This document shows, one piece after another, positions 1-64,000 of a stretch of DNA of 64,000 nucleotides. The notes under the pieces are model-generated. The model saw nothing but the letters and a program-made list of their open reading frames with translations, had not been told where the DNA came from and ran no database searches. A program made the translations under genes and the position numbers. The first letter of the stretch is position 1. The number at the start of each line of letters is the position of its first letter. This DNA comes from Rhodoferax sp. GTDB lineage: Bacteria; Pseudomonadota; Gammaproteobacteria; Burkholderiales; Burkholderiaceae_C. The stretch is from contig NZ_JAQTXM010000001.1 of assembly GCF_028688795.1 (NCBI RefSeq), positions 248,001 through 312,000 on the forward strand, read 5' to 3'.

Positions 1-2004
1 GCTGCTTTGTGAGCTGAAGTTTTTCAATTGCATTGACACACCCGACAGGTCGAACGCGACCGGCTTGGGGGCTGCGGCGTCTGTGTAGCCAAACGCACCG
101 TTGGTCACACTCACATCCTGGATGGCGACCAGCCAGGGTTTGGGAGGCAGACCGGGGGCGACTTTGGCGGTAGCCTTGGCCGCGTCTTGGACGGCACTTT
201 GGGATGGGACCCGATCCGTGTGTGGGCCGCCCTTCAAATCTGGCTCGGAGCTGACTTTTGAGTTGGTTTTGAGCCAGTCTTCAAACATCCAGCGACCATT
301 CGACTGGCGCGCCAGCGTTGCTTTTGGCTGCGTCACACGCACTTGACCGAGCGTGACGGTTTGGCCCGTCAGATCTACCGTTGCGTCTCGCAGCTGCACC
401 TGCCGGACGCTGGCCAACAGCGCTTTGCCAGCAGCCTTGGTTGTTTTAGATGGGGCCGAGGAAAGTTCAAGCTTGTCCAGCGACAGGCTTGGCACCTGAA
501 GCATCAGCTGCATGGGCTCTTGGGGCGACCGCGCGGCTTGCCAGGTCAGACCCAACTCGGCACTCAACAGGCCACTCAGCCCGGGCACCAGTACATCAGC
601 CAGATAAGGCGCCGCCAGATTCAGGGGCGCATCGGTGAGTTTCGCCGTGGCACTGGCGGTCTGGTCGGTGGCCGTTCCCTTAAATGACAAGGCTGCCGTG
701 TCGAGCAGGGCACTGCCCTCGAACGGCACACGCTGCGTGACTGGCCACTGCAGCGCCTGGGCCGACAAATCCAGCGCGCGAAGCGCCAAGCGAGCAGGCG
801 CAAGCGTGGTGTGATCTTTCCAGCTCAATTCACCGCCCTGCACGTTGACCTGCGCCACCGCCACGGTCCATGGCGATAAATTTTGATCATTTAGGCCTGT
901 AGACCTTTTAGATAATGCGCTAGTAGCTATATTATCAGGAGCAATTTTTTTGACTGCGTTAGGCGTCGTAAACAATGCCTGCCAATCAAGCACACCTTGA
1001 GCATTGCGCTGCAAGGCGATCTGCGGCTTGAGCCAGTCCACGCGCCCCAACTGCACGTTGCGCGTCAGCGGGCGCACATCGGTGAGCTGCACACTCAAGC
1101 GCTCAAAAGCCATCAAATCCTGCGCTGGTGCTGTCTTTTGGGCTGGTGCCACCAGCTTGACCTGGCTGGCCGTCACCAGCCCGCTCAAGACCACCGAGGT
1201 CTGCTGGGCCTGCTCGAATGCCAACTTCAGGTCTGCGTTGAGCACCGCCGAGGTCAGCCGCACCGGCAAACTGGCGGGTTGGTAGGCCAGGTAAGGCGCG
1301 AGGTCAAGGCTCTTGAGTTTGAAGTTGGCTTCGGTCTTCTGGTTGTCAGCAAACGGTGTGCTCTGAGCGCTAGAGTCAAACCGGCTGCCATTGAATTCAA
1401 AAGCCAGCTGCGGCTGCACCTGCACGTCACGTTTGGCGTCCAGGTTGCTCAAAAACGGCAGTTTGACGGTCAAACCAGTCAGCCGATGCACTTGGCCCAC
1501 TGCCGCATCGTCCAGCGTGACCTCACCCTGTGCCAACACCAGGTTGTAGAGCGCAAAACCAAGGGGTGTGGCAGTGGGTTCGCTTGGGGACTGGTGCAAA
1601 CGCGCCAGCACATCGTCCACGTCGTAATGCCCAGCGCCCAAATGCTTCAGCCGCAGTTGCGGCGCGTCAATTTGAATCGCATCCGCCACAGGCGCCAGCC
1701 TGAAAAGCGATTGCGCTTCCATATCTATATAGAGGTGCTTGATGGCGAACTGTGGGCTGGGGTTGGCCGCGTCCGCATGGGCCACGACAAAGTCATCAAC
1801 CGCCAGCTCAAGTGACCAAGGTTTGAAGTCGACGCGCCCAATAGTCACCTGGCGCCCAAGTTGCCCGGACAGTCGTGTTTCAAGCTGGCTTTTCAGCAAG
1901 GGTGGCAGTGCCAGCCATGACAACAGCCACAGCAACAACAAGCCACCAATCGCCATACCCAGCCGGCGCACCCCCTTGGTTTGGATCAAAGCATCTGATT
2001 TCAT
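1..2004 (-). CDS. DUF748 (AsmA-like) family protein, C-terminus beyond window
   Basis: This long minus-strand frame is absent from the ORF track because its stop lies outside the window. The ATG at 2004 opens a protein starting MKSDALIQTKGVRRLG, followed by a Leu-rich membrane segment at about residues 17-33. The next stretch, with 'LSGQLGRQVTIGRVDF', is typical of AsmA/DUF748 proteins, which are long beta-rich, inner-membrane-anchored periplasmic proteins linked to envelope lipid handling. The frame stays open to base 1, where it reads 'PVAFDLSGVSMQLKNF', again DUF748-like. At least 668 residues are present. A palindromic repeat at 892-942 is translated as 'IATSALSKRSTGL' and looks like an insertion. 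Exact function is unknown. Family assignment is fairly sure; role is inference. Confidence 0.85.
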   Translation of the reverse strand, partial: MKSDALIQTKGVRRLGMAIGGLLLLWLLSWLALPPLLKSQLETRLSGQLGRQVTIGRVDFKPWSLELAVDDFVVAHADAANPSPQFAIKHLYIDMEAQSLFRLAPVADAIQIDAPQLRLKHLGAGHYDVDDVLARLHQSPSEPTATPLGFALYNLVLAQGEVTLDDAAVGQVHRLTGLTVKLPFLSNLDAKRDVQVQPQLAFEFNGSRFDSSAQSTPFADNQKTEANFKLKSLDLAPYLAYQPASLPVRLTSAVLNADLKLAFEQAQQTSVVLSGLVTASQVKLVAPAQKTAPAQDLMAFERLSVQLTDVRPLTRNVQLGRVDWLKPQIALQRNAQGVLDWQALFTTPNAVKKIAPDNIATSALSKRSTGLNDQNLSPWTVAVAQVNVQGGELSWKDHTTLAPARLALRALDLSAQALQWPVTQRVPFEGSALLDTAALSFKGTATDQTASATAKLTDAPLNLAAPYLADVLVPGLSGLLSAELGLTWQAARSPQEPMQLMLQVPSLSLDKLELSSAPSKTTKAAGKALLASVRQVQLRDATVDLTGQTVTLGQVRVTQPKATLARQSNGRWMFEDWLKTNSKVSSEPDLKGGPHTDRVPSQSAVQDAAKATAKVAPGLPPKPWLVAIQDVSVTNGAFGYTDAAAPKPVAFDLSGVSMQLKNFSSQSS
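892..942 (+). repeat. Dispersed palindromic repeat, copy 1 (inside DUF748 gene)
   Basis: The right half reads GCGCTAGTAGCTAT, then seven bases, then GGAGC, matching the shared layout of the family. The left half is degenerate (TAGGCCTGTAGACC). It is translated in the host gene at about residues 354-371. Confidence 0.7.
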
Positions 2005-2106
2005 AGCTGGCAATTTTGAATCCAACGGCGCCAAACCCCCGAGGCAACACCCTCAAAAATGCGAATTAAATCACGATTTACAATATAACAAATAGATTTG
2101 ATATGG

Positions 2107-2136
2107 TTGACTTGGTATATTCAAGCCCCTTAGAAT
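2107..2136 (+). promoter_or_regulatory. Candidate sigma-70 promoter for the lytic transglycosylase gene
   Basis: TTGACT and TAGAAT are separated by 18 bases. The predicted transcript would carry a leader of about 180 nt with several small hairpins, for example CCCTG-7 nt-CAGGG near 2150. Apart from this promoter and leader, the 319-base gap 2005-2323 shows no convincing gene; the 80-codon frame from 2103 has no recognisable family. Confidence 0.5.
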
Positions 2137-2323
2137 CCGCCGTCCCTGGCACTATCAGGGAAAACCCGCCCCCCGCTGCCGACCCCGGCAACATCAAGTT
2201 TCTGCACTCACTGGAGAAATACCCGCAGGATATTGATAGCGTAACAACCCAGGCGCTGCCCCTGGCGATCCGTGTGCCCCGTGCATCACGCCTCGACAGA
2301 TCAGCGCGCAAGAAGGAGAAGCT

Positions 2324-3163
2324 ATGTCAGCATCTACAAAAATGACCACCAGCCTGCGGCGCATCACAGCGACCGTCACCAAAGGCTTTTTCGAAATCAC
2401 GCACAACAGTTTCGCCCTGATCGGCCTGGCTGTTTTATTTGCCGCCATGACCCTGGTGGCCCGTCCCGAACTTCGCCAGGTTGGCGAGATCCAGTTGTTC
2501 AGTTGGCTGAAAGATCGCCAGGCTGAAGTCAGTGGTGTGGTGAGCGACCTGGTCGCCAGTGACCGCGCTACCGCAGCTGACCCCAAAGTGTTGCCCAAGC
2601 AACAAGCCGCAGTGGCCTATTGGCTGAGCAAAAAGTACCGCGTGGCGCCAGAGCCCGTTAGCGCGTTGGTGGCTGAGGCCTATGAAATTGGCGCACGCAC
2701 CAAACTTGACCCCACGCTGATTCTGGCAGTCATGGCGATTGAATCCGGCTTTAACCCGTTTGCCCAGAGCCCGGTTGGCGCACAAGGCTTGATGCAAGTC
2801 ATGACCAAAATCCACAGTGACAAATACCAGAGCTTTGGTGGCACGTTCGCAGCCTTTGACCCCTTGGCCAACCTGCGTGTGGGTGTGAAGGTGCTGCAAG
2901 ACTGCATTCGGGTGGCTGGCTCTACTGAAGGTGGCCTGAAATACTACGTCGGCGCGGCCAACCTGGAAGACGACAACGGCTATGCGTCCAAGGTGATGGC
3001 TGAATACGCCCGCCTGCAACAGGTGGCTCAGGGCCGTCAAATGTCCATAACAGCCGCCCAACCCAATCCGGCCCCCGCAAGAACTGAGGCTTTGGTTGTG
3101 CCAGCAACACCAGCAGCACCTGCTGGTAACCCTGACAAAGCGGCCACCGTGGCCCTGAATTAA
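2324..3163 (+). CDS. Lytic transglycosylase, SLT domain, membrane-anchored
   Basis: This 279-residue protein begins after a strong ribosome binding site (AAGGAG, 6 bases upstream). A single N-terminal membrane segment at about residues 28-48 ('FALIGLAVLFAAMTLVA') should anchor it in the inner membrane. The C-terminal half is a transglycosylase SLT domain: 'ILAVMAIESGFNPFAQSP' holds the catalytic glutamate (ESGF), followed by 'VGAQGLMQVM' and 'YVGAANL'. Family members cleave the MurNAc-GlcNAc bond of peptidoglycan with formation of 1,6-anhydroMurNAc. The tail after residue 235 is Ala/Pro-rich and probably disordered. It sits alone upstream of the ZTP riboswitch and is probably its own transcription unit. 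Confidence 0.88.
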   Translation: MSASTKMTTSLRRITATVTKGFFEITHNSFALIGLAVLFAAMTLVARPELRQVGEIQLFSWLKDRQAEVSGVVSDLVASDRATAADPKVLPKQQAAVAYWLSKKYRVAPEPVSALVAEAYEIGARTKLDPTLILAVMAIESGFNPFAQSPVGAQGLMQVMTKIHSDKYQSFGGTFAAFDPLANLRVGVKVLQDCIRVAGSTEGGLKYYVGAANLEDDNGYASKVMAEYARLQQVAQGRQMSITAAQPNPAPARTEALVVPATPAAPAGNPDKAATVALN

Positions 3164-3180
3164 CCGCTTCAGTTAAACTG

Positions 3181-3326
3181 CGCACCGCACGCGACTGGCG
3201 ATAGGCAGCGCCCTGAAAAGGGGTGTGCTGCTGAAGTGGGAACACCACGGGGGAGCGTGCCGCAAAGCCCATTGCGGTTTTGTGATCAGCCGTTCGCCTG
3301 GGCACCTTAACCCACGTCTTTAAGGA
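3181..3326 (+). promoter_or_regulatory. ZTP riboswitch (pfl motif) controlling glyA
   Basis: The leader carries the conserved parts of the ZTP/pfl aptamer in order: GCGACTGGCG, GAAGTGGGAACACCAC, GGGGGAGCG, and the 3' core CCGTTCGCCTGGGCA. The known ligand is ZTP/ZMP (AICAR phosphates), which accumulate when 10-formyl-tetrahydrofolate is short. Control of glyA in one-carbon metabolism is a standard context. Directly 3' of the core, CCTTAA (3305-3310) can pair with TTAAGG (3320-3325), which contains the ribosome binding site. A translational expression platform is therefore likely. The aptamer call is strong; the switching mechanism is inferred. Confidence 0.92.
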
Positions 3327-3331
3327 CCGCC

Positions 3332-4576
<1,245 letters not shown>

Positions 4577-4624
4577 TTGCGGGACAGACCGCAGTGACAC
4601 GCAGTGCACCAGCACTGTCCGCAA
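4577..4624 (+). other. Inverted repeat between glyA and nrdR
   Basis: TTGCGGGACAG and CTGTCCGCAA are complementary apart from one bulged G, and CAGTGC/GCACTG inside can form a competing stem. There is no following T-tract, so a simple Rho-independent terminator is not shown. It may be a processing or stability element. Confidence 0.45.
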
Positions 4625-4638
4625 CTGATTAAGCAACG

Positions 4639-5088
4639 ATGAAATGCCCCTTCTGCAGTCACCCCGACACCCAAGTGGTTGAAACGCGGGTGTCTGAAGA
4701 CGGGGGCTTTATCCGCCGCCGGCGCCGCTGCGCGTCTTGCGACAAGCGATTTACCACCTACGAGCGGCCTGATGTCACCTTCCCGGCGATTGTCAAAAAA
4801 GATGGACGTCGCATTGAATATGAACGCGCCAAGCTGCTGGCGTCCATGAAGCTGGCGCTTCGCAAGAGGCCCGTGAGCATTGAGCAGGTCGATGGCGCGG
4901 TCGAGCGTATCGAAGAAAAACTGCTGAACCTGGGCCTGCGCGAGGTGCTGTCCACCCGCATTGGCGAGCTGGTCATGCACGAACTGAAAAAGCTCGACAA
5001 GGTGGCTTATGTGCGCTTTGCCAGTGTGTACCGGAGTTTTGAGGACATTGATGAGTTTCGGACGCTGGTGGATGAGGTGGGGCGGTAG
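4639..5088 (+). CDS. nrdR: Transcriptional repressor NrdR
   Basis: This 149-residue protein has an N-terminal zinc ribbon (CPFC at residues 3-6, CASC about 28 residues later) and an ATP-cone domain ('[19 protein letters not shown]'). NrdR proteins sense ATP/dATP and repress ribonucleotide reductase genes by binding NrdR boxes. Family length is normal. The glyA-nrdR order is common in Burkholderiales and fits nucleotide and one-carbon metabolism. No NrdR box was recognised nearby. Confidence 0.96.
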
Positions 5089-5187
5089 GCCATTAGCTAC
5101 GCACACCCTACCGCTGATAGGGCAAAACAAACCACTCGTCCATTTCGGACTAAAACAATCCTTTCACTTCGGGCATGCTGCATACAT

Positions 5188-5763
5188 ATGAAAAATTTGT
5201 ATGGGTTTTCCTTGATCGAATTGCTGGTGGTGATTGGCATCGTGGCGGTTCTTGCTGCGCTAGCAGTGCCCAGCTTTCAAGGCATGATCGCCGCATCGAA
5301 CCTGACATCGACCACCAATGACCTGATTGCCACCTTTGGGCGCGCAAGATCAGACGCGATTCGCCGGGGTAAACGCGTTACGGTCTGCATGAGCGCTGAC
5401 AGTGCCCAATGCACCACCACTGGCGACTGGTCACAAGGCTGGATCATGTTCAACGATGATGACCACAGCGGCGCAAGCGCCAATGTCGATACCACCGATG
5501 AAACCATCACCGCCATCAGCCCTGCACTGACTAACACCATCATCATCAAAACCAAGGGAAGCATGCCCTATGTGTCTTACGGTGCCGACGGGCAAGCCAA
5601 GCTGATGAATGGAGGCTCAGGTGCTGGCACTATTCGCGTCTGTAGCCCCTCATCTGCATTGACTAACGACACACGAGCGCGGGACATCAAGATCAACTGG
5701 GTCGGGCGCGTCAATATTGAAAAACCAGCTGGCGTTGCTGCTACTTGTCCTGCGCCAACATGA
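5188..5763 (+). CDS. fimT: Type IV pilus minor pseudopilin FimT/GspH-like
   Basis: This 191-residue prepilin has a very short leader ending in Gly: 'YGFSLIELLVVIGIVAVL', with PilD cleavage expected between G and F and the usual Glu at mature position 5. The hydrophobic N-terminal helix is followed by a GspH-type domain ('ARSDAIRRGKRVTVCMS'). FimT-like minor pilins help prime pilus assembly, and some bind DNA during natural transformation. It is the first gene of the minor pilin cluster, and its 3' end is close to pilV. The start is set by the short leader peptide. Confidence 0.88.
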   Translation: MKNLYGFSLIELLVVIGIVAVLAALAVPSFQGMIAASNLTSTTNDLIATFGRARSDAIRRGKRVTVCMSADSAQCTTTGDWSQGWIMFNDDDHSGASANVDTTDETITAISPALTNTIIIKTKGSMPYVSYGADGQAKLMNGGSGAGTIRVCSPSSALTNDTRARDIKINWVGRVNIEKPAGVAATCPAPT

Positions 5764-5791
5764 AATCGTTATCGTTGTTCATCAAATGCTT

Positions 5792-6271
5792 ATGAAACCC
5801 AACTCGTTAAAAACCCAAGGTGGTGCCAGTTTGATAGAAGTCCTTGTGGCGCTGCTAGTCACCAGTTTTGGCCTGCTTGGCATGGCCGCCCTGCAAGCGC
5901 GCGCCATCAAAGGCAACCAAAGCAGTATGCAAAAGACACAGGCGGTGGTGATGAGCTACTACATCCTGGACGCCATGCGGGTAGACCAGGCCAGTGCCAA
6001 AGCTTTGGCTTACAACACAGGCTCACTGGTCGCTGGCAAGATTGGGCCGATTTGCAATCCAGCCGCCGTGACAGGCACAACCTTGGCCGATAACAACCTC
6101 AAGGACTGGATAACTTCACTCAAATCAGCGATAGGAAACAGTGCTGACACTACCACCTGTGGTGCCGTACTGTGTGATGCCGATGGCAATTGCCACGTGC
6201 AAGTGCGATGGGATGACAGCCGTGCGGGTGGGCTGGGGGTACAAATTGTTGAAACCTTTTCCAGGCTTTAG
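5792..6271 (+). CDS. pilV: Type IV pilus minor pilin PilV
   Basis: The ORF track starts at 5717, but the leader expected of a prepilin argues for the ATG at 5792 (or 5786), giving MKPNSLKTQGG with cleavage before ASLIEVLVALLV. The product is about 159 residues. 'LLGMAALQARAIKGNQSS' matches the PilV region after the N-terminal helix. PilV is a minor pilin of the priming complex at the pilus tip. No strong ribosome binding site precedes either ATG, so translational coupling to fimT, which ends at 5763, is possible. Confidence 0.85.
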   Translation: MKPNSLKTQGGASLIEVLVALLVTSFGLLGMAALQARAIKGNQSSMQKTQAVVMSYYILDAMRVDQASAKALAYNTGSLVAGKIGPICNPAAVTGTTLADNNLKDWITSLKSAIGNSADTTTCGAVLCDADGNCHVQVRWDDSRAGGLGVQIVETFSRL

Positions 6272-6280
6272 GGCAGACCT

Positions 6281-7369
6281 ATGAACCATTTAAAGCCCTA
6301 TACAAACCAGTCAGGCGTGAAGTGCATTACCGCAGCGCCAAGGCAACGTCGATACCAACGCGGCCTAACACTAATCGAGTTGATGATCTCGCTGGTACTG
6401 GGTTTGGTCATCGTTGGAGGTGTGCTTAATATCTTTATCTCCACCAATCAAACAGCCAAGGTCAATGACAACTTGATGCGCATTCAGGAGAACGCCAGAA
6501 CAGCGTTTGACCTGATGGCACGCGATATTCGTGAAGCAGGGCTTAATCCATGCGGTGTAATAAAAGTGGTCAACGTGATACGGGTATCTGGTGCCATTCC
6601 GTGGTGGTCTGACTGGAATGGTGGCACGATTCGTGGTTACGACGGCGCAGACGATACCGCATCGCAAGTAGGTTTTGGTACGGCAGCGAATACCCGCGTC
6701 TCTGGTACCGATGCCTTGACATCGATACACACAGCAACTGACCAGCACGTCATTACAAGTCACGCAGACACAGAAATCGACTTGGCAACAGTCACAGGCT
6801 TGGCGGCTGACGACATTGCTCTAGCTTGCGACGGTCTACAGGCGGCATTGTTTCAAATAGGCACCGTAGGAGCAGGATCCTGGAAACACATTAGCTACGA
6901 CAAAGATTTCGCTCCTCTTAACTGTACAAACAGTCTGGATACAAATGTCGCCTGTACCACCAGCGCAAACAAGATATTTTCAGCCAATGGGTCGGTTTCG
7001 AAATTGGTCACATCTTTCTGGTACGTAGGCCATAACGCCCAGGGGCAGCGCTCCTTGTTTCGTACCATGATCAAAAGCACCAACACCAGCGTAACCAATC
7101 CACCCGATGAGATGATTCCAGGCGTGCAAGACCTGCAGATCACCTACCTCACCAGAGACGGCACGACCGGTATCCTTGCCAACAACTGGGTGGCTGCCGA
7201 TTCAATCACTAACTGGACTGATGACAACACCACCGCACAAGTCGTCGCGGTGCGCATTGACCTGACTTTGCAAACCAGCGACAACGTGAGCACCAGCCAG
7301 ACCCCGATTCAGCGGCATTTGATCCATGTGGTTGGACTACGCAACCGCGACACATTTATTGCGCCATGA
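6281..7369 (+). CDS. pilW: Type IV pilus minor pilin PilW
   Basis: This 362-residue protein has a long prepilin leader (about 28 residues) ending 'QRG' before LTLIELMISLVLGLVIVGG. The text after it, 'QTAKVNDNLMRIQENARTAFDLMARDIREAG', is characteristic of PilW. It belongs to the minor pilin complex that works with PilX and PilY1. The pilX start codon overlaps its stop codon (ATGA), which indicates coupled translation. Confidence 0.9.
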   Translation: MNHLKPYTNQSGVKCITAAPRQRRYQRGLTLIELMISLVLGLVIVGGVLNIFISTNQTAKVNDNLMRIQENARTAFDLMARDIREAGLNPCGVIKVVNVIRVSGAIPWWSDWNGGTIRGYDGADDTASQVGFGTAANTRVSGTDALTSIHTATDQHVITSHADTEIDLATVTGLAADDIALACDGLQAALFQIGTVGAGSWKHISYDKDFAPLNCTNSLDTNVACTTSANKIFSANGSVSKLVTSFWYVGHNAQGQRSLFRTMIKSTNTSVTNPPDEMIPGVQDLQITYLTRDGTTGILANNWVAADSITNWTDDNTTAQVVAVRIDLTLQTSDNVSTSQTPIQRHLIHVVGLRNRDTFIAP

Positions 7370-7908
7370 CAAATACACATCATTTCATGCGCAGTCAACA
7401 GCCGCAAAGGCAACGCGGTGCTGCCCTCATCATCAGCCTGATCCTTCTGGTCATCATGACACTACTGGGTTTGGCTGGCATTCGCGGTATCACCCAGGAA
7501 GAAAGAATGGCCAACCACAGCCTAGACAGAAGCCTGGCATTTCAGGCCACCGAAGCAGCCCTACGTGACGTCGAACAGTTGGTCGAGGCCAACAAACCCA
7601 CCCCTACAGCAGGCTGCAGCGTGGTGGCCACCTTGATGAGCTGCGCCCCCCCCGCGGCAACCGATACACCACGCTGGCTTGATGACACTTTTACGTCATG
7701 GCAAGCTTTGTCAGCCGTCGGCACAGGTGTATTGGCCGTGACACCTGAATATTTTGTAGAGTTTCTTGGTGCCGACTTTGAATGTCGCCCCGGTGAGGGA
7801 ACTGCCTCAGGCATTACCTGCAAACGCTACCGCGTCACCGCACGCAGCCACGATGGCAGCAGCGCAAGGTCATCGGTCATGCTGCAGTCGATTTACGCCA
7901 CTGACTAA
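7366..7908 (+). CDS. pilX: Type IV pilus assembly protein PilX
   Basis: This 180-residue protein has the PilX N-terminal segment 'QRGAALIISLILLVIMTLLGLAGIRG' followed by 'EERMANHSLDRSLAFQATEAALRDVE'. The usual Glu5 of pilins is missing, as is normal for PilX. PilX links PilY1 to the pilin priming complex. It overlaps pilW by 4 bases and precedes pilY1 by 29 bases. Confidence 0.9.
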   Translation: MTNTHHFMRSQQPQRQRGAALIISLILLVIMTLLGLAGIRGITQEERMANHSLDRSLAFQATEAALRDVEQLVEANKPTPTAGCSVVATLMSCAPPAATDTPRWLDDTFTSWQALSAVGTGVLAVTPEYFVEFLGADFECRPGEGTASGITCKRYRVTARSHDGSSARSSVMLQSIYATD

Positions 7909-7937
7909 CACGCAACCCAATTTCACAAGGAACTGCC

Positions 7938-10900
7938 ATGAAGTTCAGTAATTACTTTGCCTTAAGCGTCAAGTCTGCAACGCTGACTACTGCGACGCTT
8001 GCCGCCCTGGCGTCCAGCGCCGTGACCATCCCCAACACACCTTTGGTCACCCAAATCAGCGCAAAACCTATGGTCATGCTGGTGGCAGGCAAAGACCACA
8101 AATTATTCTACGAAGCCTATAACGACACGGCAGATATCGATGGAGATGGCTCCATTGACATTCGGTTTAAACCCAGCATCACCTATTACGGCCTGTTTGA
8201 TTCAAAGGTCTGCTACTCGGACAATGGCAGCGGCGAAGGCAATAGTGGCTTATTCACACCAAGTTCCGCAGCAGGAGCGTTGAACACATGCGCTAGCGGG
8301 TGGTCTGGTAACTGGCTAAATTACATCACGACCAGCCGCATCGACTCGCTCCGAAAAGTACTTTATGGAGGCTATCGGGAGGTCGACAGCACAACGCAAA
8401 CCATTCTGCGCCGTGCCTATATTCCGCAAGACGCTCATTCTTGGGCCAAAGAATACGCCAGTGCTACGGTGGATGGTTACAAGATCAGTGACTACACAAC
8501 TCTGTCATCGCCAAGCAGCGGAAAACGTCACTTTTTCGGGAACCTAACTGCCAATGCTGGCAAAAACTGCAAAGACTTGGACGACTGCAGCGATTTGCCG
8601 CCACTCATGTCAGTGGTCACAAACTCAAGCAAACGAGTCTGGGAATGGGCTTCCAAAGAGCGGCCCGTATTGGACGGCACACATGGTGGCACACGCAAAG
8701 ACTACACGGTGAGGGTTAAGGTTTGCACCGCAACATTCAACGAGGGTTGCAAGCAGTACGGCACGGTCTACAAGCCCATCGGCCTGCTGCATGACTATGG
8801 TGAAAACAACTCTATGCTTTTCGGATTGCTCACTGGCAGCTATGACAAGAATATGTCGGGGGGTGTTTTAAGAAAAGTGGTCTCATCTTTTGCAGATGAG
8901 GTGAGTTCCACTACTGGCATATTCACAAGCAGCGCGAAGATCGTAAAAACCTTTGATCGCCTGCGAATCCGGGATTTCAACAACGACAGGACTGACAATG
9001 CCTACAAAGGCGGCTGGCAAACCACATCAGCCATGACGGAAGGTCTGTTTCCAGACTGGGGTAACCCCATAGGTGAAATGATGTACGAAGGGGTACGCTA
9101 TTTTTCCGGAAAAAGTGCCGGGACCAGTGCCTTCACTTCTGCGGGGACGAAAGACTCCGAAGTAGGTCTATCCACCGTCACCTGGGACGACCCATATGCA
9201 AGTACGAGCGCTGCCAAGGCCCCACGCTGCGCCAAAGCAAACTTTCTGACCATTTCTGATATCAATCCATCTTTTGATTCTGACCAAGTGCCCGGTAGCG
9301 CATTCGCCAGCTTTACTGGCGACTTATCACTTTTAAATGTCACCAATGAGGCAGACAAAATCACTGCAGTGGAATCCGGCATCATTGGGCAGCGCTTTAT
9401 TGGGCAATCAGGGACGGTCAGCGACTCGGCACCGACAGCCAAGGCGGTCAGTTCGTTGAGCAATATCCGGGGGCTGGCACCCGAGGAACCGACAAAACAA
9501 GGTAGTTACTATTCCGCGGCAGTGGCGTATTTTGCGAAGCGCTCGGACCTGCGCAGTGATCTCACAGGAACACAAAACATTGACACGTTCAACGTGGCGC
9601 TGGCCTCACCATTGCCACGTATGGAAGTCAAACTTCCTAACGGCCGCGGGGTTACGCTAGTTCCTTTTGCCAAATCCGTAGGTGGATCTAGTATCTCCAA
9701 TGTGAAAGGCGACTTTCAGCCAACCAACCAGATTGTCGATTTTTATGTTGAAACAATCGCCAATTCCAGCACGGCCGATGCGGATAGCACTGTCAATGGT
9801 GGACGTTTTTACGCCAAATTCCGGATCAACTATGAAGACGTTGAGCAAGGTGCCGACCACGATATGGATGCCATTGTTGAGTACGAGATAAAAGCGAATG
9901 CAGATAGCACTGTTCAAGTCATCCTAACGCCCACCTACCAAGCCGGTGGAATTCAACACAGCATCGGCTACATCATTTCAGGTACTACCAAAGACGGTGT
10001 CTATTTGGTGGTGCAAGACGAAAATGTCGATATTCCTTATTTCCTGAACGTTCCTCCGGGGAAGGCCCCCGGCGACTGTGACGTAGCGACCATGCCGGCA
10101 GCATGCAAAAAGCTGCCTTACATCGGTGGTGCCAGTCCCCTGGACAAAAGCAACATCACATTTACATCAAGCTCGACTGCCTCTGCTACCCTCCTTAAAG
10201 ACCCGCTTTGGTACGCTGCAAAATGGGGTGGTTTCAATGACAAAAACAACAATGACAAGCCAGATTTGACCAGCGAATGGGACACCGACGGCAACGGTGT
10301 GCCCGACACTTACTTCCTCGTTCAAAACCCGCTCAAACTCAAAGAATCGCTCAAGAAGGCTTTCGACAGCATTTTCAAAACCAACTCCAGCGCCAGCAAC
10401 GTCATTGCCAATAGCTCCAGCATCACGACCAATTCCCGGGTTTTCCAGGCGCGCTTTGACTCCAGTTACTGGTCTGGCGATCTGGTTGCCTACCCTGTGA
10501 CAAGCTCAGGTGTCAGCACCACCACCGAGTGGGAGGCCTCGGCAAAGGTACCAGCGCCGACTTCACGTCAACTGTATATTCACACCCCCAGTGGGGCAAC
10601 ATCCGCTTTCTCATGGGGCAGCCTGTCTTCGACAGACAAAGCTTACTTTGATGCAGACATCTCAACCACAATTGACAACAGCCAGGATGTTGTTGATTAC
10701 TTGCGTGGGGTGCGTACCAAGGAGTTGCAAAACTCCGGTAACTTCCGTGATCGGTCTACCCATGTGTTGGGCGACATCGTGCACTCATCCCCTTTTTATG
10801 AAAAAGACAGCGACACCATTTATGTCAACGCAAATGACGGCATGCTTCATGCCTTCAAAGCCAGCAACGGCAGTGTCGCAAATAGCGCTGGCACGGAGTT

Positions 10901-12230
10901 ATTTGGGTTCATCCCGTCCGAAGCCGTATCGCGACTCAAAGCGCTAACCTCACCCGGCTACACCCATGAATATTTAGCTGATGGCGATGTGGTGGTATCA
11001 CCCAAGACCGCGGAAACGGGAAACAGCAATCTGCTTTTTGCAGCACTTGGCCGAGGTGGCAAGGGTTTGTTTGGGCTTAACGTTACCACCCCAACCACTT
11101 TTGGCAGCTCAAACTTTCTCTGGGAATACACGCCCGCTGGTAGCACAGCCGCCGCCGCAGATGCAGATCTTGGACTCATGTTAGGGCGACCAATTTACGC
11201 AAAAATGAACAACGGCACAGGCGCTGTCATTGTGAGCAACGGGTACAACAGCTCCAGCGGCAAGGCTGTGCTGTATATCTTTTTATTGAACAGCAGCGGC
11301 CAGATCACCAGCGTCAAAAAACTCGACACTTTGGTCGGCAGCGACAACGGCTTGGCTACACCAGGCGTGTTTGATGCCGACGGCAATGGCACCATTGACT
11401 ATATTTACGCTGGCGACCTTAAAGGCAATGTTTGGAAGTTTGACGTGAGCTCAAGCACCATCAGCACCTGGTCAGTTGCTCTGAGTGTCAAACCCTTGTT
11501 TGTTGCAAAAGATGCATTAGACAACCCCCAACCGATAACCGCGCCAATCACTGTAGCGATTGACACCGTAAGCGGCGACACCCACGAAGGCAAACGCTTT
11601 GTCTTTTTTGGTACAGGCTCGTATTTCCGCACGGGCGACCCGGCTGCTACTGCAATTCAAACTTGGTATGGCTTGATTGATGAAAGCACAGCAATAACCG
11701 ACCGGACGCAATTGAGGGAACGAACCGTCGCAGCATCTGGAACCTTTGCAGGCAAACCGGTACGCGCGTTTTCCGCAGCAACTGCGGGTGACATGGTCGG
11801 AAAGCACGGGTGGTACTTAGATTTCACCGCACCCCCGGGTGAGCGCATGATCACAGAGCCCATCGTTTATAAGTTGGCGTTGCCAGTGCTGGTGTCGAGC
11901 TCGATCATCCCCGCAGCCACGGACCCATGCATACCGGGCGGCACGGGTTATATCAATGCCCTCAGCCCGTTCACTGGCGGTTCAGTCACCAAGGGTATTC
12001 TGGACGTTAACAACAACAAAAATTTTACGGACGATTTACTCTCAACTTTATTTATTGGATCAGTCGATCTGGGAATTGGTCTGCCAAGTCGACCAACATT
12101 GATAGGCGGCAGACTGGTTGTAGGTGGCACCAGTCCAGACTTGGACAAACGCGTCGCTGACATTGGTGTCAATCTGGGTCTGACGCCCCTAAAGGGTCGC
12201 ATTTCGTGGCGTGAAATTGTTCGGGACTAA
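7938..12230 (+). CDS. pilY1: Type IV pilus tip/adhesin protein PilY1
   Basis: This is a large 1430-residue secreted protein with an N-terminal signal-like hydrophobic stretch ('[14 protein letters not shown]'). '[19 protein letters not shown]' near residue 45 is a PilY1 hallmark. Calcium-loop-like segments appear at '[12 protein letters not shown]', 'DTDGNGVPD' and '[16 protein letters not shown]'. The last sits in the C-terminal beta-propeller of the Neisseria PilC domain family, with 'NDGMLHAF' before it. PilY1 caps the pilus, promotes extension and acts in adhesion and surface sensing. A strong ribosome binding site (AAGGA) precedes the ATG. Length is somewhat above the Pseudomonas protein. 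Confidence 0.93.
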
Positions 12231-12235
12231 TTACT

Positions 12236-12646
12236 ATGAATAAACGTTTTCAGTTGGGCTTTACATTGATTGAACTCATGATCACTGTCGCCATCATTGG
12301 CATTTTGGCAGCCATTGCACTGCCTAGCTACCAAGAGCATGTGTTGCGAACGCGTCGCGTCACCGCCGGCGCTTGCTTGATGGAGCTGTCACAGCAAATG
12401 GAACGCCAGTATGCAACAGCCATGTCTTACGTGGTGGCACTACCTGCGGCAAGTTGTCAAACCGATCTAGCCAGTTTTTACACCTTTGCATTTGCAACCA
12501 GCGAACCAACAGCCTCAACTTACAAAATTGAGGCAACGCCAACAGGTGCACAAGTTGGCGATACGAAGTGCGACACGCTCTCGATCAACCATTTGGGTGA
12601 AAAGACAGAGTCAGGAACTGGTTCAGTAGCAGATTGTTGGCGCTAA
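12236..12646 (+). CDS. pilE: Type IV pilin-like protein PilE
   Basis: This 136-residue prepilin has the leader MNKRFQLG followed by [25 protein letters not shown], including the Glu5. Two C-terminal cysteines frame a small D-region. By position at the end of the minor pilin operon, 5 bases after pilY1, it is the PilE-type minor pilin rather than the major pilin. The ComP/PilA family cannot be fully excluded. The 172-base gap after it shows no gene and presumably holds the promoter of the next one. Confidence 0.86.
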
Positions 12647-12818
12647 TATTTCCGGCGGTCGCAGGGATCGGACACTCATCAACAACACATTTGCTGGCCT
12701 GCGTGCAGTGCGCGGTACCACCTGTGGCCAAGAAAACCGTCGGTAAAATGCGGGTAAACCAGCATTCCGATTCACCCTCTCGGCTTTCTCTTTCAACTTT
12801 TTTGAACAGGACCCTCTC

Positions 12819-14015
12819 ATGTCTCTCTTTTCCGCTGTCGAAATGGCCCCGCGCGACCCCATTTTGGGTCTGAACGAGCAATACAACGCCGACACCAACC
12901 CAGCCAAGGTCAACTTGGGCGTGGGCGTGTACTTTGACGACAACGGCAAGCTGCCGTTGTTGCAGTGCGTGCAGGCGTTCGAGAAGACCATGATGGACAA
13001 GCCCACGCCGCGTGGCTACCTGCCGATCGATGGCATTGCCGCCTACGATGCAGCCGTCAAGGGCTTGGTGTTTGGCACCGACAGCGAGCCCGTGAAGAGT
13101 GGCCGCATTGCTACCGTGCAAGCCGTTGGTGGCACCGGCGGACTAAAAATTGGCGCCGACTTTCTGAAGCGCCTGAACCCCGATGCCAAGGTGCTGATTT
13201 CTGACCCAAGCTGGGAAAACCACCGCGCCTTGTTCACCAATGCCGGTTTTGTGGTGGAAAGCTACCGCTACTATGACGAAACCACCCGTGGCCTGGACTT
13301 TGCCGGCATGCTGGCCGACCTGAACGCCGCGCCCGTGGGCACCATTGTCTTGCTGCATGCCTGCTGCCATAACCCCACGGGTTATGACATCAGCCCGGCT
13401 CAATGGGACGAGGTAATTGCCGTGATTAAGGACAAATTTCTGGTGCCGTTTCTGGACATGGCTTACCAGGGCTTTGGCTTTGGTATTGCCGAAGATGGCG
13501 CAGTGATTGGTAAGTTTGTGGCTTCTGGCCTGAACTTCTTCGTGTCGACATCGTTCAGCAAAAGCTTCAGCTTGTATGGTGAACGTGTCGGGGCTTTAAG
13601 TGTGCTGTGCCAGGACAAGGAAGAGGCTGGCCGCGTGTTGAGCCAGCTCAAGGTAGTGATTCGCACCAACTACAGCAACCCACCCACGCACGGCGGCGCG
13701 ATTGTGGCGGGTGTGTTGAACAACCCCGAGTTGCGCACCCTGTGGGAAAAAGAGCTGGGTGAAATGCGCGTGCGCATCAAGGCCATGCGCCAAAAGCTGG
13801 TGGACGGCCTGAAGGCGGCCGGTGTCAAGCAAGACATGAGCTTTATTACCAGCCAGATCGGCATGTTCAGCTACTCCGGCTTGAGCAAAGACCAAATGGT
13901 GCGTCTGCGCAATGAGTTTGGCGTATACGGCACCGACACCGGCCGAATGTGTGTGGCCGCGCTCAACAGCAAAAACATTGACTACGTGTGCGCATCCATT
14001 GCCAAAGTGATGTGA
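12819..14015 (+). CDS. tyrB: Aromatic/aspartate aminotransferase (class I)
   Basis: This 398-residue PLP enzyme is of the AspC/TyrB family. 'LNEQYNADTNPAKVNLGVGVY' near the N-terminus is diagnostic, 'HACCHNPTGYDIS' carries the cofactor-contacting Asn, and 'STSFSKSFSLYGERVG' carries the Schiff-base lysine. It transfers amino groups between glutamate and oxaloacetate or aromatic 2-oxo acids. TyrB versus AspC specificity cannot be fixed from sequence alone. A terminator follows 9 bases after the stop. Confidence 0.9.
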   Translation: MSLFSAVEMAPRDPILGLNEQYNADTNPAKVNLGVGVYFDDNGKLPLLQCVQAFEKTMMDKPTPRGYLPIDGIAAYDAAVKGLVFGTDSEPVKSGRIATVQAVGGTGGLKIGADFLKRLNPDAKVLISDPSWENHRALFTNAGFVVESYRYYDETTRGLDFAGMLADLNAAPVGTIVLLHACCHNPTGYDISPAQWDEVIAVIKDKFLVPFLDMAYQGFGFGIAEDGAVIGKFVASGLNFFVSTSFSKSFSLYGERVGALSVLCQDKEEAGRVLSQLKVVIRTNYSNPPTHGGAIVAGVLNNPELRTLWEKELGEMRVRIKAMRQKLVDGLKAAGVKQDMSFITSQIGMFSYSGLSKDQMVRLRNEFGVYGTDTGRMCVAALNSKNIDYVCASIAKVM

Positions 14016-14023
14016 TGCTTTTG

Positions 14024-14059
14024 ATCGGGTGACGCGGGCCAGAGTCCGACCCGATTTTT
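14024..14059 (+). terminator. Rho-independent terminator after the aminotransferase gene
   Basis: ATCGGGT and ACCCGAT form a 7-bp stem around an 18-base loop region, directly followed by a run of T. Confidence 0.7.
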
Positions 14060-14069
14060 ATAAGACTTT

Positions 14070-14120
14070 TAGCTGCCTAGCCCTTATATAATAAGCGCAG
14101 GCAGCTATTTTTTTTATAGC
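14070..14120 (+). repeat. Dispersed palindromic repeat, copy 2 (intergenic, best conserved)
   Basis: Outer arms TAGCTGCCT and AGGCAGCTA are perfect complements. Inner arms GCCCTTAT and ATAAGCGC differ at one base. The tail AGCTAT, seven bases, ATAGC follows. This copy lies between the tyrB terminator and the DUF2520 gene and best shows the ancestral structure. Confidence 0.85.
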
Positions 14121-14135
14121 AATTTAAATCACCTC

Positions 14136-14951
14136 ATGAAAACCATCAACCTCATTGGCGGCGGCCGCGTGGGACAAACGTTGGGGCGCTTGCTGGTGCT
14201 CGATGGTCACTACCAGGTGCAAGACGTGTTGACTCGCAGCGCTGCGTCTGCCGCCCAGGCGGTGGCCTTTATAGGTGGCGGGCGGGCCTTGTCAGACATG
14301 CACCAATTGCGCCCGGCCGATGTGTGGATGCTGGGCGTGCCCGACGTCCAGATTGCGCCCTTGGCCAGCGCCTTGGCGCAGCTGGATTTGGCTCAGGCCC
14401 CTGCCCTGGCCTTTCATTGCAGTGGCGCGCTCAGTGCCGCAGAACTCGTGCCCATGAAAAACAAAGGCTGGCAAATAGCCAGTGCCCATTGCCTGATGAG
14501 TTTCGCCGAGCCGGCTACGGCACTGCTGCAGTTTGCCGGCACGCCGTGTGCGCTTGAGGGCGATGTGCCGGCGCTTATTGAACTGCGACCATTTTTTACC
14601 CGCCTGGGTGCTCAGTGCTTTGATTTGGCTGCCGCTGACAAATTGCTTTACCACGCTGGCGCCGTGTTTGCCACCAACTTCTTACCGGTGCTGCAAGATG
14701 TGGCCGAGCGCCTGTGGCAACAAAGCGGTATGCCGCCCGACCTGGCGCACCAAATGCGCGCCACGTTGTTGGCCAACGCGGTCCACAACATCGTCGCCCT
14801 TGGCCCCAAAGGCGCGCTTACCGGGCCAGCCGCACGGGGCGACACCTCTTTAGTAGCAGCCCAAGGCGCGGCCGTCGCGGAGTGGGATGCGCAGGCGGGT
14901 GTGGCTTACCGGTCTCTCAGCGAGCTGGCAGGGCAATTGGGGCGGCGCTAA
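14136..14951 (+). CDS. DUF2520 / Rossmann-like dehydrogenase-family protein
   Basis: This 271-residue protein has an N-terminal NAD(P)-binding fold ('NLIGGGRVGQTLGRLL', GxGxxG) resembling 6-phosphogluconate dehydrogenase relatives. The C-terminal half is a DUF2520 helical domain ('LYHAGAVFATNFLPVLQDVAERL', 'ALTGPAARGD'). The closest characterised folds are ketopantoate reductase and pyrroline-5-carboxylate reductase. The substrate is unknown. It stands alone between a repeat element and phaZ. Confidence 0.82.
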   Translation: MKTINLIGGGRVGQTLGRLLVLDGHYQVQDVLTRSAASAAQAVAFIGGGRALSDMHQLRPADVWMLGVPDVQIAPLASALAQLDLAQAPALAFHCSGALSAAELVPMKNKGWQIASAHCLMSFAEPATALLQFAGTPCALEGDVPALIELRPFFTRLGAQCFDLAAADKLLYHAGAVFATNFLPVLQDVAERLWQQSGMPPDLAHQMRATLLANAVHNIVALGPKGALTGPAARGDTSLVAAQGAAVAEWDAQAGVAYRSLSELAGQLGRR

Positions 14952-15092
14952 GCCCAGCCCATCAAGCACGTCAATCAGCACGAGACTTTAACAAAAATTA
15001 AATTTTGTGGACTTTTCAACAACAATTGCGAATTATCAATGGCTAGTTGACCGGTTTAAAAATTGCATTCAGTTACAGCACAGCCAGACCTG

Positions 15093-15108
15093 TTATATTG
15101 CACTGCAA
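15093..15108 (+). promoter_or_regulatory. Candidate -10 box with palindromic operator before phaZ
   Basis: A TTATAT -10 box runs straight into the perfect palindrome TTGCACTGCAA, about 25 bases before the phaZ start. TGC-rich palindromes near PHB genes are typical of PhaR regulator sites. This is inferred from motif type and context only. Confidence 0.4.
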
Positions 15109-15132
15109 CATTTTTATAAAAGGTGATCTACC

Positions 15133-16722
15133 GTGCTCTACAAACTATACGAAACCCAACGTTCGCTGATGGAGCCGTTCACAGATCTGGCGCAATCTGC
15201 CGCCAAGCTTTACGGCAACCCTTTGTCGATGATGGGCCAACTCCCCATGTCCCAGCGTCTTTCGGCCGGTTATGACCTGCTGCACCGCTTGGGCAAAGAC
15301 TACGAAAAGCCAGAATTTGGCCTGCGCACGGTGGACGTGGACGGTGTTGAAGTGGCCGTGCATGAGCGCATTGAGATCAAAAAACCGTTCTGCGAATTGC
15401 GTCGCTTCAAGCGTTTTACTGACGACGTCACCACACTGACGAAGCTCAAGGGCCAGCCTGCAGTACTGATCGTGGCGCCCCTGTCGGGCCACTACGCCAC
15501 GCTGCTACGCGACACCGTAAAGACCATGCTTAAAGACCACAAGGTCTACATCACCGACTGGACCAACGCCCGCCTGGTACCCACGTCTGAAGGTGATTTT
15601 CACCTGGACGACTACGTCAACTATGTGCAGGAATTCATCCGCCATCTGCAAAAGCGCTACGGCAACTGCCACGTGATGAGCGTTTGCCAGCCCACCGTGC
15701 CAGTGCTGGCAGCCGTGTCGTTGATGGCCAGCCGCAAAGAGCTCACACCCCTGAGCATGGTCATGATGGGTGGCCCGATTGATGCCCGCAAGTCACCCAC
15801 TGCGGTCAATAACCTGGCCATGAACAAGAACATTGAGTGGTTTGAAAACAATGTGATTTACCGCGTCCCCACCCGTTTCCCTGGTGCCGGCCGCAAGGTT
15901 TACCCAGGCTTTTTGCAGCACTCTGGCTTTGTTGCCATGAACCCCAGCAACCATGCCCGCAGCCATTACGACTACTTCAAGGACATGGTCAAGGGGGACG
16001 ATGCCAGCGCGGAAGCCCACCGCAAGTTCTATGACGAGTACAACGCTGTGCTGGACATGGACTCGCATTACTACTTGGAAACCATCATCACGGTGTTTCA
16101 GGAATTCAACCTGGTCAAGGGCACTTGGGACGTGAAAGGCGTAGACGGCAAGGTCGAGCGCGTTCACCCAGAAGACATCACAACCACAGCCCTACTGTCG
16201 GTGGAAGGCGAGTTGGATGACATTTCTGGCTCGGGTCAGACCGCTGCCGTGCACACCATTTGCAGCGGTGTCACTGAAGCAAATAAAGAGCATTACGAAG
16301 TCGAAGGTGCGGGCCACTACGGTATTTTTGCCGGTCGCCGCTGGCGCGATATGGTGTACCCGAAAGTGGTGGCATTCATTCAAAGCCACCAGCCAAAGAA
16401 GGCGGCTGTCACAGCCAAGGCCGCAGCACCCTTGGCTGCGCCAGCGATTGAATCCGCTGTCTCAGCGCCTCAGCCACAAGCGCCAGTGGTACCAGTCACC
16501 GTTGCCAAGGCACAAACTCCGATTGAACCCAAAGCAGCGGTCGCAGTCAGTAGCCCAGCCAAGGCCGTTGAAGTGGTGGCCAAGCCATTGCCCAAGCCGG
16601 TGGTTGCGCCCAGCACTGGCGCCGCACCGGAAAAAGTTGCGGCAAAGCCAGCCGTATTGCCCAACGCCAAGGCAGCGCCTGCCGTGCTGGGCAAGCAGCC
16701 AACCCCCACCAAAAAGGCATGA
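15133..16722 (+). CDS. phaZ: Intracellular polyhydroxybutyrate depolymerase
   Basis: This 529-residue protein uses a GTG start with AAAAGGTGAT upstream. It matches the intracellular PHB depolymerases of the Ralstonia PhaZ1 type, which degrade native cytoplasmic PHB granules. The expected nucleophile cysteine is in '[10 protein letters not shown]' (about residue 185), an acid residue in '[10 protein letters not shown]', and the histidine in '[14 protein letters not shown]'. The catalytic region ends near residue 420. The last ~105 residues are Ala/Pro/Lys-rich and low-complexity, longer than I expect for the family. The stop overlaps the next start (ATGA), so translation with the ferredoxin gene is coupled. 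Confidence 0.93.
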
Positions 16723-17414
16723 CACCCAGCACCGCCGACCTCTTGGCGGTGCTGCCGCAAACGCAGTGCACGCGCTGCAGCTTTCCTGATTGCGCCGCCT
16801 ACGCCCAAGCCATTGTTGACGGCAAAGCTGCTATCAACCAATGCCCTCCCGGCGGTATGGCGGGCGTGCAACGACTGGCAGTGCTCACGGGTCACGCGGC
16901 ACTGCCCTTGAACCCGGTCAATGGGGTTGAGGGTCCCCGCACGGTCGTTTTCATCGATGAAGCCTGGTGCATTGGCTGCACGCTGTGCATCAAGGCTTGC
17001 CCGGTGGATGCGATAGTGGGTGCTAACAAGCTCATGCACACCGTGATCGAGCCTTATTGCACCGGCTGCGAGTTGTGCTTGCCGGTGTGCCCAGTGGATT
17101 GCATTGAGCTTGAGAATGTCTCCGGCAACGCCACGGGCTGGGCGGCATGGTCACCCGAGCAAGCTGATCAGGCCAGAAATCGCTATGATTTCTATAGCTA
17201 CAAGCGCAAACGGGAAGAGGCTGAGAATGACAAAAGGCTTGAAGCCAAAGCGGTATTGAAGCTGTCCGACCTAAACACCCATTCCCAGCACACCGATCCG
17301 GTCGTGCTCGACAAGAAACGCGCGGTGATTGAAGCAGCGCTGGCCCGGGCCAGAGCCAAACAACTGGCTAACGAGCCCAAGCGCCCGGACGAGCATGAGC
17401 ACCTGGTGCCGTAA
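16719..17414 (+). CDS. rnfB: RnfB-like ferredoxin with Fe-S cluster motifs
   Basis: This 231-residue protein has an N-terminal four-cysteine Fe-S motif ('CTRCSFPDC', then Cys 17 residues on) and two ferredoxin-type 4Fe-4S motifs ('[16 protein letters not shown]' and '[16 protein letters not shown]'). This is the RnfB/RsxB cytoplasmic part. The N-terminal membrane anchor of true RnfB is missing, and no other rnf gene is nearby, so it is a free-standing electron carrier. The C-terminal 80 residues are charged and helical. It is translationally coupled to phaZ. The electron partner is unknown. Confidence 0.85.
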
Positions 17415-17427
17415 CCTGTAGCGGCTG

Positions 17428-18942
17428 TCAGCTGGCTGCCAGGCTTTTATAAACCCCGCAGCCCACCGCAAGATCATCTGCTTGCATCACATACGACATT
17501 TTTGACTGCACTTTCCCCGTTGAAGGGTTGCTGATGTCATATTCAACCCAACCCGGTTCCTGCGCCGCCTGACGAAAAATGGCGTCAACCAAACCCTGGC
17601 CGTCAATGCCCGGAATGTCTTGCACGCGCGTACCCACTTTGCTCTGGTTACCGCCAAAGGCCAAATAAGTGCCCCGCTGGTCAAGCACAAACACATACAT
17701 GTCCCGGTCTGAATAGCCTTGATCTGGGTCGGTGATGTCCCGCACAAAACTTGGTCTGGAGCCCGTTCGGTGCCAATGCTGCATGGCCCGGGCCACCAGC
17801 GCCACCGCTTCCTCAGGCGCCCCCTGTTGCAGTCTGAACAAGGCAAAATCATCCACCAGCGTTGAGGCGCGTTGCTCCAGGTTCGCAGCCTGCGTCACGG
17901 CATGTTCCACCATCTGGGCGTTTTGCTGGGTAATTTCATCAAGCTGGCGCACCGCCGAGGTGATTTCCGTCAAGCCGACACTTTGCTCCGCACTAGAAGC
18001 CGATATCTGCGACATATTGGCGGCCACGTCCCGAATGCCTGAAACAATTTGCGTGATCTGACTGCCCGCCAAACGAATGCTTTGCACGCTGGTGGCCACT
18101 TGCGCAGATGACGCACCAATCAGCAGGCGTATCTCTTTGGCTGATGCGGCAGAACGCTGGGCCAGTGACCTCACCTCACTGGCCACCACGGCAAACCCCC
18201 GACCCGACTCGCCCGCGCGCGCAGCTTCCACCGCCGCATTGAGCGCCAGAATATTGGTCTGGAACGCCAGCCCGTCAATCACACTGACAATTTCATCCAT
18301 GCGCTTGGCGCTGCCCTGGATCACCTCTACAGAGGTGATCGCTTGCGTCATGGCGGCCACACCATGTTCGGCCACATCACGCAAACTGGTGGCTTGTGTG
18401 TTGGCTTGTGCCGCCATCTGGGCGTTGCCCGAGACAGTAGATGACAGCTCTTGCACGCTGGCAGCCGTCTGCTCCAGATTGGCGGCTTGTTGTTCGGTGC
18501 GGTCAGACAGCTCCCGGTTGCCGCTGGCCAGGCTTTGTCCGGCATGGGCCACAAAAGCGGCATTGCTGCGCACATTGGCCACCATGGATGAGATGCTGGT
18601 GCCGATGCGGCCAGTTGTGGCGAGCAGCGCCGCATACTCATCTTGCCCCTGAACCACCGGCTTAAATCGCAAGTTGCCTTGCACCAGGTGATCCATTGCG
18701 ACCTGCACCTGTTTCAGGTCGCCCGACACAGCCGCGTAAAAAGACACACCCAGGTAAATGGCCAGCAGCCCAGAAAAAATCACCATGCTGTTCAGCCCAG
18801 CGCCCACCGGCGCCATGAATGCATGCGCAAGCACCAGTGCAGCCAAGGCCCCCACACTGATCAGGAGCAAAATAGCCAGTTTGCCTCCTGTCGACAAACG
18901 CCGCATCAACCAAAGACCTGGCTTCAGAAAAAGTTCCAACAT
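17428..18942 (-). CDS. Methyl-accepting chemotaxis protein with C-terminal Cache domain
   Basis: This 504-residue chemoreceptor has two N-terminal membrane segments (about residues 20-45 and 55-72) with almost no periplasmic loop. The signalling domain follows, with its highly conserved tip '[38 protein letters not shown]' region. After residue ~375 comes a small Cache-type sensor ('[17 protein letters not shown]', '[10 protein letters not shown]', 'VGCGVYKS'). Placing the sensor after the signalling domain makes it cytoplasmic, in contrast to normal receptors. The ligand is unknown. It faces the phaZ-rnfB pair tail to tail with a 13-base gap. Confidence 0.92.
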
Positions 18943-19018
18943 CGCGACAATCTTTAATAAGAAAAGTACGCAGATGTTACGCCCTGAAAATCACTCCAGG
19001 GCCAAGGGAAAACCAGCG

Positions 19019-19513
19019 CTAAACAACCGCCGCCAGTTTGGCAAATGCCGACACCACCTCGGGCGGTGCCTGGACCATCTCAATCAGCACGCCCTCGCCC
19101 GCAATCGGAAACTCGTCATTCGCCTTAGGGTGCAAAAAGCAAATGTCAAACCCGGCGGCGCCCTTGCGAATGCCACCCGGTGCAAAGCGCACGCCTTGCG
19201 CGGTAAGCCATTCCACTGCCTTGGGCAGGTCATCAATCCACAGCCCAACATGGTTCAGTGGCGTGGTGTGCACCGCCGGTTTTTTGTCCACATCCATGGG
19301 CTGCATCAAGTCCACCTCGACCTTGAAAGGCCCGACACCCATGGCGCAAATGTCTTCATCGACGTTTTCACGTTCGCTCTGAAACGTCCCAGTAACTTCC
19401 AGGCCCAGCATGTCAACCCAGAGTTTTTGCAAACGGGTCTTGCTGGTGCCTCCGATGGCAATCTGCTGGATGCCAAGCACCTTGAACGGACGATTTAGGC
19501 TAGCTTGTGTCAT
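19019..19513 (-). CDS. mce: Methylmalonyl-CoA epimerase-like VOC protein
   Basis: This 164-residue vicinal-oxygen-chelate protein has '[23 protein letters not shown]' and '[25 protein letters not shown]' marking the two beta-alpha-beta-beta-beta modules. The Glu in '[10 protein letters not shown]' is a usual metal ligand. The epimerase converts (S)- to (R)-methylmalonyl-CoA. Assignment rests partly on context: its start overlaps the pccA stop by 4 bases, and mutase and MeaB are in the same run. The N-terminus 'QQIAIG' differs from the usual 'HIAIA', so a broader VOC role remains possible. Confidence 0.75.
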
Positions 19514-21558
19514 ACGAACTCCACAATCGGTTGGTCTACCGTGAGGCTTTCGCCCTTGGCTGCCAGCACTTTGCCAACGACACCATCGGCAGCGGCAAAC
19601 AGCACGTTTTCCATTTTCATGGCCTCAATCACCGCCACACGCTCACCCGCCTGAACCTTTTGGCCAACCTGCACCGCCACATCGACCAGCAGACCAGGCA
19701 TGGGCGAGAGCACGTAGCGGCTCATGTCAGGCGGGGCCTTGAACGGCATCAGCGCATGCAGTTCGGCCATGCGAGGGGAAACGACCAGCACGTCGATGCG
19801 CGTGCCGTTGTGCTGCAAGCGCAGCGCCAACGGGTTCTTGGGGGTGCCGCGTTCGACTTGCGCGGTGAACAGCGCGCCATTCACCGTACCCGTGATGCAC
19901 ACGTCGTTAAGCCTTGAATCGCTGCAAATTTCATAGCTAGCTGCGCCCATTCTGACGCATGCAAAGCCAGATTTACCGGCAAACTCATCGACATGTACCG
20001 GGGTGTAGGAATTGGCGCCTTCGTCACCCAGTGTCACCACCACATAGTCGCTGCCGACGTTGACGGCGTAGCCTGGCAACTGGCCGCTCAGGCCCGCCGC
20101 GCGTTCGCGCGATTTGCGCCGTACAAAAGCAGCCAGAGCCAGCAAAAAGCGTGGGTCTTCATGCGGCACGTCTTCCGCCCTGAAGCCATGGGCGTAATTT
20201 TCGGCAATAAAGCCGGTGTTGAAATCACCCGCAACAAACTTGGGGTGCGCGAGCAACGCCGCCTGAAACGGAATATTGCTGCTGATACCGCGAATGACAA
20301 AGCCATTGAGGGCTTCGCGCATTTTGGCAATGGCGTCCAGCCGATCCGTGCCATGCACAATGAGCTTGGCAATCATCGAGTCGTAATACATCGGGATTTC
20401 GCCACCGTCTTGCACACCCGTGTCTACCCGCACACCGAACCAGTCGGTGGTGTTGGACTGGAACATGGTTTGTTTGGGCGGTGAGAAGCGCACCAACCGA
20501 CCGGTCGATGGCAAAAAGTTGCGAAACGGGTCTTCAGCGTTGATGCGGCATTCCATGGCCCAGCCGTTGCGTTTAACTTCCGCTTGCGTGAAGGGCAGTT
20601 TTTCACCAGCCGCCACGCGAATCATCAGCTCCACCAAGTCCAGGCCAGTGATGCACTCGGTGACCGGATGCTCAACCTGCAAACGGGTGTTCATTTCCAG
20701 AAAATAAAAGCTCTGGTCTTTACCCACCACGAACTCTACTGTGCCAGCGCTTTGATAGTTGACCGCTTTGGCCAGCGCCACAGCTTGCTCGCCCATGGCT
20801 TTGCGGGTGGCATCGCTGATGAACGGGCTGGGCGCTTCTTCTATGACTTTCTGGTGGCGACGCTGAATCGAACATTCGCGCTCATTCAAATACACCACGT
20901 TGCCAAAACTGTCGCCGATCAGCTGAATTTCGATGTGACGGGGTTCTTCGACAAATTTTTCGACAAACACGCGGTCATCGCCAAAGCTGTTGCGCGCCTC
21001 GTTGGTGCAACTGGTGAAGCCTTCAAAGGCTTCTTTGTCGTTGTAGGCCACGCGCAAGCCTTTGCCGCCACCGCCGGCGCTGGCCTTGATCATCACCGGG
21101 TAACCAATACCTTGGGCAATCTCAACCGCTTTTTCAGGTGTTTCAATCGCGCTATTAACGCCCGGAATGCAGTTGACGCCCGCTGCGCCAGCCAGTTTTT
21201 TCGACTCAATCTTGTCGCCCATGGCAGCCATGGAATAGTGCTTGGGGCCAATGAAAACAATGCCCTCTTCTTCGACCCGTTTGGCAAATTCGGCGTTTTC
21301 GCTCAGAAAACCGTAGCCGGGGTGCAAGGCCTGCGCACCGGTTTGTTTGCAAGCCGCAATGATTTTTTCACCCACCAGGTAGCTGTCACGGCTAGGTGGT
21401 GCGCCGATGTGTACGGCTTCGTCAGCCAGCAGCACAAAGCGTGCATCTTTGTCAGCATCAGAGTAGACCGCCACCGTCTTGATGCCCATCTTTTTGGCGG
21501 TGGTGATGACACGGCAGGCAATCTCACCGCGGTTGGCAATCAGTATTTTTGTAAACAT
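19510..21558 (-). CDS. pccA: Propionyl-CoA carboxylase, biotin-containing alpha subunit
   Basis: This 682-residue protein starts at [17 protein letters not shown]. The ORF-track start at 21591 adds 11 unlikely residues, and AGGAA lies 8 bases before the chosen ATG. Biotin carboxylase (residues ~1-450) has the ATP-grasp loop '[13 protein letters not shown]' and '[16 protein letters not shown]'. The C-terminal carrier domain has the biotinylation site '[12 protein letters not shown]'. With PccB it carboxylates propionyl-CoA to (S)-methylmalonyl-CoA. It follows pccB by 32 bases. A region near 19921-19945 weakly resembles the dispersed repeat. Confidence 0.95.
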
Positions 21559-21590
21559 GTTGTTGTTCCTATTCTTGTTCTCAGCAACCA

Positions 21591-23123
21591 TCAGAGCGGG
21601 ATGTTGCCGTGCTTACGCCACGGGTTTTCCAGCTTTTTGTCTTTCAACATGACCAGGCTGCGGCAGATGCGCTTGCGCGTCTCGCTGGGCAAAATCACGT
21701 CGTCGATGAAGCCACGGGCACCCGCCACAAACGGGTTGGCAAAGCGGGCTTTGTATTCCGCTTCTTTGGCAGCCAGCTTTTCTGGATGGCCCTTGTCTTC
21801 GCGGAAGATGATTTCCACCGCGCCCTTGGCGCCCATCACAGCGATTTCAGCATTGGGCCAGGCAAAGTTGACGTCACCACGCAGGTGCTTGGAGCTCATC
21901 ACGTCATACGCGCCGCCGTAGGCTTTGCGGGTGATCACCGTGATTTTTGGCACCGTGCATTCGGCATACGCATAGAGCAACTTGGCACCGTGCTTGATGA
22001 TGCCGCCATACTCCTGTGCGGTGCCGGGCATGAAACCGGGCACATCGACAAAGGTGATGACAGGAATGTTGAAGGCATCACAAAAGCGCACAAAACGCGC
22101 GGCCTTGATGCTGCTCTTTATGTCCAGGCAACCGGCCAGCACCAAGGGTTGGTTCGCCACAATGCCCACGGTTTGGCCGTCCATGCGGGCAAAGCCAATG
22201 ATGATGTTTTTGGCGTATTCAGGCTGAATTTCAAAAAAGTCGCCGTCATCAACCGTCTTGAGGATCAGCTCTTTCATGTCATACGCCTTGTTGGCGTTGT
22301 CTGGCACCAGCGTGTCCAGGCTGTGCTCGATGCGGCCGCTGGGGTCACCGCTTTGGCGCACTGGCGCTTTTTCACGGTTGTTGAGCGGCAGGTAGTTGTA
22401 CAAGCGGCGCAGCATGAGCAACGCCTCTACGTCGTTCTCAAACGCCAGGTCGGCGACACCGCTCTTGGTGGTGTGGCTGATGGCACCGCCCAGCTCTTCG
22501 GCGGTGACTTCTTCATGCGTCACCGTTTTAACCACTTCGGGGCCTGTGACAAACATGTAACTGCTGTCCTTGACCATGAAAATGAAGTCGGTCATGGCAG
22601 GCGAATACACCGCACCGCCAGCTGATGGCCCCATGATCATGCTGATTTGCGGCACCACGCCACTGGCCATCACGTTGCGTTGGAACACGTCGGCATAGCC
22701 GCCCAGGGACGCCACACCTTCCTGAATGCGCGCACCACCCGAGTCGTTCAAACCGATCACGGGCGCGCCAACCTTCATGGCTTGGTCCATGATCTTGCAG
22801 ATTTTTTCGGCATGCGCCTCAGACAAGGCACCACCGAACACAGTGAAATCCTGGCTGAAAACAAACACCAGACGGCCATTGATCATGCCGTAGCCGGTGA
22901 CCACGCCGTCGCCTGGGATCTTGTTGTCCTGCATGCCAAAGTCTGAGCAGCGGTGCTCGACAAACATGTCCCATTCTTCAAACGTGCCTTCGTCCAGCAA
23001 CACGTCCAGACGCTCACGGGCGGTGAGTTTGCCTTTTTTGTGTTGCGCGTCGATGCGCTTTTGTCCTCCGCCCAAGCGGGCTAGTTCGCGCTTTTTTTCC
23101 AGTTGTTCAAGAATATCGTGCAT
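21591..23123 (-). CDS. pccB: Propionyl-CoA carboxylase, carboxyltransferase beta subunit
   Basis: This 510-residue acyl-CoA carboxyltransferase has '[24 protein letters not shown]' and '[16 protein letters not shown]' forming the first oxyanion region, and '[28 protein letters not shown]' the second. The aspartate in '[11 protein letters not shown]' context fits propionyl-CoA preference, though sequence alone is not decisive. It works with PccA next to it. Between it and meaB lie 67 bases containing one repeat copy. Confidence 0.95.
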
Positions 23124-23164
23124 GGCTTGGTCTCTCTAGGGTCAGAAATGTGGTTGAATTAATT

Positions 23165-23213
23165 GTTATATATTTGATAGCTGCTCACGCTTATTCTGCA
23201 TGGGCTAGGAGCA
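23165..23213 (-). repeat. Dispersed palindromic repeat, copy 3 (spans meaB stop codon)
   Basis: Read on the minus strand: CTCCTAGCCC, core, ATAAGCGTGAGCAGCTAT, seven bases, then ATAAC. The TAA stop of meaB and its last seven codons lie inside the element. Confidence 0.75.
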
Positions 23214-24210
23214 TATTTCGTGCTGCAGTAGAGGCTGCTACCCGGCCTTCCAGCACGTCTTGGGTCAGCTTGGGCAACAGGTTCTTGACGGCAGGGTGCT
23301 GGGCAAATGCCAGTTTCAAACCGGCATCAATGCGTTCCCACATCCACGACAAGGCCTGCTTTTGACGGCGCGAGGAAAATTTGCCGCTACCCATTTGCAA
23401 CGCCTTGAATTCAAGCACCTTGGCCCAGAACGTGTCAACGCCCTGAGCGCGCAGTGCGCTGAGTTGCATCACTTGTGGATGCCAGATTTTTTCGTCATGG
23501 TGCATGTGATCAGGGTTACCGTGCAGACCAAGCAAGCGCAAGCTTGATGAAATCTGAGCCCGTGCGCGGGTGGCGGCATCGGGGTCAATGTCGGCCTTGT
23601 TGATAACAACCAGGTCGGCAAGCTCCATCACACCTTTTTTGATGGCCTGCAGATCGTCCCCGGCGTTGGGCAACTGCATAAGCACAAACATGTCGGTCAT
23701 ATTGGCCACCGCCGTCTCGCTTTGGCCCACACCTACGGTTTCCACAATCACCACGTCATAACCTGCCGCCTCACACACCAGCATGACTTCGCGGGTTTTC
23801 TCCGCCACACCACCCAGCGTGCCGCTGCTCGGGCTGGGCCGGATGTAGGCGTTTTCATGCACCGACAGCAATTCCATGCGGGTTTTGTCACCCAGAATCG
23901 AACCGCCTGAGACCGTGCTGCTGGGGTCAACTGCCAACACGGCCACACGGTGGCCCTGCGCAATCAGGTACAAACCCAAGGCCTCAATGAAGGTGGATTT
24001 GCCCACACCCGGGACACCACTGATGCCCAACCGAAATGACTTTCCGGTGTGAGGCAGCAACGCCGTCAACAACTCATCCGCCTGCTCCCGGTGGTCGGCA
24101 CGGGTAGATTCAAGCAGCGTGATGGCTTTTGCGACGGCGCGGCGCTGACGCAGTCCGTTGCCCCGCGTGATGTCTTCCAAAGCTGCGCCATGTAACTGTG
24201 ACGTGACCAT
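23191..24210 (-). CDS. meaB: Methylmalonyl-CoA mutase-associated GTPase MeaB
   Basis: This 339-residue G3E-type GTPase (older name ArgK) has Walker A 'GISGVPGVGKSTFIEALG', 'AVDPSSTVSGGSILGDKTRM', 'VETVGVGQSE' and 'VINKADID'. MeaB protects and reloads the B12-dependent mutase by gating cofactor delivery. It lies 28 bases after the mutase gene. The C-terminus 'NMLLAHAE' is encoded by the repeat element covering the stop codon, so the native end may originally have been different. Confidence 0.94.
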   Translation of the reverse strand: MVTSQLHGAALEDITRGNGLRQRRAVAKAITLLESTRADHREQADELLTALLPHTGKSFRLGISGVPGVGKSTFIEALGLYLIAQGHRVAVLAVDPSSTVSGGSILGDKTRMELLSVHENAYIRPSPSSGTLGGVAEKTREVMLVCEAAGYDVVIVETVGVGQSETAVANMTDMFVLMQLPNAGDDLQAIKKGVMELADLVVINKADIDPDAATRARAQISSSLRLLGLHGNPDHMHHDEKIWHPQVMQLSALRAQGVDTFWAKVLEFKALQMGSGKFSSRRQKQALSWMWERIDAGLKLAFAQHPAVKNLLPKLTQDVLEGRVAASTAARNMLLAHAE

Positions 24211-24238
24211 ATATGCCCTACAGAAGCTACTGCAGCGG

Positions 24239-26395
24239 CTAGCCTAAAGCCTTCTTGATTTGTTCCAGCACATCCTTGGCGCTGGCCGGAATCGGTGTAC
24301 CCGGGCCGTAAATGCCTTTGACACCCGCCTCGTACAGCATGTCGTAGTCTTGGCGGGGAATCACGCCACCGACAAACACGATGATGTCGTCGGCACCCTG
24401 CTTTTTGAGCTCGGCAATGATGGCCGGCACCAGCGTTTTATGCCCTGCAGCCAGGGTGGACACACCCACAGCATGCACGTCGTTTTCAATCGCCTGGCGT
24501 GCGCATTCCTCGGGGGTCTGGAACAAAGGGCCCATGTCCACGTCAAAACCGAGGTCGGCAAACGCTGTGGCCACCACTTTGGCCCCACGGTCGTGGCCGT
24601 CTTGGCCAAGCTTGCTGATCATCACGCGCGGGCGACGGCCCTGGTCGGTGGCAAATTGGGCAATTTCTTCCTTGAGTTTGTCCCATCCTTCGGCCGAGTC
24701 ATAAGCGGCTGCATACACACCAGTCACTTTTTGTGTATCGGCGCGGTGGCGGCCAAATGATTTTTCCATGGCATCACTGATTTCACCCACAGTAGCCCGG
24801 GCGCGCATGGCTTTGATGGACAAGTCCAACAAGTTACCAGTACCGTGCGCTGCTGCGTTTTCGATAGCTTCTAACGCCTGTTTTACTTGGGCGGCATCCC
24901 GTTTTTGCTTGATATTATTCAAGCGGGCGATTTGCGAATCACGCACCGCCACATTGTCAATGTCACGGGACTCAATAGCGTCTTCGGTCTTCAGCTTGTA
25001 CTTGTTGACACCCACGATGACATCTTTGCCACTGTCAATGCGGGCCTGCTTTTCTGCGGCGGCAGCCTCAATTTTCAGCTTGGCCCAGCCCGAATCCACG
25101 GCCTTGGTCATGCCACCCATGGCCTCGACTTCTTCGATGATGGCCCATGCGGCATCGGCCATGTCTTGCGTCAGCTTTTCCATCATGTAGCTGCCAGCCC
25201 ACGGATCGATCACGTTCGGAATATGCGTTTCTTCCTGGATGATGAGCTGGGTGTTGCGCGCGATGCGGCTTGAAAACTCGGTGGGCAAGGCGATTGCCTC
25301 ATCAAACGAATTGGTGTGCAGCGACTGGGTGCCGCCAAATACCGCCGCCATGGCCTCAATCGTGGTGCGCACCACATTGTTGTAGGGGTCTTGCTCTGTG
25401 AGCGACCAACCGGATGTCTGGCAATGGGTGCGCAGCATCAGGCTCTTGGGAGACTTGGCATTAAAGCCCTTCATGATGCGGCACCACAGCAAGCGTGCGG
25501 CGCGCATTTTGGCAACTTCAAGGTAGAAGTTCATGCCAATCGCCCAGAAAAAGCTCAAGCGGCCCGCGAATTCATCGACATCCATACCCTTGGCAATGGC
25601 TGTCTTGACGTATTCCTTGCCATCAGCCAATGTAAAGGCCAGTTCCAGCGCCTGGTTGGCACCCGCTTCCTGCATGTGGTAACCCGAAATGCTGATCGAG
25701 TTGAACTTCGGCATGTTCTTGGCCGTGTACTCGATGATGTCGCCAATGATGCGCATACTGGGTGCTGGCGGATAGATGTAGGTGTTTCTCACCATGAACT
25801 CTTTCAGAATGTCATTCTGAATGGTGCCGCTCAACTTGTCCTGGCTGACACCCTGCTCTTCAGCCGCGATCACATAGCCGGCCAGCACCGGCAGCACCGC
25901 GCCGTTCATGGTCATGGACACACTCACTTTGTCCAGCGGAATCTGGTCAAATAGAATCTTCATGTCCTCGACCGAGTCGATGGCCACACCCGCCTTGCCC
26001 ACGTCACCCGTCACCCGAGGATGGTCAGAGTCGTAGCCGCGGTGGGTGGCCAGATCAAACGCCACCGACACACCCTGCCCGCCCGCAGCCAGCGCCTTGC
26101 GGTAAAAAGCATTGGATTCTTCCGCAGTAGAAAACCCTGCGTATTGGCGAATGGTCCAGGGGCGCACCGCATACATTGTGGCCTGTGGACCACGCAAATA
26201 AGGCTCAAACCCTGGCAAAGTGTTGGTGTACTTGAGGTCTTTGGTGTCCTCTGCGGTATACAACGGCTTGACGGAAATACCATCAGGTGTATGCCAGTTA
26301 AGTGCGTTCACATCACCACCCGGCGCAGACTTGGCAGCTGCTTTAGCCCAAGCGTCCAGGTTACTGGGCTGAAATTCAGGGGTATTTTGTGTCAT
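24239..26395 (-). CDS. scpA: Methylmalonyl-CoA mutase, single-chain, adenosylcobalamin-dependent
   Basis: This 718-residue protein starts at [12 protein letters not shown]. The track start at 26407 is a TTG and less likely. The N-terminal TIM barrel holds '[23 protein letters not shown]', and the C-terminal B12-binding domain has the DxHxxG motif '[22 protein letters not shown]'. It isomerises (R)-methylmalonyl-CoA to succinyl-CoA, feeding propionate, odd-chain and branched-chain carbon into the TCA cycle. It is the first gene of the minus-strand propionyl-CoA run and is divergent from the GntR gene. Confidence 0.95.
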
Positions 26396-26470
26396 GGCAG
26401 CAAGCAATAAAGATTAGGTAAACGGCAGGCTCCTGCATTTGAAGAAGCGCACCAACTTTAGCAAATTGAG

Positions 26471-26499
26471 TTTACATTATTTATAATTATTGATGCAAA
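26471..26499. promoter_or_regulatory. Candidate operator between scpA and the GntR regulator gene
   Basis: The arms TTTACAT and ATGCAAA, an inverted repeat with one mismatch, flank an AT-rich centre in the 132-base divergent promoter region. The position suits binding by the adjacent GntR protein. This is a context inference. Confidence 0.4.
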
Positions 26500-26527
26500 A
26501 AATTCCGTCCAGCTTACAATAATTGCC

Positions 26528-27175
26528 ATGGCAGCACTTTCTTTAGCACCGCGCGCACTCTACGAGGAAGTAGCGGAGTTGCTGCGCCAACGCATATTTA
26601 ACCGTGAGCTCGAACCCGGAAGCTGGATCGACGAGCTCAAAATTGCCGAAGCCTATGGCATCAGTCGCACGCCCCTGCGCGAGGCACTCAAAGTGCTGGC
26701 TGCAGAAGGCTTGGTCACAATGAAAGTACGCCGCGGGGCCTACGTGACAGAGGTTTCCGAACGGGATTTAAGCGATGTCTATCACCTACTCAGTCTGCTT
26801 GAGTCTGATGCTGCCGGCGTCGTTGCAGAAACGGCTTCAGAAGGCCAAATGCGTGAGCTGCAGTCGCTTCACCAAGAACTTGAACTGGCTGCGCTGCCTG
26901 AAAAACAGGACAAGGAACGTTTTTTTGAGATCAATGAGCGCTTTCACATGCGCCTGCTTGAGATTGCCAACAACCGCTGGCGCGACCAAATGGTGGCCGA
27001 TCTGCGCAAGGTGATGAAACTTAATCGCCATAATTCCTTGCTAAAAAATGGCCGCATTCAGGAATCACTTGGCGAACACCGCGCCATCATGAACGCCTTG
27101 ATTACCAGAGACTCTGTTCTCTGCCAACAGCGCATGCAAGAGCATTTCCGAAACGGTCTTGAAGCTGCAAACTGA
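26528..27175 (+). CDS. GntR family regulator, FCD domain
   Basis: This 215-residue regulator has a winged helix ('LYEEVAELLRQRIFNRELEPGSWIDELKIAEAYGISRTPLREALKVLAAEGLV') and an all-helical FCD ligand domain with 'HMRLLEIANNRW' and 'EHRAIMNALI', which carry metal/ligand histidines in the family. It is divergent from the propionyl-CoA operon and is probably its repressor or activator, responding to a pathway acid or CoA ester. Target and ligand are inferred only. Confidence 0.9.
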   Translation: MAALSLAPRALYEEVAELLRQRIFNRELEPGSWIDELKIAEAYGISRTPLREALKVLAAEGLVTMKVRRGAYVTEVSERDLSDVYHLLSLLESDAAGVVAETASEGQMRELQSLHQELELAALPEKQDKERFFEINERFHMRLLEIANNRWRDQMVADLRKVMKLNRHNSLLKNGRIQESLGEHRAIMNALITRDSVLCQQRMQEHFRNGLEAAN

Positions 27176-27204
27176 AAATTTTTTGGAGAGGGCAATTGCA
27201 CGAA

Positions 27205-27281
27205 TGGCCAGCCCGGAGGGACTCGAACCCCCTACCCATGTCTTAGAAGGACATTGCTCTATCCGGATGAGCTACGGGCTG
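27205..27281 (-). tRNA. tRNA-Arg (anticodon TCT)
   Basis: The cloverleaf reads CAGCCCG acceptor, D arm GCTC/GAGC, anticodon stem ATGTC/GACAT with loop CTTCTAA (anticodon TCT), T arm with TTCGAGT, acceptor CGGGCTG, discriminator G and encoded CCA. It is 77 nt long and lies 20 nt downstream of tRNA-Pro, so the two are probably co-transcribed. Confidence 0.96.
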
Positions 27282-27301
27282 AGGTCCCGAGATGAAAAAT
27301 A

Positions 27302-27378
<77 letters not shown>

Positions 27379-27386
27379 ACAACACT

Positions 27387-27415
27387 ATTGTAATAGCTCA
27401 ACTGACCGTTTTCAG
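27387..27415 (-). promoter_or_regulatory. Candidate promoter of the tRNA-Pro/tRNA-Arg unit
   Basis: On the minus strand CTGAAA and TACAAT are spaced by 17 bases, with the -10 box 8 bases upstream of the mature tRNA-Pro 5' end. Confidence 0.45.
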
Positions 27416-27502
27416 CCAAGACCAGTCAGCTATAAGACTTCTTTTTGATCCAATGCGTGCCAACGGTCCAAACCGTACAGAATATCAAACAACAATAGCC
27501 TC

Positions 27503-28270
27503 ATGACGATCAAGAAAGATTCCGTGCTAGCCTGGTTGGAACCTGGGCAAGCATTTCCCGCTGTGTCCCAGGCATGGGGAGCGGATAGTCCAGCGCCCGG
27601 CTTATTGTGTGCCGGCAGTGACTTACGACCTCCAACCCTGCGAAGTGCCTACTCACAGGGAATTTTCCCCTGGTACAGCGCAGGTCAGCCCGTACTTTGG
27701 TGGAGTCCAGAACCGCGCATGGTGCTGCGCGTGAACGAGTTTCGCTTGCATCCATCACTCAAGAAGACCTTGAAACAATTTGCGAACACAGCATCCTGTG
27801 AAATTCGCGTCGACTCGGCATTTGAAGAGGTGATTCGCTCGTGCAGTTCCAGCCCCAGGGATGGCCAGGCAGGCACCTGGATTTTGCCCGAGATGATTGA
27901 TGCCTACATTGAATTCCATCGGGCTGGATTTGCTCACAGCATTGAAACTTGGGCGAACGGGCAACTCGTTGGCGGGCTTTACTGCGTTGCCATTGGCCAA
28001 GCTGTGTTCGGCGAGTCCATGTTTCACCGCGCTACCGATGGCTCCAAAATTGCGCTGGCAGCACTGGTTGCGCTTTGCCGCCACCAATGCATCCCCCTCA
28101 TTGATTGCCAGCAAAACACCCGGCACCTGGCTTCTTTGGGTGCCCAGGAAATTTCCAGAACGGTATTCGTGGAAGGCGTTCAAAGGCTTGCACGCCACGC
28201 GTCGCCCCACTGGAAGTTTGACCCCGTATACTGGAATCAACTTGTTGCATTGACATCTGCCAACGCGTGA
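27503..28270 (+). CDS. aat: Leucyl/phenylalanyl-tRNA--protein transferase
   Basis: This 255-residue protein has Aat signatures 'LRSAYSQGIFPWYSAGQPVLWWSPEPRMVL', 'HSIETWANGQLVGGLYCVAIGQAVFGESMF' and 'IPLIDCQQNTRHLASLGAQEISR'. The enzyme attaches Leu or Phe from tRNA to N-terminal Arg/Lys, creating degrons for ClpS-ClpAP. The N-terminus is about 15 residues longer than the E. coli protein. Its stop overlaps the bpt start, and the pair forms a bacterial N-degron operon. Confidence 0.96.
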   Translation: MTIKKDSVLAWLEPGQAFPAVSQAWGADSPAPGLLCAGSDLRPPTLRSAYSQGIFPWYSAGQPVLWWSPEPRMVLRVNEFRLHPSLKKTLKQFANTASCEIRVDSAFEEVIRSCSSSPRDGQAGTWILPEMIDAYIEFHRAGFAHSIETWANGQLVGGLYCVAIGQAVFGESMFHRATDGSKIALAALVALCRHQCIPLIDCQQNTRHLASLGAQEISRTVFVEGVQRLARHASPHWKFDPVYWNQLVALTSANA

Positions 28271-29019
28271 CACACTGCCCAACACCTCCCCTCAGTCAAG
28301 TTCAGTATTACGCAACGGCTGCCTATCCATGCAGTTACCTTGAAGGCCGAATCGCCCGCTCGCAAGTTGCAGGCCCAAGCGAGAAAATTGACACTGCGGC
28401 ATACAGTGACTTGATTCACCAAGGTTTTCGCAGAAGTGGCGACTTTGTGTACCGCCCCCACTGTGACCATTGCCAAGCCTGCAGATCGATACGTGTCCCA
28501 GTTACCGAATTTCGACCTGACAAAAGTCAACGCCGCGCGCGAAGAAAACACAGCAACCTGACTGCCTATCTCAGCAAGCCTCACTTTTCTGAGGAGCACT
28601 ACGCCCTTTTCCAAAGGTACCAAAAAGCCAGGCATAAAGACGGAGGCATGGATTTCGACAATGCTGAGCACTATGTCGAGTTTTTGGTAAATACACGGGT
28701 CGACTCATACATGATTGAGTTTCGGGAAGAAGTCTGCGATGGTTCAACAAGCACGCTGAGAATGGTGTCTATCGTCGACCAGCTCAGCGATGGGCTGTCG
28801 GCGGTCTATACATTTTTTGAACCACTTGGTGGTCAGAGCTACGGAACTTTCAACGTGCTCTGGCAAATTGAATTTGCCCAGACCTTGGGCTTGGCCTACG
28901 TTTACCTTGGGTATTGGATTCAGACTTGCCGCAAGATGTCTTACAAAACCCGCTTTCAACCGAGTGAATTGTTGTCCCACGGGAAGTGGACTCGGGCCGA
29001 CCAAAATTCACTATGCTAA
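28267..29019 (+). CDS. bpt: Aspartate/glutamate leucyltransferase (arginyltransferase family)
   Basis: This 250-residue protein uses a GTG start overlapping the aat stop by 4 bases. 'YLEGRIARSQV', 'GFRRSGDFVYRPHCDHCQACRSIRVPV' and 'YVYLGYWIQTCRKMSYKTRFQPSELL' are the N- and C-terminal ATE domains. Bacterial Bpt transfers Leu to N-terminal Asp or Glu, extending the N-degron pathway with Aat. Length fits the family. Confidence 0.94.
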   Translation: MTHCPTPPLSQVQYYATAAYPCSYLEGRIARSQVAGPSEKIDTAAYSDLIHQGFRRSGDFVYRPHCDHCQACRSIRVPVTEFRPDKSQRRARRKHSNLTAYLSKPHFSEEHYALFQRYQKARHKDGGMDFDNAEHYVEFLVNTRVDSYMIEFREEVCDGSTSTLRMVSIVDQLSDGLSAVYTFFEPLGGQSYGTFNVLWQIEFAQTLGLAYVYLGYWIQTCRKMSYKTRFQPSELLSHGKWTRADQNSLC

Positions 29020-29064
29020 ACCCCATTTTTCACCATGTAAAATAGGAGGCAATAAGGAGATTTC

Positions 29065-29850
29065 ATGAGCCACGCAGCGACTGTGATTCCAGCCACACCA
29101 ACAGTTCAAGTGATCGAAAGATTGTTTGCGCTGATGAACGTGCTGGCATCCCGCGAAGAACCCATTTCGCTGAAAGAAATCAGTGAAAAAACTGGTCTAC
29201 ATCCTTCAACGGCACATCGCATTCTGAACGATCTGGCCATTGGACGTTTCGTTGATCGACCACAGCCAGGCAACTACCGGCTGGGTATGCGACTCCTTGA
29301 GTTAGGGAACCTTGTCAAAAACCGCTTGAATGTGCGTGATGCCGCGGTGGGCCCAATGCGTGAGTTGCACCGAATCACTCAGCAGCCGGTGAACTTGAGC
29401 ATGCGTCAGGGCGATGAAATCGTCTACATTGAACGCTCATACAGCGAGCGGTCTGGCATGCAGGTCGTTCGAGCCATTGGCGGGCGAGCACCATTACATC
29501 TAACCTCTGTGGGCAAACTATTTCTCGCGGCAGATGATCCTCAAAAAGTCAGGAATTACGCAACCAGAACAGGCTTGGGTGGTCACACAAAAAACAGCTT
29601 GACGCAATTACCCGCACTTGAGCGGGAACTCACAAAGGTGCGACTAGCCGCATATGCCAACGACAATGAAGAGCTAGAACTAGGTGTAAGGTGCATGGCT
29701 GCTGGCATCTACGACGACCAAGGAAAGCTCGTTGCAGGCCTGTCAATTTCAGCCCCTGCAGGTCGGATGGATGAGGCATGGCTCGGAAAACTCAAAGCGA
29801 CAGCCCGTGAGATTTCAGAAAATCTAGGATTTCGGCCGCTGGACGCCTAG
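29065..29850 (+). CDS. IclR family transcriptional regulator
   Basis: This 261-residue protein has an N-terminal winged helix ('EEPISLKEISEKTGLHPSTAHRILNDLAIGRFVDR') and a C-terminal GAF-like effector domain ('PLHLTSVGKLFLAADDPQKV', 'LGVRCMAAGIYDDQGKLVAGLSISAPAGRM'). AAGGAG lies 7 bases before the ATG. It has no obvious target beside it. The neighbours are the N-degron genes upstream and a convergent PBP gene, so the effector is unknown. Confidence 0.92.
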   Translation: MSHAATVIPATPTVQVIERLFALMNVLASREEPISLKEISEKTGLHPSTAHRILNDLAIGRFVDRPQPGNYRLGMRLLELGNLVKNRLNVRDAAVGPMRELHRITQQPVNLSMRQGDEIVYIERSYSERSGMQVVRAIGGRAPLHLTSVGKLFLAADDPQKVRNYATRTGLGGHTKNSLTQLPALERELTKVRLAAYANDNEELELGVRCMAAGIYDDQGKLVAGLSISAPAGRMDEAWLGKLKATAREISENLGFRPLDA

Positions 29851-29886
29851 GCTTCCAAAGTGGAACTGTTTTGGCGAAGCAAAAAC

Positions 29887-30975
29887 TTACAAGACTTTCC
29901 CACTCAGAATCGCGGCCGGATGCAATACAGTGGATGCACTGGGAGAAGACTCAACCCAATGACGCACGCGTTCGGCATCAGCAAGTCGGGTAAGCTTGCC
30001 CGCCGAATCCAGAAAGACCATGATCAATTGGCGACCAGCCACCTTTGTTTGCATTACCAGACAACGCCCGGCTTCTGATATATAACCAGTTTTTTGTAGT
30101 CCAATGTCCCAAGTTGGGTTCTTGACCAGCCTATTTGTATTGTTGAACTGCAACATTCGATTACCAATGGCCACTTGGTAACCAGTCGATGTGGACAATT
30201 CACGCATCAAGGGCTGGCGATGTGCCACATTGACCAATTTCACCAAATCACGTGCACTTGACTGGTTCAGGCTGGACAGGCCGGTGGGTTCAACGTAACG
30301 CGTGTCCTTCATTCCCAGCAATTGGGCCTTGCTGTTCATCAGTTTGACGAATGCGGGCAGGCCACCAGAAGGATAAGTGCGTCCAAGCGCATGTGCAGCC
30401 CGATTCTCACTCGACATCAACGCCAAATGCAGCAACTCTCCACGGCTCAGTTCGGTACCCACACGCAAACGTGAGGAACTGCCTTTTTCTGTGTCAACGT
30501 CTTCTTGCGTGATCATGATTTTTTCATCCATGGGCAACATAGCCTCACTGATGATCAACCCTGTCATCAACTTGGTCAATGAGGCAATGGGCAAAATGGC
30601 CTGATCATTTTTACTGAAAAGAACCTCGTTTGTTTCTTGATCAACAACAAGCGCCACGCTGGATTTCAAATTCAGATTATCTTGGGCACCATGCAAGCCT
30701 GCCAACTCACCAAAAGAAAGCTTAGGTGCAATAAATAACGCTTGAGGCACTGCTTTGTGTTTGGTTGTCGCAAACGTGTGCGCCACGCGACGCTTACCAA
30801 CAACGACCGATTTTTTGGTCTTGTTGGCAGCTACTACTTTCTTTGATTTACTCACATGTGTCTTGGCAGGCGCTGCATGAGCCACTGGCACCCATGCCAA
30901 CCAACTCAATAAGACCAGGAGACATGCCAAACCGCGTGACTTCTTTCCAAAAACGCTCTGTCGAAAGTTTGTCAT
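29887..30975 (-). CDS. pbpG: D-alanyl-D-alanine endopeptidase (PBP7-like)
   Basis: The track starts at 31077, but the ATG at 30975 gives a proper signal peptide ('GLACLLVLLSWLAWVPVAHA') with GGAG 8 bases upstream. The 362-residue protein has an Ala/Lys-rich spacer, then an S11 peptidase domain with the three penicillin-binding motifs: SLTK (nucleophile Ser), SSENRAA (SxN) and KTG. These enzymes cut D-Ala-meso-DAP crosslinks in the periplasm. The endopeptidase rather than carboxypeptidase call rests on overall resemblance to PbpG. Confidence 0.88.
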   Translation of the reverse strand: MTNFRQSVFGKKSRGLACLLVLLSWLAWVPVAHAAPAKTHVSKSKKVVAANKTKKSVVVGKRRVAHTFATTKHKAVPQALFIAPKLSFGELAGLHGAQDNLNLKSSVALVVDQETNEVLFSKNDQAILPIASLTKLMTGLIISEAMLPMDEKIMITQEDVDTEKGSSSRLRVGTELSRGELLHLALMSSENRAAHALGRTYPSGGLPAFVKLMNSKAQLLGMKDTRYVEPTGLSSLNQSSARDLVKLVNVAHRQPLMRELSTSTGYQVAIGNRMLQFNNTNRLVKNPTWDIGLQKTGYISEAGRCLVMQTKVAGRQLIMVFLDSAGKLTRLADAERVRHWVESSPSASTVLHPAAILSGKVL

Positions 30976-31020
30976 TTCATTGTCTCCAGCCATTGAGTAG
31001 TCAGGAATCGAGTTTAATCT

Positions 31021-31057
31021 TAAAAAGTCTCGCAGTGGCAAGTACTTGCGAGACTTT
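31021..31057 (-). terminator. Rho-independent terminator after leuA
   Basis: AAAGTCTCGCA and TGCGAGACTTT form a perfect 11-bp stem, and on the minus strand the stem runs into TTTTTA. It lies 21 bases after the leuA stop. Confidence 0.75.
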
Positions 31058-31077
31058 CTTAAAGCAAATTTACGCAC

Positions 31078-32616
31078 TCACCCCTGCGCTGCCACCCGAT
31101 CAGCCTGGCTTTGAAGCTTGTTCAACGCACTCAGGTATGCCTTGGCTGAGGCCACAACTATGTCTGGGTCTGCACCCACCCCATTGACCACACGTCCACC
31201 ATGTTGGAGCCGCACAGTAACTTCACCCTGGCTCTCAGTCGACCCACTGATCGCATTGACGGAGTAAAGCACCATTTCAGCACCACTATTGACGTGGACC
31301 TCAATGGCTTTAAGCGACGCATCCACTGGTCCATTGCCATTAGCTGTACCCGTCACCTCCTTGCCGCCAATGGTTATGACCACCGTTGCCTGGGGCATTT
31401 CACCAGTTTCGCTGTGCTGTGAAAGTGACACAAAACCATAGTGTTCATTGCTTTGCGCGACGCTTTCCTCGCTGACCAAGGCCAGAATATCCTCATCAAA
31501 AATCTCGCTCTTTCGATCCGCAAGCTCCTTGAATTTAGCAAACGCCAAGTTGACTTCTGCCTCGCTGTCCATCTGGACACCAAGTTCTTGCAGTCGCTGC
31601 TTGAACGCATTGCGCCCACTAAGTTTGCCCAACACGATTTTGTTAGCTGCCCAGCCCACATCTTCGGCGCGCATGATCTCGTAAGTGTCACGAGCCTTCA
31701 TGATGCCATCTTGATGGATACCCGATGCGTGCGCAAACGCGTTCGCGCCTACGATTGCCTTGTTCGGCTGAACCACAAAACCAGTGGTCTGACTGACCAT
31801 ACGGCTTGCGGCCAAAATTTGAGAGGCATCGACACCCACCTCCAAATCAAAATAATCGCGCCGTGTCCGTATGGCCATCACCACCTCTTCGAGGCTGCAG
31901 TTACCGGCACGCTCGCCCAACCCATTGATGGTGCATTCGATTTGACGCGCACCACCAATCATGACTCCGGCCAATGAATTGGCAACCGCCATGCCAAGGT
32001 CATTGTGGCAATGTACCGACCAAATCGCCTTGTCCGCATTCGGAACGCGCTCACGCAAACGCTTGATAAAGTTTCCATAAAGTTCTGGGATCGCGTACCC
32101 GACCGTGTCTGGCACATTGATGGTCGACGCGCCCTCGTTGATGACCGCTTCAATAACGCGGCACAAAAAGTCTTCCTCACTGCGATAAGCATCTTCTGCG
32201 CTGAATTCGACATCGGCCACGCGGTTTCGTGCAAATCGCACCGCTTGTTTGGCCTGCTCCAACACTTGCTCTGGCGTCATGCGCAGCTTCTTTTCCATAT
32301 GCACCGGAGAAGTTGCGATAAAAGTATGAATGCGCGCCCGATTTGCATTTTTGAGGGCGTCAGCGGCCAGCGTGATGTCACGGTCATTCGCACGCGACAA
32401 CGAGCAGACAGTGGCATCCTTGATGGCAGTGGCAATGGCCTTGATCGCCTCAAAGTCACCATTGGAACTGGCGGCAAAACCTGCCTCGATCACGTCAACT
32501 TTCAGTCGCTCCAATTGACGTGCAATGCGCAACTTCTCATCGCGTGTCATGGATGCGCCTGGCGACTGCTCGCCGTCACGCAATGTGGTGTCAAAAATCA
32601 CTAATTTATCGGACAT
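31078..32616 (-). CDS. leuA: 2-isopropylmalate synthase
   Basis: This 512-residue enzyme makes the first committed step of leucine synthesis (acetyl-CoA plus 3-methyl-2-oxobutanoate). '[17 protein letters not shown]' is the HMGL-like start with the metal-binding Asp, '[16 protein letters not shown]' holds metal histidines, and the final ~130 residues form the LeuA regulatory domain for leucine feedback. GGAG lies 7 bases before the ATG. Expression is probably attenuated by the leader just upstream. Confidence 0.97.
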
Positions 32617-32667
32617 CTCATGTCTCCAAGGTTTCTTGCGAATGCAATAAGGTGGGTTTCAGGCAAC

Positions 32668-32700
32668 AAAAAAGCCCGTAGCGGCTGCATACGGGCTTTT
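32668..32700 (-). terminator. Attenuator terminator in the leuA leader
   Basis: On the minus strand AAAAGCCCGTA and TACGGGCTTTT form an 11-bp stem followed by T6. It begins 20 bases after the leader peptide stop and 51 bases before leuA. CGGGC within the leader codons (32732-32736) is complementary to GCCCG of the terminator's first arm, allowing a competing antiterminator. Confidence 0.8.
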
Positions 32701-32720
32701 GGGGTTGATGCGATCACACG

Positions 32721-32774
32721 CTAACCACTCCGCCCGACAGACGATAGTTTTAGTGCTAGTGAAATTTGATGCAT
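32721..32774 (-). CDS. leuL: Leucine leader peptide, transcription attenuator
   Basis: This 17-codon frame, MHQISLALKLSSVGRSG, is too short for the ORF track. All three leucines are CTA, a codon that is rare in GC-rich betaproteobacteria, and they sit in S-L-A-L-K-L. It ends just before a strong terminator and leuA. This is the design of a leucine attenuator: slow decoding of CTA at low charged tRNA-Leu would favour readthrough. No Shine-Dalgarno sequence is visible, and an extended -10 box lies 6 bases before the ATG, so the peptide may be translated from a leaderless transcript. Function is inferred from architecture. Confidence 0.75.
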   Translation of the reverse strand: MHQISLALKLSSVGRSG

Positions 32775-32780
32775 AAAATT

Positions 32781-32789
32781 AATATAACA
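32781..32789 (-). promoter_or_regulatory. Extended -10 promoter for leuL-leuA
   Basis: On the minus strand TGTTATATT gives an extended -10 element (TGn plus TATATT). No good -35 is visible at 16-18 bases. The transcription start is predicted at or next to the A of the leuL ATG. Confidence 0.5.
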
Positions 32790-32838
32790 CAAGTTCAGAG
32801 AGCCGCGAAACTTTGGAGCAAGTGGCTTGCCCCTCCAC

Positions 32839-33654
32839 TCATTTGTGCAGGCCCCGCTCTTCAGGCTCATCAGTAGACGTGCTGATCACACTCGTTGGAA
32901 TACCTTTGGCCTTGCGCCAGAAATAAATTGCATAGCCACTTAAACCGTAAAGTACAAAAATGCAAAACATGACAATAGGCGGATCAATATTAACCACGGC
33001 AATACCTAGAGCGATCAACACAATCGCTGCAAATGGCACACTCTTTTTCATCTGGATGTCTTTGAAGCTGTAAAACGGCACATTCGTCACCATCGTCAAG
33101 CCTGCGTACAAAGCAATCGCAAACATTGGCCAAGCCCACTGCTTGCCTTCAAAACCCAGATCTGTCATGACCCAAATAAAGCCCGCCACCAACGCGGCTG
33201 CAGCAGGAGATGGAAGGCCTTGGAAATAGCGCTTGTCAACCACCGCGGTATTGACATTGAAGCGCGCCAGTCGCAATGCAGCACAGGCGCAGTAGACAAA
33301 GGCTGCAATCCAGCCCCAGCGCCCTAACCCCTTGAGTGCCCATACGTAAGCAATCAGCGCGGGTGCAGCACCAAACGACACCATGTCAGATAATGAATCC
33401 ATCTGCTCGCCAAAGGCGCTTTGGGTATTGGTCATCCGAGCCACCCGCCCGTCCAGACTGTCGAGAATCATGGCACAAAACACGCCCACGGCCGCAAGAT
33501 CAAAGCGGCCATTGATGGCCATCACAACGGCGTAAAACCCCCCAAATAGTGCTGCAAGCGTGAACAAATTTGGCAATATATAAATGCCTTTGCGGCGCTT
33601 TTTCAGCAGCACACCTTCACCATGATCAACGTTATGTGGGTTCACATCTTCCAT
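32839..33654 (-). CDS. pssA: CDP-diacylglycerol--serine O-phosphatidyltransferase
   Basis: This 271-residue integral membrane enzyme has about seven hydrophobic segments. The CDP-alcohol phosphotransferase motif is intact: 'DSLDGRVARMTNTQSAFG', followed by 'EQMDSLSD'. It makes phosphatidylserine, precursor of phosphatidylethanolamine. Its place between ilvC and leuA is a familiar betaproteobacterial order, but the leuL promoter and the terminator after ilvC suggest it is partly separately transcribed. Confidence 0.95.
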   Translation of the reverse strand: MEDVNPHNVDHGEGVLLKKRRKGIYILPNLFTLAALFGGFYAVVMAINGRFDLAAVGVFCAMILDSLDGRVARMTNTQSAFGEQMDSLSDMVSFGAAPALIAYVWALKGLGRWGWIAAFVYCACAALRLARFNVNTAVVDKRYFQGLPSPAAAALVAGFIWVMTDLGFEGKQWAWPMFAIALYAGLTMVTNVPFYSFKDIQMKKSVPFAAIVLIALGIAVVNIDPPIVMFCIFVLYGLSGYAIYFWRKAKGIPTSVISTSTDEPEERGLHK

Positions 33655-33684
33655 TCGTTACGCCTAAGCAAGTTTTCCATAATA

Positions 33685-33710
33685 GCAAAGGCCACCGAAG
33701 TGGCCTTTGC
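33685..33710 (-). terminator. Hairpin terminator after ilvC
   Basis: GCAAAGGCCAC and GTGGCCTTTGC form a perfect 11-bp stem around a 4-base loop, 18 bases after the ilvC stop. The following T-tract is weak on the minus strand. Confidence 0.65.
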
Positions 33711-33728
33711 AAAACAAACGCAAGGCAA

Positions 33729-34745
<1,017 letters not shown>

Positions 34746-34809
34746 CTATCTCTCCGTTGTAAAAAATAAATAACTTTTGGGGGAAATGTTTAGCTATATC
34801 CCCGACCGA

Positions 34810-35307
34810 CTAGACGCGCAAAATTCGTTCACCACGACCAATGCCACTGGAGCCGGTACGCACGGTCTCCAGGATTGCACCGCGCTCAATCGCATCCAAA
34901 AACGCGTCATTTTTGGACTGGTCTCCCGTCAACTCAATGGTGTAGCTCTTCTCGGTCACATCAATAATGCGACCCCTGAAGATATCCGCCATCCGCTTCA
35001 TCTCTTCGCGCTCTTTGCCCACCGCTCGCACCTTGACCATCATGAGCTCGCGCTCAGTGTAAGAACCCTCGGTCAGATCAACCACTTTGACCACCTCGAT
35101 CAAGCGATTCAAATGCTTGGTGATTTGCTCAATCACCTCGTCAGAACCATGTGTCTGAATGGTCATTCGCGACAGACTGGGATCTTCAGTGGGCGCCACC
35201 GTGAGCGACTCAATGTTGTAGCCCCGTGCTGAGAACAAACCCACCACACGCGACAACGCACCGGCCTCATTTTCAAGCAAAACTGCAATGATATGTTTCA
35301 TGTTCAA
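34810..35307 (-). CDS. ilvH: Acetolactate synthase small (regulatory) subunit
   Basis: This 165-residue protein has an N-terminal ACT domain ('HIIAVLLENEAGALSRVVGLFSARGYNIESLTV') that binds valine for feedback inhibition and a C-terminal ferredoxin-like domain ('FRGRIIDVTEKSYTIELTG'). Its start overlaps the ilvB stop by 4 bases, which favours stoichiometric production with the catalytic subunit. Confidence 0.97.
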   Translation of the reverse strand: MNMKHIIAVLLENEAGALSRVVGLFSARGYNIESLTVAPTEDPSLSRMTIQTHGSDEVIEQITKHLNRLIEVVKVVDLTEGSYTERELMMVKVRAVGKEREEMKRMADIFRGRIIDVTEKSYTIELTGDQSKNDAFLDAIERGAILETVRTGSSGIGRGERILRV

Positions 35308-37115
35308 AGATCCTCCGAGCTCAACAACATCTCAGTGATGCCCTTGCCAGCCTGCACCATCGGGAATACGTTTTCAGTCGGATCCGTGCGGAAGTCCATG
35401 AACACCGTGCGATCCTTGAGCTTGCGGGCTTCCCGCAAGGCGGGCTCTACATCTTGGGCGCGCTCAATCAGCATACCCACGTGTCCATACGCCTCTGCAA
35501 GCTTCACAAAGTTTGGCAACGCATCCATGTAACTGTGGCTGTAACGGCCTTCGTATTCCACCTCTTGCCACTGACGAACCATGCCAAGGTAGCGGTTGTT
35601 CAGCGCCATGATCTTGATCGGTGTGTTGTATTGCAGACAGGTTGACAGCTCTTGAATGCACATTTGCACTGAGCCTTCGCCGGTGATGCAAAAAACTTCG
35701 CTCTCCGGTTTGGCTAATTTGATGCCCATGGCGTACGGGATGCCAACGCCCATGGTGCCCAATCCACCGGAGTTGATCCAACGCCTGGGTTCATCAAAGC
35801 GGTAGTACTGAGCTGCCCACATTTGATGCTGACCGACATCTGACGTGATGTAAGTGTCGGCATCCTTGGTCATGTTCCAAAGCGTCTCCACCACATACTG
35901 CGGCTTGATGATGTCATTTTTGCCGTGGTCATATTTCAGGCAATCGCGCTTGCGCCAGCCTTCAATGGTGTCCCACCATGCGCCCAGTGCATTGGCATCA
36001 GGCTTGACGGCACTTTCCTTGATCATGGCGATCAACTCTGTCAACACGTCTTTCACGTCACCAACGATTGGGATGTCCACCCTGACACGCTTGGAAATGC
36101 TTGATGGATCAATGTCAATGTGAATAATCTTGCGTTCGTTTTGCGCAAAGTGCTTGGGGTTGCCAATCACCCGATCGTCAAAGCGCGCACCAACTGCCAA
36201 CAGCACATCGCAGTTTTGCATGGCGTTGTTGGCCTCTACAGTGCCGTGCATACCCAACATACCCAAATACTTTCGGTCGCTGGCAGGATACGCACCCAAG
36301 CCCATCAGGGTATGGGTAACGGGGTAACCCAACATGTCGACCAACTGACGCAGTTCATTGGAGGCATTGCTGAGCAACACACCACCACCGGTATAAATGT
36401 AGGGTCGCTTGGCAGCGAGCAACAGTTGCAAAGCCTTGCGAATTTGCCCACCGTGGCCTTTGCGAACCGGGTTGTAAGACCGCATTTCAACCGTCTCTGG
36501 GTAACCGTGGTAGGCCACTTTTTTGAACGACACATCTTTTGGAATATCCACCACGACCGGACCTGGGCGGCCGCTGCGTGCAATGTGAAATGCCTTTTTC
36601 ATGGTTTCAGCCAGATCGCGGGCATCTTTCACCAAAAAATTATGCTTCACGATGGGACGCGTGATGCCGACCGTATCGCACTCCTGAAAGGCATCCATAC
36701 CAATGGCATGGGTGGGCACCTGGCCACACACAATTACCATGGGAATACTGTCCATGTAGGCCGTTGCAATACCCGTGACCGCATTGGTCACGCCGGGACC
36801 AGAGGTCACCAATGCCACACCCACGTCACCGGTTGCCCGCGCATAACCATCGGCCGCGTGCACGGCGGCCTGCTCGTGGCGCACCAAGACGTGTTGAATG
36901 GTGTCCTGCTTGAAAAAAGCGTCGTAAATGTGCAGCACTGCACCGCCGGGGTAACCCCAAACGTACTTGACACCTTCAGCCTGCAGGGCTTTGATGAGAA
37001 TCTCTGCACCTCTGAGCTCGTGCTCAGCGCCTGTTGACACAGGCCTTGTCTTGGCAGAATGCTGTGGGTTTGAAGAATTTGATACCGAAGCAGCTTCGGC
37101 TTTTGATGTTTCCAT
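35304..37115 (-). CDS. ilvB: Acetolactate synthase large (catalytic) subunit
   Basis: This 603-residue thiamine diphosphate enzyme condenses pyruvate with pyruvate or 2-oxobutyrate. 'ALQAEGVKYVWGYPGGAVLHIYD' and 'VRHEQAAVHAADGYARATG' hold the catalytic Glu. The TPP-binding segment is 'CITGEGSVQMCIQELSTC', a variant of the usual GDG. The first ~30 residues are an extra polar extension. No branched-chain leader peptide was found in the 277 bases upstream, which differs from the leuA arrangement. Confidence 0.96.
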   Translation of the reverse strand: METSKAEAASVSNSSNPQHSAKTRPVSTGAEHELRGAEILIKALQAEGVKYVWGYPGGAVLHIYDAFFKQDTIQHVLVRHEQAAVHAADGYARATGDVGVALVTSGPGVTNAVTGIATAYMDSIPMVIVCGQVPTHAIGMDAFQECDTVGITRPIVKHNFLVKDARDLAETMKKAFHIARSGRPGPVVVDIPKDVSFKKVAYHGYPETVEMRSYNPVRKGHGGQIRKALQLLLAAKRPYIYTGGGVLLSNASNELRQLVDMLGYPVTHTLMGLGAYPASDRKYLGMLGMHGTVEANNAMQNCDVLLAVGARFDDRVIGNPKHFAQNERKIIHIDIDPSSISKRVRVDIPIVGDVKDVLTELIAMIKESAVKPDANALGAWWDTIEGWRKRDCLKYDHGKNDIIKPQYVVETLWNMTKDADTYITSDVGQHQMWAAQYYRFDEPRRWINSGGLGTMGVGIPYAMGIKLAKPESEVFCITGEGSVQMCIQELSTCLQYNTPIKIMALNNRYLGMVRQWQEVEYEGRYSHSYMDALPNFVKLAEAYGHVGMLIERAQDVEPALREARKLKDRTVFMDFRTDPTENVFPMVQAGKGITEMLLSSEDL

Positions 37116-37392
37116 GATGAACCTTTGTGAATTTCTCTGACGAAAAACCTTGGGTGCTTCTTTGCAAACACTTTTGGCGTTGCATCGAAACTTAAGGCCA
37201 AAACCATGAGCGCATTGATTTATGCGCCGGACCTTGACCCGTTTGCGTTATTGAGCAGCGAAGATTATCGCACTGTCCGTGGCGACCTCGACCACCTCTG
37301 CAGTGCAATAATCCCGGCCAGTCAAAAAGAACTCTGAACCAATCCACTGTACCTGAGCCACAGTTAACACTGACTCCAAGAAAACCTCTCCA

Positions 37393-37959
37393 TTGGCTAC
37401 GCCTGCTGAACTCTCGGATTTTTTGAAAAGTGTGGAAAAGCGCGCATTCAAACGTACGACTTATCACGTTCGCAATGACGAATCTGCTTTGGACATCGTT
37501 CAAGACAGCATGATGAAGCTCGCCGAACACTATGGGCACAAGCCAGTTAACGAGCTGCCCATGCTTTTCCAGCGCATTCTGTCTAACAGCACACTGGACT
37601 GGTTCAGGCGTCAAAAAGTTAAAAATGCACTTTTTTCATCCTTCAGTGACTTCCAGTCGGAGGGGGATGAGGAAGGCTTTGACATTCTTGAGGCACTTTC
37701 GGGCATTGAGCCTGTCGCATCATTTGACAACCCTGAAACCAATCACCAGCGCGCACAGACTCTGCTCGCGATTGAAGAGGAATTATTATTGCTGCCAAAT
37801 CGTCAACGAGAAGCCTTCTTGATGCGTTATTGGGAAGATATGGACGTGGCAGAAACCGCAACCGCCATGGGGTGTTCAGAAGGCAGTGTAAAAACCCATT
37901 GTTCGCGTGCAGTTCATGCCCTGTCCAAGGCCCTCAAAACGAAAGACATCAAATTATGA
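37393..37959 (+). CDS. RNA polymerase sigma factor, ECF-like
   Basis: This 188-residue sigma-70 family protein uses a TTG start. Region 2 is 'ALDIVQDSMMKLAEHYGHKPVNELPMLFQRILSNSTLDWFRRQK', and region 4 is 'LPNRQREAFLMRYWEDMDVAETATAMGCSEGSVKTHCSRAVHAL'. It lacks regions 1 and 3, as ECF sigmas do. The next gene overlaps its stop codon and encodes a single-membrane-pass DUF3619 protein, which could be its anti-sigma partner. The start is not supported by a strong ribosome binding site. Regulon unknown. Confidence 0.88.
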   Translation: MATPAELSDFLKSVEKRAFKRTTYHVRNDESALDIVQDSMMKLAEHYGHKPVNELPMLFQRILSNSTLDWFRRQKVKNALFSSFSDFQSEGDEEGFDILEALSGIEPVASFDNPETNHQRAQTLLAIEEELLLLPNRQREAFLMRYWEDMDVAETATAMGCSEGSVKTHCSRAVHALSKALKTKDIKL

Positions 37960-38399
37960 ACAGCTTATCTCTGCGCAGTTCAGAAAATGACGACGATGCG
38001 CTTGGTGCGCGCATTACCGCTCGATTGACCGAAGCCACGGACCAATTGCCTCACGACATCAGTGAGCGCTTGAGGGCGGCGCGTGTTCAGGCAGTCGAAA
38101 AACGAAAACAAATGCTGCTGCAGAGCTCCGCAGTGCTATTTAACAATGACCGCTCTGGCACGCTCACGGCAACCCGAGCGGGTGGGCATTCAAACTGGTG
38201 GAACCGGTTGGGCGCTGCGGGTTTGCTACTGGTTTTAGCCGCCGGCATGCTGGTCATCAACGTCGTCCAGAATGACATCGGCGCCAGTGAATTGGCCGAC
38301 ATTGATACAGCCATTCTGACCGATGACCTTCCTCCAGCGGCTTACGTGGACGCAGGCTTTGTTCAATTTTTAAAAATCGGCAATCGGCAGGAACCCTAG
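37956..38399 (+). CDS. DUF3619 family membrane protein, candidate anti-sigma
   Basis: The start is the ATG at 37956, overlapping the sigma gene stop (ATGA). The track's earlier start at 37830 is a shadow. The 147-residue protein has a soluble N-terminal part (~85 residues, 'ALGARITARLTEATDQLPHDISERLRAARVQAVEKRKQM'), one membrane helix ('LGAAGLLLVLAAGMLVINVV') and a short outer tail. This topology, with coupled translation after a sigma gene, fits an anti-sigma factor. That role is inference; DUF3619 has no established function that I know of. Confidence 0.85.
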   Translation: MNSLSLRSSENDDDALGARITARLTEATDQLPHDISERLRAARVQAVEKRKQMLLQSSAVLFNNDRSGTLTATRAGGHSNWWNRLGAAGLLLVLAAGMLVINVVQNDIGASELADIDTAILTDDLPPAAYVDAGFVQFLKIGNRQEP

Positions 38400-38403
38400 T
38401 TTG

Positions 38404-39153
38404 ATGAGGCTGAAATTCCTGATCCCACGTTTTACTCATCCAGCATTAACCCCATTCCGTATTCTGGGTTGTTTGCTGGGTTCAACAGCGTTTCTGTTCG
38501 CCCCAACGCCAGGCTTTACGCAGGCGCTTATCGCACGAGCAGCACCTGTAAATGGCGCAAGTTCGCCTGATGCTGGCACCAGAGCACACACAGCTTCATC
38601 ACCGAGAAGCTTCAACTCAGCCGACTGGAACTCGCTTACCATAGCGCAGCGAAACGCCCTGACACCACTGACCTCTAGCTGGGCAAACCTAAGTGACGGG
38701 CAAAAACGGAAATGGATCACACTCAGCGCCAACTACCCCCGGATGTCTGCGGCCGAGCAAGCCAAATTGCATGAACGCATGGCGCAGTGGGCCGCGCTAA
38801 GCCCTAGGCAACGGGAATTGGCCAGACTCAATTTTGCCGAAGCAAAGCAGATCACCCCAGAGCAAAAGAATGAAAAATGGCAAGCCTACCAAGCGCTCAG
38901 CCCGGAAGAAAAACATAAATTGGCGAAATCCGCACAACCCAAACCGCCAAGAACAGCTTTGGCTGCGCAACCTGTGGCCAGCGATAAAATCAGTCGAATG
39001 CCCATGACAAAAAAGGCCGACGGCATGGTTGTGCCGACACCTGCGGCAAGCGTTTCAAAAAATACGTTGCTGGTGAAGCCTAAACCACCCACCGCACCGA
39101 CACCCCCTAAAGCCCCTGCCTCTACAGTCACCCATGGCGCTAACCCACAATAA
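38404..39153 (+). CDS. DUF3106 family secreted protein
   Basis: This 249-residue protein starts at the ATG at 38404 (the track uses a TTG one codon earlier). An N-terminal hydrophobic signal ('ILGCLLGSTAFLFAPTPGFTQA') is followed by the DUF3106 repeat-like helices ('WNSLTIAQRNALTPLTSSWANLSDGQKRKWITLSANYPRMS', 'WAALSPRQRELARLNFAEAKQ'). The last ~90 residues are Pro/Ala/Lys-rich. It is probably periplasmic. The RDD gene overlaps its 3' end by 20 bases. Function unknown; conserved with the sigma gene in Burkholderiales by my recollection. Confidence 0.85.
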   Translation: MRLKFLIPRFTHPALTPFRILGCLLGSTAFLFAPTPGFTQALIARAAPVNGASSPDAGTRAHTASSPRSFNSADWNSLTIAQRNALTPLTSSWANLSDGQKRKWITLSANYPRMSAAEQAKLHERMAQWAALSPRQRELARLNFAEAKQITPEQKNEKWQAYQALSPEEKHKLAKSAQPKPPRTALAAQPVASDKISRMPMTKKADGMVVPTPAASVSKNTLLVKPKPPTAPTPPKAPASTVTHGANPQ

Positions 39154-39655
39154 ATCAGCCTCGTTAGAGGGCTACACCACGCCGAATTTAATGCGCCGAA
39201 TGGCTTGCTGGCTCTACGAAGGCATGCTTCTGTTCGGTGTGGTGTTCATTGCCGGCTATTTGTTTGGCACCCTGAGCCAGACCAAAAACGCCATGGACAA
39301 CCGCCATGCGCTGCAAGCATTTTTGTTTGTGGTGTTTGGCATTTACTTCGTTTGGCTGTGGGCCAAAGGCCAGACGCTGGCCATGAAAACCTGGCACATT
39401 CGCGTGCTGGATCGCACGGGCCGTCCTTTGACGCAAACCCGTGCCTTGGTGCGCTACTTGTGGAGTTGGTTGTGGTTTCTGCCGCCGCTGTTGGTCTCAT
39501 GGGGCTTTGACCTCAAAGGCGGCGAGTCGCTGGTGATCTTGGTGGGCTGGGTGCTTGTATGGGCGGTGCTCAGCCGTTTTCATCCCAAGCAACAGTTCTG
39601 GCACGACGCCCTTGCAGGCACTCAACTGGTGGACACCAGTCCACCCAAGCCCTGA
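39134..39655 (+). CDS. RDD family integral membrane protein
   Basis: This 173-residue protein has three hydrophobic segments (about 28-46, 63-80, 110-150). The RDD motif region is 'MRRMACWLYEGMLLFGVV', and 'GQTLAMKTWHIRVLDRTGRPLT' is the conserved cytoplasmic loop. 'FWHDALAGTQLV' closes the domain. RDD proteins are of largely unknown function; some affect ion transport. It overlaps the DUF3106 gene and is the last of the sigma module. Confidence 0.88.
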   Translation: MALTHNKSASLEGYTTPNLMRRMACWLYEGMLLFGVVFIAGYLFGTLSQTKNAMDNRHALQAFLFVVFGIYFVWLWAKGQTLAMKTWHIRVLDRTGRPLTQTRALVRYLWSWLWFLPPLLVSWGFDLKGGESLVILVGWVLVWAVLSRFHPKQQFWHDALAGTQLVDTSPPKP

Positions 39656-39670
39656 CTCAGTCCATCAGGC

Positions 39671-40021
<351 letters not shown>

Positions 40022-40060
40022 TTAAAAATAGTCAACGACTTGTAAAGCACCGACCAAAGC

Positions 40061-41737
40061 TCAGGCCCGAAACTTGTTGGTTATAGGATAACGCCAATCT
40101 TTGCCAAAGCTGCGATGCGTCACGCGAATCCCCACGGGGGACTGGCGCCGCTTGTATTCATTGATCTTGATCAGCCAGGTGACACGCTCCACATCGGCAG
40201 GCGCAAAGCCAGCGGCGATGATTTGTTCAATACTTTCATCGTTTTCCATGTAGCGCTCCAAAATGGCATCCAGCACCTCATAAGGTGGCAGGCTGTCCTG
40301 ATCCACCTGGTCGGGGCGCAATTCTGCGCTTGGCGGGCGGGTGATGATGCGCTCTGGAATCGGTGCCTGCCCGGTGCCATACGGGTCATGCGCGTTGCGC
40401 CAGCGCGCCAGGCGAAACACCGTGGTTTTGGCCAGATCCTTGATCACCGCAAAGCCACCCGCCATGTCGCCATAAAGTGTGCAGTAGCCGGTGGCCATTT
40501 CAGACTTGTTGCCCGTGGTCAGCACAATGCTGCCAAACTTATTGGAAAGCGCCATGAGCAACGTGCCACGAACGCGCGCCTGGATGTTTTCTTCGGTGGT
40601 GTCTTCTGCCAGGCCCTTGAATTCACCGGCGAGCGTGGCTTTGAACGCCTCAAACTCGGGCACGATCGACAACTCGTCGTAGCGTACACCCACCCGAGCG
40701 GCCATGTCACGGGCGTCAATCCAGCTGATGTCAGCCGTATAGGGAGACGGCATCATCACCGTGCGCACCCTGTCTTTGCCTAAAGCGTCCACGGCAATGG
40801 CCAACACCAGCGCCGAGTCAATGCCACCCGACAAACCCAGCAGCACGCCAGGAAAGCCATTTTTGTTGATGTAATCACGCACCCCCAACACCAAGGCGTC
40901 CCACAGGTCAGCATCTGGCGAGCGATCTGGCGCAATAGGTGCTACTAAAAAAATAGCTTTCAGCGCTTTATTTACCTGGACTAGAAGGCTATTTTCTATA
41001 AAACTCGGGGCTCGCCCGGCCAGTGTGCCATCGGCGTTAAGCGCAAACGAATGGCCTTCAAACACCACCTCATCCTGCCCGCCCACCAGATGCGCATAGA
41101 CCAGCGGCAACCCGCAGGCCAGCACCCGTTCACGCATCATCTGCTCGCGCTCATTGCCTTTGCCCACGTGAAACGGCGACGCGTTAATCACCGCCAGCAG
41201 CTCAGCGCCAGCCTGCGCGGTTTCCTGCGCCGGCGCTTCAAACCATGCGTCTTCGCAAATCAGCAAGCCAACCTTGACACGGGCGCCCTGTTTGCCCGCC
41301 TCAAAAACACACACACAATGACCGGGCGTGAAATAGCGGCGCTCGTCAAACACCTGATAGTTTGGTAGTTCACGCTTGGCGTAAGTGGCCACCACCTGCC
41401 CTTCACACAGCACACTGGCTGCATTAAAGCGGCTTTGCACCGCCACCGAGCGGGTACGATGGTCGCCACCCGTGGGGTGACCCACCACCACGCAAAGGTC
41501 TTTGAGGTCGGCCAAGGCAAGCCGCACGGCGTTCACGGCATCATCGCAGGCCGCCATGAAGGCGGCGCGCAAAAACAAGTCTTCGGCGGCATAACCACAA
41601 ATGGACAACTCAGGCGTCAAGACCAAACGGGCACCTTCCTGATAAGCGTTGCGCGCGGCCAAAATGATTTTTTGCGCGTTGCCCGCCAGGTCACCCACCA
41701 CCAGATTGAGTTGCGCCACGCAGATTTTTAGTGTCAT
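40061..41737 (-). CDS. nadE: Glutamine-dependent NAD+ synthetase
   Basis: The track frame extends to 42151, but the real start is the ATG at 41737 (MTLKICVAQLNLVVGDL). The N-terminal nitrilase-type glutaminase (about residues 1-250) has the triad in 'TPELSICGY' (Glu), 'YAKRELPNYQVF' (Lys) and 'LLICEDAWF' (Cys). The C-terminal synthetase has the PP-loop 'GLSGGIDSALVLAIA'. It amidates nicotinate adenine dinucleotide. The linker between the two domains is encoded by a repeat copy ('ENSLLVQVNKALKAIFLVA'). It has 558 residues. Confidence 0.95.
   Translation of the reverse strand: MTLKICVAQLNLVVGDLAGNAQKIILAARNAYQEGARLVLTPELSICGYAAEDLFLRAAFMAACDDAVNAVRLALADLKDLCVVVGHPTGGDHRTRSVAVQSRFNAASVLCEGQVVATYAKRELPNYQVFDERRYFTPGHCVCVFEAGKQGARVKVGLLICEDAWFEAPAQETAQAGAELLAVINASPFHVGKGNEREQMMRERVLACGLPLVYAHLVGGQDEVVFEGHSFALNADGTLAGRAPSFIENSLLVQVNKALKAIFLVAPIAPDRSPDADLWDALVLGVRDYINKNGFPGVLLGLSGGIDSALVLAIAVDALGKDRVRTVMMPSPYTADISWIDARDMAARVGVRYDELSIVPEFEAFKATLAGEFKGLAEDTTEENIQARVRGTLLMALSNKFGSIVLTTGNKSEMATGYCTLYGDMAGGFAVIKDLAKTTVFRLARWRNAHDPYGTGQAPIPERIITRPPSAELRPDQVDQDSLPPYEVLDAILERYMENDESIEQIIAAGFAPADVERVTWLIKINEYKRRQSPVGIRVTHRSFGKDWRYPITNKFRA
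40941..40991 (-). repeat. Dispersed palindromic repeat, copy 4 (inside nadE)
   Basis: Minus strand: TAGCCTTCTAG, core, AAAGCGCTGAAAGCTAT, seven bases, GTAGC. It lies in the interdomain linker at about residues 249-266 and is read in the same frame as copy 12 in the permease. Confidence 0.8.
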
Positions 41738-41755
41738 AAAAGCGATTGAAAAAAC

Positions 41756-42970
41756 ATGGGAAACAACACGCCCCCCGAGGCAAATGATTATGTCATTCGG
41801 GTGATGAACTCGCCGCAACAAGTCGATGCAGACCAATGGGACGCACTGCTTTTTGCCCAAGCAGATGCCACGCCGTTCATGCAGCACGCTTACCTGAGTG
41901 CGCTGCACACCAGCGCTTGCGCCACACCGCATACCGGCTGGTCGCCCCGGTTTATGTTGCTCGAACACCAAGGCCAGTTGGTGGCAGCCTGCGCGCTGTA
42001 CCTCAAGACCCATTCGCGTGGCGAATACGTGTTTGACTTTGGCTGGGCCAATGCCTACGAGCAACACGGCTTGGCCTATTACCCGAAAGCGGTGGTGGCG
42101 GTGCCGTTCACACCGGTACCAGGCGCCCGGCTGCTGGCACGCAACGCCCAAGACCGTGGGCTGCTAGCCCAAGGGCTCATCGAATGGTGCGATGCCCAAG
42201 GCGTGTCGGGCCTGCATTGTCTGTTTGCCAGCGCGGATGATCTGCAAGCCTGCCAGACCGCTGGCATGATGCAACGCCATACGGTGCAATTTCACTGGGA
42301 AAACAGCCTCAGCGGCTATGCTGACTTTGACGGCTTTCTGGCGTCCCTTGCCGCAGACAAGCGCAAGAAAATCCGTCAAGAACGGCGCAAGGTGCTTGAC
42401 GCGGGTGTAAGCTTTCGCCATGCCCAAGGCCGGGACATCAGCGCGTCAGACTGGGATTTCTTCTACCGTTGTTATGAACGCACCTACCTTGAGCATGGCA
42501 ACGCACCCTACCTGAACCGGGCCTTTTTCGCCGCCATGGCAACACACATGCCCGACGACTGGCTGCTGTTCACCGCCGAGCGCGCGGGCCAGCCCATTGC
42601 TACGAGTCTGATAGCTATTAATGCAAGCTGCACAAAGGCTACGGGCCAAAAAGACTATGAATCGTTGGTGCGCGTGGCGTATGGCCGCTATTGGGGCGCC
42701 CTTGAACGGGTGGACTGCCTGCACTTCGAGGCCTGCTATTACCAGCCGCTGGCGTGGTGCATTGCCAATGGCTACACACGCTTTGAAGGCGGCGCGCAGG
42801 GCGAACACAAATTGGCGCGCGCCCTGCTGCCGGTCAAAACCACCAGCGCGCATTGGCTGGCGCACCCCGCTTTTGCCAACGCCGTAAATGATTTTTTAAA
42901 CGCCGAAGGACAAGGCGTGGCGCAGTATTTGGACGAACTCAAAAGCCACAGTCCGTTCAAATCTGTCTGA
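41756..42970 (+). CDS. FemAB-like GNAT-fold acyltransferase (PF04339 type)
   Basis: This 404-residue protein belongs to the family often labelled peptidoglycan-biosynthesis or GNAT protein. Markers are 'SPRFMLLEHQGQLVAACALYLKTHSRGEYVFDFGWANAYE', 'LAADKRKKIRQERRKVLDAGV', 'ERTYLEHGNAPYLNRAFF' and 'YGRYWGALERVDCLHFEACYYQPLAWCIANG'. Family members resemble Fem aminoacyl transferases, but the substrate is unproven. A repeat copy inserts 'LIAINASCTKATGQK' just before the YGRYWG motif. It is divergent from nadE with an 18-base gap. Confidence 0.85.
   Translation: MGNNTPPEANDYVIRVMNSPQQVDADQWDALLFAQADATPFMQHAYLSALHTSACATPHTGWSPRFMLLEHQGQLVAACALYLKTHSRGEYVFDFGWANAYEQHGLAYYPKAVVAVPFTPVPGARLLARNAQDRGLLAQGLIEWCDAQGVSGLHCLFASADDLQACQTAGMMQRHTVQFHWENSLSGYADFDGFLASLAADKRKKIRQERRKVLDAGVSFRHAQGRDISASDWDFFYRCYERTYLEHGNAPYLNRAFFAAMATHMPDDWLLFTAERAGQPIATSLIAINASCTKATGQKDYESLVRVAYGRYWGALERVDCLHFEACYYQPLAWCIANGYTRFEGGAQGEHKLARALLPVKTTSAHWLAHPAFANAVNDFLNAEGQGVAQYLDELKSHSPFKSV
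42599..42648 (-). repeat. Dispersed palindromic repeat, copy 5 (inside femAB-like gene)
   Basis: Minus strand: TGGCCCGTAGCC, core, GCATTAATAGCTAT, seven bases, GTAGC. The terminal AGCTAT-N7-GTAGC signature is exact. It is translated as part of the host at residues ~281-297. Confidence 0.75.
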
Positions 42971-42979
42971 CCGTTTAGG

Positions 42980-43834
42980 TCAAGCCAAAACCGTGTTTTG
43001 GGTTTGCACCCCAAGGCCGTCCACGCTCAAGCGCATGGTTTGGCCAGCGCGCAAAAACACCGGTGGCTTTTGCCCCATGCCCACGCCCGGCGGCGTGCCG
43101 GTCGAAATCACATCACCCGGCTGCAAGCTCATGAACTGGCTCAGATAGCTGATCAAAAAAGGCACCTGATAGACCATGGTGGCGGTGCTGCCGTTTTGCA
43201 GACGCTTGCCGTCTACCTCAAGCCATAAAGCCAGATGTTGTGGGTCAGGCACTTCGTCTGCGGTGACCAGCCAGGGGCCCAGCGGGCCGAAAGTATCGCA
43301 GCCCTTGCCCTTGTCCCAGGTGCCACTGCGGTTGAGTTGGTAGTCGCGCTCAGACACATCGTTCATGACGCAATAGCCCGCCACATGGTGCATCGCGTCA
43401 GCCTCGGTGATGTAGCGACCACCTTGGCCAATGACCACCGCCAGTTCAACCTCCCAGTCGGTCTTGACCGAGCCGCGTGGGATTTGCACCGCATCATCTG
43501 GCCCGCACAGGGCGCTGGTCCATTTGTTAAACACCACCGGCTCGGGTGGCACCGGCATGCCGGATTCGGCTGCGTGGTCGGCATAGTTCAGGCCGATGCA
43601 AATGCATTTGCCCACTTGGCCCACGCATGCGCCCAAGCGCAAACCCTGCTGCGGTACTCCCGCGACCAAAGGCAAGTCTTCCACCTTGAGGCTGCGCAAC
43701 TTGTCCAGGCTGGCGGGCAACAGCACAGCGCCTGCGATGTCGGACACCACCGCACTTAAATCCCGGACACGGCCCTGATCATCCAGCACACCAGGTTTTT
43801 CTTGGCCCATAGGCCCGTAGCGCAACAACTTCAT
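42980..43834 (-). CDS. Fumarylacetoacetate hydrolase family protein
   Basis: The start is set at the ATG at 43834 (MKLLRYGPMGQEKPGVLD), 27 codons inside the track frame, because FAH proteins begin this way. The 284-residue protein has 'IGLNYADHAAESGMPVPPEPVVFNKWTSAL', metal ligands in 'DWEVELAVVIG' and the DVS loop 'YCVMNDVSERDYQ'. Relatives hydrolyse or decarboxylate beta-diketo or 2-oxo acids (for example ureidoglycolate lyase-like or fumarylpyruvate hydrolase). The substrate here is unknown. Confidence 0.88.
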   Translation of the reverse strand: MKLLRYGPMGQEKPGVLDDQGRVRDLSAVVSDIAGAVLLPASLDKLRSLKVEDLPLVAGVPQQGLRLGACVGQVGKCICIGLNYADHAAESGMPVPPEPVVFNKWTSALCGPDDAVQIPRGSVKTDWEVELAVVIGQGGRYITEADAMHHVAGYCVMNDVSERDYQLNRSGTWDKGKGCDTFGPLGPWLVTADEVPDPQHLALWLEVDGKRLQNGSTATMVYQVPFLISYLSQFMSLQPGDVISTGTPPGVGMGQKPPVFLRAGQTMRLSVDGLGVQTQNTVLA

Positions 43835-43933
43835 GGCAGGTCTTCCATTGAATAAATGACTGTGCAGTCTAACTTTTGCCACTTCAAAAAAAGCCAGAAA
43901 CGACAACGCCTGCAAGTGATACCACTTGCAGGC

Positions 43934-43983
43934 GCTATGTATTAAATAGCTACTTACGCAATCAGCGTAAGCGCTAGAAGCTC
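43934..43983 (-). repeat. Dispersed palindromic repeat, copy 6 (intergenic)
   Basis: Minus strand: AGCTTCTAGCGCTTACGC, core, GCGTAAGTAGCTAT, seven bases, ATAGC. It sits between the FAH-family gene and ppa. Confidence 0.8.
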
Positions 43984-43995
43984 AAAACATCTAAA

Positions 43996-44532
43996 TTATT
44001 TTTGAGCGGCGTCAAAATTCGCGATGCCTTCCAAAATCTCTTGCTTGGCAGCTTCCGGGCCTTCCCAGCCCATCACCTTGACCCACTTGTTGGGTTCCAG
44101 ATCTTTGTAGTGCTCAAAGAAGTGGGCGATGGTCTTCAGGCGCACCGGGCTCAAATCTTCCGGCTTTTGCCAGCGGGTGTAGAGCGACAAAATCTTGTCG
44201 ATTGGCACCGCCAGCAACTTGTTGTCAATACCGGCCTCGTCTTCCATCCGCATCATGCCAATGGCGCGGCAGGTCACCACCACGCCGGGAATCAGGGGCA
44301 CGGGGGTGATCACCAACACGTCCACCGGGTCGCCATCACCGCTGATGGTGCGCGGCACGTAACCGTAGTTGGTGGGGTAATGCATGGCCGTGCTCATGAA
44401 ACGGTCAACAAAAATGGCGTGGGTCTCGTGGTCGACTTCGTACTTGACCGGGTCAGCGTTCATCGGGATCTCAATGATCACGTTGAATTCTTCAGGACAT
44501 TTCGCGCCGGGGGTAACGTTATCTAAGGACAT
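43996..44532 (-). CDS. ppa: Inorganic pyrophosphatase, soluble family I
   Basis: This 178-residue cytosolic enzyme hydrolyses pyrophosphate to phosphate. The core metal site is 'YGYVPRTISGDGDPVDVLVITP', with the upstream 'IIEIPMNADPVKYEVD' and the downstream 'HFFEHYKDLEPNKWVKVMGW'. Length matches the bacterial hexameric type. It is divergent from hppA, giving the cell a soluble and a membrane energy-conserving route for the same substrate. Confidence 0.96.
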   Translation of the reverse strand: MSLDNVTPGAKCPEEFNVIIEIPMNADPVKYEVDHETHAIFVDRFMSTAMHYPTNYGYVPRTISGDGDPVDVLVITPVPLIPGVVVTCRAIGMMRMEDEAGIDNKLLAVPIDKILSLYTRWQKPEDLSPVRLKTIAHFFEHYKDLEPNKWVKVMGWEGPEAAKQEILEGIANFDAAQK

Positions 44533-44772
44533 GTTGTCGCCTTGGTTAGGAGTTGGAATTTGAGTTAAATCATTAACCGGGAGGATTAACCCTGATTTTA
44601 CTTACTTGCCACTTGCGACTCACTGAAACGTCATATTTCGGCGGTACAGTTGCGCAGTTGGCCAATCGCTCTTGTCGCACCACCCGGCGCACTTCGACGA
44701 GGAAGCAACGCAGCGGTGGGGCCCAATGCGTTGCACCACCACCTCGCGAAACAACAGACAGGAGATATTTCT

Positions 44773-46842
44773 ATGACAGGCAACTCAGCGCTGATTTTGG
44801 CGCTCATCTGCGGCTTGATCGCCGTCGGCTACGGCTTTTGGGCCCGCAGCTGGATTCTTTCCCAAGACGCGGGCAACGCCCGCATGCAAGAAATTGCTGC
44901 TGCCATTCAAACCGGTGCTGCCGCTTATCTGGCTCGTCAGTACAAAACCATTGCCGTGGTCGGCGTGGTGCTGGCCATCCTCATCGCCGTCTTTCTTGAC
45001 AGCTTGAGCGCGGTCGGTTTTGTCATCGGTGCCGTGCTCTCGGGCGCTTGCGGCTTTATTGGCATGAACGTGTCAGTGCGCGCCAATGTGCGCACGGCGC
45101 AGGCTGCCACCAAAGGCATTGGCCCGGCGCTTGACGTGGCTTTCCGCGGTGGTGCCATCACCGGCATGCTGGTGGTGGGTTTGGGGCTGCTGGGTGTCAC
45201 GGGGTTCTTCTGGTTCCTGGTCGGTAACGGCAACATGACACCCGACAAAAACCTGGCGCATTTGCTCAACCCGCTGATCGGTTTTGCCTTTGGCTCATCG
45301 CTGATTTCGATCTTTGCCCGTTTGGGCGGCGGCATTTTCACCAAAGGTGCTGATGTGGGCGCGGATTTGGTCGGCAAGGTTGAAGCAGGCATCCCGGAAG
45401 ACGACCCGCGCAACCCGGCCGTGATTGCCGACAACGTGGGTGACAACGTGGGTGATTGCGCTGGCATGGCCGCGGATTTGTTTGAAACCTATGCTGTAAC
45501 GCTGATTGCCACCATGGTGCTCGGTGCCCTGCTGGTCACCGGCGCAGGCATGAGCGCTGTGGTTTATCCGTTGGCCTTGGGCGCGGTGTCGATCGTGGCG
45601 TCCATCATTGGCTGCTTCTTCGTCAAGGCCTCGCCTGGCATGAAGAACGTGATGCCAGCGCTGTACAAGGGTCTGGCTGTGGCCGGTGTCTTGTCGTTGA
45701 TTGCCTTCTTCTTTGTCACGCAATGGCTGATTCCTGACAACGCCATCAAGGCCTCTGGTAGCCAGATGGCCCTGTTTGGCGCCTGCGCGGTTGGCCTGAT
45801 TTTGACCGCCGGTTTGATCGTCATCACCGAGTACTACACCGGAACGCAATACCCGCCTGTGAAGCACATCGCCGAAGCGTCCACCACCGGTCACGGCACC
45901 AACATCATTGCTGGTTTGGGTGTGTCGATGCGTTCTACCACCTGGCCGGTGCTGTTTGTCTGTATAGCCATTTACACCGCTTACGCGCTGGCTGGCCTCT
46001 ACGGCATTGCGATTGCAGCCACCTCCATGCTCAGCATGGCCGGCATTGTGGTGGCACTGGACGCGTATGGCCCCATCACTGACAACGCCGGTGGCATTGC
46101 CGAAATGAGCGAGATGCCCAAAAGCGTGCGCGACATCACCGACCCGCTCGACGCAGTGGGCAACACCACCAAGGCCGTCACCAAAGGGTATGCCATTGGT
46201 TCTGCCGGCTTGGCTGCGCTGGTGCTGTTTGCCGATTACACCCACAAGCTCGATGCCTATGGCACCCACGTCACCTTTGACTTGAGCAACCCGATGGTCA
46301 TCATTGGCCTCTTTATTGGTGGCCTGATTCCCTACCTGTTTGGTGCCATGGCGATGGAGGCTGTGGGCCGCGCGGCAGGCGCCGTGGTGGTGGAAGTGCG
46401 CCGCCAGTTCCGTGACATCAAGGGCATCATGGAAGGCACGGCCAAGCCAGAGTACGACACCGCCGTTGACATGCTGACCACTGCTGCCATCAAGGAAATG
46501 ATGATCCCGTCATTGCTGCCCGTGGTGGTGCCGATTCTGGTTGGCCTCATTCTTGGCCCAGCGGCCTTGGGTGGCTTGCTGATGGGCACCATCGTGACGG
46601 GTTTGTTTGTCGCCATCTCGATGTGCACCGGTGGCGGTGCCTGGGACAACGCCAAGAAATACATTGAAGACGGCAACTTTGGCGGCAAGGGCTCCGAGGC
46701 CCACAAAGCTGCGGTCACGGGTGACACCGTGGGTGACCCCTACAAAGACACTGCTGGCCCGGCCATCAACCCGCTGATCAAGATCATCAACATCGTGGCG
46801 CTGCTGATCGTGCCAGTGATGATGAAAATTCACGGCGCTTGA
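44773..46842 (+). CDS. hppA: Membrane proton-translocating pyrophosphatase, K+-independent type
   Basis: The ATG at 44773 follows AGGAGATATTT; the track start at 44650 is too early. The 689-residue protein has about 15-16 membrane helices. The pyrophosphate site is '[45 protein letters not shown]' (conserved region, quoted in part: '[19 protein letters not shown]'). The motif '[18 protein letters not shown]' has Lys at the position that is Ala in K+-dependent enzymes, so K+-independent H+ pumping is predicted. A terminator follows. Confidence 0.95.
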
Positions 46843-46862
46843 TCTGGTTCAAGTTCTAATCA

Positions 46863-46884
46863 AACCCGCTTCGGCGGGTTTTTT
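46863..46884 (+). terminator. Rho-independent terminator after hppA
   Basis: AACCCGC-TTCG-GCGGGTT forms a 7-bp stem with a stable tetraloop and is followed by T-rich sequence, 20 bases after the hppA stop. Confidence 0.9.
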
Positions 46885-46934
46885 CATTCATGCCAAAATC
46901 GTTTATCACTTAGGCAAATGCCTGCATAACCACA

Positions 46935-48095
46935 ATGACTGAACGAGACACCCACCGCGTGATTCCCCTGATGGACCACCGCCCGCGCGGCTTGGTGGTG
47001 CCCACCGCGGCCTTTCATCCGGACACGCGCCTGACCGCCAGCGGGCTGATGGCCGACACCCGCGGCCGGGCTCTGCGTGACCTGCGCATCAGCGTCACCG
47101 ACCGTTGCAACTTTCGCTGCAACTACTGCATGCCCAAAGAGATTTTTGACAAAGACTACGCCTACCTCAAACACACGGACCTGCTGACGTTTGAAGAAAT
47201 CACCCGCATGGCGCGCGTGTTTGTGGCGCACGGCGTGGAAAAAATTCGCCTCACCGGAGGGGAGCCGCTGCTGCGCAAAAACCTGGAGCAATTGATTGAA
47301 CAGCTGGCGGAGTTGCGCACCCCCACAGGCAAGCCGCTCGACATCACCCTGACCACCAACGGCTCACTGCTGGCGCGCAAAGCCCAAAGCCTGAAGGACG
47401 CAGGCCTGCAGCGTGTCACCGTGAGCCTGGATGGGCTTGACGATGCGGTGTTTCGCAGCATGAACGATGTCGATTTTCCGGTGGCTGACGTGTTGGATGG
47501 CATCGAAGCCGCGCGCGCTGCGGGCTTGGGGCCGATCAAGATCAACATGGTGGTCAAGCGCGGCACCAATGAGCAAGAAATTTTGCCGATGGCGCGCCAT
47601 TTCAAGGGCAGCGGCATCGTGCTGCGCTTCATTGAGTACATGGACGTGGGTGCCACCAACGGCTGGCGCATGAACGAAGTCATGCCCTCGGCAGAAGTAG
47701 TGCAACTCATCAAGTCGGAGTTGCCACTGGTGCAACTTGAGCCATCCAACCTGGGTGAAACCGCCGAGCGCTGGGGCTACGCCGATGCCTTGGGCCAGCA
47801 TGACAAAGCGGCCGGTGAAATTGGCGTGATCAGCAGCGTGACACAAGCTTTTTGCGGTGACTGCAACCGCGCCCGCCTGTCCACCGAAGGCCAGCTGTAC
47901 CTGTGCCTGTTTGCAGAAAAAGGCTATGACCTGCGCAGCCTGATTCGCGGCCAGGCCTCAGACGCCGATTTGCAAAGCGCCGTGGCCCACATCTGGCAAG
48001 GCCGCAGCGACAACTATTCCGAGCAACGCAGCAGCATGCCTGCCGACCAAGGTGCCCCGGTGAAACGGGTTGAAATGAGTTACATCGGAGGCTAG
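46935..48095 (+). CDS. moaA: GTP 3',8-cyclase, molybdenum cofactor synthesis
   Basis: This 386-residue radical SAM enzyme has the first 4Fe-4S motif in '[12 protein letters not shown]' (CxxxCxxC), the GGE motif '[12 protein letters not shown]', and the second cluster in '[23 protein letters not shown]'. It ends in the Gly-Gly tail needed for activity. It converts GTP to 3',8-cyclo-7,8-dihydro-GTP. The N-terminal ~38 residues before '[20 protein letters not shown]' are an extension, so a start at a later Met is possible. It is first of the moaA-mobA-moeA run. Confidence 0.95.
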
Positions 48096-48169
48096 AACAT
48101 GGCCCCCACGCTTGTCGCTCCGCGCGCTTCACTGCCAACTCTGCGACAAATCATCCTGAAAAAAACACA

Positions 48170-48802
48170 ATGATTCATCCTACTGACATCACGGCCTTGA
48201 TCTTGGCCGGCGGGCGCGGCTCACGCATGGGCGGCGTCGACAAGGGCCTGCAAACCTTTAACGGCATGCCACTGGCGCTGCACACCCTCACCCGTCTGCA
48301 AATGGGCGGCGGCGTGGGCGAGATCATGATCAATGCCAACCGCAACCTGGCGGCTTACGAATCGTTTGGTGTGGCGGTCTGGCCCGATGGGCTGGCCGAC
48401 TATGCCGGGCCACTGGCCGGCTTTTTGACCGGACTGGAGCGCTGCGAAACCCCCTACATGCTCACCGTGCCATGCGACACGCCGCTGCTGCCACTTGACT
48501 TGGCGCAGCGTCTGGCGGCAGCACTTGAAGCGGAAGATGCCGACATCGCCATGGTCGCCGCGCCCGAGGCGGGCAAAGATGGCCACATGCAGGTGCGCAC
48601 CCAACCCGTGTTTTGCCTGCTGCGTGTCGAGTTGCTGGAAAGCCTGGTGCGCTTCACACAAGACGGTGGCCGGAAAATTGATGCCTGGACCGCGTTGCAT
48701 AAAACCGCCGTGGTGCCGTTTGACCAAGCGGGCGACGACCGCCAAGCGTTTTTTAACGCCAACACCCTGGCTGAGCTGCACCAACTGGAATCCAACGCCT
48801 GA
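48170..48802 (+). CDS. mobA: Molybdenum cofactor guanylyltransferase
   Basis: This 210-residue nucleotidyltransferase has the N-terminal GTP-binding loop '[19 protein letters not shown]' and '[16 protein letters not shown]', which match MobA. It adds GMP to molybdopterin to form the guanine dinucleotide cofactor used by DMSO-reductase-family enzymes such as nitrate reductase or formate dehydrogenase. Its stop overlaps the moeA start by 1 base (TGATG). Confidence 0.94.
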
Positions 48803-50223
48803 TGAAAACCCTGGAGCAAATCGCCAGTGAGCTGGCGGGCTACGACCCGCAAGCCTTGAGCGCCGACATGGTCAACGACTTTTTGACCAAGCTCGTCGAG
48901 CCCGTGACCGATACCGAAGAGCTGGGCATTTTTGACACGCTTGGCCGCGTGCTGGCGTCGGATGTCATCAGCCCGGTCAGCGTGCCGCCACACGACAACT
49001 CGGCGATGGACGGCTACGCCTTTGATGGCGCGCAACTCTCAATCAACACCCCACTGAACCTGAAAGTGATCGGCACAGCGCTTGCCGGAAAAGCCTGGAG
49101 CGGTACCGCGTTGCCAGGCGAGTGCGTCAAAATCATGACCGGAGCCATCATGCCCATGGGCCTGAACACGGTGGCACCGCAAGAGTTGACGACCATGGCG
49201 GGTGACCTGGTCACCATTGCAGCCAACATGCTGCAGCCCGGTGACAACCGCCGCCATCTGGGCGAAGACCTCATGCAAGGCCAACCGGCACTACAAAAAG
49301 GCGAGCTACTCACGCCCGCTGCACTTGGACTGGTAGCCAGTTTGGGCATTAAATCCGTACCCGTCTTGCGCCGCCTGAAAGTGGCCTATTTTTCCACCGG
49401 TGACGAAATCTTGAGCCTGGGCGAGCCGCCGCGTGAAGGTGCGGTGTATGACAGCAACCGCTACACCGTGTTTGGCCTGCTGACCCGGTTGGGCTGCCAG
49501 GTGATTGACATGGGCGTGGTGCGTGACCAGCCCGAGGCGCTGGAAGCCGCGTTTGTGCAGGCTGCCTTGCAAGCCGACGCCATCATCACCAGTGGCGGGG
49601 TGAGCGTGGGCGAGGCAGACTTCACCAAAGCCATGATGAAAAAACTCGGCGACGTTGCGTTTTGGCGCATTGCCATGCGCCCCGGACGCCCCATGGCCGT
49701 GGGCCACATTTCAAGAGACAAATTGGCTTCTAGCCCTTATAAAACAAGCGCAATAAGCTATTTAAATAGTAGCATAGCAACAAACCAGCCAACCAGCTGC
49801 ACCAATGCCAACGAATCAAACACCGCATCAGCTGCTGCTTCGGTTGCGGCTGACGGGGCAACATCTGGCAACGCTGTGTTATTTGGATTGCCCGGCAACC
49901 CGGTGGCGGTGATGGTGACGTTTCTGGCCTTTGTGCGCCCGGCCCTGCTGCGCATGATGGGTGCAACCACCAGCGCTCCACCCCTGCTCAAAGCCAAAAG
50001 CATTGAGCCCATCCGCAAGAAACCCGGCCGCACCGAATACCAGCGTGGCATCGTCAGCACCGCAGCAGATGGCTCGCTGCAAGTCCAAACCACCGGCAAC
50101 CAGGGCTCAGGCGTGCTCAGCTCCATGGTGCGCGCCAATGGCCTGATCGTGCTGCACCACGGGCAAGGCAACGTGGCCCCCGGTGGCGAGGTGGATGTGA
50201 TTATGTTTGACGGGGTGATTTGA
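48802..50223 (+). CDS. moeA: Molybdopterin molybdenumtransferase, with an internal insertion
   Basis: This 473-residue protein inserts molybdate into adenylylated molybdopterin. 'VPPHDNSAMDGYAFDG' marks the start of domain MoeA-N, 'YFSTGDEILSLGEPPREGAVYDSNRY' the MogA-like domain, and 'LFGLPGNPVAVMVTFLAFVRPALLRMMG' the core end. The normally contiguous 'GRPMAVG...LFGLPGNP' region is split by about 50 extra Ser/Ala/Thr/Asn-rich residues (~304-356), which begin with a dispersed repeat. The remaining domain order is intact, so the protein is probably active. Confidence 0.93.
   Translation: MKTLEQIASELAGYDPQALSADMVNDFLTKLVEPVTDTEELGIFDTLGRVLASDVISPVSVPPHDNSAMDGYAFDGAQLSINTPLNLKVIGTALAGKAWSGTALPGECVKIMTGAIMPMGLNTVAPQELTTMAGDLVTIAANMLQPGDNRRHLGEDLMQGQPALQKGELLTPAALGLVASLGIKSVPVLRRLKVAYFSTGDEILSLGEPPREGAVYDSNRYTVFGLLTRLGCQVIDMGVVRDQPEALEAAFVQAALQADAIITSGGVSVGEADFTKAMMKKLGDVAFWRIAMRPGRPMAVGHISRDKLASSPYKTSAISYLNSSIATNQPTSCTNANESNTASAAASVAADGATSGNAVLFGLPGNPVAVMVTFLAFVRPALLRMMGATTSAPPLLKAKSIEPIRKKPGRTEYQRGIVSTAADGSLQVQTTGNQGSGVLSSMVRANGLIVLHHGQGNVAPGGEVDVIMFDGVI
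49724..49773 (+). repeat. Dispersed palindromic repeat, copy 7 (inside moeA)
   Basis: TGGCTTCTAGCCCTTAT, core, ACAAGCGCAATAAGCTAT, seven bases, GTAGC. Here it is read in a different frame ('KLASSPYKTSAISYLNSS') from most other copies and marks the start of a longer insertion in MoeA. Confidence 0.85.
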
Positions 50224-50377
50224 CAAACCCGTCACCTCTTACAGCTAGTTGCAACGCTGTCAAGCTCGCTTTCCCTGGTAGGTAGTAATACCGAATTGTT
50301 CAAACGCGGGTTACCGATCATGATCCGCCCAGCCCTCACCGAACCGAGCCAATGCGCCACGGGCGGCTGAGGGTTCG

Positions 50378-50431
50378 CACACCAGCAAACCAACTTGCTA
50401 CGGAGACAAGTTGACCGTGCGCCGGTGTGTG
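50378..50431 (+). other. Nested inverted repeats in the leader of the oligomer hydrolase gene
   Basis: CACACC pairs with GGTGTG, and inside it CAACTTG pairs with CAAGTTG around a 9-base loop. They lie 45-98 bases before the start codon of the next gene. There is no T-tract, so it may be an RNA control or stability element rather than a terminator. The rest of the 252-base gap shows no gene. Confidence 0.5.
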
Positions 50432-50475
50432 GGGTGACCTGACGAACAACTAAACCAACGAAACGAGGTAGACAC

Positions 50476-52590
50476 ATGTCATTTGCAAATAATCACCATT
50501 TCAAATTGAGCGCGCTTACCGCTGCCGTGCTGGGCTTGAGCGCCTGTGGCGGCAACGACGAGGCTTACGAGAACAAAAACATCAAGCCAAGCTACCTGAG
50601 TGCCGTGGCAAGCGCCACCTTTGATGGCACCAGCGACGACCTGCTCACCGCAGGCCTGGGCAAAACCGGGCTGGGCGGCAGCGCACCGGTGTTGGCGGAC
50701 CCACTTAAACCCACCGCAGCCGAGTTGCGCAAGCTGGCCATTTTCAACAACTACCGCGCCATTTTGGACATCACGGCGGGCGGTGGCTACGGCACCCTGT
50801 ATGGCCCCAATGTGGATGCCAAAGGCGTCATCACCACCAGCGAAGGCAAGATCGCCGGCACCGAATACACCGCCTATTCAGATGACGGCACCGGCCGCCA
50901 AAATGTCACGATGCTGGTTCAGGTGCCGGCCACCTTCAACCCGGCCAGCCCGTGCATCGTCACCGGCACCTCAAGCGGCTCGCGCGGCATTTATGGGGCC
51001 ATTGGCTCCTCAGGTGAATGGGGCCTGAAAAACGGCTGCGCTGTGGCCTACACCGACAAAGGCACAGGCAACGGCATTCATGACCTGCAAAACAACACGG
51101 TCAGCGTGCAAAACGGTGTTCGCACCGATGCCGTCGCCGCTGGAAAAGATGCCATATTTACCGCTAACCTGACCAGTGCCGAGTTGGCCGCCTTCAATAC
51201 AGCCACACCCAACCGCTTTGCCGTCAAGCACGCCCACTCGCAACAAAACCCTGAAAAAGATTGGGGCAAATGGACGCTGCAATCGGTCGAGTTTGCCTAC
51301 TTTGTGCTGAATGAAAAATATGGCGACCTGGCCCGCGACGGCGCCACCCACCTGAAAAAGCTCACGCCCAGTAACACCATCGTGATTGCGTCCAGTGTGT
51401 CTAACGGTGCGGGCGCGGCGCTGGCTGCGGCAGAGCAAGACACCCAAGGCCTGATCAGCGGCGTGGCGGTGGCCGAGCCTGAGGTACAGCTGGCAGCCGA
51501 CAACCGCCTGAGCGTCAAGCGCGGTGCCAACACGCTGGTTGGCACCGGCCGGCAACTGCTGGACTACTTCACGCTGGCGAATTTGCTGCAACCCTGCGCA
51601 GCACTGGTATCGCCCACCACCAATGCCTTCAACACGGTGAATGCAACCATTGCCGGCAACCGCTGCAGCGCCCTCAAGGCCAACGGCCTGATCACCGGCA
51701 ACACCACAGCCGAACAAGCCACAAGCGCCTTGGCAGCGTTGCTGGCCGCTGGCTGGCAGGCGGACGGCAATGCCTTACAGGCGTCGCACTATTCCTTTGC
51801 CACCCTGGGTGTCACGCTCACCTACGCCAACACCTACGGCCGCTTCGGCGTGGCTGACAACCTGTGCGGCTTCAGTTACGCCGCCACAGGGGCCGCCACC
51901 GCAGCCACGCCGTTTGCACCTGTGCCAGCTTCCGCAGCAGGGCTGGCAAGCTCGTTTGGCACGGGCAACGGCGTGCCGCCCACTGTTGGCATCAACATCG
52001 TCAATAACAACAGTGTGGGCGGACCGTTGCTGGATGCGGCCTCATTGTCAACCGGTGGTGTGCAGGACTACAACATGGCCGGTGCACTTTGCCTGCGTGA
52101 ACTGGTCACAGGCACCAGTGCCAACGCGGCGCGGGTCAAACAAGGCATGAGTGAAGTGGTGCGCAGCACCAATTTGCGCGGCAAGCCGGCGGTGATTGTG
52201 CAAGGCCGGTCTGACACGCTGCTGCCGGTGGCCTTTACCGGGCGACCCTACTTTGGCATGAACCAGATCACTGAGGGCAGCAGCAGCAAGCTGTCTTACA
52301 TTGAGGTGGCCAATGCGCAGCACTTTGACGCGTTCCTGAGCTTCCCAGGCTACGCTGAGCGCCTGGTGCCGCTTCACCGCTACTTCATTCAGGCGCTGGA
52401 CATGGTCTACGCCAACCTGAAAAACGGCACCGCACTGCCCGCCAGCCAGGTGGTGCGCACCACGCCGCGCGGCCTGAACGGCACAGCCACCAACCCGATC
52501 ACCGCCGCCAATGTGCCACCGATCAAGACCGTGGCTGACGCGGCAGACCGGATCACCTTTGCCGGCAATGTGTTGACGGTGGCCGACTAA
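50476..52590 (+). CDS. D-(-)-3-hydroxybutyrate oligomer hydrolase, lipoprotein
   Basis: This 704-residue protein has a signal peptide with lipobox 'LGLSACGG' (Cys about residue 24), so it is probably an outer-membrane or periplasmic lipoprotein. It matches the 3HB-oligomer hydrolase family: 'GTSSGSRGIYGAIGSSGEWGLKNGCAVAYTDKGTG' and the serine nucleophile region 'IVIASSVSNGAGAALAAAEQD', with the late histidine in 'NAQHFDAFLSFPGY'. It degrades hydroxybutyrate oligomers released from PHB. GAGG lies upstream of the ATG. Together with phaZ the window holds two steps of PHB use, although they act in different compartments. Confidence 0.88.
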   Translation: MSFANNHHFKLSALTAAVLGLSACGGNDEAYENKNIKPSYLSAVASATFDGTSDDLLTAGLGKTGLGGSAPVLADPLKPTAAELRKLAIFNNYRAILDITAGGGYGTLYGPNVDAKGVITTSEGKIAGTEYTAYSDDGTGRQNVTMLVQVPATFNPASPCIVTGTSSGSRGIYGAIGSSGEWGLKNGCAVAYTDKGTGNGIHDLQNNTVSVQNGVRTDAVAAGKDAIFTANLTSAELAAFNTATPNRFAVKHAHSQQNPEKDWGKWTLQSVEFAYFVLNEKYGDLARDGATHLKKLTPSNTIVIASSVSNGAGAALAAAEQDTQGLISGVAVAEPEVQLAADNRLSVKRGANTLVGTGRQLLDYFTLANLLQPCAALVSPTTNAFNTVNATIAGNRCSALKANGLITGNTTAEQATSALAALLAAGWQADGNALQASHYSFATLGVTLTYANTYGRFGVADNLCGFSYAATGAATAATPFAPVPASAAGLASSFGTGNGVPPTVGINIVNNNSVGGPLLDAASLSTGGVQDYNMAGALCLRELVTGTSANAARVKQGMSEVVRSTNLRGKPAVIVQGRSDTLLPVAFTGRPYFGMNQITEGSSSKLSYIEVANAQHFDAFLSFPGYAERLVPLHRYFIQALDMVYANLKNGTALPASQVVRTTPRGLNGTATNPITAANVPPIKTVADAADRITFAGNVLTVAD

Positions 52591-52597
52591 AGTAGCC

Positions 52598-52804
52598 TCA
52601 CCGATTGGGCGTGCCCACTGGCCCGCGGCGTGACTGGGACTGGTTGCTGCCGCCCACGTGGGCCTCTCGGTCGCTGCGGCTGTCGGGCGTGCGCTTGCCC
52701 TGATTCAACTGGGTGGCGTCTTGCTCGCCCATCTTGTTGGTGTCGTTTTCGACCTTGCCGGTTTGTGGGCTTTGTTTGTCACGCGGGTTTGGTTTGTTCG
52801 TCAT
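52598..52804 (-). CDS. Small hydrophilic protein of unknown function
   Basis: This 68-residue protein has no hydrophobic segment and is very rich in Asn, Gln, Lys, Arg, Ser and Gly ('KPNPRDKQSPQTGKVEND', 'GQKRTPDSRSD'-like composition). A good ribosome binding site (AGGAG, 6 bases before the ATG) supports translation. It looks like an intrinsically disordered protein. I do not recognise a family. A 14-bp perfect hairpin lies directly upstream. Confidence 0.6.
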   Translation of the reverse strand: MTNKPNPRDKQSPQTGKVENDTNKMGEQDATQLNQGKRTPDSRSDREAHVGGSNQSQSRRGPVGTPNR

Positions 52805-52823
52805 GCTGAACTCCTGGAAGTGA

Positions 52824-52856
52824 TTGAACGCAGGCGTCTGTCACGCCTGCGTTCAA
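52824..52856. other. Perfect 14-bp inverted repeat
   Basis: TTGAACGCAGGCGT and ACGCCTGCGTTCAA flank a 5-base loop. It lies between the PAS-GGDEF remnant and the small protein gene. No T-tract follows on either strand, so it is not a standard terminator. Confidence 0.7.
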
Positions 52857-52912
52857 CCCTACCGCAAGTAAAAATCACCGGAGAGGACAAATCGCAAGCC
52901 CTCTACATCTAT

Positions 52913-53101
52913 TCACGAAATTTTCGCGCCCCACACCCGTACTGCGTTTCGGCCAGCGGCCTTGGCCTGGTACATGGCATCGTCGGCCTTCAAAACACTG
53001 CTGTGCTGGCCAACGACATCGTGCGCGGCATAACCTGTCAACTCAAAAAAGGCCTGATTAACGCGCAAGATCACCTGCTTGGCATCGTGTGGAAAGTCAG
53101 C
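52913..53101 (-). pseudogene. Remnant of a PAS-GGDEF gene, internally deleted
   Basis: A 62-codon open stretch on the minus strand reads 'DFPHDAKQVILRVNQAFFELTGY...VVGQHSSVLK', clearly a PAS domain start. It is then joined directly to 'ADDAMYQAKAAGRNAVRVWG', the classic C-terminal end of a GGDEF domain. The remainder of the PAS fold and nearly all of the cyclase, including the GGDEF motif, are gone. A stop codon lies just upstream (53102) and no start codon is evident. It is a deletion scar of a former diguanylate cyclase gene. The rest of the 340-base gap around it has only the inverted repeat. Confidence 0.8.
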
Positions 53102-53144
53102 TTACTTGACCAGCCGCAAACCTCAGTCTGATACCCTCCAAGAC

Positions 53145-54365
53145 ATGCCAGAAACCACATCAAACGCCACCCCCACCAACATGCCGTCGGGCGTGATCGT
53201 GTTGTTGCTGTCCCTATTGCTGGGCCTGCAACCCGTCACCACCGACCTGTATCTACCCGCCCTGCCCATCATCACCAGCGGTTTTGCGGCCCCCATGGCA
53301 CAGGCGCAGTTGACCCTGACCGCGCTACTGCTGGCGTTTGGCGTGTCGCAACTGGCGTGGGGGCCGCTGTCTGACCGGTTTGGCAGGCGCCCCATTTTGC
53401 TGATTGGCCTGACTGCCTATGTGCTGGCGGCCATTGGCAGCACCCTGGCCTCAAGCATGCTGGCGCTCATTGTTTGGCGCGCTGTGCAGGGCGTGGCCAT
53501 GGGCGCAGCGGTGATGTGCGCGCGCGCCATCGTGCGAGACCTGTATGCCCCCACCCAAGGCGCCAGGGTCATGAGCAAGGGTTTGAGTGGCCTGGGTGTG
53601 ATTGCATTTTTAAGCGCACCCATCGGCGGGCTGCTGACCGATGCCTTCAGCTGGCGCGCAGCCCTGCTGGCGCTGGCCGTGTTTGGCGCCATCACACTGG
53701 GGCTTATCGCCTGGCGATTTGAGGAAACCCTGCAGCGCAAAAACCCAAACGCACTGCAGGGCGCCACCTTGCTGGCCACCTGGAAAAGCATTCTGTGCAA
53801 CCCGACGTTTCTGGCGTTCTCAGCCCTTTCAGCGGCGTCTTACGGCGGACTGTTCACCTTTTTGGCAGCGTCTTCGTTTGTCTTCATGAACGTGCTGGGC
53901 TTGAGCAAAACGCAATACGGCTGGCTGATGGCGCTTAACTCGCTGGCTTACATCGGCGGCACCTTTTTGTGCCGGCACTGGCTGCCGCGCTTTGGCGTGC
54001 GCCGCAGCTTGAAATGGGCCGGTGCGTTATCTTTGAGCGGTGGCACGCTGATGGCGCTGCCCAGCCTGATGGGCGTGCAAAGCATATGGGCCATCATGCC
54101 CGCGCAGCTTCTGTTCGTCATCGGCCATGGCATTCACCAGCCCTGTGGCCAGAGCGGCGCGGTCGGCCCGTTTCCGCATGCGGCGGGTGCGGCGTCTGCC
54201 GTGAATGGCTTTTTGATGATGTTGGCGGCCTTTGCCATGGGCAGCTGGCTGGGTGGGCACATGGATGGCTCGGTGCGGCCGCTCACGCTGGGGGTCTGGT
54301 TTTGGAGCGCAATGATTGCGCTGACCGCCTGGACACTGGTGCAGAAATATGGGGAACCCAAATAA
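53145..54365 (+). CDS. MFS drug-resistance transporter, Bcr/CflA type
   Basis: The ATG at 53145 ([16 protein letters not shown]) is preferred over the track start at 53079, which runs into the pseudogene region. The 406-residue protein has 12 predicted membrane segments. '[17 protein letters not shown]' and '[20 protein letters not shown]' are the typical first helix and motif A of the DHA1 Bcr/CflA group of proton-driven exporters. Substrates are unknown. The stop overlaps the miaA start (TAATG), so the two are coupled. Confidence 0.9.
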
Positions 54366-55486
54366 TGGAAGCCGGAGTTCCATCACATGCCGCCCTGCCC
54401 CGCTACCTGGCCATCGTCGGCCCCACGGCATCTGGCAAAACTGCCGCCGCTATGGCGATAGCACAGGCCTGGCCGGTCGAGATCATCAGCGTCGACTCAG
54501 CCCTGGTTTACCGCGACATGGACATTGGCACGGCCAAGCCCACGGCGGCTGAACTGGCCGCCGTGCCGCACCACCTGATCAACATCCGCGACCCACTGCA
54601 CGCCTACAGCGCGGCTGAATTTGCCACCGATGCGCGCCGTTTGATGGCAGACATCACCGCACGCGGCAAGCTGCCGCTGCTGGTGGGCGGCACCATGCTT
54701 TACCTCAAAGCGCTGCGTGACGGGCTGGACGACATGCCGCACGCCGAACCGGCCATTCGCGCCGAGTTGCAGCTTCAGGCCGAGCGCATGGGCTGGCCCG
54801 CCCTGCATGCCGAACTGGCGCAGGTTGACCCCATCACCGCCGCACGTCTGGCCCCGGCGGACTCGCAGCGCATCTCCCGCGCGCTAGAGGTGTACCGCGC
54901 CACCGGCCAGCCGCTGTCATCCTTTCATACAGCAAAAAACATAGCTACTGACGCAACATCCACGGGGGCTACAGCCCAAATAGTTATAAATTCTTCAACA
55001 TCGTTGGCAAACGCATTTACTGCTTCTGATTCAATAGCTACTCACGCAACATCTATAAGGGCTACAGGTCAAAAAAGCTTAAGCAATGCAGACAGCCTGC
55101 TGATTTCATTGGAGCCACTGGACCGCGCCTGGCTGCACCAGCGCATTGCCCAGCGTTTTGACGCCATGCTGGCCGTTGGCTTTCTGGACGAGGTCAAGGC
55201 CCTGCGCGCGCGCGGCGACCTGCACCCCGATTTACCGTCGATGCGCTGCGTGGGCTACCGCCAGGCTTGGGAATACCTTGACGCGCTTGACACACCCGGC
55301 CCAACCAGCCCAAGCGCCTTGAACGACTTGCGCGACAAAGGCATCGCCGCCACGCGCCAACTGGCCAAACGCCAAATCACCTGGCTGCGCTCAACGCCAG
55401 ATCGGCAAGTGGTGGCGTGCGACGCACCCGATGCGTTGGAACATGCGCTCAAACTGGTTAAAGAATTTTTGGACGACCCAGCATGA
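54365..55486 (+). CDS. miaA: tRNA dimethylallyltransferase with an internal insertion
   Basis: This 373-residue enzyme adds the dimethylallyl group to A37 of tRNAs reading UNN codons. '[18 protein letters not shown]' is the P-loop, '[20 protein letters not shown]' and '[19 protein letters not shown]' are core motifs, and '[14 protein letters not shown]' follows later. Usual members have about 310-320 residues. The excess lies mostly at residues ~188-240, where two repeat copies encode '[13 protein letters not shown]' and '[13 protein letters not shown]' in the same frame. The rest looks intact, so the enzyme is probably functional. Confidence 0.94.
54930..54977 (-). repeat. Dispersed palindromic repeat, copy 8 (inside miaA, first)
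   Basis: Minus strand: GGGCTGTAGCCCCCGTGG, core, TTGCGTCAGTAGCTAT, then a degenerate GCTG-type end. Confidence 0.75.
55022..55070 (-). repeat. Dispersed palindromic repeat, copy 9 (inside miaA, second)
   Basis: Minus strand: GACCTGTAGCCCTTATAG, core, TTGCGTGAGTAGCTAT, seven bases, GAAGC. It is very similar to copy 8, only about 44 bases away, and is read in the same frame. Confidence 0.8.
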
Positions 55487-56199
55487 GCCTGGTAGTCAAA
55501 AATCTGAGCAAGCACTACGGCAGCGTGCCGGTGTTCAGCGATGTCTCGCTGCACGTGGCAGCGGGCGAGTTTGTCGCCATCATTGGCGAATCGGGCGTGG
55601 GCAAATCCACCTTGCTCAACTGCATGGCCGGCCTTGACACCTGGCAAGCGGGAAGCGTGCGGCTAGACGGGCAAGACCTGAGCCAGTTGAGTGACGCGCA
55701 ACTGGCGCACCTGCGCCGCGCCAAAACCGGCTTTGTGTTTCAGGCGTTTCACGTGCTTCCGCACTTGAGCGTGGCGCAAAACGTGGCGCTGCCACTGATG
55801 CTGCTAGGCCGCCATGACGACGCACGCGTGCAATCCATGCTGGAGGCGGTGGGCCTGCAAGGCTTGGGTGAGCGCCTGCCGCAGCAGCTCAGTGGCGGCC
55901 AGTTGCAACGCGTGGCCATTGCCCGCGCGCTCATCCACGCGCCCAAGCTGCTGCTGGCCGACGAGCCCACCGGCAACCTTGACCCGCGCACCGCAGAAAA
56001 AGTGATGGACGCCTTGATCGGCCAAGCACGCTTGAGTGGCGCCGCCATGGTGCTGGTGACGCACTCGGTGGCCGCGGCCCAGCGCGCTGATCGGGTGCTG
56101 ACCCTGACCGCAGCCGGGCTGGTGACGCACAGCACGGCCGCCAGCCCAGAGGGCTCTGATACTACGGTGCTGAACGCGTCCAACGTCGCGGCAACCTGA
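55483..56199 (+). CDS. ABC transporter ATP-binding protein, LolD/MacB type
   Basis: This 238-residue ATPase has Walker A '[18 protein letters not shown]', the Q-loop in '[19 protein letters not shown]', the signature '[16 protein letters not shown]' and Walker B '[15 protein letters not shown]'. Its closest type is the LolD/FtsE/MacB group, which pairs with FtsX-fold permeases. A matching permease gene lies at 58709-61420, separated by pabB and a small gene, and is its probable partner. It overlaps miaA by 4 bases. Confidence 0.92.
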
Positions 56200-56208
56200 A
56201 AATCTTGC

Positions 56209-57966
56209 ATGCAAGTTCTGATTGATTTTTGCAACCCACACGCCACCGATGCCGCCTTGCGCTGCGCCTTTGATGCGCCGCTGCAAGTTCTGGTAGCGCA
56301 CACACACGCACAGGTCAAACCCGTGCTTGACGCGGTCGATGCCCTGAGCCAACAAGGCCTGTGGTGCGTGGGTTATGTGCGTTATGAAGCGGCCCCGGCG
56401 TTTGATGCGGCATTTGCCGTGCATGACACTGATGGCCCGCTGGTCTGGTTTGGCGTCTACGCCCAGCCTTTGCCCTGGCCTGAGGACGACACAAGCCACG
56501 ATGCAGACACCCGAGCGCAGTGGCACAGCACCCTGAGCCGCGCTGACTTTGACACCCACATGGCCCAAATTCACCAAGCCATTGCGGCGGGTGAGTTTTA
56601 CCAGGTCAACTTCACCGCAGCCCTGCACGGCGCGTTCACGGGTGAACCCTTGACGCTGTTCAACCGCCTGCAGCGCGCCCAGCCCAACGGCTACGCGGCC
56701 TTTATGGACACTGGTTTTGAGCAGGTGCTGTCAGTGTCGCCCGAGCTGTTTTTTGACTGGCAGCCCGGGCCCACAGGCCAAAGCGGTCGCATCCTGACGC
56801 GCCCCATGAAAGGCACCGCGCCGCGCGGCAACACCAGCGCAGAAGACGACGCCTTGGTCAAAGCGCTGTTGGCGTCGCCCAAGGAGCGGGCCGAGAACGT
56901 GATGATCGTCGACCTGCTGCGCAACGATGTGTCGCGTATCGCCGAACCTTTTTCTGTGCAAGTGCCCTCGCTGTTCACGGTGCAAACCCTGCCGACGGTG
57001 TTTCAAATGGTGTCCGACGTGACCGCCCGCACCCGGCCCGGCACCAGCTTGACCGACGTGTTTGCCGCGCTGTTCCCGTGTGGCTCCATCACCGGTGCGC
57101 CCAAAGTGCAGGCCATGCACGCCATCAAAACGCTCGAAATCCAAGCGCGCGGTATTTACTGCGGTGCCATTGGCGTGGTGCGCCCGGGTGGGCACGCCAC
57201 CTTTAACGTCGCCATTCGCACCGTCACTTTGCGCGGCAATGCAGCCAGCTGCGGCATTGGCAGCGGCATCACCTTTGACGCCACAGCGCAAGCCGAATGG
57301 CAAGAGTGGCAGCACAAACGCGGCTTTCTGGACCGCGCCAGCGAGGCGTTTGAGTTGCTGGAAACGCTGCGTCTGGAAAACGGTGTTTATATTAATTTAA
57401 TAGTGCATCTCGCACGTTTATCTAGGGCTGCAAGGCATTTTGGCTATGTATTTGATGAAGTCTGTGTGCGGAAGCCGCTGGACGCGCTGACTGCAGAGGC
57501 ACTGGCTGCACCCACCACCGCTTGGCGCGTGCGTCTGCTGCTGAATGCCAATGGCGAGCCTCACGTTGAAAAATTTATATTAAATCAGCCTATAGCCCCC
57601 GTTAATATTGCGCTGGCAGCTACACATTTTGAAGAAGCACACAGCGAATTTACCCGCTTCAAAACCACCCGCCGTGCGCACTACGAAGCCTTTGCCCCGA
57701 CCGACCCCAGCGTGTTCGACACCCTGCTCTACAACGCCGCCGGTGAATTGACCGAATGCACCCGCGGCAACATCGCCCTGCTGCTGGACGGTCGCTGGGT
57801 GACACCGCCCTTGCACTGCGGGTTGCTGGACGGCGTCGGGCGTGAGATGTGTTTGAAAGAAGGCCGCCTGGTTGAGGCCGTGGTGCGCGTGGCGGACTTG
57901 CCACGTGTGCAGGCGCTGGCGTTTGTGAACAGCTTGCGCGGCTGGCTGGATGCGCGGCTGGTTTGA
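56209..57966 (+). CDS. pabB: Aminodeoxychorismate synthase component I fused to a class IV aminotransferase-like domain
   Basis: This 585-residue protein has residues 1-~380 as the chorismate-binding component I ('GEFYQVNFTAALHGAF', 'HPMKGTAPRG'-like 'TRPMKGTAPRGNTSAEDDAL', 'VDLLRNDVSRIAEPFSVQVP', 'CGSITGAPKVQAMHAIKTLE'). Residues ~385-585 resemble aminodeoxychorismate lyase ('LLYNAAGELTECTRGNIALLLDGRWVTPPLHCGLLDGVGRE'). One chain would thus make p-aminobenzoate from aminodeoxychorismate, for folate. Two AT-rich stretches at 57388-57437 and 57586-57638 resemble the dispersed repeat. Confidence 0.92.
   Translation: MQVLIDFCNPHATDAALRCAFDAPLQVLVAHTHAQVKPVLDAVDALSQQGLWCVGYVRYEAAPAFDAAFAVHDTDGPLVWFGVYAQPLPWPEDDTSHDADTRAQWHSTLSRADFDTHMAQIHQAIAAGEFYQVNFTAALHGAFTGEPLTLFNRLQRAQPNGYAAFMDTGFEQVLSVSPELFFDWQPGPTGQSGRILTRPMKGTAPRGNTSAEDDALVKALLASPKERAENVMIVDLLRNDVSRIAEPFSVQVPSLFTVQTLPTVFQMVSDVTARTRPGTSLTDVFAALFPCGSITGAPKVQAMHAIKTLEIQARGIYCGAIGVVRPGGHATFNVAIRTVTLRGNAASCGIGSGITFDATAQAEWQEWQHKRGFLDRASEAFELLETLRLENGVYINLIVHLARLSRAARHFGYVFDEVCVRKPLDALTAEALAAPTTAWRVRLLLNANGEPHVEKFILNQPIAPVNIALAATHFEEAHSEFTRFKTTRRAHYEAFAPTDPSVFDTLLYNAAGELTECTRGNIALLLDGRWVTPPLHCGLLDGVGREMCLKEGRLVEAVVRVADLPRVQALAFVNSLRGWLDARLV
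57388..57437 (-). repeat. Possible dispersed palindromic repeat, copy 10 (inside pabB)
   Basis: Minus strand: TGCCTTGCAGCCCTAGATAA, core, then a weak right half. The encoded peptide could be native to PabB, so this is a degenerate or chance match. Confidence 0.4.
57586..57638 (+). repeat. Dispersed palindromic repeat, copy 11 (inside pabB)
   Basis: CAGCCTATAGCCCCCGTTAA, core, TTGCGCTGGCAGCTA, then a longer spacer and GAAGC. It is read as 'QPIAPVNIALAATHFEEA'. Confidence 0.6.
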
Positions 57967-58117
57967 ATAGCTGCTGGTTTGGAACCCTTGACAGAAGCTC
58001 GCTTCAATGTTTCTCTTGGCTTGCCAAGACACACTTCAGGGCAAAAAACGTGGCACAGATCCCGTTAGATTTCCACGGGCCTGATACTTTTGAAAACCAT
58101 GTCTACGCGTCCTCTGC

Positions 58118-58315
58118 ATGACCAAACGGAAACTCGCGCCCCAGGAAAAGGTCGATAAAGAGCAGCGCTAATTGACCTACATGACGATCTTCATTGACGG
58201 TAAACAAAAGCAGGAAAGCGACCGCCAACTTAAATGGCTAGTCTGTAGAAGAATTCGTTCGCCGCTATGCTGACCCCATCTGGTTTCTGCAGAACGACAG
58301 GCACCAGAATGTGTA
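58118..58315 (+). pseudogene. Degenerate coding remnant in the gap after pabB
   Basis: The 398-base gap 57967-58364 holds no intact gene. A short frame 'MTKRKLAPQEKVDKEQR' stops at once. It is followed by 'MTIFIDGKQKQESDRQLKWL' and, in a shifted frame, 'EEFVRRYADPIWFLQNDRHQ'. The wording looks like real protein broken by frameshifts and stops. I half recall small hypothetical proteins with 'DEF..RNADPIWLHQN', but cannot confirm it. Low confidence. Confidence 0.35.
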
Positions 58316-58364
58316 AATGCTTCACCTACCCCACTGCCTGCAGTGGCCGACTTCAAGGAACGCC

Positions 58365-58658
58365 ATGTTCGTCGTGATCTTTCGCGCCAAGGTTCGCCAA
58401 ACCGATAACGAATACGCCGTGGTCGCTGCCCGCATGCGTGAGCTGGCGCTGGGGCAATTCGGCTGCCTTGAGTTCACCGCCGTCACCGAAGGCCAGGACG
58501 AAATCGCCCTGTCGTATTGGCCGTCTGAGGCACACATCCGTGCCTGGAAGGCGCACTCGGAACATGTGCTTGCCCAGCAACTCGGACGCAGCACGTGGTA
58601 CGAGTCCTACACCGTGCAGGTGGCTGAACTCACGCGAGAATACAGTTTTGCACAATGA
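58365..58658 (+). CDS. Antibiotic biosynthesis monooxygenase-fold (ABM) protein
   Basis: The ATG at 58365 follows AAGGAA, which fixes a 97-residue protein (the track starts earlier). 'MFVVIFRAKVRQTDNEYAVVAARMRELALGQFGCLEF' and 'EIALSYWPSEAHIRAWKAHSEHVLAQQLGRSTWYESYTVQVAEL' match the small ABM dimeric ferredoxin-like fold. Members range from heme-degrading to quinone-modifying enzymes, and many are uncharacterised. It precedes the permease by 50 bases. Confidence 0.85.
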   Translation: MFVVIFRAKVRQTDNEYAVVAARMRELALGQFGCLEFTAVTEGQDEIALSYWPSEAHIRAWKAHSEHVLAQQLGRSTWYESYTVQVAELTREYSFAQ

Positions 58659-58708
58659 CTTGATGCCTGTCCAGATTGGCACCCGACAGTCAGGACGGCC
58701 CCGACCCC

Positions 58709-61420
58709 ATGCTTGACCTCCTCAAAACCTTCTCGTGGCAAGAGTTGCGCCAGCACCCGTGGCGCAATGCCGCAGCGGTGGTGGCGGTCATGCTGGGCGT
58801 CGCATTGGCGTTTTCCGTGCACCTGATCAACGCCAGCGCGCTCGACGAATTTGCCCAGGCCACACGCGCCGTGTCGGGCCAGAGCGACCTTGAATTGCGC
58901 GCCGCACAAGGACAGTTTGACGAGGCCTTGTTTGGCCGGGTGGCCAAGCTGCCAGAGGTGGCGCAGGCCGCCCCAGTGCTTGAAGTGGGCAGCTACCTGC
59001 GCACTGCCAGCGGCAAGCAGTCGCTCAAAGTGGTGGGGGTGGATGCGCTGGCGGTGGCCCGCATGGCGCCAGACTTGATTCCGATACCGCGCCGGCCTGA
59101 CGTAAATGAAGACAAAAAGACAACACGCTTTGCCTTGTTTGCGCCGGGACAGGTGTTTCTTAACCCGGCGGCGCAACGCTTGTTGGCGGTCTTGGACACC
59201 GAGGCCCACGACAGCGCCGTGAGCCCCAAACCGGCAGCACAGACCCTGCAACTGCAAAGCGGCATGCAATGGCTCAATGTGAACGTGGCAGGCAGCGTGC
59301 GCGCCAGCGGCCCGGCATTGGGGGTAATGGACATTGGCGCAGCGCAGGAATTGTTTGGCAAACTGGGCCAGCTCAGCCGCATTGACTTAACGCTAAAACT
59401 CGGCGTGAACCGTGACGACTTCGCCCGCCGCCTGCAAGCGCTGCCCGATTGGCCCGCAGGTGTCACCGTGGCACAACCAAGTGATGCGCAGTCGCAAATC
59501 AACAATTTGTCGCAGGCCTACCGGGTCAACCTGACGGTGTTGGCGCTGATTGCCCTGTTCACCGGGGCGTTTTTGGTGTTTTCGGTGCTGGCGCTCAGCG
59601 TGGCCAAACGCGCGCAGCAATTTGCCCTGCTGGCAGTACTGGGTTTGAGTGGACGTGAGCGCCTGACGCTGGTGCTGTGGGAGTCTTTGGGCTTAGGGGT
59701 CGTGGGCAGCGTGTGCGGCCTGGCCTTGGGTGCCGGGCTGGCGGCGCTGGCCTTGAACGTACTGGGTGGTGACTTGGGCGGCGGCTTTTTTTCCGGGGCC
59801 GCGCCCCGCTTGCAGTTAGACGGCTGGGCTGCCGCCGGCTACGGCGTGCTGGGTGTAGCGGCCGCGCTGGCGGGTGGCTGGTGGCCAGCGCGCCAGGCCC
59901 AAGCCTTGCCGCCAGCGCAAACCCTCAAAGGTCTGGGGCATTCTGGCGCTGCTCACAGCCACTGGTTTAGTCTTTTTTTGATAGCTGCTGGCGCATTATT
60001 GACAAGGGTCCCAGCCGTATTTGGCATGCCAATAGCTGCATATGTGTCGGTCGCCTTTCTGTTGCTGGGTGGCATCACCGCCCTGCCCTGGCTGGTGGGC
60101 TTGCTGCTGGACCGCATCGCCCCGCTGGTGGCGCGCCAGACCTTGCCACTGCTGGCCGTGGCGCGCGCCCGGCACCAGCGTGAAACGGCTGCCGTGGCGG
60201 TGAGCGGTGTGGTGGCATCGCTCAGCCTGGCGGTGGCGCTCACGGTGATGGTGGCGAGTTTTCGCGAATCGGTCACGCAGTGGCTTAACGTGGTGCTACC
60301 GGCGGATCTGTATGTGCGCAGCAGCGGCAACCTGGGTGCGTCAGACACGGTGTTCTTCAGCCCGGAATTTGTCCGGGCCGCCGCCAAGTTGCCGGGAGTG
60401 ACGCGGCTGCAAGCGCAGCGCCAAGTGCCGCTGTTGTTAGAAGCGTCACTACCCGCCGTGGCGCTGCTGGCCCGCGAGCTCGACGACCCGGCACGCAACC
60501 TGCCCATGGTGGCGCCACCCTTGCCCGTGCCAAAGGGGCAAATTGGCATCTACGTGAGTGAAGCAGTAGTCGATTTGCACGGTGCTAGGGTGGGCCAGGC
60601 CTTTCCACAGATTTATAAGGCTTTTAGGCCTCTGGCCCTTATAAATGATGCGCAAGAAGCTACTTTTTATGTAGCAGGCGTGTGGCGTGATTACGCTCGC
60701 CAAAGCGGTGCGATTGCCATCAGCCGAGAAGATTTTCAGCGCCTCACCGGCGACCAGCGCGCCAATGACCTGGCGCTGTGGCTGGATGACCCGGCGCAGG
60801 CAGAGCAGGTGCAGCAGGCGCTGCGAACTCTGGCAACCTCCCAGTCGGGAAACACAGCAAATCAGGCCGCCTTGTCAGACCCAGCGACCCGCACTGAAAA
60901 GGCAAGCAAGCCTGACCTTTCAGGCCTGGCTGCTGGCTCTGGTGCGGGCGAGCTGCTCGAATTTGGCACGTCCGCCCAGATTCGCAGCACCTCGCTCAAG
61001 GTGTTTGACCGCAGCTTTGCCGTCACTTACTGGCTGCAGGCAGTGGCGGTGGCGATTGGCCTGTTTGGCGTGGCCGCCAGCTTCAGCGCGCAGGTGCTGG
61101 CACGGCGCAAAGAATTTGGCTTGCTGGTGCACCTGGGCCTGACCAAGCGGCAAATCTTGACGGTGGTGGCGCTCGAAGGCATGGCCTGGACCAGCCTGGG
61201 CGCGCTCGCCGGATTAGGGCTGGGCCTGGTGGTGTCAGGCGTGCTGGTGCATGTGGTGAACCCGCAAAGCTTTCACTGGACCATGGATTTGATGCTGCCC
61301 TGGCTCAAGCTGATCAGCCTGTGTCTGGCCGTGGTGGCTGCCGGCACGGTCACCGCCTGGCTGGCTGCCCGCGCGGCGGCTGGGCAAGATGCGGTGCTGG
61401 CAGTGAAGGAAGATTGGTGA
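58709..61420 (+). CDS. ABC transporter permease with two FtsX domains
   Basis: This 903-residue protein starts at MLDLLKTFSWQELRQHPWR (58709; the track uses a TTG upstream). One N-terminal helix, then a periplasmic domain, then FtsX-type helices ('NLTVLALIALFTGAFLVFSVLALSVAKR') and a second FtsX set at the C-terminus ('FGVAASFSAQVLARRKEFGLLVHLGLTKRQI'). It is of the LolC/MacB/YbbP-like kind that moves lipids, lipoproteins or drugs with the LolD-type ATPase at 55483. Two repeat copies are translated within it, near residues 420-436 and 639-656. Confidence 0.9.
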   Translation: MLDLLKTFSWQELRQHPWRNAAAVVAVMLGVALAFSVHLINASALDEFAQATRAVSGQSDLELRAAQGQFDEALFGRVAKLPEVAQAAPVLEVGSYLRTASGKQSLKVVGVDALAVARMAPDLIPIPRRPDVNEDKKTTRFALFAPGQVFLNPAAQRLLAVLDTEAHDSAVSPKPAAQTLQLQSGMQWLNVNVAGSVRASGPALGVMDIGAAQELFGKLGQLSRIDLTLKLGVNRDDFARRLQALPDWPAGVTVAQPSDAQSQINNLSQAYRVNLTVLALIALFTGAFLVFSVLALSVAKRAQQFALLAVLGLSGRERLTLVLWESLGLGVVGSVCGLALGAGLAALALNVLGGDLGGGFFSGAAPRLQLDGWAAAGYGVLGVAAALAGGWWPARQAQALPPAQTLKGLGHSGAAHSHWFSLFLIAAGALLTRVPAVFGMPIAAYVSVAFLLLGGITALPWLVGLLLDRIAPLVARQTLPLLAVARARHQRETAAVAVSGVVASLSLAVALTVMVASFRESVTQWLNVVLPADLYVRSSGNLGASDTVFFSPEFVRAAAKLPGVTRLQAQRQVPLLLEASLPAVALLARELDDPARNLPMVAPPLPVPKGQIGIYVSEAVVDLHGARVGQAFPQIYKAFRPLALINDAQEATFYVAGVWRDYARQSGAIAISREDFQRLTGDQRANDLALWLDDPAQAEQVQQALRTLATSQSGNTANQAALSDPATRTEKASKPDLSGLAAGSGAGELLEFGTSAQIRSTSLKVFDRSFAVTYWLQAVAVAIGLFGVAASFSAQVLARRKEFGLLVHLGLTKRQILTVVALEGMAWTSLGALAGLGLGLVVSGVLVHVVNPQSFHWTMDLMLPWLKLISLCLAVVAAGTVTAWLAARAAAGQDAVLAVKEDW
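59969..60016 (-). repeat. Dispersed palindromic repeat, copy 13 (inside permease gene)
   Basis: Minus strand: GGCTGGGACCCTTGTCAATA, then ATGCGCCAGCAGCTAT, seven bases, AGACT. It is read as 'LIAAGALLTRVPAVFG' inside a membrane segment, the same frame as copies 1, 5, 8 and 9. Confidence 0.65.
60625..60675 (+). repeat. Dispersed palindromic repeat, copy 12 (inside permease gene)
   Basis: TAGGCCTCTGGCCCTTAT, core, ATGCGCAAGAAGCTAC, seven bases, GTAGC. It is read as 'RPLALINDAQEATFYVA', the same frame as copy 4 in nadE. Confidence 0.85.
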
Positions 61421-61432
61421 GTGATGCGCGGC

Positions 61433-62227
61433 TTATTTAGCCGTTGGCTTCCTGATCCAGTCGCTGATGTCCAGGACCGCTTGCGGCTCCATGCCGATGA
61501 AACCATGCCAATGATTGGCCTCGCAGGGATTGCCTTTTGGGTCCGCGCCGCCTGAAACCATCATCAGCCTCTTGACAGGGCTCCCTTTCAAACCACTGAT
61601 GATGCTTGGCACTTCATGTGGCCGGCAGGCATGACATTCGTCTCGTTCATGGTGATACACCAGCACCGGAACTTTGATCATTGGCAGGTCTTGCCGGGGC
61701 AAGGCGCCAGCATATTTGTACTCGACAACACTTGAGCTGACCACACCGCCCGCAATCTGGGTGTCCTGAATGTTGATGAGCATGGCGGCCGTGCTGACCG
61801 TGCCCCGGCTGGTGCCCATGATCCAGACAGGTGCCGGGCTTTTCCTCTTAACCCAATCCAGCACGGCTTTTGCATCAGCCATGTGCTTGTCCGAAATACG
61901 GTCTTCATAGCCGAGTTCGGCAGAGTCGTTGGGGCGCCCGAAAATGGCAAGGTTGAAACCCTGCGCCGCCCATAGTCTGGCTGTGCGCACCAGAAAATTA
62001 TTGCTGGTCGGCCAACCATCCTCGACTTTGCCAAAACCACCGCCGCCGCCAGGAAAAACAAGCAGCGTTGCCGTTGCCCCCTCTGTGGCATGCCAAAACA
62101 CCGTCGTCCGTATATCCGGCCGCGTTGGCACCTTGAAAAGTTCACCGGCATGGGTAAGACCCATGCTTGCAATCAAGGCCAATGCCGCTGCAAGTGAATG
62201 CAGATATTGAGTTATTTGTGTCTTCAT
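61433..62227 (-). CDS. Secreted alpha/beta-hydrolase-like protein
   Basis: The start is placed at 62227 (MKTQITQYLHS), giving a clear signal peptide ('LAAALALIASMGLTHA'). The track start at 62350 belongs to a shadow region. The 264-residue protein has 'TLLVFPGGGGGFGKVEDGW' (oxyanion-type glycine stretch), a nucleophile elbow 'IMGTSRGTVS' (GxSxG) and a late His region ('NHWHGFIGMEP'). A periplasmic esterase or related hydrolase is likely; the substrate is unknown. Confidence 0.78.
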   Translation of the reverse strand: MKTQITQYLHSLAAALALIASMGLTHAGELFKVPTRPDIRTTVFWHATEGATATLLVFPGGGGGFGKVEDGWPTSNNFLVRTARLWAAQGFNLAIFGRPNDSAELGYEDRISDKHMADAKAVLDWVKRKSPAPVWIMGTSRGTVSTAAMLINIQDTQIAGGVVSSSVVEYKYAGALPRQDLPMIKVPVLVYHHERDECHACRPHEVPSIISGLKGSPVKRLMMVSGGADPKGNPCEANHWHGFIGMEPQAVLDISDWIRKPTAK

Positions 62228-62240
62228 GGGTGTGTCTCGG

Positions 62241-64000
62241 TCAAGTCGGCTCCAGCGCTGGCGGGGCATCCACCAACAATTGCCAAGCGGGGTCAGGCTG
62301 CCAGGTGGCCAGCCAGTGCGGCACATCGGCGGCCGGCATGGGCCGTGCAATGCCGTAACCCTGCGCCAGCTCGCAGCCCAGTTGCAACAAGCGTGTGCCG
62401 TGCTCGCGAGTTTCCATGCCCTCGGCGATGACGTCGCGCTGGAAGGCCCGCGCCAGAGAAATCACACCCTGCAAAATCGACAAATCATCGGCATCGGCCA
62501 ACATGTCGCGCACAAAACTCTGGTCAATCTTGATCAGCGTTACCGGCAAATGCTTGAGGTAGGTCAGCGACGAGTAACCCGTACCAAAATCATCCAGCGC
62601 GCAGGTAACGCCCAGGCGGGCACACGCCGAAATGATGTCGGCCACATGCCCCAGGTCTTCCAGTACGCTGGTTTCCAACACCTCGATGGACAGCAAGGCG
62701 GGCGACACGGCGGGGTGCTGGGCCAATGCGTCGCACAGTTTTTTCACAAAGTCATCGCCCTGCAATTGGCGCGCACTCACGTTCACGCTTACAGGCAGAG
62801 TCAGGCCCAGCGCCTGCCATTGGCCCAACTGCTTCAGCGCCGCATCAATCACCCAGTCGCCCAGTGCCACACTGAGCAAGTGGTCTTCAATGACTGGCAA
62901 AAACAACGCCGGGCTGAGCAAGCCTTTGGACGGGTGTTGCCAGCGAATCAGTGCCTCGGCCCCCACCACCTGGCCGGTGCGCAGATTCACCTTGGGCTGG
63001 TAATACAGCACAAATTCCTGGCTGCTGAGCGCCCGGGCGATCTCGTCAATGCGCTCATGCAAGCCCCTCACACTGCGGTCTAACACTGCGTCAAACACGT
63101 GGTAACGGTTTTTGCCAGACAACTTGGCCTGGTACATGGCCTGGTCTGCTTGGCGCATCAGCTGGTCGGCGTCAACTGGGTCTGCCTGCGGAAAAAATGT
63201 GACGCCCAGGCTGGCCGACACCTGCAGTTGGAAGTCGCCAAACGGCATGGGTTGGGCGGCAGCAGTCAGCAAGCGGTTCAGCGTGTTTTGGCAATCAGTG
63301 GCATCGGTCAAATCAGCCAGCACCGCGACAAATTCGTCACCACCAATGCGCGCCAGCGTGTCGCCTTCGCGCATGGCCAGCTTCACCGCTTGTGACACCG
63401 CCACCAGCAGCTGGTCGCCGGCGCCATGTCCATAGGTGTCGTTGATGAGCTTAAACCCGTCCAGGTCCAGGTAAGCCACCGCCAACGTCTGGCCACGGCG
63501 CTGCGCATGCACCATGGCTTGGTGCATGCGGTCGGCCAGCAACACCCGGTTGGGCAGGTTGGTGAGCGCATCAAAGTGGGCGATGTGCTCCAGCTGCTTC
63601 TGGTGCTCTTTGAGGGCGGTGATGTCAACAAAGATGGCCACGTAGTGTGTGACTTGGCCACGGGCATCACGCACCTCGCTGATGGTCAGCATCTCGGCAT
63701 ACAACGCACCATCTTTGCGCCGGTTCCAGACCTCGCCGTACCAATGGTCCTTCGCCTTCAGATCGGCAAACATGGCGGCATAAAAAGCCTCGCTTTGCAC
63801 ACCCGATTTCAGTATGCGCGGGCTTTGGCCAATGGCCTCTTCGCGGCTGTAGCCGGTGATCAGGGAGAAGGCTCTGTTGATGTCGATGATGATGCCGTTG
63901 GCATTGGTGATGAAAATGCCCTCGCGGGCCGAACTGAACACGCTCGCGGCCAGTTGGATTTTTTCTTCAGACAACTTGCGTTCGGTGATGTCGGTGTCGA
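62241..64000 (-). CDS. PAS-GGDEF-EAL protein (c-di-GMP turnover), N-terminus beyond window
   Basis: The track frame starts at a TTG (63974), but the reading frame continues to the window edge as 'DTDITERK', a usual linker between PAS domains. The gene is therefore cut, and further sensor domains probably precede it. In the window there is a PAS domain ('SAREGIFITNANGIIIDINRAFSLITGYSREEAIGQSPRIL'), a GGDEF domain with intact 'RIGGDEFVAVLADL' and a C-terminal EAL domain with intact 'GAEALIRWQHP'. Both diguanylate cyclase and c-di-GMP phosphodiesterase activities are possible; the net activity is unknown. It ends 13 bases from the hydrolase start. Confidence 0.93.
   Translation of the reverse strand, partial: DTDITERKLSEEKIQLAASVFSSAREGIFITNANGIIIDINRAFSLITGYSREEAIGQSPRILKSGVQSEAFYAAMFADLKAKDHWYGEVWNRRKDGALYAEMLTISEVRDARGQVTHYVAIFVDITALKEHQKQLEHIAHFDALTNLPNRVLLADRMHQAMVHAQRRGQTLAVAYLDLDGFKLINDTYGHGAGDQLLVAVSQAVKLAMREGDTLARIGGDEFVAVLADLTDATDCQNTLNRLLTAAAQPMPFGDFQLQVSASLGVTFFPQADPVDADQLMRQADQAMYQAKLSGKNRYHVFDAVLDRSVRGLHERIDEIARALSSQEFVLYYQPKVNLRTGQVVGAEALIRWQHPSKGLLSPALFLPVIEDHLLSVALGDWVIDAALKQLGQWQALGLTLPVSVNVSARQLQGDDFVKKLCDALAQHPAVSPALLSIEVLETSVLEDLGHVADIISACARLGVTCALDDFGTGYSSLTYLKHLPVTLIKIDQSFVRDMLADADDLSILQGVISLARAFQRDVIAEGMETREHGTRLLQLGCELAQGYGIARPMPAADVPHWLATWQPDPAWQLLVDAPPALEPT

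Follow-up and report, generated by a model that had tools for sequence, protein, structure and literature searches.

A predicted leucine attenuator with an apparently leaderless leader peptide upstream of leuA in Rhodoferax and its relatives

Enteric bacteria provide the classical case of leu genes attenuated through a leader peptide: their leuL leader upstream of leuA carries a leucine-rich ORF and competing antiterminator and terminator arms. A 126-nt element that precedes leuA on the minus strand of a Rhodoferax sp. genome, between pssA and leuA, raises the question of whether leuA is controlled there by the same principle, from a leader peptide that begins at the very 5' end of the mRNA. 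The window analysed here is a 64,000-nt stretch (positions 248,001 to 312,000 of the contig) whose nearest named relatives are Rhodoferax, and a covariance-model search found a single copy of the element in the source genome. Read 5' to 3', the element consists of TTGTG-T-TATATT, AATTTT, the leader ORF, a 20-nt spacer and a terminator. The features, in window coordinates, are as follows.

32781..32792, minus strand: extended -10 promoter TTGTG-T-TATATT, with TTGTGnTAcAtT (near-)invariant in 77 loci; transcription predicted to start on the A of the leader ATG (32774) or beside it
32721..32774, minus strand: leader peptide ORF MHQISLALKLSSVGRSG, with the frame intact in 77 relatives and a CTA bias
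32739..32743, minus strand: segment 1 (CGTCT), with the potential to pair with segment 2; kept in some relatives only
32731..32737, minus strand: segment 2 (TCGGGCG), putative antiterminator strand
32691..32696, minus strand: segment 3 (GCCCGT), common to antiterminator and terminator; near-invariant in 65 aligned loci
32668..32700, minus strand: predicted intrinsic terminator (segments 3 and 4) with T6
31078..32616, minus strand: leuA (2-isopropylmalate synthase), the putative regulated gene; a 512-aa ORF, 82-95% identical to the leuA of relatives, with its Shine-Dalgarno GGAG at 32627-32624

The initial annotation had claimed a 17-codon frame with three CTA codons, a T6 terminator, a possible antiterminator arm and an extended -10 box 6 bases before the ATG, and all of these were recovered from the minus-strand sequence. 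The extended -10 box is TTGTGTTATATT (TG at 32789-32788, TATATT at 32786-32781), and exactly 6 nt (AATTTT) separate it from the leader ATG at 32774-32772. The ORF comprises 17 codons and a TAG stop (ATG CAT CAA ATT TCA CTA GCA CTA AAA CTA TCG TCT GTC GGG CGG AGT GGT TAG), and its CTA codons lie at 32759-32757, 32753-32751 and 32747-32745. The terminator reads AAAAGCCCGTA-TGCAGCCGC-TACGGGCTTTT and has a run of six T; in the reading of the full element it is written AAAAGCCCGTA-TGCAGCCGC-TACGGGCTTTTTT. The arm CGGGC (32736-32732) is complementary to GCCCG (32696-32692). The leuA coding sequence starts with ATG at 32616. A promoter and terminator scan with simple rules reported neither the leader promoter nor the terminator, since its rules miss a promoter that lacks a -35 and a terminator whose U-run lies largely within an A/U-extended stem.

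To place the element among its relatives, leuA homologues were collected regardless of whether a leader was present, which gave 111 loci; when distinct upstream regions were counted once, about 103 remained, and the arrangement was present in 77 of them. The leader ORF in these 77 loci is Leu-rich and mostly 17-18 codons long, starts with ATG in 76 and stops with TAG in 69. The distance between the -10 box and the start codon is 6 nt in 56 loci, 7 nt in 19 and 8 nt in two, so that 75/77 have 6-7 nt. In a promoter-blind search, 74 leaders with a terminator were found, and 70 of these have a -10 at 6-8 nt. Among shuffled upstream regions, 0.1% had an extended -10 placed 6-8 nt ahead of an ATG, as against 77 distinct homologous loci, which puts the element far beyond chance.

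A covariance model was built from 65 loci without enforcing the frame, and it matched 248 of 301 family genomes and 101 of 115 genera. Among hold-out loci absent from the model and parsed by the promoter/terminator pattern, an intact 17- or 18-codon frame was found in 49/49, with MNKISLALLLSPHGRRR-like peptides. Weak matches of the model elsewhere in the source genome and in distant families (next to efp in L139; terminator-only in L137) were rejected as generic terminators. The 27 regions without a leader call include several that are truncated or masked, about half in which the element lies further upstream, and some apparent losses. In Polaromonas, Variovorax, Ramlibacter and others, the element was found ~1.8 kb upstream of leuA and is separated from it by a second gene for isopropylmalate synthase (~579 aa; L036, L044, L051, L056, L058 and others); the leader thus keeps its place in front of both genes. 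No leader was detectable before leuA in the close relatives L207 (G226), L010, L014, L042 and L072, which appear to be losses. Within the source genome, no leader was found before the second leuA-like gene (L199), and inspection by eye revealed none like that of leuA before ilvB at 37116-37420. These results collectively show that the predicted design is a near-universal element of one large family. The initial annotation had hesitated over attenuation of leuA in Comamonadaceae; the attenuator reading is supported, and the breadth was understated, with the element family-wide and a related leaderless leucine ORF found order-wide (see below).

We then asked where the leader transcript begins. 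Across the 77 loci, upstream information content is flat until TTGTGnTAcAtT and then rises sharply, and no conserved -35 was found upstream of this motif. With a spacing of 6-7 nt, the predicted +1 falls on the first base of the leader ATG. The absence of a Shine-Dalgarno noted in the initial annotation was borne out by calculated duplexes with the anti-Shine-Dalgarno (+0.9 kcal/mol at the leader versus -6.4 kcal/mol at leuA), and a duplex stronger than -4.5 kcal/mol was found at 1/77 leaders versus 72/77 leuA starts. A leaderless leader is expected to lack a Shine-Dalgarno and to have its -10 at a distance from which transcription would begin on the start codon, and both were observed. At the level of sequence, the fixed promoter-ATG spacing and the lack of both a conserved -35 and a Shine-Dalgarno fit a 5' end at the AUG and are strong, if indirect, evidence for it. 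A Variovorax-like lineage (L044, L051, L056, L058, L065, L069, L077) has 9-10 nt between the -10 and the leader ATG, which predicts a 5' leader of 2-4 nt in place of none, still too short for a Shine-Dalgarno.

The element could also be an attenuator that is transcribed from further upstream, by read-through from pssA/ilv or from another promoter, so that the leader ORF has a normal 5' UTR and weak initiation. Such read-through is possible since pssA and the ilvB-ilvH-ilvC cluster precede leuA on the same strand. However, the promoter motif is conserved at a fixed distance from the ATG, conservation sets in sharply at TTGTG, and no Shine-Dalgarno precedes the leader, in contrast to leuA further along that transcript. 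Furthermore, in other families a -35, a 17-nt spacer and a -10 are found, with the -10 at 6-9 nt before the ATG. We regard an upstream origin of the transcript as unlikely. Taken together, the leuA leader mRNA appears to start at the leader AUG and to be leaderless.

To explore how the leader could control leuA, we examined its codons and RNA structure. CTA accounts for 193 of 339 leader Leu codons (57%) versus 0.7% of the 4132 Leu codons in leuA of the same loci. Within the ORF, insertions and deletions in the 65 aligned loci come in multiples of three. The Leu codons, the stop and the terminator, whose conservation had been proposed as a check, are kept in close and distant relatives. The terminator was found in 77/77 relatives versus 5% of shuffles; 98.9% of its cells are paired, two pairs covary (33 G-C versus 31 A-U; 49 A-U versus 13 C-G), and every shuffle scores below the observed covariation. 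For the antiterminator ACGGGC:GCCCGU, 95.4% of cells are paired, whereas slid versions of the pairing reach at most 49%; one pair shows a double change and the rest is invariance and wobble, so that support for the 2:3 pairing comes mostly from invariance and little from covariation. Some of the loci also have a small 1:2 helix (CGCCC-nnn-GGGCG), in which 78% of cells are paired and one pair shows a G-C/A-U double change, in six loci. The last Leu codon lies exactly 12 nt, or one ribosome edge, before GGG in 45 of 65 loci.

We next folded the nascent RNA, before the 3' arm of the terminator is made, in different ribosome states. When the last Leu codon occupied the A site, 2:3 pairing had a mean predicted probability of 0.87; the mean was 0.99 for the preceding Leu codon, 0 for the stop codon and 0.30 for RNA free of ribosomes. 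The corresponding values for the window were 0.94, 1.0, 0 and 0.98. Unlike in most relatives, the antiterminator of the window is thus predicted to win when no ribosome is present, and the 1:2 hairpin is weak; untranslated read-through RNA might therefore not terminate. At equilibrium, the terminator dominated in all ribosome states, and hence the switch must be kinetic and co-transcriptional, as in classical attenuators. In sequence, an attenuator is recognized by a short ORF rich in the amino acid of the pathway before a biosynthetic gene, an intrinsic terminator between ORF and gene, and a mutually exclusive antiterminator that is freed by a stalled ribosome and covered at the stop; all three were found at this locus, the third with slight covariation.

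From these features we infer translation, stalling and a response to leucine along the following lines. RNA polymerase would begin at the extended -10, giving a transcript that starts on the AUG or about one base away at most, and a 70S ribosome would initiate at this 5' AUG without Shine-Dalgarno pairing. When leucine is short, the ribosome would stall on the CTA codons with its leading edge just before segment 2 (ACGGGC; TCGGGC here), and the free segment 2 would capture the emerging segment 3 (GCCCGU), so that no terminator forms and leuA is transcribed. When leucine is plentiful, a ribosome at the UAG would cover segment 2, leaving segments 3 and 4 to form the terminator, and transcription would end before leuA. 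We consider it probable (roughly 0.87) that the element senses charged leucyl-tRNA through ribosome-mediated attenuation of leuA transcription and that its leader peptide is leaderless.

Two further explanations have to be weighed. Arrest of the ribosome by the nascent peptide, rather than charged tRNA-Leu, might control leuA, as peptide conservation extends past the leucines (the common form is MNKISLALLLSPHGRRR). However, the conserved C-terminal codons fall on the RNA strand ACGGGC, so that their conservation is accounted for at the RNA level, and the skew of the Leu codons to the rare CTA suits tRNA sensing; peptide arrest therefore seems very unlikely. It is harder still to believe that the ORF is fortuitous and the hairpin, which between pssA and leuA could just end the ilv-pssA transcript, is a terminator of upstream transcription or part of a constitutive leader with no leucine response, given that dozens of genera keep the reading frame with its start, its stop and its rare Leu codons, that ORF indels stay in frame and that a terminator arm is complementary to the end of the ORF.

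To determine how far leucine leaders extend beyond the family, regions upstream of leuA were sampled from one genome per family and then from about 100 more genomes of the order; the most upstream ATG was taken and the promoter was ignored. A Leu leader ORF was found before leuA in 61 genomes from 30 other families of the order (L175-L194, L215-L313), typically ending in ...LLLRPAR, LLLRLAR or LLLRGRAH. A -10-like box lies 6-9 nt before the ATG in 53/61 (3.4% in shuffles), and the promoter has TT at -36/-35, a 17-nt spacer and a -10 at about -13 to -8. A Shine-Dalgarno was detected at 1/61 leaders versus 58 leuA starts. In contrast to the window's family, where all 77 of 77 loci have one, an intrinsic-terminator-like structure was found in only 7/61. 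The first 15 nt past the stop are 51% C and 4% G, and the hairpins further downstream have no T-run. One genus (f10 g10) has, ahead of its only leuA-like gene, an element of the window's type with a terminator. The sample from other orders of the class (L314-L341) is small and its start codons are uncertain; in it, ~8 of 19 leuA leader ORFs carry a -10 box 6-7 nt ahead of the ATG, and many end in LLLP or similar.

Order-wide, the leaderless leucine sensor seems to be shared and its output not. Candidate outputs for leaders without a terminator would be termination by Rho or occlusion of the ribosome site of leuA. The chances seem to us even that leaderless Leu ORFs with +1 at the AUG are ancestral for leuA control throughout the order (Burkholderiales in the broad sense, and perhaps many other Gammaproteobacteria), with a terminator output only in lineages like Comamonadaceae and, in the others, an undescribed output tied to the C-rich, G-poor tract. 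These order-wide ORFs, which lie outside the coordinates of the element, are the most interesting consequence of the analysis, and those without terminators raise the question of how sensor and output have been swapped during evolution. A leaderless start would also bind regulation to one promoter, as the sensor is usable only by transcripts that begin at the AUG, and loading of the ribosome as soon as the first bases emerge would be a simple way to synchronize polymerase and ribosome.

No family in Rfam 15 matched the window element or the related leaders, and leuA leaders in these bacteria are thus probably unannotated at present. RF00512 (Leu_leader) gave no match in the window even at E 10 and none in 20 related loci at the gathering threshold. 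Sub-threshold Rfam matches, among them Thr_leader (23.4 bits versus a gathering score of 55), were judged to be chance. Elsewhere in the window, positions 3181-3310 (plus strand) match the ZMP/ZTP riboswitch (RF01750, 49 bits). RF02993 (ilvH RNA) matched near pssA/leuA of an Acidovorax relative (L006:19-86, 96.9 bits) and not in the window. Enteric leuL likewise combines a Leu-rich ORF with competing arms before leuA; however, the peptide of the window is shorter (17 aa), uses CTA codons, has its AUG at the predicted 5' end without a Shine-Dalgarno, and carries the antiterminator strand within the ORF.

Actinobacteria also have a leucine peptide before leuA. In Streptomyces lividans, a leaderless leuL1 precedes leuA, leuL2 precedes leuS, and others occur; leuL1 has no typical Rho-independent terminator (PMC8079986), whereas the element described here has a conserved intrinsic terminator with a competing arm. 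Actinobacterial leuA leaders accompany the LEU element, a pseudoknot that pairs the run of Leu codons with the leuA Shine-Dalgarno (PMC1262725), and a leuA leader peptide has been predicted in Corynebacterium glutamicum (PMC4046766). The same source cites a C. glutamicum ilvBNC leader peptide without a ribosome binding site, and PMC13236596 cites mycobacterial cysteine ORFs. Campylobacter jejuni has a LeuL before leuABCD with transcript-end support (PMC3847290), but its peptide is 20-35 aa, its relatives are predicted to have a ribosome-binding site, and it is not described as leaderless. Leaderless mRNAs occur in Burkholderia cenocepacia (PMC4603805). No description of a betaproteobacterial leuA leader was found in the openly readable literature searched. 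The principle is thus known, and the combination of leucine, terminator, leaderless start and Betaproteobacteria appears to be undescribed in that literature. The trpL RNA of Sinorhizobium meliloti begins with the ATG of its leader ORF (PMC7298713) and is likewise a leaderless proteobacterial attenuator, but it senses tryptophan, belongs to the Alphaproteobacteria and has no demonstrated sequence relation to the element. With the leuA leader, leucine would join the amino acids for which Proteobacteria have an attenuator with a leaderless leader peptide.

Follow-up and report, generated by a model that had tools for sequence, protein, structure and literature searches.

The window, a stretch of 64,000 nucleotides from the genome of a Rhodoferax species, contains the gene for the molybdopterin molybdotransferase MoeA (48802-50223, + strand; 473 residues), which follows moaA (46935-48095) and a mobA-like gene (48170-48802). 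Pfam and NCBIfam matches identify the reading frame as a complete MoeA (PF03453/PF00994/PF03454; NCBIfam MoeA equivalog), in which the MoeA_N, MoCF_biosynth and MoeA_C domains and the MoeA fold are all present. The linker connecting its GRPMAVG and LFGLPGNP motifs comprises 61 residues, compared with only nine (AVGRIGNAV) in uninterrupted relatives. The excess of 52 codons, or 156 nt, has the same length as the interval 49715-49870 (+ strand) marked in a first-pass annotation. It maps to residue 291 of the Escherichia coli protein, at the tip of a domain III hairpin, between GKLSN and NSWFCGLPGNP.

This first-pass annotation of the DNA had proposed that a repeat was inserted in frame between the two motifs and that a repeat copy forms the start of the insert. 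Both proposals were borne out, the former by the length of the linker and the latter by a match to the repeat profile at 49720-49773 (+ strand; nhmmer, 55 bits, E 4e-16 in 64 kb), when no match of at least 15 bits was obtained in an 864-kb Markov control. This copy (family consensus AATTGGCCTCTAGCCCTTATAAAATAAGCGCAAGCAGCTATTAAATATATAGC; the copy itself is translated as KLASSPYKTSAISYLNSS) is also recognized by an extended covariance model (CM), whose match spans positions 49709-49784 (76.5 bits, E 4e-18 in the genome). The G+C content is 36% in the repeat part of the insert, 55% in the remaining tail and 60% in the moeA gene.

The tail (49774-49870, + strand) is a low-complexity segment rich in alanine, serine, asparagine and threonine, which lacks repeat homology and is unique in the genome. 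Two origins had been considered for it, an older, decayed repeat and an expansion following insertion. The first, together with the related idea that the tail is a copy of another genomic repeat, was rejected, because the repeat profile did not hit segment 49774-49871, even with the E-value limit at 1000, and the best match of the segment in the rest of the genome reached only E 0.23. In a relative (L063), moreover, a tail of equal length has an unrelated sequence. By exclusion, the tail thus looks like a lineage-specific low-complexity expansion, so that the second proposal stands in part, as the best reading.

In the AlphaFold2 model, obtained with a 61-sequence alignment, residues 313-354 have pLDDT values below 50 and are flanked by strands at residues 297-304 and 357-363. 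Elsewhere, the model recovers the MoeA fold (1g8l, E 9e-45), and its mean pLDDT of 78.8 lets the disorder of the insert stand as a prediction. The 52-residue insert is therefore probably a floppy segment of a surface loop. Pooled pN/pS values are 0.62-0.87 for the repeat-derived codons and 0.22-0.27 for the flanks (Nei-Gojobori proportions, calculated from non-independent pairs), which suggests that the insert evolves under little protein-level constraint and is tolerated rather than functional. Conceivably, the flexible loop could have been recruited for an interaction or a regulatory role and be held by selection, as its persistence over a large clade, its pN/pS below 1 and the recurrence of a KLASSP start might indicate. 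We consider such a role improbable, since the insert has roughly three times the pN/pS of its flanks, the inserts vary in length and have repeatedly suffered deletions within the clade, the tails of L031 and L063 are unrelated to each other, and the segment is predicted to be disordered. A recurrent KLASSP start would also be expected from the shared descent of the repeat.

A dispersed repeat between and within genes

The repeat is a dispersed, multicopy element of ~65-75 bp that is AT-rich (36% G+C). A census of non-overlapping copies scoring at least 15 bits in 864 kb of the window's genome (G000; L173-L212 and the window) yielded 145 copies, corresponding to 168 per Mb and, by extrapolation, to some 800 per genome; 57 of them are intergenic, 52 internal to open reading frames (ORFs) and 36 located at gene ends. 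A similar density (138 copies per Mb in 400 kb) was found in a second genome that consists of a single contig (G010). Within the genus, 17 of 37 genomes contain at least 49 matches to the repeat model and the remainder few or none, and the model had no matches in 24 order-level relatives, in a survey that scored no more than 79 matches per genome. Two short inverted repeats are conserved, with 88.9% of cells paired, as opposed to 26-48% when slid. Covariation is weak, being reached by 42 of 500 shuffles, and RNAalifold predicts only two pairs, which leaves an RNA role for the repeat unsupported. No Rfam family matches the position of the MoeA repeat; at a separate site in the window (3181-3310), there is a match to the ZMP/ZTP riboswitch (RF01750, 49 bits). 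In the openly readable literature, we found no published description of the repeat in Rhodoferax or Polaromonas.

The copies were assigned to genes by a longest-ORF heuristic, with 'internal' denoting copies separated by 60 nt or more from both ends of the ORF. This measure places ~60 copies per Mb inside ORFs over the 864 kb analyzed. The share of copies inside ORFs is 36%, compared with 77% expected under random placement; insertion into genes thus appears to be selected against, and most intragenic insertions have presumably been lost. In the 400 kb of G010, the internal share is lower (8/55), indicating that it varies by genome or region. Among the 52 internal copies, 23 are read in antisense phase 0, 17 in sense phase 0 and a single one, that of MoeA, in sense phase 1, so that the frame described as uncommon in the first-pass annotation is indeed exceptional. 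Openness of the frame alone is insufficient to account for this choice, because, among the intergenic copies, sense phase 1 is open more frequently (18/56) than sense phase 0 (10/56).

Nine of ten ORFs with an internal copy that were checked are conserved Pfam genes. The hosts include genes for a DNA polymerase III alpha-type protein, UvrC, PurK, Tex, NIF3 and an M1 peptidase, as well as, in the window, those for MoeA, NadE and MiaA. In the NadE ORF (40061-42151, - strand), a copy (40941-40994, - strand) lies at the boundary between the CN_hydrolase (glutaminase) and NAD_synthase domains. The MiaA ORF (53969-55486) contains two copies (54936-54979 and 55022-55072, - strand), read in an antisense frame. 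Both are held by an insertion of ~50 residues that is absent from order-level orthologues, and a shorter repeat-like segment occupies the same place in three MiaA proteins of the genus (L216, L221, L222). Additional copies are found in a PabB-PabC fusion ORF (56209-57966; copy at 57582-57633, + strand) and in an FtsX-like permease ORF (58676-61420), which carries one copy at 60625-60675 (+ strand) and a weaker one at 59973-60008 (- strand). At the 3' end of the MeaB gene (23191-24210, - strand), a copy (23167-23217, - strand) supplies the last residues and the stop codon, and intergenic copies are located at 892-942 (+ strand), 14077-14120 (+ strand) and 43934-43982 (- strand). Insertion relative to orthologues was demonstrated for MoeA and MiaA, and reading frames have been kept open in unrelated conserved genes. 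Repeat invasion is a genome-wide phenomenon that extends beyond MoeA.

History of the MoeA insert among relatives

Where the genomes are named, the relatives belong to Rhodoferax, Polaromonas and further genera of the Comamonadaceae. Inserts derived from the repeat lie at the same codons in two clades, one of Rhodoferax (21 rows, including a few deletion remnants) and one of Polaromonas (16 rows). Each of these clades forms one side of a branch, and a few other lineages carry such inserts as well. An uninterrupted nine-residue linker was found in 27 of the 83 MoeA sequences in the tree. Matches to order-level MoeA proteins break at residues ~304/356, and no distant MoeA was found to carry a repeat-free insert of equal length, or indeed any insert. 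The insert is old and common to a large clade and does not represent a recent private event. The window derives from a 98-contig assembly, which could have raised the suspicion of an assembly or frameshift artefact in a draft genome. However, this reading is already refuted, because corresponding inserts recur in numerous independent assemblies, among them those of isolates and a single-contig genome (G010; Rhodoferax antarcticus, L069). The presence of the insert goes along with abundance of the repeat, given that at least 49 matches to the repeat model were obtained in 12 of 14 genomes with a MoeA insert, as opposed to 1 of 15 genomes without it, in a comparison that ignores kinship. One genome (G022) has kept a drifted insert, yet contains only a single match to the model.

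Two histories could underlie this distribution. On the one hand, the repeat may have entered MoeA once, in the common ancestor of the Rhodoferax and Polaromonas lineages, and the insert may later have been subject to losses and to sequence conversion with the repeats resident in the individual genomes. Such a scenario agrees with the shared insertion site, the identical codon phase of the 30 best-matching inserts and the nearly equal length of the inserts in both clades (69-72 nt), and partial-deletion scars in five rows (L036, L073, L045, L114, L043) demonstrate that losses do happen. On the other hand, an AU test rejected a single insert-bearing clade (p=0.018, quick tree), although this value is optimistic, because the groups were picked after the first tree had been seen. 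The empty linkers, in addition, are exactly nine residues long and free of scars in all 27 rows. Finally, the inserts resemble the repeat subtype of their own lineage. All 16 Rhodoferax inserts compared were scored higher by the Rhodoferax model, and 14 of the 16 Polaromonas inserts by the Polaromonas model (the exceptions being L086 and L137). The bases of the MoeA inserts at family positions 26-27, mostly A in Rhodoferax (0.88) and G in Polaromonas (0.75-0.81), match the respective genome-wide families. For a single origin, conversion would have to be assumed in addition. The Polaromonas consensus used here was built from 400 kb of stretches and is unbiased; it replaced a consensus from loci fetched with a MoeA-derived query, which was biased, and it kept the lineage signal, albeit with smaller margins. 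We regard a single ancient insertion as less likely than not. The rejection in the AU test and the likeness of the inserts to their own lineage's subtype suggest, instead, that Rhodoferax and Polaromonas acquired their inserts in parallel, each from its own variant of the repeat.

The same loop has also received a second, unrelated repeat. This GC-rich element, which codes for RFAAGPPQGETAPSGGSEP, occurs in the MoeA proteins of Curvibacter delicatus (L080:3001-4362) and two Polaromonas strains (L092:3001-4497, L123:3001-4362) and is nearly identical between the two genera. In L092, two tandem copies are placed after the first, AT-rich repeat, and the sister rows of L080 (L088/L100/L119) have an empty loop. 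The arrival of an unrelated repeat points to the loop as a recurrent landing place.

Collectively, our results make it highly probable that the MoeA insert originated from a high-copy repeat of the Rhodoferax/Polaromonas type, which inserted in frame into a permissive hairpin, was kept, drifted and expanded at its tail, in a manner akin to the palindromic elements of Rickettsia. In this scheme, the ~65-75 bp element dispersed in these Comamonadaceae would have entered a surface hairpin of MoeA and been retained because its frame was open and the loop tolerated additional residues. The segment would then have drifted as a flexible stretch and, in the lineage of the window, gained a further ~28-32 low-complexity residues. 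The past mobility of the repeat, the origin of the tail and the preference for parallel insertion over a single insertion with losses or conversion are what we infer from the present-day sequences. The broader proposition, that mobile repeats have recurrently entered MoeA at this hairpin tip, with independent entries in the same frame in Rhodoferax and Polaromonas and a GC-rich repeat in two genera, and that several hundred in-frame repeat-coded segments exist proteome-wide, appears to us evenly balanced between true and false. Rhodoferax-type betaproteobacteria are taken to be free-living. The best-known cases of small repeats invading proteins in frame come from Rickettsia and Wolbachia, where weak selection in small, host-bound populations could account for them. 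If the proposition is true, a free-living bacterium would rank among the richest in repeat-coded protein segments, and ~60 ORF-internal copies per Mb, some of them in conserved core enzymes, would challenge the weak-selection account. The MoeA loop also offers a natural experiment, in which dozens of species show the loop without the insert, with it, with an expanded or deleted form of it, or with a second repeat beside it.

Mobilization and comparison with known repeat systems

RAYT genes (PF01797) are present in the window's genome and equally in repeat-poor relatives. RAYT was proposed as the mobilizer because a repeat copy abuts the RAYT stop codon, at a distance of no more than 6 bp, in four repeat-rich genomes (G000, G010, G013 and G021; loci L278, L281, L283 and L285). 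This proposal is weakened by RAYT genes that lack an adjoining repeat in 11 repeat-poor genomes and by another conserved motif, TGTGTCCCCAATT, which follows almost every RAYT gene examined and differs from the MoeA repeat. As no mobilizing enzyme, target-site duplication or fresh pair of empty and filled sites was found for it, the repeat family may be old and largely immobile. The REP elements associated with RAYT transposases comprise GTAG/CGTC families (PMC3733652). The repeat described here resembles them in forming small dispersed palindromes, some of them intragenic, in a genome with RAYT genes. However, inspection of its consensus by eye revealed no GTAG/CGTC tag at either stem foot, and the RAYT-neighboring motif is a different sequence.

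BRE elements, which measure ~90 bp at 69% G+C, are scattered over the genomes of Bordetella, Polaromonas, Rhodoferax and Delftia and have some wholly coding copies (PMC3110155). The AT-rich repeat of the window is shorter and far more abundant, whereas the GC-rich element in the MoeA loop may be a BRE, given its likeness in size and G+C content. Similar to the 107-bp Correia/NEMIS element of Neisseria and the ERIC and YAPL MITEs, which have been found fused to ORFs (PMC2229807), our repeat is a small, non-autonomous element with an open frame that is fused to genes. Nevertheless, it differs from these elements in taxon, size and sequence, and TA-ended terminal inverted repeats are not shown for the Rhodoferax repeat.

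A close parallel is provided by the Rickettsia palindromic elements (RPEs), palindromic repeats of 105-146 bp from obligate intracellular alphaproteobacteria, for which 44 integrations into genes have been reported in R. conorii (Ogata et al., 2000, 2002, as cited in PMC10969869 and PMC2229807). The likeness is one of kind. The Rhodoferax repeat is shorter and betaproteobacterial, and its ORF-internal copies number ~60 per Mb over the 864 kb sampled. Like RPEs and their Wolbachia analogues, it is a short palindromic repeat that occurs both between genes and in frame within unrelated conserved proteins, where it is tolerated by the host protein. By analogy, it probably acts as a non-autonomous element that spreads between and into genes and survives wherever the frame stays open. 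In-frame protein invasion itself is already known from RPEs, and the process described here resembles it in a betaproteobacterial lineage taken as free-living.
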